Made by a program: the position numbers and the translations under genes. The notes under the pieces are model-generated. The model was not told the DNA's origin, did no database searches, and saw only the letters and a program-made list of their open reading frames with translations. This document shows, piece by piece, positions 1-22,749 of a stretch of DNA of 22,749 nucleotides (the stretch's first letter is position 1; each line of letters begins with the position of its first letter). The DNA is from a virus, in IMG/VR virus record IMGVR_UViG_3300020473_000130, positions 1 to 22,749 of that record; one strand, 5' to 3'.

Positions 1-1402
1 CCGATCTCTCGAATGGAGGAGGAGGGGGAGGAGGTGGAGGTGGAGGAGGAGGAGGTGGAGGAGGAACAGGTGGTGGAATAGTTGGAGGAGGATCAGGAGG
101 AGGAACATTTGTTCCTGCAACTCCACCATCGCCAGGACGATATCCACCGCCGCCGCCGCCGCCACCGCCGCCGCCATAAGTAGGTGGAAGTGAAGCAGGT
201 CTCACGTTCGTACCACCTTGACCGCCATCTTCACTTGCACTTACATCACCAGATATTGATTGCCAATCTCCTGCATTTGTTCCATTAGTACCAGCATTAT
301 TTTCAGATCCGCCGCCACCGCCACCGCCAGCACCAGCAGCTATAATTGTTGTTGATGAAGCACGATCATACACAAATACACCAGCACCAGCACCGCCGCC
401 AACACCACCTGTTACTATTATATTAGTTGATCGTCCCAAATATCCAATACCTGTTGGATCAGGCCAATATGTTTCTGATCCATTATCTCCATTACCACCC
501 AAACCACCACGACTATAAGCACCATATCCAGGAGTTTTAGCTGTTTTTACTCCTTCCGCTTGATTTCCTTGTGTGCCTCCCCTATCTCCAACATATAAAT
601 CTAATGTTCTACCACCATCTGGAACACTAAAAGTTCCCGATCTTCCTTGACCAGCTTCTCCACCTGCTCCGTCCTGACAACTATCACCTTGTCCTCCAGC
701 ACCACCAGCTACTCTAATCTTTACATTTGTTGCATCATCAGGAATAGTAATCGATGCGACACCACCTGCATTAAGATTAGACATGTCGCTACGAGTATAA
801 GTCTCTGTAAATCTTGTTGAAGGTGCTGTTTCTGATGTTGTTCCATCTGTAACATCACTACCATTAACTTGCCATCTATAATTTATATTACTATTATCAG
901 TTACTGTTGCAGTAGTCGTAAATGTTGTATTTTGATTAATTGCTGATACAACACTACTTGGACCTGTTTGAATTTCTAATGTTGGATTAACAATTAATGT
1001 TGCATATTCACTATAAACCTCTGTATTAACTGCATTTCCAGTTGATTTAGCAGCACCAGCACCAGCACTTCCATAAGCAGAAGGTGAATATGTTACTCTA
1101 CATCTATATTGTTTTCCATTATATCCAGGACTTTCAGGATGATTTAATGTTAATGTACTACTATCTTGATTAGACCAAAAAGTAGATATTCCTAATTTTG
1201 TAGATCCATCATACCATTCATATATTAAAGTACCATCTGCAGATGAACCTTCTCCAGATGGAAAACTTGCTTGTGCTGATACTGAAAAAGTAGCATTAGA
1301 TCCAGCACAAACAGTTGTATCAGAGGGATTGGAAGTAATGGATAATGTAGGTCCATTAAGCCACAATCCAGTTTTAACCTCATCCCATATTTTATTACTC
1401 AT
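1..1402 (-). CDS. Ig-like and glycine-rich adhesin, C-terminus cut by window edge
   Basis: The frame starts at ATG 1402-1400 and stays open for 467 codons to the left edge, so the C-terminus is missing. Residues about 18-140 look like an immunoglobulin-like domain: Cys32, Trp63 (EWYDG) and Cys101 (YRCRV) have the spacing of the classic Ig Cys-Trp-Cys core. A second Ig-like beta-sandwich without cysteines seems to follow (RWQVNGSDV). Next comes a glycine-rich region beginning SITIPDDATNVKIRVAGGAG, with runs of 7 and 11 glycines, and then a proline-rich stretch ending in 17 consecutive prolines. Glycine-rich adhesins of T4-like phages (gp38 type) bind cell-surface receptors at fibre tips, so a distal host-contact role is inferred. 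The start overlaps the stop of the 1954-residue gene as ATGA, implying translational coupling. The receptor and the missing domain are unknown. Confidence 0.8.
   Translation of the reverse strand, partial: MSNKIWDEVKTGLWLNGPTLSITSNPSDTTVCAGSNATFSVSAQASFPSGEGSSADGTLIYEWYDGSTKLGISTFWSNQDSSTLTLNHPESPGYNGKQYRCRVTYSPSAYGSAGAGAAKSTGNAVNTEVYSEYATLIVNPTLEIQTGPSSVVSAINQNTTFTTTATVTDNSNINYRWQVNGSDVTDGTTSETAPSTRFTETYTRSDMSNLNAGGVASITIPDDATNVKIRVAGGAGGQGDSCQDGAGGEAGQGRSGTFSVPDGGRTLDLYVGDRGGTQGNQAEGVKTAKTPGYGAYSRGGLGGNGDNGSETYWPDPTGIGYLGRSTNIIVTGGVGGGAGAGVFVYDRASSTTIIAAGAGGGGGGGSENNAGTNGTNAGDWQSISGDVSASEDGGQGGTNVRPASLPPTYGGGGGGGGGGGYRPGDGGVAGTNVPPPDPPPTIPPPVPPPPPPPPPPPPPPPPPFERS
14..64 (-). repeat. Seventeen-codon polyproline tract
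   Basis: Reading the minus strand in the adhesin frame gives 17 uninterrupted proline codons, mostly CCT with CCA and one CCC. PPP, PPP and PPPD-type clusters come just before it. On the plus strand it appears as a GGA/GGT trinucleotide repeat. Long proline runs form stiff polyproline-II rods and stall ribosomes lacking EF-P. Confidence 0.9.
143..175 (-). repeat. Eleven-glycine tract, GGC-rich triplet repeat
   Basis: In the adhesin frame this encodes 11 consecutive glycines flanked by tyrosines. Eight of the codons are GGC, whereas glycine elsewhere in the window is nearly always GGT or GGA. On the plus strand it reads as a GCC repeat. A second run of 7 glycines with mixed GGC/GGT codons lies near 308-328. 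Such triplet repeats can change length without breaking the frame. Confidence 0.85.
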
Positions 1403-4400
1403 GCGAATCCTTGTCCTCCAACGACACCGAAGAAACTAGCACAACCATCAAAAGTCTTAAACGAATAAATGTCGGTTCTACCTGCGGTTTGTGTTACTGT
1501 TGGAACAACTCCACCAGGCCAGAAGCACGTAGCAGCAGAACCTGTTGAACCATTCCTAAAAGTATCTATACCCACACTATATGTAGACCCCGACGGTTGA
1601 GTCATTTTAATAGTAAATGTAGTAGAATCTGATTTTGGATTAGCAACAACAAAAGTAGTTACATTCTCAGTAATATTTAAGTTAAATGTTTGTCCTTTTG
1701 CAAGGTCAACAGTAACTTCACCACTCGAACTTGAAACTTGCTCAACATTCTCTGATGATGACTTAAATCTAACAGCACCATCTACATCAAGTTTTGCTCT
1801 TGGAGTAGCAGTTCCTAAGCCCACATTATTACTAGAAGTAGATAAAGCAGTTCCAACAACAAGTGTAGATGCAGTTACAATACCAGCAGTAATATGTGCC
1901 GAAGTATTATGCAGTCGATATGTCGTTGCCGTTAATGCACCACCAACACTAATGTTTTCAGTGGTCATCTGCCTCAAGAAGGTAGACATATTCTCTACAT
2001 AGAGATCTGTATGAATACCAGAGGAACTTGCTATCTCACCCACATGGAGATTATAGTGAGGAATGGTAGTTCCAATTCCCACACGAGTTCCAGTACCATA
2101 ATATGCAGTACTACCAGCAGAGATTGTATTTGGAGCCCAACCACTGGCAGCAACACTTAAGTCAGTTAGATTTGCACCATTACCATAGAATTGTGATGCA
2201 GTAACAATACCAGTAAATGCACCATTACCATTTGAACCTATCGTAACAGCAGTTCCAACTCTAAGTCCACCATCAGCAGTAACAACACCACTAACTCTTG
2301 CATCACCTTCAACTACTAATGCACCAGTAACTGAATCTGTTGCAATACCTAACTTCTCAAATGTATACTCATCTGCTATAGCAGAAAGACTAATATTACC
2401 AAATCTTCTCCAAGCATTATCTAGAGTATAAACCCACCCAAGATAATTACCTTGCTCTGGGTTCTCATAGTAAACAACGTCACCAGGAGTTCCTGCATCA
2501 GTCGGAGTTGAAATTCCAACAGTATACTTTCTAGAAACTGTTGAATCTCCTTGAATAAACACAGAGTTAGCTTCAATACCTCTATCAGCAGTTGAAGTTA
2601 CCTTATTACTAAAGACGACAGGACCAGTAAATTCAGAGATTGCTTTACCATCATCACCACCATCAATACGAATTGATTGTGTAAATGAACCTTCAGTAGC
2701 ATTTACTAGGTTTAATCCAGACTTGTTTGATATATCTTCACCAGTAACACTTCTAACTGGACTATCATATACTTCCTCTTTTCCAGTAACGGTACTTATC
2801 TTCTTATTACCAGTGTATGAAATACCTCTGTCATTCATACCAGTGAAGAAGTTAACACCACCCTCTTTCTTAGTGGACTGTGCTAATAATTCTTCCTTCG
2901 CAGATATTAATCTATCTTGATTATTAGGTAATGCTGTTGAGTAGTTACCTGGTCCATATCCAACATATTCCCATGTATGTCCAGATGCTCTGTTAATAGA
3001 GTGTCTTCTTAATTCAACAGGGAATGGTTTTACTTTACGGACAACGGATCCTGTGCCATGAGATGTTGCTCTTGTTCCAAGAACTGCACGGAAAACACTA
3101 ATTGGGTTTGATGGAGCAGATGTAGTAGTTCTTACAGTTGTTTTAATTCTTAGAATCTCATCATCAACTGCAATATAATCACCAATGTTAAGATCTAAAT
3201 CAGCAATACCAGTAATACTAATATCTGTAGTAATAGCATCTGCAATGGTAGCACTAAGAGTTGTGGTAATTCCAGCATAAGTTGGAACCATTCTACCATT
3301 TAGACTCTCATCTTCTACAGTTGATACACCATCATTTGATGTTACACCATTTGGTAGTGCAAACATCGTGGCTCCAGCAGCAACAGGTTGAGTTAATCCA
3401 GTTCCAACATTAATTGTAAAGGAATTAAGTCCCTCATTTTGCTTAATAATAAAGTCACCATCAAAATAAGGCATTGTAGAAATACCTGTAGTGATTTTAA
3501 CCTTACTATTAACCTTTAATCCATGATTATTTGTTGTAGTAACAGTTGCAATACCAGATGTTGTATTATATGCAATACTACTTGCTCTTAAGGACTCACC
3601 AGTTAGATATGCAAGAGCATTAACTAATGGATCTGATCCTATTCCTGTATTATTAACACCACTAAGTGCTGGATCACTCAGAGCAACAAAACTCTTAGCT
3701 GCACCTACTTCTACTTCTGATATTCTGTAAACTGTATTGTATTGCTTATAGGTATCTGAAGTTACACCAGCAATTCTTACAACATCACCTACGTTATCAT
3801 ATATGTCATCAACTCTTATAACAGCAGGAGACCATCCAGACTGAGTAGCAATACCAGTGACATGCATAGTATTACCAATACCGTATGCACTACCACCGTC
3901 CATCATAACAATACCAGTAATACCACCAGTAGCGTCTACAGCAACTTTTGCAGTTGCATTAGCACCAGTTGTTGAAGACCCAATACTAACAAGTCTTGCA
4001 TTATAGTAATCAGCATCAACACCTGTTCCATAAGATGCACCACTACTTGCAATACTTACTCTTGTAATTTTTTGTAGTCCATGATCAATTTCAGTATTGA
4101 ATCTATGACTAGATCCACCACTTGCAGTGATTATATTAGTTAAACCAATACCTACGTCAACGTCCTTAACAAATTGGTCAATTGTTTCTCTTGTAATACT
4201 ATTTTTAACATTATCTACAATAACTTCACCAATAGGATTAGAAACCGCATATGATATTGCAGCATCTGGATCAGAAACTGGAGTATCACGATCAATCTGT
4301 GGATATAAGTTAGGAATATTCTGTGAGAACTTATCAGTTGTAAATGGATCTACAGAAGGTTTGTTAGATGCATTTAAAAGAGTTAGGTAGTAGATACCAT

Positions 4401-7263
4401 CCTGTTCACCTTTAATATATGGCTGAGTTTCTTGAGACTCCTTAATAAAGTAAGTAGAATTGAATTTCTTTCTCTTATAATAAGGTAAAGTAGTGTCTCT
4501 TGTTAAAGTATCACTTGTAAATGATCCAGGATCAGTAGCAATTCCAACACTAAACTGCTTAGAACTACTAATACCAGTAACCGCAAAGGTTCCATTATAA
4601 CCAGAATTACCCAATCCAGTAGTATTAACACCACTCTGAACATTAATAAGTTCTACTAAAGATCCAACAGATAAATCATGAGGAAGTTCTGTAAGAAGAT
4701 TTGCAACACTAGAATTCCAGTTTGCATCCGCAATAAATCTAAAGTTTCTTTGTTCGTTGATATGTGTTAATGAACCAGATCCAAAGTATGTTTGAATTTC
4801 AGAACTCGTAGCTCCAATTGAAGTATTAGATTCCTGAATAATAAATCCATCACTTGGAGGTCTTGCAATTGTTCCACCACTATTTGCAGGAAGAACATAT
4901 CTAACTCTATATGTTATATCATTTGTATTTCTATTATCACCCTTTCTCTTAATATATGATCTTGAAGTAGAATCACCAAGAGATGCAGTTCCAAGACCTG
5001 TAATAACATCAGAATGTATAAGGTTATCTGTTGATGCAGTTGAAACCTTAATATACCACTGATTATTTGAAGTATCATACTGAACTGGGTGACCAATATC
5101 ACCAGAATTCTTATCAGATACCTTACTTACAACCTTTAACGATCCACCAAGATTGTTAATAGTTAATGCTTGTGCATTTTTAGCATCTTTTTCAGTCTTT
5201 GCAAGTTTAATATCACTAGTAGAGTTTAATCCAGCACTACTATTACTATTAGTAATTGCAAAATAAACTGTATTTGGACTTAATCCATCAGGAAGTCGTC
5301 CATTATCACTCAAAACACGAACAGATTCTGCGTTTTCAAAACTATGAGCCTCTGTTAGAGTAATAATATTGGTAGTAATACTATTAATACCAGCAACTCT
5401 ATTAATATTAAAACTCTTCTGAGAACTAGATTGTGAATTAGGCATCACAATACGAGAACTGTATTCAGAAGAAATACCAGAACCACCACCAACTATAACA
5501 TATAACTTATCTAAATCTCTTGCACCAACTCTATATCCCTCTAATACGTTTTCTGGAGGAGCATCTAAGTTAGTTTGATTATAAAGATATAGTCTTTCTG
5601 TTGTTGTACCAATACCAGCAGTCTTTTTAATATCAATTGAATTAAATTCTATGGCATTCTCAGTAATTGGTAATTCTTTAGGTGGAATTATATGAGTAAT
5701 GAAACCTTTATCATCTTGAGTAAATGCATCTGGTCTAAAACCCACAGCATTTAGTGATTTTGAACCAAAGTTAGAGTTGGAGTTGGTGATTGACATATCA
5801 CCACCAGTCTCAACCAGAAAATGTTCAGCAAAACCAATCGCAAAGACAGAAACAGCCTGTATAACTGCATTATTGGTTACCTTAATATGAGTATTCTTAT
5901 ATGCAGGTTTAAATATTGCACTCGAATCAGTACTTAGTGATTCATTTCCAGGAACAGTATTATCATCATATACACCAGTTGTTGAATTATACTTTATAAA
6001 TGCATTGTCATCTTTTTGTAAACCAATACCAGTAAACTGGGCAACAACCATTGATTTAAATCCAGTTGCTCTGGATCCATCAGCATGAAGACCATTCATA
6101 CCAAATACTGATCTTAATGAACAGTTAAAAATATATGGTGAAGATGATGTAACTGTATCAGATTGAAGTGTGATTGATGATCCTGTTACAGAAGGTAATG
6201 CATCAAGAGGTGAATTTTGAACATCATACTTAAATTGAGTAGTACTTACTTTTTCAGCAACTACATATTTTCCATTATATCCAGCAACATTGATACCATC
6301 TACTCTAAATGGAGTGTCTACATCAAGACCTGCAACTGCTGAAGATGTGGTAACTGTAATGGAAGTAGTAGGAATAACTCCGTTTCCAGCCTTAATACTT
6401 GTAATTCCAACATTTTCTCCTGTTGAACCAACAATTCGATATTCATCAACTTTTGGTTGAATATCTATGGATGCAGAAGGATAATCAGGTTGAATCTGAC
6501 GACCACTAGCAGTACCATAACATAAACCAACCTTTTCATAATACATGTCAAGGTCAGTTCTATTTGTAGAATATGTTAAGAAATTATCCTTAATATTTAC
6601 ATTATTAACACCATCAGCATATTCAAATACAGATAACTTGTGATGAGAGAAATTAGGAACAAATGTATTTTCAGTATAATCAATATATGCTACACTATTT
6701 GGATTTGAGTCAAATATAGAGAATTGCCAAAAATAGCATCCACCAGTTACACGGAAAATGGAAGATCTATCAATATTATCATTTGTTGGACTTGGAACAT
6801 ATTTTGGTCTTATTTTTGTCTTTCTTAAATCTAAACCTACAAGAGAAGTACCACGAGGGATTATTACACCACCATGTACACTATTCAGTTTATAAAGAGC
6901 ATTATCAGCATTCTCTAAATCAAATATAGTAGTTAAATCCCATGCAGTAAAGTCATTTGAAGTTTGACCACTTCTTAACTGATAATTATCCAATCCATCA
7001 GGAATCCATCCTGGTCTATTATCAACAACATGATCACCAGGATACAACAATATTGTAGTTTTACTAAATCTGTCGTTATTTAAACCACGCTGATATGAAA
7101 ATCTTGATGCCTCAACAAGAGCCCTCTGAATTGTCTTAAAAGGACGGGTTAGGGAATTACCCTTATTCTCGATACTATCCGTTGCATCCAAATCATTTGG
7201 ACTCACATAAAGGATATTACCTCTTGCATTTTTGAGAAAATTCTCTAGTCTGGATAAACCCAT
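1399..7263 (-). CDS. Giant mosaic virion structural protein, tail-fibre-like
   Basis: This 1954-residue protein is the largest in the window. The N-terminus (LYVSPNDLDATDS, then SLTRPFKTIQRAL) resembles the entry to a right-handed beta-helix seen in large structural proteins of marine T4-like phages. The middle holds recurring beta modules with a YNG-F-V core at about residues 326-352, 888-913 and 1263-1288, and a glycine/tyrosine module at about 1061-1137. Around 1450-1600 is a GHTWEYVGYGPGNY...GGVNFFTGMNDRG segment that I associate with cyanophage structural proteins. The C-terminal third has VGIGT-type fibre repeats (LHVGEIASS, AKLDVDGAVRF). It ends in a WPGG...DIYSF...FFGVVGGQGFA domain like the termini of phage fibre proteins. 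There are no membrane segments. It is probably a fibre or peripheral baseplate component; the T4 counterpart is unclear. Confidence 0.8.
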   Translation of the reverse strand: MGLSRLENFLKNARGNILYVSPNDLDATDSIENKGNSLTRPFKTIQRALVEASRFSYQRGLNNDRFSKTTILLYPGDHVVDNRPGWIPDGLDNYQLRSGQTSNDFTAWDLTTIFDLENADNALYKLNSVHGGVIIPRGTSLVGLDLRKTKIRPKYVPSPTNDNIDRSSIFRVTGGCYFWQFSIFDSNPNSVAYIDYTENTFVPNFSHHKLSVFEYADGVNNVNIKDNFLTYSTNRTDLDMYYEKVGLCYGTASGRQIQPDYPSASIDIQPKVDEYRIVGSTGENVGITSIKAGNGVIPTTSITVTTSSAVAGLDVDTPFRVDGINVAGYNGKYVVAEKVSTTQFKYDVQNSPLDALPSVTGSSITLQSDTVTSSSPYIFNCSLRSVFGMNGLHADGSRATGFKSMVVAQFTGIGLQKDDNAFIKYNSTTGVYDDNTVPGNESLSTDSSAIFKPAYKNTHIKVTNNAVIQAVSVFAIGFAEHFLVETGGDMSITNSNSNFGSKSLNAVGFRPDAFTQDDKGFITHIIPPKELPITENAIEFNSIDIKKTAGIGTTTERLYLYNQTNLDAPPENVLEGYRVGARDLDKLYVIVGGGSGISSEYSSRIVMPNSQSSSQKSFNINRVAGINSITTNIITLTEAHSFENAESVRVLSDNGRLPDGLSPNTVYFAITNSNSSAGLNSTSDIKLAKTEKDAKNAQALTINNLGGSLKVVSKVSDKNSGDIGHPVQYDTSNNQWYIKVSTASTDNLIHSDVITGLGTASLGDSTSRSYIKRKGDNRNTNDITYRVRYVLPANSGGTIARPPSDGFIIQESNTSIGATSSEIQTYFGSGSLTHINEQRNFRFIADANWNSSVANLLTELPHDLSVGSLVELINVQSGVNTTGLGNSGYNGTFAVTGISSSKQFSVGIATDPGSFTSDTLTRDTTLPYYKRKKFNSTYFIKESQETQPYIKGEQDGIYYLTLLNASNKPSVDPFTTDKFSQNIPNLYPQIDRDTPVSDPDAAISYAVSNPIGEVIVDNVKNSITRETIDQFVKDVDVGIGLTNIITASGGSSHRFNTEIDHGLQKITRVSIASSGASYGTGVDADYYNARLVSIGSSTTGANATAKVAVDATGGITGIVMMDGGSAYGIGNTMHVTGIATQSGWSPAVIRVDDIYDNVGDVVRIAGVTSDTYKQYNTVYRISEVEVGAAKSFVALSDPALSGVNNTGIGSDPLVNALAYLTGESLRASSIAYNTTSGIATVTTTNNHGLKVNSKVKITTGISTMPYFDGDFIIKQNEGLNSFTINVGTGLTQPVAAGATMFALPNGVTSNDGVSTVEDESLNGRMVPTYAGITTTLSATIADAITTDISITGIADLDLNIGDYIAVDDEILRIKTTVRTTTSAPSNPISVFRAVLGTRATSHGTGSVVRKVKPFPVELRRHSINRASGHTWEYVGYGPGNYSTALPNNQDRLISAKEELLAQSTKKEGGVNFFTGMNDRGISYTGNKKISTVTGKEEVYDSPVRSVTGEDISNKSGLNLVNATEGSFTQSIRIDGGDDGKAISEFTGPVVFSNKVTSTADRGIEANSVFIQGDSTVSRKYTVGISTPTDAGTPGDVVYYENPEQGNYLGWVYTLDNAWRRFGNISLSAIADEYTFEKLGIATDSVTGALVVEGDARVSGVVTADGGLRVGTAVTIGSNGNGAFTGIVTASQFYGNGANLTDLSVAASGWAPNTISAGSTAYYGTGTRVGIGTTIPHYNLHVGEIASSSGIHTDLYVENMSTFLRQMTTENISVGGALTATTYRLHNTSAHITAGIVTASTLVVGTALSTSSNNVGLGTATPRAKLDVDGAVRFKSSSENVEQVSSSSGEVTVDLAKGQTFNLNITENVTTFVVANPKSDSTTFTIKMTQPSGSTYSVGIDTFRNGSTGSAATCFWPGGVVPTVTQTAGRTDIYSFKTFDGCASFFGVVGGQGFA

Positions 7264-7298
7264 GTTATTGTTCCAAGTTATACGTATCCGTTATGGAT

Positions 7299-7306
7299 TA
7301 TTTATC
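7299..7306 (-). promoter_or_regulatory. Late-promoter-like box GATAAATA
   Basis: GATAAATA on the minus strand differs from the T4 late promoter box TATAAATA at one position. It lies 36 bases before the ATG at 7263, which would leave a leader of about 30 bases. It is the better placed of two such boxes driving the 1954-residue gene. Confidence 0.5.
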
Positions 7307-7333
7307 ATAACAGACTACCACTACTTTTTTTTA

Positions 7334-7341
7334 TATTTATC
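7334..7341 (-). promoter_or_regulatory. Second late-promoter-like box GATAAATA
   Basis: A second copy of the same octamer sits 35 bases upstream of the first, inside a very A/T-rich stretch. The context makes a chance match likelier, so it is listed as a weaker candidate or a tandem promoter. Confidence 0.3.
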
Positions 7342-7353
7342 AAAAAAGTAATA

Positions 7354-7380
7354 GAACAAAAAAAGCTTGGAGTTTTTTTT
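7354..7380. terminator. A/T-tract hairpin, possible bidirectional terminator
   Basis: On the plus strand a run of A, then GCT, a TGG loop, AGT and eight T can fold into a stem of about ten pairs ending in a T tract. Read on the minus strand, the complementary A/T tracts also give a hairpin followed by T. The stem is almost entirely A-T, so its strength is doubtful. Confidence 0.3.
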
Positions 7381-7396
7381 CGGACTTTTTTGGAAT

Positions 7397-7422
7397 AAAA
7401 AGTTAGCCTCCCCTCAGACTAA
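7397..7422 (-). terminator. Intrinsic terminator at the end of the leftward hub operon
   Basis: On the minus strand TTAGTCT, a GAGGGG loop and AGGCTAA form a seven-pair stem with one T-G wobble, followed by C and five T. The stem begins inside the stop codon of the 61-residue gene. It would separate the hub and spike genes from the fibre genes, which have their own promoter-like boxes downstream. Confidence 0.6.
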
Positions 7423-7604
7423 AGTGGATTTGTATAGGTTAGTCTCTCTTCTGGGCAAGTAGCACGTACTAATTCCAATACATTCATAAACTCATCTATA
7501 TTATCACAGTCCACCGTCTTCTTATCACCCTCACTGGAGTACAGATAAAAAGTTCTCTTGATGGGATCAACCACGCACTTCATCAAATACTCTTCGTCTT
7601 CCAT
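7419..7604 (-). CDS. Small protein of unknown function (61 aa)
   Basis: This short acidic protein starts MEDEEYLMKCVVDPIKR and has a predicted beta-alpha character (TFYLYSSEG, then a helix DEFMNVLELVR). It has three cysteines (near residues 10, 33 and 50) and no signal or membrane segment. It is the last gene before the terminator hairpin, which overlaps its stop codon. There is no obvious Shine-Dalgarno sequence, and the 37-base gap to the preceding gene is short. I do not recognise a named family. Its place in a late structural operon suggests a small virion or assembly factor, but this is inference only. Confidence 0.6.
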   Translation of the reverse strand: MEDEEYLMKCVVDPIKRTFYLYSSEGDKKTVDCDNIDEFMNVLELVRATCPEERLTYTNPL

Positions 7605-7641
7605 GTGGTTTATTATCTTATCTTGGCATTATAACAGATGT

Positions 7642-7824
7642 CTAAGATAATGTCAAGGTAGTTGAACCGACTCCAGCTACAGTAAAGGTTAATTTATCAT
7701 CTACAACAGAAATTTGAACTCCATTAATATCTGAACCAATACCAACATTATTCTCAATAGCAGCGGCTAAGACTTCTGCTCCCTGAGTTGTTGAATCGTC
7801 AAGATAACTATACCATTTAGTCAT
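7642..7824 (-). CDS. Small beta-rich virion-associated protein (60 aa), unknown function
   Basis: The start codon overlaps the stop of the preceding 248-residue gene by one base (TAATG), so it is very likely translated by coupling. The N-terminus MTKWYSYLDDSTTQGAEVL leads into a helical part. The rest is beta-rich and repetitive (GVQISVVDDKLTFTVAGVG, then TTLTLS), similar in texture to the beta modules in the larger structural proteins nearby. There is no catalytic motif, signal peptide or membrane segment. It may be a small attachment piece for the 248-residue protein; I cannot name a family. Confidence 0.6.
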   Translation of the reverse strand: MTKWYSYLDDSTTQGAEVLAAAIENNVGIGSDINGVQISVVDDKLTFTVAGVGSTTLTLS

Positions 7825-8570
7825 TACAATGTCCTCCTATCATAATGGTATCCAGCAATAGAGTATTGACTATTATCTCCTGGATAATCTTCTGGAGACT
7901 TACCTTCATACTCTGAAATTAATCTTTCTCCATCAGTTCTTTCACCATACACATGATAGTAACAATTAATAGGCATTCCACCTTGTGCTTGTAAATGAAT
8001 CTGTGTTGGTTCTACTCTCTTCACAATCACATTCTGATGTGCTCCTATTGGTTGTAACTGAACACTAATGGTTGTATAATCAACTAAATCTTTCCAATAA
8101 TCTGGTAGATATATTACATTCTTATTCACAACTCTTCCACGAGTATAGATTGCTCCTTCAGGGCCTTCCAAACAAATATGTCTTAATCTATATCCTTCCT
8201 TAGATGGATGTTCTATATCAAATCCCTTCCATCCCTGCACATTAATTGAACTAGCTGTCCATACACACGCTTGACCACTACATGACAGTAAATTACTTGT
8301 ATGAAGATTACCGTTATTAATTGTTTGATGTCCATCAACTACCAATGAATCAAATGGAGAAGATGACTCATCATTATTATCAGGTCCAACCATCAAAGTT
8401 GCCTCTACTTCACTAAAGGTATCAGGATTACCAATCTGAACTGGTCCTTGAATGAATGCAGATCCTGTAATTTTTTCTTCTTTTACACCAAGTGCTTTAG
8501 GAATAATCTCATCATCACATACTAATAGTTGTCCTTTATAAACTTGGACTTCATCTATATTCAATGCCAT
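7824..8570 (-). CDS. Tail structural protein with S74-chaperone-associated fibre-type C-terminal domain
   Basis: The 248-residue protein has a beta-rich N-terminal half with repeated short strands (SAFIQGPVQIGNP, SLVVDGHQTINNGNL), suggesting a trimeric stalk. From about residue 115 it carries a conserved block: GFDIEHPSKEGYRLRH, LEGPEGAIYTRGRV, IYLPDYWKDLVD and ISVQLQPIG. I recognise this His-Pro ... LRH ... EGPE ... RGR ... LPDYW pattern from tail-fibre-like proteins of marine phages and from fibre proteins related to the Peptidase_S74 group. The C-terminus (YHVYGERTDGERL) closes the domain. No catalytic serine/lysine pair of an autoprotease could be picked out. It follows the spike-like gene by two bases, so it is probably a baseplate- or spike-proximal fibre component. 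Exact placement in the virion is inferred. Confidence 0.7.
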   Translation of the reverse strand: MALNIDEVQVYKGQLLVCDDEIIPKALGVKEEKITGSAFIQGPVQIGNPDTFSEVEATLMVGPDNNDESSSPFDSLVVDGHQTINNGNLHTSNLLSCSGQACVWTASSINVQGWKGFDIEHPSKEGYRLRHICLEGPEGAIYTRGRVVNKNVIYLPDYWKDLVDYTTISVQLQPIGAHQNVIVKRVEPTQIHLQAQGGMPINCYYHVYGERTDGERLISEYEGKSPEDYPGDNSQYSIAGYHYDRRTL

Positions 8571-8572
8571 AG

Positions 8573-9124
8573 TTAACTACCTCCGATTTCACCAGGTTTT
8601 CTGGATGCTTTTGTTGCACATGTTGCTCCGTGTATGATTGGGGCAAGTATTTGCATTCCCAATCTACCATCTAAAGTTAAAGATCCTGTACTAATAAGAG
8701 ACATGTGTTGTTTAGATTGTATCTTAATATTTTTTGCATCTAATTGAATTGCTTCATTTGCATTCACCCAGAATCGACCCTCTGGTGTATTGCCTGTTGC
8801 ACAAAACTCAATGTCAGTTCCTTCAAGACGAATCTTTCCATCTCTAGCCTTAATTACAATGTTACCATTCTCAGCATTAACAAAGAGAGCATTGTCTTCT
8901 TTAGTTAAGTCATCTCCAGTAGCAATCTGAGTTGAACCAGGAGAATTTAGAGTTGACCATCCAGTACGTGGACCATCCTCACCCATTTCAAAAAAATGTC
9001 TACCATCTAAGGCCTGTAGTCGAATACTAGAAGTATGATCTTTGAAAAAACTCAAAGCACCATAAGATATGGCACCATTCATGGCACCCATCACTCTCGT
9101 CCAAAAATTCTTCTTCTCTGCCAT
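8573..9124 (-). CDS. Beta-helix central-spike-like protein (gp5 C-terminal type)
   Basis: This 183-residue protein begins MAEKKNFWTRVMGAMNGAIS. The middle and C-terminal parts are short alternating strands (NGNIVIKARDGKIRLEGTDI, then NEAIQLDAKNIKIQSKQHMS, ISTGSLTLDGRLGMQI). That periodicity is the one seen in the C-terminal beta-helix of T4 gp5 and related VgrG-type spikes. The end has an HGATCATKASRKPGEIG tail that may cap the tip or bind metal. In T4 the helix is fused to gp5; here the gp5-like OB-fold protein is a separate gene upstream, so this gene may supply the needle. It starts nine bases after the stop of the 351-residue gene and ends two bases before the next start. Assignment rests on pattern only. 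Confidence 0.6.
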   Translation of the reverse strand: MAEKKNFWTRVMGAMNGAISYGALSFFKDHTSSIRLQALDGRHFFEMGEDGPRTGWSTLNSPGSTQIATGDDLTKEDNALFVNAENGNIVIKARDGKIRLEGTDIEFCATGNTPEGRFWVNANEAIQLDAKNIKIQSKQHMSLISTGSLTLDGRLGMQILAPIIHGATCATKASRKPGEIGGS

Positions 9125-9133
9125 AGTTAATAT

Positions 9134-10189
9134 TTATTGAGGTATGCTATCTTTTCGAGTATCATATACTCTTACTGATCGACCACCAGTTTTCTCAACA
9201 CCAGCATATTTAACACCACTATCATAATAAACATTTCCATAATATCTTTTTCCATCAACATAACCTGTAACTTTTAATCCAACAAGATCAAATACTTGGA
9301 CTACATCTGCAGGACTTGCTGCCACTTGAGCAACTAATGGGTCACGTATCACTTCAAATACAGGAGTAAAAGATGCATTTACACCTGTTGTACTTGGTAA
9401 AGATATATCTGGTAGATCTGTAAAGGTTCCACCCTTAACAACTTTAACAGATTTTACTTTACCAAATGGGCCTAATGTAGGTTTTAATATTGTACTATTA
9501 TTGGGAGTGATTGTCAATTCATCTTCTGGACTATAGTTAATTCCTGGATTCTGAATTCTTACTTCTGATAATCTAAGAAGAGCAGGATATTGTGGAATGG
9601 TATCAAGAACTCTAAGTGTCTGAAGATCCTGATCTGTAAGATCTTGAAGTGATCTACCACCAGCTGGTGGTTGATATCCCTGACCACCATCAACCACTAT
9701 AGCTTTATCAACACTTCCATTCTTAACCTCTGCTTTAATAACTGCACCACTTCCAACAAAACTTGATCCATTAAGACCAGTCCCTGCATCAGTTGCTGGA
9801 TCTATTACTTGAATTGTAGGTGGTCTAGTGTATCCAAAACCACCATTAACAATATCAACTGCAATAATATTTCCATTCGTATCAACAATTGGATTACCTT
9901 CTGCACCTACACCACTACCACCAAAGATATTAATAGTGGGTGATGATATAGGTTTAGGAGAACTGTCACATGATTCTGGTCTTCGCAAATCATTAGGAGT
10001 TAATGCATTGACCTGATCTATACTTAAATACCTTGTCTTTCCAGAACCATCTACAAAGATAAAGGCAGTGTCTGAATTAGATTTTGCATATTCATTTGCA
10101 TCAGCAACTGATACATGTTTGACATATCCATCAACATCATCAATGTATCCAACTTCAATAGTATCTGTAGTGGTGGGTGTAATAGGCAT
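9134..10189 (-). CDS. Baseplate/spike-associated repeat protein (351 aa)
   Basis: The N-terminal 70 residues (TIEVGYIDDVDGYVKHVSVA, then AFIFVDGSGKTRYLSIDQV) form a small alpha/beta region. It is followed by several copies of a beta module with the pattern V-V-x-GG-x-GY-x-PP-x-I: NGGFGYTRPPTIQV near residue 117, VDGGQGYQPP near 166, IQNPGINYSPEDELTI near 212 and VVKGGTFTDLPDISL near 246. The same kind of module occurs once in the 1954-residue protein. The C-terminal 60 residues are a separate beta domain (GLKVTGYVDGKRYYGN). The start overlaps the stop of the gp5-like gene (TAATG), so coupled synthesis with the hub protein is likely. It has no membrane segment or signal peptide. I infer a hub- or spike-decorating role. 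Confidence 0.6.
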   Translation of the reverse strand: MPITPTTTDTIEVGYIDDVDGYVKHVSVADANEYAKSNSDTAFIFVDGSGKTRYLSIDQVNALTPNDLRRPESCDSSPKPISSPTINIFGGSGVGAEGNPIVDTNGNIIAVDIVNGGFGYTRPPTIQVIDPATDAGTGLNGSSFVGSGAVIKAEVKNGSVDKAIVVDGGQGYQPPAGGRSLQDLTDQDLQTLRVLDTIPQYPALLRLSEVRIQNPGINYSPEDELTITPNNSTILKPTLGPFGKVKSVKVVKGGTFTDLPDISLPSTTGVNASFTPVFEVIRDPLVAQVAASPADVVQVFDLVGLKVTGYVDGKRYYGNVYYDSGVKYAGVEKTGGRSVRVYDTRKDSIPQ

Positions 10190-11745
10190 TATACTAACCT
10201 CTCTATCGTTGGTTTAATAAGATTCTTTTGCTTGGCAACTGCGTTCTTAATATCAGAACCACTCACACCACCACCAGCATTTACTACATCAGATGCAGCT
10301 TTAGCAAGTGATGCAAGATTAGGTTGTTGTGCTGGAGGTTTACCACTTCCACCACCTTGTAAAGTATGAGTATCATGAGGAGAACATTCTGGACTAGGAT
10401 CGCAAGGAAATAATTCTGAGATCCCACCAATAAATGCTGCTGCTTTAGCAATGTCAAATTTCAATCCACCTAATGCACCAAACCCACCTAAACTACCCAA
10501 GAGATTACTACCTTGTGTAGTTCCACCTGAGTCATTCGTTGCACCATAAAGAACAGGACCAATTGCATCATCAAACCCATCCATAATCTGATTAATACAT
10601 TGACCTACTACTTCACCAACCAACTCTTCACTGGAACAAACAGGAGTTGGAGAATAAGATCCTTCTGGAGGTAGTGGTGGTAGTGCTGTAGATCCAGGTG
10701 GAGTGATTGATGTATCTCCAGACTGACTTTTCTTTTTAGCAAACAAATTCAATAGAGAACCTAAAACTAATCCAGGAAGACCCTTCGCAATATTATTAAA
10801 GAGACATGATATCTTTTCAAGGCCATCTATCGAATCTTTTAGTAATCTATTTCTTTCTGCTGGATTAGATATTTTTAATACTGGTTCTAGTTCTTTATTG
10901 TATTGATCTATGGTATACTCTTGAACTCTTCCCATTATACCCTTCATATACTTTGACATCTCTTGCGATGCTTCCTCAATCATAATGTCAGGAGTCTTTC
11001 CAGCATCTAATACAGGAAGACCAGCAGCAGCATCATAAAACAATGATGTCTTTTGAAACTGTTCTATTTTTTTAGAAAGCATTTCAGATACTGTCTGAAT
11101 ACCTCTCATATCAGAGTTCTTTTGTGGATCTGGACAAGCAAGTGCATGTTTCCTTGTCAATACATCACCCGTCTTCTTATCTTCTACAGTCTCTTGGTGA
11201 ACTCCATCCGAACTTTCTTTTGTTGGATATGATCCTTCCTCTGGATCTGATGTTCTTAGTTCCTTATCAGCAACCTTCTTTGTCTCATCTTTTTTAGATC
11301 CCTCTGCTTGACCACTTTGTGGTGTAAAGTTTTTACCACCAGCATTACCTGTCTTTGATTCAAGAGTTGTAGATGCATTGTTACCAAGAACTCCCATGAT
11401 AACAGGGACTTGTTGGTCTTGGCCATCCATAAAGAAACCAAAGACAAACATTCCTTGCGTAATAGCAGGGGTTGAGAAGTTTCCATTCTGACCACCACCT
11501 GCGGTTACAGGATACATTACCTGAGCCCAAGGAATTTGGTCAGATTCTACAGTATCTTCATCCTGATCATGCAATCCAATTATTCTTACCTTATACCTAT
11601 AACCCCAACCAGGAGTTCCCTCTTTAGGATCTTTATACTTCCCTTCATTTATGTTTTCTCTCCATGTGGAATCATCAGCCACTTGGCCGATCCACCACAA
11701 AAAAGTTCCCCCTAGAAATCCAGGATTAAATAAAGATCCTTCCAT
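10189..11745 (-). CDS. gp5: gp5-like baseplate hub protein with OB-fold, no visible lysozyme domain
   Basis: Residues about 49-127 match the N-terminal OB-fold of T4 gp5: YRYKVRIIGLHDQDED, then DQIPWAQVMYP, a glycine-rich loop, and GMFVFGFFMDGQDQQVPVIM. In T4 this domain contacts gp27 and leads to a lysozyme domain and a beta-helix. Here the OB-fold is followed by a low-complexity charged linker, a helical region (about 215-345, SEMLSKKIEQFQ and EEASQEMSKYMKG), a proline-rich stretch, and a Gly/Ala-rich C-terminus (GSLGGFGALGG). I find neither the T4-lysozyme Glu-Asp-Thr catalytic arrangement nor beta-helix repeats. At 518 residues it is close to T4 gp5 (575) but differently built. The neighbours, a gp27-like gene upstream and spike-like genes downstream, support a hub role. 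Confidence 0.75.
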   Translation of the reverse strand: MEGSLFNPGFLGGTFLWWIGQVADDSTWRENINEGKYKDPKEGTPGWGYRYKVRIIGLHDQDEDTVESDQIPWAQVMYPVTAGGGQNGNFSTPAITQGMFVFGFFMDGQDQQVPVIMGVLGNNASTTLESKTGNAGGKNFTPQSGQAEGSKKDETKKVADKELRTSDPEEGSYPTKESSDGVHQETVEDKKTGDVLTRKHALACPDPQKNSDMRGIQTVSEMLSKKIEQFQKTSLFYDAAAGLPVLDAGKTPDIMIEEASQEMSKYMKGIMGRVQEYTIDQYNKELEPVLKISNPAERNRLLKDSIDGLEKISCLFNNIAKGLPGLVLGSLLNLFAKKKSQSGDTSITPPGSTALPPLPPEGSYSPTPVCSSEELVGEVVGQCINQIMDGFDDAIGPVLYGATNDSGGTTQGSNLLGSLGGFGALGGLKFDIAKAAAFIGGISELFPCDPSPECSPHDTHTLQGGGSGKPPAQQPNLASLAKAASDVVNAGGGVSGSDIKNAVAKQKNLIKPTIERLV

Positions 11746-11748
11746 AGA

Positions 11749-12018
11749 TTAGTCGTCGTATACTCTACATTCCAGTGAGTCTGGATGGTTGTCACAATAC
11801 ACTTCTAAGTGCTGATCCTCATGTCGTGTGTGCCAGTCATTTATTTTAGCACCACCAGGATTTTCTTCATTCTCCTCATGAGCATGAAAAGCATCGTTGT
11901 GAAGTTTCAAATCTTCTTCTGTGTATTCAATCATACCATGATTAACATGTTCTTTATGATCCTTTGGATCAATGTAGACCTCATGGTTTAGGTCGTGATC
12001 GGGTGTTTTAGTAGTCAT
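11749..12018 (-). CDS. His-rich acidic small protein (89 aa) between hub genes
   Basis: This protein has 12 histidines, about two dozen Asp/Glu residues and two cysteines near the C-terminus (VYCDNHPDSLECRVYDD). The histidines fall in pairs and triplets such as DHKEHVNHG, HNDAFHAHEE and WHTRHEDQH, which could bind transition metals. No hydrophobic segment or signal is present and I recognise no named domain. It sits six bases after the gp27-like gene and three bases before the gp5-like gene, so it is made with the hub. T4 has no equivalent at this place that I know of. Possible roles are a hub accessory, a chaperone, or a metal-binding tip component; all are inference. Confidence 0.65.
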   Translation of the reverse strand: MTTKTPDHDLNHEVYIDPKDHKEHVNHGMIEYTEEDLKLHNDAFHAHEENEENPGGAKINDWHTRHEDQHLEVYCDNHPDSLECRVYDD

Positions 12019-12024
12019 AATAGG

Positions 12025-13362
12025 TTATCGAGTAGTGTGATTTCCTTTTCGCCCAAAAGAATCTCTAACCAAATTCATTTTAGTATAAGTTTCTTTTGAT
12101 GAGATGTAGTGACATAAATCGGCTATAATATATAGACCTCCAAACTCACGGTTGAGTTCTTCGTCTTCGTCTGCTGTTAATCCAGGACTATCAATAAAAA
12201 TAGCATCACCTGCATGTAAAGAAAAATCTCCACCTATTGTAGCAGTTACTGCACCAGAGAACAACTGATTGTACCTACGAATACCCTGATTAAGGACTTG
12301 TTGTGCCTCAAAGTTTTGTTCCTCTGACTTATTGATCTGTTCCTCACTATCACCAGTAGGAAGAGTTCCTTTATCAATCAAATAGAATGTAGTCCTTGTT
12401 GCATTCTTTTCATCTGTCATATCAAACTTATCATTTAATTTTGGAAGATCCTGACCAGCAAGTTCTGTACCTTCCTTTGCTTCTTCTGCAGTCTTTTCAA
12501 TAACTTCATAGAAACAATTGAAAGGATCAAAGACAACTAACTTCGTTCCATATGTTCCCATCTGAAACTTCTCTTGTATATTAACACGATTGTCTGCTTT
12601 ATACTCTAATATCTTACCATCATATCCTGCAGGAACTGCTCCATCTTTATCAGGAGAATCATTATAGATAAATGATTTCTTTTTCTCTTGAGCAAACAAA
12701 GCATCTATAGATTTGAATTTAAATCCATCAGCAGTTTCATATAAAAAGAATCCAGAAGTATCACCCTTCTTACCATCCTTACTAGGGACTGCTGATTTAG
12801 AAAGCCAATTCAGAGTATAGAAAGGTTTACGTCCATTGCCTACAAAATTATAATTGTTAACTGTGTCTTCTATGTCTTCATCCTTTACCTTCTCAGACTT
12901 TAAAAAGTTTTTAAGTATGTCCTTAATATGTTCAGAAATCTTACCATCAAATCTAATATTTAATTTAGATTGACCCATCTCATTAGTAATAAACTCTTCT
13001 GATACAAGACCAATACTTATTAAAGATTTCTCTGCGTCTTCATATGCAGGGGTTACTTTATTCACATATAATTTAACACTAATCTCTTCTTCATTTACAT
13101 CTGCAAACTTAATATCAACTTCCTCTGTTCCAACTAAAGGAAGACCCTCAAGAACAGACTTATCATCAATAGCTTTACCTGTATCAGTAAAGACAACATC
13201 TGCTCTTATAGTATCCTGTAGAATGCTTTCATAATACAATAGTTCAACAAAACCACCCGTTAAACTTACGGTTTTGCTCTCATCTTTATTTGATTTTACA
13301 TCAAGTTTAGATACGAAAGCTGCTTCCGTAGACTTGGATGTGATTGGAGTTTCTGATGCCAT
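12025..13362 (-). CDS. gp27: gp27-like baseplate central hub protein
   Basis: The 445-residue product is somewhat longer than T4 gp27 (391). Evidence is position, length and texture rather than strong identity. It is beta-rich at both ends (VSLTGGFVELLYYESILQD near residue 35, GGDFSLHAGDAIFIDSPGL near 382). The centre contains FFLYETADGFKFKSIDALF, a segment typical of hub proteins of this class. The late part AGDAIFIDSP followed by GGLYIIADLCHYI resembles the terminal beta-barrel of gp27/VgrG-type hubs. It directly follows the tape-measure pair and precedes the gp5-like OB-fold protein, its expected partner. The gp27 trimer joins the tail tube end to the gp5 spike. There is no sign of truncation. 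Confidence 0.7.
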   Translation of the reverse strand: MASETPITSKSTEAAFVSKLDVKSNKDESKTVSLTGGFVELLYYESILQDTIRADVVFTDTGKAIDDKSVLEGLPLVGTEEVDIKFADVNEEEISVKLYVNKVTPAYEDAEKSLISIGLVSEEFITNEMGQSKLNIRFDGKISEHIKDILKNFLKSEKVKDEDIEDTVNNYNFVGNGRKPFYTLNWLSKSAVPSKDGKKGDTSGFFLYETADGFKFKSIDALFAQEKKKSFIYNDSPDKDGAVPAGYDGKILEYKADNRVNIQEKFQMGTYGTKLVVFDPFNCFYEVIEKTAEEAKEGTELAGQDLPKLNDKFDMTDEKNATRTTFYLIDKGTLPTGDSEEQINKSEEQNFEAQQVLNQGIRRYNQLFSGAVTATIGGDFSLHAGDAIFIDSPGLTADEDEELNREFGGLYIIADLCHYISSKETYTKMNLVRDSFGRKGNHTTR

Positions 13363-13370
13363 ATCTATAT

Positions 13371-15683
13371 TTAACCTTTATATAAAACTTCATATGGATC
13401 ACTTGTATCCACAGGAACTTTAACAATCTTCTCTACAACTTGATTACCACTCTGAGTTGTACCACCACCAGAAGGAGAAGGTGCAAGAAGTATTTCATCA
13501 CCCTCATCAGATCCTTCATAGGTAGCAAAATCACTAACAGAATCAATGGTATCAGAACGACTATTAGATTGATTATTTGCAAGATTTAAGTTAGGAGGGT
13601 TCTCTTTAATTTCAGTACCAGATTCTACCTTTACTTCACTCTTATTATTTCTTTTAAATGGATTGATTTTGTTTACGAAACCACCAACTGCATCTTTAGC
13701 AGAATCAAATTTACCTTTTACTTCTGCTATTACTTTATCTCTTGCCTCTTTCTTTCTTCTATCCGATTCTGCTCTAATGGATGCAGCAGATATTTTCTCA
13801 GGTACTGGAGTGGCTGGGGCAGCAGGAGATGGTGGAGTAGGTTGACCAAATATACCAGGCATAAATGACTTAGCTATAGTAGGAACAAGGAACGGGAACC
13901 CATAAGGAGTAAGCATTAACAAATTAGGTATACGTCCTAACCTACCATTCTCAACATAACCACTCAAACCTGGAATAAATTGAGCAATATATCCTAACAC
14001 CTCTTGCAAACCAGGAAGTCCTTGCAATGCACCAATAACAGATGCTCCACCTATACCAGGAACCCAACTCGGAACTTCCAATCCAAGTATATCTAATCCA
14101 CCAGGAATTTTCATCATAATATTAGCAATCAAATCTCCAGGTCTAAGATCTGGAATAGGAATCGTTGGGAAATTATCTATTAATCTACCAAAACCATCCT
14201 TAAAGAAATTAAATACTGCACCAACAACATTCTTAATAGCATCAAAGATACCAGTAATAGCACCCTTTAATTTATCCAATGCTGCCTTCCATCCACCACC
14301 TAAGAACAATTCATAAAGTAAATCACCCACAAAAGCACCAAGTAATTCACCAAGCATTACCATTGCAGGAGCTAACAATGCACCAATACCTACAGTCGCA
14401 GTAGTAATACCAGCAGCAAGAGTAGCACCAAGTCCTCCACCTATTGCAGCACCTATACCCTTAAACAATGCCTGTCCAATTGGTTCTCCTGAGATGAGAG
14501 AAACAAGAGCAACAACAATAGGTCCAAGAATAGGAATCCTACCAGCAAATCCTTTGATTGCAGGTGCTGCTGCCTTCATTGCTGGAGCAATTATTTTAAC
14601 TGCTGGTCCAAATATCTTTGCAGCAAATCCACCGACTTTAGCTGCAACCTTTCCTGCTACTGCTCCCCCACCTTTAGAAAGAATACCTGTTCCTTTACTA
14701 AGAAGACTCGAACCTTTACTCAATAAGTTTCCACCAACCTGAGCAACTTTCCCAACTACATTACTAACACCAGGAATTCTAAGTATTTGTTTTCCTATAT
14801 TTGCAAGAAATTTCTTAGCAAATCTAAGAGATCTCTTAATAATAACTCTAGCAATTCTAAATGCTCTTGTTACACTCTTAAGAACTGCTTTAAATATTTT
14901 CTCACCAAGTATCTTCCAAATTAAAAATCCCTGAATTAAATCTTTCAGGTTCGTCATAAAGGTTTCAAATTTCTTGGCACCCTCTTCACCAAAAACATTC
15001 TTAACCATTCCTTCTAATCCACTAACAAGTTTATATCCCCAATCAACAATGGTCGAAAATATATCAAGAACCCATACAGCAATATTTCCAATAACATCCA
15101 CTACTACTTGAAGAGTTTTGACCAACCACATAAGTTTTGGCATCCACTCAAATAATTTAACTGCAAGGAAACCAAGTGCTACATTACTAACAAAACCAAT
15201 CAAACTGGCTAACATTCCCTTACCAGGAATAGGAATTTTAAATTTACTCTTTGCTTTTTTAGGTACTTTCTTTTCTAAATCTGCTTCTTCCTTTCCAAAC
15301 TCAGCATCTTCTTGTGCATCTTTCTGTGTTTGCAATACTTTCTTTTGGAGAGCAACAGATCCTGATAATAATTTTTCAACCTGAATAACTGTTGTTTTTA
15401 TCTTTAACGCAACACCTACTACACTATCATCACTTCCCCCACCTCCTCCAGAGGAACTCTTACTAATTGCTGCTACCGAATCTGCAAGAGGTACGTTTGC
15501 TAAAGCACTACTTGGTGCTTTAACCATTGCTCCACCTTTCTCTGGGCCAACACCCATTACCTCCTGTGCCTTTTCTCTTCTGGCATCAGTCTTTTTCTTC
15601 CTATTCAATAACTTATCAGTGGCAATCTTCTTTGCCCCTCCTTTTACTGCACCTACTGCTGCTTTTCCTAATGCTGCCCACAT
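13371..15683 (-). CDS. Second tape-measure-like tail protein (770 aa)
   Basis: It opens with a basic Ala/Gly-rich segment and a charged helical stretch to about residue 150. Hydrophobic helices follow at about 156-214 (MLASLIGFVSNVALGFLAV, then VVVDVIGNIAVWVLDIF) and again at 384-461 (IGAAIGGGLGATLAAGI, LLAPAMVMLGELLGAFVGD). A short repeat LLSKGSS / LLSKGTG / ILSKGGG lies near 318-340. The C-terminal quarter is proline-rich, then charged and disordered, ending VPVDTSDPYEVLYKG. Alternating hydrophobic and amphipathic helices of this size are typical of tape measure proteins, which set tail length and can form membrane channels on ejection. The gene starts four bases after the 874-residue gene, which looks like another tape measure, so the function may be divided between two chains. 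It could instead be an internal membrane-active tail protein. Confidence 0.65.
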   Translation of the reverse strand: MWAALGKAAVGAVKGGAKKIATDKLLNRKKKTDARREKAQEVMGVGPEKGGAMVKAPSSALANVPLADSVAAISKSSSGGGGGSDDSVVGVALKIKTTVIQVEKLLSGSVALQKKVLQTQKDAQEDAEFGKEEADLEKKVPKKAKSKFKIPIPGKGMLASLIGFVSNVALGFLAVKLFEWMPKLMWLVKTLQVVVDVIGNIAVWVLDIFSTIVDWGYKLVSGLEGMVKNVFGEEGAKKFETFMTNLKDLIQGFLIWKILGEKIFKAVLKSVTRAFRIARVIIKRSLRFAKKFLANIGKQILRIPGVSNVVGKVAQVGGNLLSKGSSLLSKGTGILSKGGGAVAGKVAAKVGGFAAKIFGPAVKIIAPAMKAAAPAIKGFAGRIPILGPIVVALVSLISGEPIGQALFKGIGAAIGGGLGATLAAGITTATVGIGALLAPAMVMLGELLGAFVGDLLYELFLGGGWKAALDKLKGAITGIFDAIKNVVGAVFNFFKDGFGRLIDNFPTIPIPDLRPGDLIANIMMKIPGGLDILGLEVPSWVPGIGGASVIGALQGLPGLQEVLGYIAQFIPGLSGYVENGRLGRIPNLLMLTPYGFPFLVPTIAKSFMPGIFGQPTPPSPAAPATPVPEKISAASIRAESDRRKKEARDKVIAEVKGKFDSAKDAVGGFVNKINPFKRNNKSEVKVESGTEIKENPPNLNLANNQSNSRSDTIDSVSDFATYEGSDEGDEILLAPSPSGGGTTQSGNQVVEKIVKVPVDTSDPYEVLYKG

Positions 15684-15687
15684 AATA

Positions 15688-18312
15688 TTATAAACTTATC
15701 CCCAAGGTTTTAATTTTTCTCTGCGAATTCTTAGCAGATGCACTGAATGCAGGTATTTTCTTACCACTATTATCAGCAGGAGGTGTTGATCCACCTGGAA
15801 CTCCTCCAGGAATTGCAACTACTCTAACCTTTCCCCCAACTGGAGTTCCAGGTGGAGCAACATTGGAACCCATATTCTGCACACCAGACATCTTCAATGC
15901 ACTTTGAAGAACTGAACCACCAACATCACGAGATCTCTTAATAAGTTTACCAAGTCCTCTAATCAAACCACCACCACGATATCCTTGAACTAAACCACCA
16001 CCATTAAACGCTGGAACTAAACCACCACCAGCAAATCCTTGAACAAGACCACCACCATTATATCCCATACTATAACCCTTACTTGGATCAGTAATACCTC
16101 TTAATTGTAAATCTGCTTGGTGTGCTGCATCCCATTTAGCAAATGTTGCTTTTTGTGCATCACTATTCATAAGAATAGGTAAATACTGATCTAATGGCAT
16201 ATTTACTTTCTTATTTACGACATCCTGTATATTAATATTTTCATATCCAGGAACCTTATTAATCTCCCCAAGAAGTTGTCCCTGATGTTCCATTAAATCA
16301 GGAACACCAATAGAAGCTGTCATTTCACTAAACTTTTCATAAGATTTATCATCTACTATCTCACCATTTTTTGTCACAATTTTTTCTTCAAATTTCTCTT
16401 GGGAAACAACTAATGTAGGGGGATTTACTTGTCCTATCTGATATCCTTCTGTTCCATAATGAGATTTATCAAATGATTCTGCCTTACCGCCTCCACTATA
16501 ACGAGGCATCAAACCACTACCAACTTTACCACCCTTACCACCTTTCTTATCTTTCTTTTGAAGTGTTGGAATATTTGTACCACCAGCAGCAGCATTCATA
16601 CCTTCTAAAGTTTGTACACCATACTCTTGTACAGCACCCTTAGACATAACAAACTCACCAGGAGTTAGCATTGCAGGAACTGTATCCTTGTCTCCCGTTC
16701 CAGGAACTTCACCACCTTTATTCATACCCAATCTTCCTGTTTCTTTTTTAGTATCTTCTGCTGCTTGCTCAGTTTTTTTAAGATCTGGAGGTTGTTCTGA
16801 ATTCTGTTGTTTATCATCCAGTTGTGCTTTCAATTCACCATCCATTCCCTCTTCTAATTTCTCACTATCTTTAAGTGAATCAACCTCACCTTTCGCTAAT
16901 TCCTTATCAACTTTATCCCCAAACCCAAAGATCGATTTAACTGCATCAACTATTTTAGGTATACCCCATGATAATAATGCAATCGCTCCTGCTACAAATA
17001 TCATTCCTGGTCCAACAAAAGCCATAATACCAGCAACCAAAAGAGGCCACCAATCCTTAATAAACTTAAAGAGAGAAGAAACCTTGTCCTTATTTGTAGG
17101 ATCAGAGAACCATTCCCACAATTTAACTACAGTACTTCCAAATAAAATCGCAGTTAAAAAATTAACTATCTTATCCCATATACCCATCACTGGTTTGAGA
17201 GCCATCTGCCCTACTTTCTTTACACCACCCGCCATCTTCTCCAAACCACTCTCTCTTTTATTCCTCTTCTTATTCTCTTGACTCTTTCTTACAAATTCTG
17301 TTTGATCTTTACTAACTTCTGCTTGACCTATTAAAGTCTCTTTAATACCATCAACTGAAGATGAAATTGATTTGAGTATAGGTAACAATCCCTCCTGTGA
17401 TTTTTCACCATCTACTTCTGCAGCAACAGGAGTCTCTGCATCACCTGGTTTAAGATCATCAGGTTTTGCTAGTGGTTCGCCTTTAAATCTTCTTATTCTT
17501 TCTTCCTTACTTAGATATTCTCCCTTTTCATCTTGACCCATCACTCTTGATGCATACCCTTCATCAAATGGAGTTCCTTTTTTAAATGCACTACCAGGTA
17601 TATTTTTCTTTTTAATCTTTATCCTTGGTCTCTTTTTCTTTGACTTTGGTTTTGTCTTTGTAGAAACAGATTTATCTACTACATCAAATTTTGATTCTTC
17701 TCCAACAAACTCTTTCTCTTCATCCGTCATTGAGACCGAAGAGTTATATTCTTCTACTTCTTCAGGTGTTGCATGAGCAGCATCAAATTTTTCTTCTCCA
17801 CGTATATCATCTAAGACATCATCTAAACCTTCAGGTATCTCTCCATCCAATTCATCTTCTATTACTTCTTCTACTTCTTCTATTACTTCTTCTACCTCTT
17901 CTATTACTTCCTGTGCTGCTTGCTCTGCTTTCTCTGCTTCCTTTTTTGCTTGTTCTACTTCCTTTGCTGCTTCCTTTGCTGCTTGTTCTGCTGCTTGTGC
18001 TGCTTCTTGTTCTGCTTTCTTTGCTGCTTGTTCTGCTTCCTTCTGTCTTCTCAATGCCTCCCTTTCTGTCCATATTTCTACTCCTGTTTCTATATTAGAA
18101 ACTCTATTCTCAAGTCCAAGAACTCGTGCCAAAGTTTTCCTTTGCATTCCAAAGGACTTACTTATTGTCTTGTGTATTCCAGCAAATTCAATAGGAATAT
18201 TTTTTTCAAGGCTCTCAACTTTACCAGCAAGCTTCATATGAGGTTCGTGTTTCTCCCTCATAGACTGTATAAAGCCTCCTCCTGCATATGAATTTGGTCT
18301 TCCTTTAGGCAT
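15688..18312 (-). CDS. Tape-measure-like tail protein with coiled coil (874 aa)
   Basis: Residues about 84-155 form a highly charged coiled coil rich in Ala, Glu, Gln and Lys, with an acidic VIEEVEEVIEEVEEVIED repeat. A lysine-rich patch follows (KPKSKKKRPRIKIKKK). Two hydrophobic regions lie at about 380-402 (KIVNFLTAILFGSTVVKLW) and 419-449 (WWPLLVAGIMAFVGPGMIF, then AGAIALLSWGI). Near residue 537 is GDKDTVPAMLTPGEFVMSKG, a motif I know from tape measure and related phage tail proteins. The C-terminus carries four GGGL repeats (about 746-784). The ATG overlaps the end of the 60-residue gene by eight bases. Position directly after the gp26-family gene and its small partner matches tape measure placement after assembly chaperones in many tailed phages. 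It is longer than T4 gp29 (590) and shows no clear identity to it. Confidence 0.7.
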   Translation of the reverse strand: MPKGRPNSYAGGGFIQSMREKHEPHMKLAGKVESLEKNIPIEFAGIHKTISKSFGMQRKTLARVLGLENRVSNIETGVEIWTEREALRRQKEAEQAAKKAEQEAAQAAEQAAKEAAKEVEQAKKEAEKAEQAAQEVIEEVEEVIEEVEEVIEDELDGEIPEGLDDVLDDIRGEEKFDAAHATPEEVEEYNSSVSMTDEEKEFVGEESKFDVVDKSVSTKTKPKSKKKRPRIKIKKKNIPGSAFKKGTPFDEGYASRVMGQDEKGEYLSKEERIRRFKGEPLAKPDDLKPGDAETPVAAEVDGEKSQEGLLPILKSISSSVDGIKETLIGQAEVSKDQTEFVRKSQENKKRNKRESGLEKMAGGVKKVGQMALKPVMGIWDKIVNFLTAILFGSTVVKLWEWFSDPTNKDKVSSLFKFIKDWWPLLVAGIMAFVGPGMIFVAGAIALLSWGIPKIVDAVKSIFGFGDKVDKELAKGEVDSLKDSEKLEEGMDGELKAQLDDKQQNSEQPPDLKKTEQAAEDTKKETGRLGMNKGGEVPGTGDKDTVPAMLTPGEFVMSKGAVQEYGVQTLEGMNAAAGGTNIPTLQKKDKKGGKGGKVGSGLMPRYSGGGKAESFDKSHYGTEGYQIGQVNPPTLVVSQEKFEEKIVTKNGEIVDDKSYEKFSEMTASIGVPDLMEHQGQLLGEINKVPGYENINIQDVVNKKVNMPLDQYLPILMNSDAQKATFAKWDAAHQADLQLRGITDPSKGYSMGYNGGGLVQGFAGGGLVPAFNGGGLVQGYRGGGLIRGLGKLIKRSRDVGGSVLQSALKMSGVQNMGSNVAPPGTPVGGKVRVVAIPGGVPGGSTPPADNSGKKIPAFSASAKNSQRKIKTLGISL
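15957..16070 (-). repeat. Four GGGL(V/I) repeats at the tape-measure C-terminus
   Basis: The minus strand encodes GYNGGGLVQGF, AGGGLVPAFN, GGGLVQGY and RGGGLIRG in tandem, each about 9-10 residues. On the plus strand it appears as repeated aaaccaccacca units. Confidence 0.75.
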
Positions 18313-18487
18313 TAGATTTCTGCTGGTTCCTCTTTAGTTCTTCATCCTCAAGGTGTTGTTTTAATAAACCAACATAGATGTCTCGTTCCCAAGGCATCCA
18401 GTTTTCAATCTCTGTCAGGCTATATTTATGGTACTGCATCAAGGCAAAATTAAGTCTGAAATAATTTTCCAGACTCATGTATACCAT
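18305..18487 (-). CDS. Short tail-assembly-chaperone-like protein, possible frameshift extension of gp26
   Basis: The 60-residue product contains SLENYFRLNFALMQYHKYSL and IENWMPWERDIYVGLLKQHL, an all-helical pattern with a W-x-P-W-E-R-D-I-Y core. This is like the small proteins encoded between the chaperone gene and the tape measure in many tailed phages. T4-like genomes sometimes label this slot gp51, but I see no clear identity to T4 gp51. The first ATG (18487-18485) lies two bases after the gp26-family stop and has no good Shine-Dalgarno. A second ATG at codon 4 (18478-18476) has a weak GGGTAGG upstream. Its frame is exactly -1 to gp26 and is open back to 18514, past a slippery heptamer. 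It may therefore be made as a fusion, a separate protein, or both. Its end overlaps the tape measure start by eight bases. Confidence 0.65.
   Translation of the reverse strand: MVYMSLENYFRLNFALMQYHKYSLTEIENWMPWERDIYVGLLKQHLEDEELKRNQQKSNA
18453..18475 (-). other. Nine-pair hairpin at the start of the 60-residue ORF
   Basis: On the minus strand AGTCTGGAA, loop AATTA, then TTTCAGACT gives nine pairs including one G-T wobble. It begins immediately after the second ATG and 20 bases beyond the slippery heptamer. It could modulate initiation at that ATG or ribosome pausing. The distance exceeds the usual 5-9 bases for a frameshift stimulator. Confidence 0.45.
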
Positions 18488-18489
18488 GC

Positions 18490-19209
18490 CTACCCGAAAA
18501 AAGATGCTAATCCCTCAAGCACAACATCACTTTCAACTTTTGTTTCTGGATTTGTAACCTTAATAGTATGAGATAACTTAGGCATTGTTGTAAAGAACTT
18601 TTCAATCTCTTTGAATTGAGCAGAGTTCATCGACTCAAGGAAATCATTCATCTCTTTCTTAGTACAATCCTCAGAAGCCCACACCTCATCTTCTGTATAG
18701 ATTTTATCAATACATGATGCGATTAATTTAAAGGACTGATCTACCTGAGTAGTATCATTGAAATCAAAATTATTTTTAATAAACTCATCAAGAGATGGAT
18801 ACTTCATCTCCATCATAATCTTTTCATCAAGTTTAATCTTATTATTATGTTCCTCACTCTTCTGAATTTGAATATCATCAAGATTTATAGTTACAGGAAC
18901 ACTTGTCTTACCATCATCTGGACAAACAATATTAACTTCAAGATCTTCCCCAACAGATTTGCCTCTGATGTTTAAAAATAAAAATTCAATATCAAATGTA
19001 GGAAGTGTCTCAACCTTAACACCCTTCGTAAGAATACAATTCTTTAGAACAGCTTTAATAGCAGTAGTAATTTGTTTTGTATCTTCACTCTCTAAAGCAA
19101 TAACAAGTAACTTTTCTTCCTTAACTAAAAAGGGTCTGTACTCTACAGTCTTTCCTGTTGATGGCAACTCAAGTTCATAAGTTGGTGTGGCAATCTTTGG
19201 TAATGGCAT
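18490..19209 (-). CDS. gp26: gp26-family baseplate hub / tail assembly protein (T4_baseplate type)
   Basis: The 239-residue protein starts MPLPKIATPTYELELPSTGK and continues VEYRPFLVKEEKLLVIALES. It has a central block VCPDDGKTSVPVTINLDDIQ and a helical C-terminal half ending in FTTMPKLSHTIKV. This is the layout of T4 gp26-type hub proteins (T4_baseplate family; T4 gp26 is 208 aa) common in marine T4-like phages. In T4, gp26 is needed for hub assembly, and a chaperone-like role next to the tape measure is plausible. It lacks membrane segments and catalytic motifs. A TATAAATA late box stands 22 bases before the start. The last codons read GCA TCT TTT TTC GGG TAG and contain a -1 slippery heptamer. 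A frameshift there would replace the final glycine by Arg-Val-Gly plus the 60 downstream residues, giving about 301 aa. Confidence 0.75.
   Translation of the reverse strand: MPLPKIATPTYELELPSTGKTVEYRPFLVKEEKLLVIALESEDTKQITTAIKAVLKNCILTKGVKVETLPTFDIEFLFLNIRGKSVGEDLEVNIVCPDDGKTSVPVTINLDDIQIQKSEEHNNKIKLDEKIMMEMKYPSLDEFIKNNFDFNDTTQVDQSFKLIASCIDKIYTEDEVWASEDCTKKEMNDFLESMNSAQFKEIEKFFTTMPKLSHTIKVTNPETKVESDVVLEGLASFFG
18496..18502 (-). promoter_or_regulatory. Candidate -1 programmed frameshift site T TTT TTC
   Basis: The heptamer fits X XXY YYZ in the gp26 frame (last T of TCT, then TTT, TTC). A Shine-Dalgarno-like GAGGGA occupies 18511-18516, with eight bases between it and the heptamer, the arrangement that stimulates -1 shifting at E. 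coli dnaX. The zero frame ends at TAG 18490-18492. The -1 frame has a stop at 18515-18517 upstream, so the usable window is only about 25 bases and the heptamer lies inside it. Confidence 0.55.
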
Positions 19210-19230
19210 AATGTTTTATAACAAGTCGTA

Positions 19231-19238
19231 TATTTATA
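19231..19238 (-). promoter_or_regulatory. T4-type late promoter box TATAAATA
   Basis: This is an exact match to the T4 late promoter octamer on the minus strand, in the 41-base gap between the gp54-like stop and the gp26-family start. A start site about six bases downstream would leave a leader of roughly 15 bases. It would give the hub and tape-measure genes a promoter independent of gp54. Confidence 0.6.
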
Positions 19239-19250
19239 TAGTAGGTTTAT

Positions 19251-20033
19251 TTAGATAAGATTTGCAGCAATACTTCTAGCAACACCACCAATCAATTTAT
19301 TATCCAGATCAAGAGCTCTAAGTCCAGCATTAACTGCTTGGAATGCTTGGCCATTTAGATCTGCCTGTGTTCTTGGATCAAACATATCAAATAGACCACC
19401 TCTAGTATCTTCAATATAATATCTACTGTAAGTCATCGAGACTGTACACTTTAATAGATCAGATGCATCATAAGAAACTGGCATAGAGTTAATTGCTAAA
19501 GGAAATGTATTAACAAAACCATAAGCAAGGGGTTTTACTTTTCTTCTTGCGTTTATATTCTTTTCAAACTTTGTAACCTCTAAGGTTCCCTTATAATCAT
19601 TTGGGAATGATGCTCTATAAAAGAAGTTTTGTTTCTTTGTATTTCCAGTAAAATTATCATTAGCATTCTCATTCATTATAAATCTCATCCATGATTCAAA
19701 GAATCTAATTGGTAGATATTGATCAGCATCACAATAGAAAGTTAAATCAATACGATCATCATACATTCTACGATATGCATGTCTCTCTGTTACTCCAGTA
19801 AAATCACCTGTCAATTCAGTGGTTGCTAACTGAGATCCAGGTAAAGATGCTTCTGCACATAATAAATTTAATTGATCCTGTCTATAGTTTGTACTGTTCT
19901 GCCTTAGAAAAGAACCAAATTCTCCTCCTTGTGGTATCCCAATAGCAACTTGGAATTGTGATGTCTGAGCAGGATTCAATAAGTGTGCTTTGACTTCTGA
20001 TATAGTTCGTGCTCTTGGATGTATGGAAGCCAT
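19251..20033 (-). CDS. gp54: Tail-tube-fold protein, probable gp54 baseplate tail-tube initiator
   Basis: The 260-residue product has a beta-rich core typical of the gp19/gp54 tube fold: SQFQVAIGIPQGG, CAEASLPGSQLATTE, DRIDLTFYCDADQYLPIRFF, WMRFIMNEN, GTLEVTKFEKN, GFVNTFPLAINSMPVSYDAS and LLKCTVSMTYSRYYIED. After the fold comes a 45-residue helical tail (QAFQAVNAGLRALDLDNKL). A C-terminal extension beyond the tube fold is a feature of T4 gp54 (320 aa) rather than gp19 (163 aa). gp54 sits on the baseplate hub and nucleates tube polymerisation together with gp48. It is the first leftward gene, divergent from gp4 and gp48, and 41 bases before the gp26-family gene. A gp19-type tube subunit is the main alternative, but length and neighbours favour gp54. 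Confidence 0.65.
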   Translation of the reverse strand: MASIHPRARTISEVKAHLLNPAQTSQFQVAIGIPQGGEFGSFLRQNSTNYRQDQLNLLCAEASLPGSQLATTELTGDFTGVTERHAYRRMYDDRIDLTFYCDADQYLPIRFFESWMRFIMNENANDNFTGNTKKQNFFYRASFPNDYKGTLEVTKFEKNINARRKVKPLAYGFVNTFPLAINSMPVSYDASDLLKCTVSMTYSRYYIEDTRGGLFDMFDPRTQADLNGQAFQAVNAGLRALDLDNKLIGGVARSIAANLI

Positions 20034-20034
20034 T

Positions 20035-20042
20035 TATAAATA
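20035..20042 (+). promoter_or_regulatory. T4-type late promoter box TATAAATA before gp4
   Basis: This is an exact match to the T4 late octamer on the plus strand inside the 42-base divergent gap. It is 33 bases before the gp4 ATG, giving a leader of about 26 bases. A GAG six bases before the ATG is the only Shine-Dalgarno-like element. The octamer begins two bases from the start codon of the divergent gp54-like gene. Confidence 0.65.
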
Positions 20043-20075
20043 CTATTTGACCTTATATATTATGTATATGAGATA

Positions 20076-20519
20076 ATGGGAGAAAGTATTAAAAGTAGGT
20101 ATAAACCTTCTAATCCTAAGAAATATCAAGGCAATCCCAATAATATTATCTGTCGTAGTAGTTGGGAAAGGAAGTTCTGTCAGTGGTGTGATAGAAATGA
20201 TAGTATAATTTCATGGGCTTCAGAAGAATTTTGTATACCATATGTTTCTCCAAAAGATAATAGAGTTCATAGATATTATCCAGACTATCTAATCAAAGTA
20301 AAAGAAAAAGATAATAAAATTAAAAGTTATGTTGTTGAAGTTAAACCAAAAAAACAAACCCTTCCACCTAAACCAAGAAAGAGAGTGACCAAATCATATA
20401 TCTACGAGTGTCAAACCTTTGCAGTAAACCAAGCAAAGTGGAAAGCAGCAGATGAATTCTGTAAAGATAATCAAATTGAATTTAAAATTATAACTGAAAG
20501 AGAATTAGGTATTAAGTAA
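20076..20519 (+). CDS. gp4: Head completion protein gp4, PD-(D/E)XK nuclease fold
   Basis: The 147-residue protein matches T4 gp4 in length and motifs: SRYKPSNPKKYQGNPNNIIC, RSSWERKF, IISWASEEFCIPYVSPKDNR and HRYYPDYLIKV. Putative catalytic residues of the PD-(D/E)XK/TnsA-like nuclease fold are visible: Glu31 in SSWERK, Asp70 in YYPDYL, and Glu88 with Lys90 in VVEVKPKK. The C-terminal part (KWKAADEFCKDNQIEFKIIT) resembles TnsA-like sequences. In T4, gp4 acts after packaging to complete the head before tail joining. It is the first gene of the rightward unit behind a TATAAATA box. Its stop TAA shares its final A with the next ATG (TAATG). All key residues appear present. Confidence 0.88.
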   Translation: MGESIKSRYKPSNPKKYQGNPNNIICRSSWERKFCQWCDRNDSIISWASEEFCIPYVSPKDNRVHRYYPDYLIKVKEKDNKIKSYVVEVKPKKQTLPPKPRKRVTKSYIYECQTFAVNQAKWKAADEFCKDNQIEFKIITERELGIK

Positions 20520-20914
20520 TGACAGATAGTTTTGGATTTAGTGATGGAGATCCAGCACATCCATCCAACCGTATAGAATTAATTAAAGATGAACTGGCAG
20601 AAACAAATGATCCAGAAGATCTGATGTTGCTGATTATGGATGCACTTAAAGATACTGTGTCACCCATACCTGAAATAGGAAAATTCTATACCTTTGTATA
20701 TAATCCTAAGACACCTGACATACAATATGATCAACATCCTTTAGTTGCTTGTACTGCATTAGAACAATGGGGATTCAAAGGAATCAACTTTCACTGGCAA
20801 CAATCAAGGAATTATACATGGAATGAACTTGCAGGTCAGTTATATATTGTTGAATGGAATGAACTTGACGACCTTATGGCAGTTCCTTATGCCAAATACA
20901 TGCTAAATAGATAA
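20519..20914 (+). CDS. Conserved phage protein of unknown function (131 aa) between gp4 and gp48
   Basis: The start overlaps the gp4 stop by one base (TAATG), so translation is probably coupled. The N-terminal 40 residues are acidic and helical (RIELIKDELAETNDPEDLML). The rest contains IGKFYTFVYNPKTPDIQYD, HPLVACTALEQWGFKGINFH and YTWNELAGQLYIVEWNEL. I associate the pattern F-Y-x-F-x-Y-x-P-K-T ... YD-x-HPLV ... WGF-x-G-x-NFHW with a recurring small phage family of unknown role. It has no signal, membrane segment or recognisable catalytic triad. In T4 gp53 follows gp4, but here gp53 lies two genes on and is recognisable separately. A virion or packaging-completion role is a guess from context. 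Confidence 0.7.
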   Translation: MTDSFGFSDGDPAHPSNRIELIKDELAETNDPEDLMLLIMDALKDTVSPIPEIGKFYTFVYNPKTPDIQYDQHPLVACTALEQWGFKGINFHWQQSRNYTWNELAGQLYIVEWNELDDLMAVPYAKYMLNR

Positions 20915-20928
20915 AAATATACTTATAG

Positions 20929-22311
20929 ATGACAAAGACGATAACAAGTCAAGTAAGTCCAATAAGAGTAGGAGACTCGTCTGGAGAAAGACGAACAATT
21001 TATACTGCCTTACAAGTAACAGAGACAGAAAATTCTGAAGGAGTACCAATATATACATCAAAAATAATAAGATACCTTAACCAAAGATTAGAAAGCCCTC
21101 TTTCTATTGCTGAAGGAACAACAGAAAATCCAGGAGTCTTTACACCTACACAATTTGCAACTGTTGAAGAGAAAAAACTTTTACAAGGTGGTGGAATTCT
21201 TCTAAAAACTCTTAAGCAACAAGTAAATACTATAAAAAAACGATTTGGTAGAAGTCCAATATCTGCACAACAAAAAGAAGAACTTGCCAAGATAGCAAGT
21301 GGAGCTGCAAGTCAACTAATTGCTGCTGCAGGAGATCCTCAAGGTGGAAGAAAAAATCCTTTATCATTTAGTACCAATAGTTTAAGTACTCTTGCTGGTA
21401 GAGGATCTGAAGCACCTTCTATTCCTGTAGGGGGAAATAGTAGTGGAAGTGGTGGTGGATCTGGTGGTGGTGCAAGAACTTCATACCCAACACTAAGATA
21501 TCCAGAAACATTGAATGTCAATCAGGATAAGTTAAGAATATCAATATTAAAATTTGAAGGAAGAAAATTTGCAGGAGGAAAATTAGCATTTGCAGATCGA
21601 AGTGCATGGAAACCAAGATCCATAGGTTCAGTTACTTTACCTGTTCCTACTGCAGTAAGTGATTCAAACTCTGCCAGTTGGGGTGAAGATAAAATGAATG
21701 CTGGTCAAATGATGGCATCAGAAATAGCAATGCAGGCTATTACTGGTGGTGTGGGAACAGGTATAGACGCAGCTGAAAAAGCACTTGATGCTGGAACAAT
21801 GCAAGGTAAGGATGAAGTTAAAGATGCATTAAAACAATACTTTGTAGGACAAGCAACAGGAGTTAAAGGTATTCTTGCAAGGACAGAAGGAAAGATTATC
21901 AACCCTAACATGGAACTAATCTTTAATAGTCCTCAACTAAGAGACTTCTCCTTTACATGGAAGATGAGTCCAAGAAGTGAAGCAGAGAGTATAGTAATCA
22001 AAAAAATAATTAGGATGTTTAAACAATCAATGGCACCTAAGAAAACAGAGGCAGAGTTATTCTTAAGAGCACCTAATACATATAAACTACAATTTATACA
22101 TGCAGCAACAAGAAAGGAGCATGATTTCTTACCATTGATTAAAGAATGTGCAATGACTGGTTTCAATGTGAACTATACACCTGATGGAAACTATGCAACA
22201 TACAGAAACAGTGCAATGGTTGCCGTTGAATTATCATTTACATTCAAAGAACTCGAACCAATCTTCAATAATGATTATGAAAATGACGGAGACTCATCTA
22301 TAGGTTACTAA
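20929..22311 (+). CDS. gp48: gp48 tail-tube cap / baseplate protein
   Basis: The 460-residue product is longer than T4 gp48 (364). The C-terminal domain is the telling part: NPNMELIFNSPQLRDFSFTW, MSPRSEAESIVIKKIIRMFK, KLQFIHA, FLPLIKECAMTGFNVNYTPD and AVELSFTFKELEPI. This is the tube-like domain shared by gp48 and gp54-type proteins. A Gly/Ser-rich linker (GGNSSGSGGGSGGG, about residues 167-182) separates it from an extended N-terminal region containing a helix-rich stretch (LLKTLKQQVNTIKKRFGRSP). gp48 binds the gp54 ring and primes polymerisation of the tail tube. It starts 14 bases after the preceding stop and ends one base before gp53. The extra N-terminal length and flexible linker are the main differences from T4. 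Confidence 0.8.
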   Translation: MTKTITSQVSPIRVGDSSGERRTIYTALQVTETENSEGVPIYTSKIIRYLNQRLESPLSIAEGTTENPGVFTPTQFATVEEKKLLQGGGILLKTLKQQVNTIKKRFGRSPISAQQKEELAKIASGAASQLIAAAGDPQGGRKNPLSFSTNSLSTLAGRGSEAPSIPVGGNSSGSGGGSGGGARTSYPTLRYPETLNVNQDKLRISILKFEGRKFAGGKLAFADRSAWKPRSIGSVTLPVPTAVSDSNSASWGEDKMNAGQMMASEIAMQAITGGVGTGIDAAEKALDAGTMQGKDEVKDALKQYFVGQATGVKGILARTEGKIINPNMELIFNSPQLRDFSFTWKMSPRSEAESIVIKKIIRMFKQSMAPKKTEAELFLRAPNTYKLQFIHAATRKEHDFLPLIKECAMTGFNVNYTPDGNYATYRNSAMVAVELSFTFKELEPIFNNDYENDGDSSIGY

Positions 22312-22312
22312 T

Positions 22313-22749
22313 ATGAAAAAGACTTACTTCAGACAACTACCAAACCTTGACTATGTTAATAGAGATGATGATGACAGAACCATCTCAGATTATAAAGAGG
22401 TAAAAAATCTTTTCAAAAGAGGAAGATTAAGATCAGATATTTTTCAGGACACAACCTTCTTTGAAAAGTATCAGATACAAGGTGATGATCGTCCAGATAA
22501 TGTTGCACACAGTTTCTATGGTTCATCAAATCTAGACTGGGTTGTTCTACTATCAAATAATATTCTCAATGTTCAATCAGAATGGCCAATGACACAACAG
22601 TCATTCGATGAATACTTAGTACAAAAGTACGGAACATATGAAAAAATGAATGAAGCACATCACTATGAATCCGTAGAAGTTAAAAATTCTGATGGTGTTA
22701 TCATGTTCCCTGCTGGTAAACGTGTCGATGGGTCAGGAAAATATGAAGG
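22313..22749 (+). CDS. gp53: gp53 baseplate wedge protein, C-terminus cut by window edge
   Basis: The ATG lies one base after the gp48 stop, and the frame is open to the right edge (145 complete codons). Matching features of T4 gp53 (196 aa) are: LPNLDYV near the start, then VKNLFKRGRLRSDIF, YQIQGDDRPDNVAHSFYGSS, LDWVVLLSNNI, and EWPMTQQSFDEYLVQKYG. The tail contains AHHYESVEVKNSDG and YEG, like the nucleotide-free loop region of gp53. gp53 bridges wedges during baseplate assembly around the hub. Another 50 or more residues are expected beyond the window. It closes the visible rightward unit with gp4 and gp48. Confidence 0.85.
   Translation, partial: MKKTYFRQLPNLDYVNRDDDDRTISDYKEVKNLFKRGRLRSDIFQDTTFFEKYQIQGDDRPDNVAHSFYGSSNLDWVVLLSNNILNVQSEWPMTQQSFDEYLVQKYGTYEKMNEAHHYESVEVKNSDGVIMFPAGKRVDGSGKYE

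Follow-up and report, generated by a model that had tools for sequence, protein, structure and literature searches.

The window analysed here is a 22.7-kb fragment (22,749 nucleotides) from an IMG/VR virus record, carrying a T4-like, cyanophage-type tail gene cluster in which a gene of the gp26 family is followed by a small open reading frame related to gp51 of phage T4. The question raised by this locus is whether these are two genes or the two parts of one. On the minus strand, the order is tail tube gene, gp26-family gene, 60-residue open reading frame, tape-measure-like open reading frame and then further tail genes. The tail tube protein gene (19251-20033, minus strand; PF23849, E 1.2e-20; phrog_45, E 2.7e-34) lies directly upstream of the gp26-family gene. 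On the other side, where the first-pass annotation had placed a tape measure gene, there is indeed an open reading frame of 874 residues (15688-18312, minus strand), the start of which overlaps the small frame, 8 nucleotides before the end of the latter. Its best profile match is of unknown function (phrog_35029, E 1.4e-58), and its assignment as tape measure rests on weak matches, the best with an E of 7e-6. In Rhizobium phage RHph_I1_18, a tape measure gene is annotated downstream of the pair, with one small gene between.

Two other genes of the cluster are worth recording. An 89-residue protein encoded on the minus strand at 11749-12018 matches the C-terminal motif of CP12 (PF02672, E 2.2e-7; phrog_2603, E 3e-19), a regulator of the Calvin cycle in cyanobacteria. 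For a metabolic gene, a tail gene cluster is an odd place. On the plus strand, at 20076-20519, a gp4-like head closure protein (phrog_218) has an N-terminal domain resembling the TnsA endonuclease (PF08722, E 2.6e-23).

The gp26-family gene (18490-19209, minus strand; 239 residues; PF12322, E 2.6e-77; phrog_150, E 9.4e-83) ends in GAG GGA TTA GCA TCT TTT TTC GGG TAG, with the stop codon at 18490-18492. The geometry described in the first-pass annotation is present in the sequence: the heptamer T TTT TTC (18496-18502, minus strand) is in frame just before the stop, GAGGGA (18511-18516, minus strand) precedes it with a spacing of eight bases, and the 60-residue open reading frame (18305-18487, minus strand) is in exactly the -1 frame relative to gp26. 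Because a TGA (18515-18517, minus strand) closes the -1 frame upstream, any shift is confined to the 25 nucleotides between it and the TAG. A tandem slip at the heptamer would join 238 residues to a 63-residue extension (Arg-Val-Gly plus the 60-residue frame; 18305-18496 with its stop, minus strand), giving the 301-residue fusion foreseen earlier. The 60-residue frame matches phrog_634, the baseplate hub assembly catalyst family of T4 gp51 (E 9.2e-27), and also positions 242-281, the last 40, of phrog_150, the gp26 profile itself, which shows that in some members the two parts share a single chain. We consider it very probable that the gp26-family gene and the gp51-like frame form one tail-assembly-chaperone gene, with two products made through -1 frameshifting at T TTT TTC.

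By itself, the heptamer was rejected as evidence: with nine copies of TTTTTTC where 8.7 would be expected, the window contains it at chance frequency, so its mere presence is not significant. Relatives were gathered from IMG/VR and from annotated phages, and the 302 junctions obtained were reduced to 237 distinct ones. An in-frame T TTT TTN is present in 233 of these, ending in C (180), T (31), A (21) or G (1), and it lies 7-13 nucleotides before the gp26 stop in 232 junctions; the lone outlier, RHph_I1_18, has it 34 nucleotides before. These sequences share ancestry and are not independent events, so the counts are given without a p-value; ACP17, phiM19 and Moby, which also have the heptamer, are outside the 233. 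Conservation extends to proteins with only about 22-30% identity to the gp26 of the window, from Vibrio, Stenotrophomonas, Aeromonas and Delftia phages. The codon preceding the Phe pair of the heptamer ends in T in all 233, while the residue it encodes varies (Ser, Asp, Asn, Ala, Gly or Thr). The first Phe codon is TTT in 233/233 (background 0.72) and the second is TTC in 180/211 (background 0.28). Other Phe-Phe pairs of the same genes are slippery in four cases out of 240, and TTTTTTN is found in frame at 17 of 50,955 other gp26 codon positions. Judged from these alignments, the position, phase and conservation of the heptamer are beyond chance.

The codons downstream of the gp26 stop also appear to be read in the -1 frame. 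The stop is separated from the usual ATG of the small frame by three codons, in which 52% of single-base codon changes are synonymous in the -1 frame versus 23% expected, with only 6-10% synonymous in the other frames; further into the frame, the values are 67% and 20%. This pattern points to purifying selection on -1-frame codons that starts upstream of the usual ATG. Comparative sequence shows one coding unit across the junction, with a conserved slippery site and conserved stimulators around it. The homologue alignment proposed in the first-pass annotation has therefore been made, with the heptamer, the -1 phase and a GAGGG-like element all kept despite codon drift; homologues with the frame in random phase or with no heptamer, named there as the refuting case, were looked for, and the frameshift interpretation emerges strongly supported by the comparative evidence.

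Upstream of the heptamer, predicted pairing to the anti-Shine-Dalgarno sequence peaks 6-9 nucleotides before it across 128 representatives, with a mean of -6.73 kcal/mol versus -5.49 kcal/mol in synonymous resampling (standard deviation of the means 0.13, a difference of about nine standard deviations). In the relatives a GAGGG-like element is conserved at this spacing of 6-9 nucleotides, bearing out the earlier likening of GAGGGA to the internal stimulator of dnaX. Its position and conservation suggest a stimulatory role.

A third element, absent from the first-pass annotation, is a conserved downstream hairpin. In 128 relatives, predicted structure exceeds that of dinucleotide shuffles, most strongly at +10 to +51 from the heptamer start (t about -9 to -12). 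The predicted hairpin of the window (18442-18491, minus strand), the strongest part of which is an 11-bp stem at about 18451-18477, has a folding energy of -17.7 kcal/mol (z -4.0), and none of 200 shuffles was as good. Among 77 close relatives, a 5-bp stem (stem A, GGTCC-ATAT-GGACC) shows compensatory changes in 5/5 pairs, with 44 double-changed cells versus 11.7 in shuffled data; 85% of its pairings hold, and at most 53% when the stem is slid. The window breaks part of stem A and folds a longer hairpin further downstream instead, the covariation of which is weaker than that of stem A. Other clades have stems of their own; that of S-H34 has 10 bp and that of S-PM2 about 14 bp, and in some, such as the Melnitz group, the hairpin is weak or absent. 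A single hairpin common to all relatives was accordingly rejected, as the stems differ by clade; consensus folding of the alignment gives four pairs only, at -1.36 kcal/mol. As with the upstream element, place and conservation are what argue for a stimulatory function of the hairpin.

Could the two frames nevertheless be separate proteins, the 60-residue one starting at its own ATG, through independent initiation or termination-reinitiation, with the heptamer incidental? Database records do annotate two genes, and a joined gene is annotated in none of the records examined, including the first 14 of the frameshift type. An in-frame ATG also follows closely 3' of the slip site in the window and in 146 of 227 relatives, and the gp26 stop is only a few bases upstream of it. 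However, the first 14 codons of the -1 frame contain no ATG in 81/227 relatives, and no ATG, GTG or TTG in 46/227; for relatives with no start codon, the sequences indicate that separate initiation cannot be the explanation. The Shine-Dalgarno-like element is about 25 nucleotides from the ATG, too far to serve initiation there, and separate proteins would neither preserve the phase of T TTT TTN nor place selection on -1-frame codons upstream of the ATG. Both domains, moreover, occur in one chain in T4 gp51 and in profile phrog_150. We therefore regard separate proteins as very unlikely, although the window has two in-frame ATGs in the 60-residue frame, from which some separate gp51 could also be made.

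Runs of six to eight T (eight in Melnitz) would be compatible with the frame being changed by transcriptional rather than ribosomal slippage. Most runs are six T followed by C, which is short for polymerase slippage, and the preference for TTC as second Phe codon breaks the run rather than lengthening it; nor would slippage of the polymerase need a conserved Shine-Dalgarno-like element and a conserved hairpin. This makes it highly improbable. A real frameshift might instead be regulatory, for instance yielding a low-abundance extension with no chaperone role, and not a G/GT-like pair. Against this stand the purifying selection on the -1-frame C-terminal domain and the fixation of that same domain in T4 gp51, which is essential for assembly yet absent from the final particle (PMC3004832), and we think a purely regulatory role improbable.

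For the chaperone gene with two products, we infer that frameshifting occurs, how often, and what each product does, as follows. Most ribosomes would stop at the TAG and release the short form, TAC-N, of 239 residues. A minority would pause at T TTT TTC, held by GAGGGA upstream and the hairpin downstream; the two tRNA-Phe would slip back one base and reading would go on in the -1 frame, giving the 301-residue long form, TAC-NC, which ends in the C-terminal domain of gp51. If the two act as gpG and gpGT of lambda do (PMC5009743), the short form would coat the tape measure protein, whereas recruiting tail tube subunits would fall to the C-terminal domain of the long form.

The predicted fold of gp26 is consistent with such a role. 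Its AlphaFold2 model (pLDDT 87) compares best, among solved structures, with the HK97 tail assembly chaperone (2ob9, Z 7.9, residues 1-86), then with 3fgx (Z 7.8) and YqbN (3klu, Z 7.2); these top three cover residues 1-96 and the following entry scores 4.9. Foldseek also ranks chaperones first, with E values of 0.47-4.4 that are not significant, so support for an HK97-chaperone-like fold of the N-terminal part is moderate. Searched by sequence with the gp26 profile, the solved structures yielded no relative. Together with the gene order and the colinearity of T4 gp51 with the fusion, the modelled fold favours the lambda G/GT comparison drawn in the first-pass annotation. As read from sequence, the locus belongs to the lambda G/GT type of system, here in a T4-like phage and with a signal like that of dnaX.

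In T4 itself, gp26 and gp51 are two separate, divergently transcribed genes. Both proteins carry PF12322, with the C-terminal gp51 domain in gp51 alone, and gp51 aligns across the junction of the predicted 301-residue fusion. T4 gp26 (L081, 3803-4429, minus strand; also L101) corresponds to the short form and ends at the equivalent Phe-Phe (EFFELL), encoded GAG TTC TTT, with the heptamer lost; TTC TTT looks like a relic of the former slippery site. An internal product, 26', is annotated in T4 as well. The window, by comparison, encodes one PF12322 protein in its 22.7 kb, with no separate full-length gene for the long form there. It is reasonably likely that the three-part, dnaX-like cassette is ancestral for chaperones across the T4 superfamily (here cyanophages and phages of Methylophilales, Pseudomonas, Stenotrophomonas, Aeromonas, Delftia, Acidovorax, rhizobia and Vibrio), and that T4 replaced it by gene duplication, with gp51 freezing the fusion and gp26 keeping the short form and losing the slippery codons. 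In these data, the frameshift signal is the rule in the wider superfamily and T4 the exception, with duplication as a plausible route.

Some phages depart from the pattern. The -1 open reading frame is missing from UPEC01, a close relative of T4. Ackermannviridae and some Vibrio phages keep the -1-frame extension, with the canonical heptamer absent. The gp26 genes of Vi01, KpS110 and JA15 end in GAA ATT TTC ATT TAA; the -1 frame of Vi01 and KpS110 has its first ATG 12 codons in, and the extension is unannotated in both. The other 3' end in the Ackermannviridae set (L309, L310, L311 and L099) is CAG GTT TTC ATC TGA, and its G GTT TTC resembles the slip site of T7 gene 10; several members of the set have no nearby ATG. 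The Ackermannviridae may use a divergent frameshift site.

These observations bear on annotation. In hundreds of genomes of marine phages, gp26 and 'gp51' are entered as separate genes, although a single gene giving two products is far more likely; labels that name a hub chaperone should read tail assembly chaperone. Public records also give unlikely names to genes 3' of gp51, such as a 2OG-Fe(II) oxygenase in S-RSM4 and an endolysin in P-SSM4 (3711 region of L085; L084); these names probably reflect domains inside tape-measure or tail proteins.

A review describes G-T frameshifting as conserved among long-tailed phages 'except T4' (PMC5009743). The first-pass annotation held that such a frameshift was not described for gp26 of T4-like phages, which goes too far: Vladimirov, Gautam and Davidson (2022), who assigned the T4-like chaperones, are cited for poly-T slippery sequences in the TAC-N genes of T4-like phages (in PMC12846349). 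The same work is cited for T4-like phages with separate short and long genes (in PMC10885494), and its title proposes a mechanism other than frameshifting. No account of a gp26/gp51 frameshift in cyanophages turned up in a search of the open literature, with subscription journals outside it; one may already be in print. The novelty is modest, and lies in the signal having three parts and in how widely it is conserved.

The signal of E. coli dnaX consists of an internal Shine-Dalgarno sequence upstream, a slippery heptamer and a downstream hairpin. The junction described here likewise has an internal Shine-Dalgarno-like element, a heptamer and a stable hairpin starting a few nucleotides after it; unlike in dnaX, the heptamer is of T rather than A, the predicted frameshift product is longer, not shorter, and the hairpin differs by clade. 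As with lambda gpG and gpGT, a short protein with a -1 extension is encoded between the tail tube and tape measure genes, tape measure identity resting here on the weak profile matches. The slippery heptamer of lambda is GGGAAAG, whereas here it is T TTT TTN, and compared with lambda, the Shine-Dalgarno-like element and the hairpin are conserved here. In lambda, the stop of the short form comes directly after the slip site (PMC5009743), and the same holds here. Unlike in T4, where the long form has its own gene, gp51, the long form here would be reached through the -1 frame. In Vandenendeviridae and Andersonviridae, such as Pseudomonas phage Adele, the tail assembly chaperones also have a T-rich slip site ahead of the tape measure gene, where a -1 frameshift is conserved (PMC12846349); there the motif is GTTTTT, the phage families are others and no stimulators are reported.
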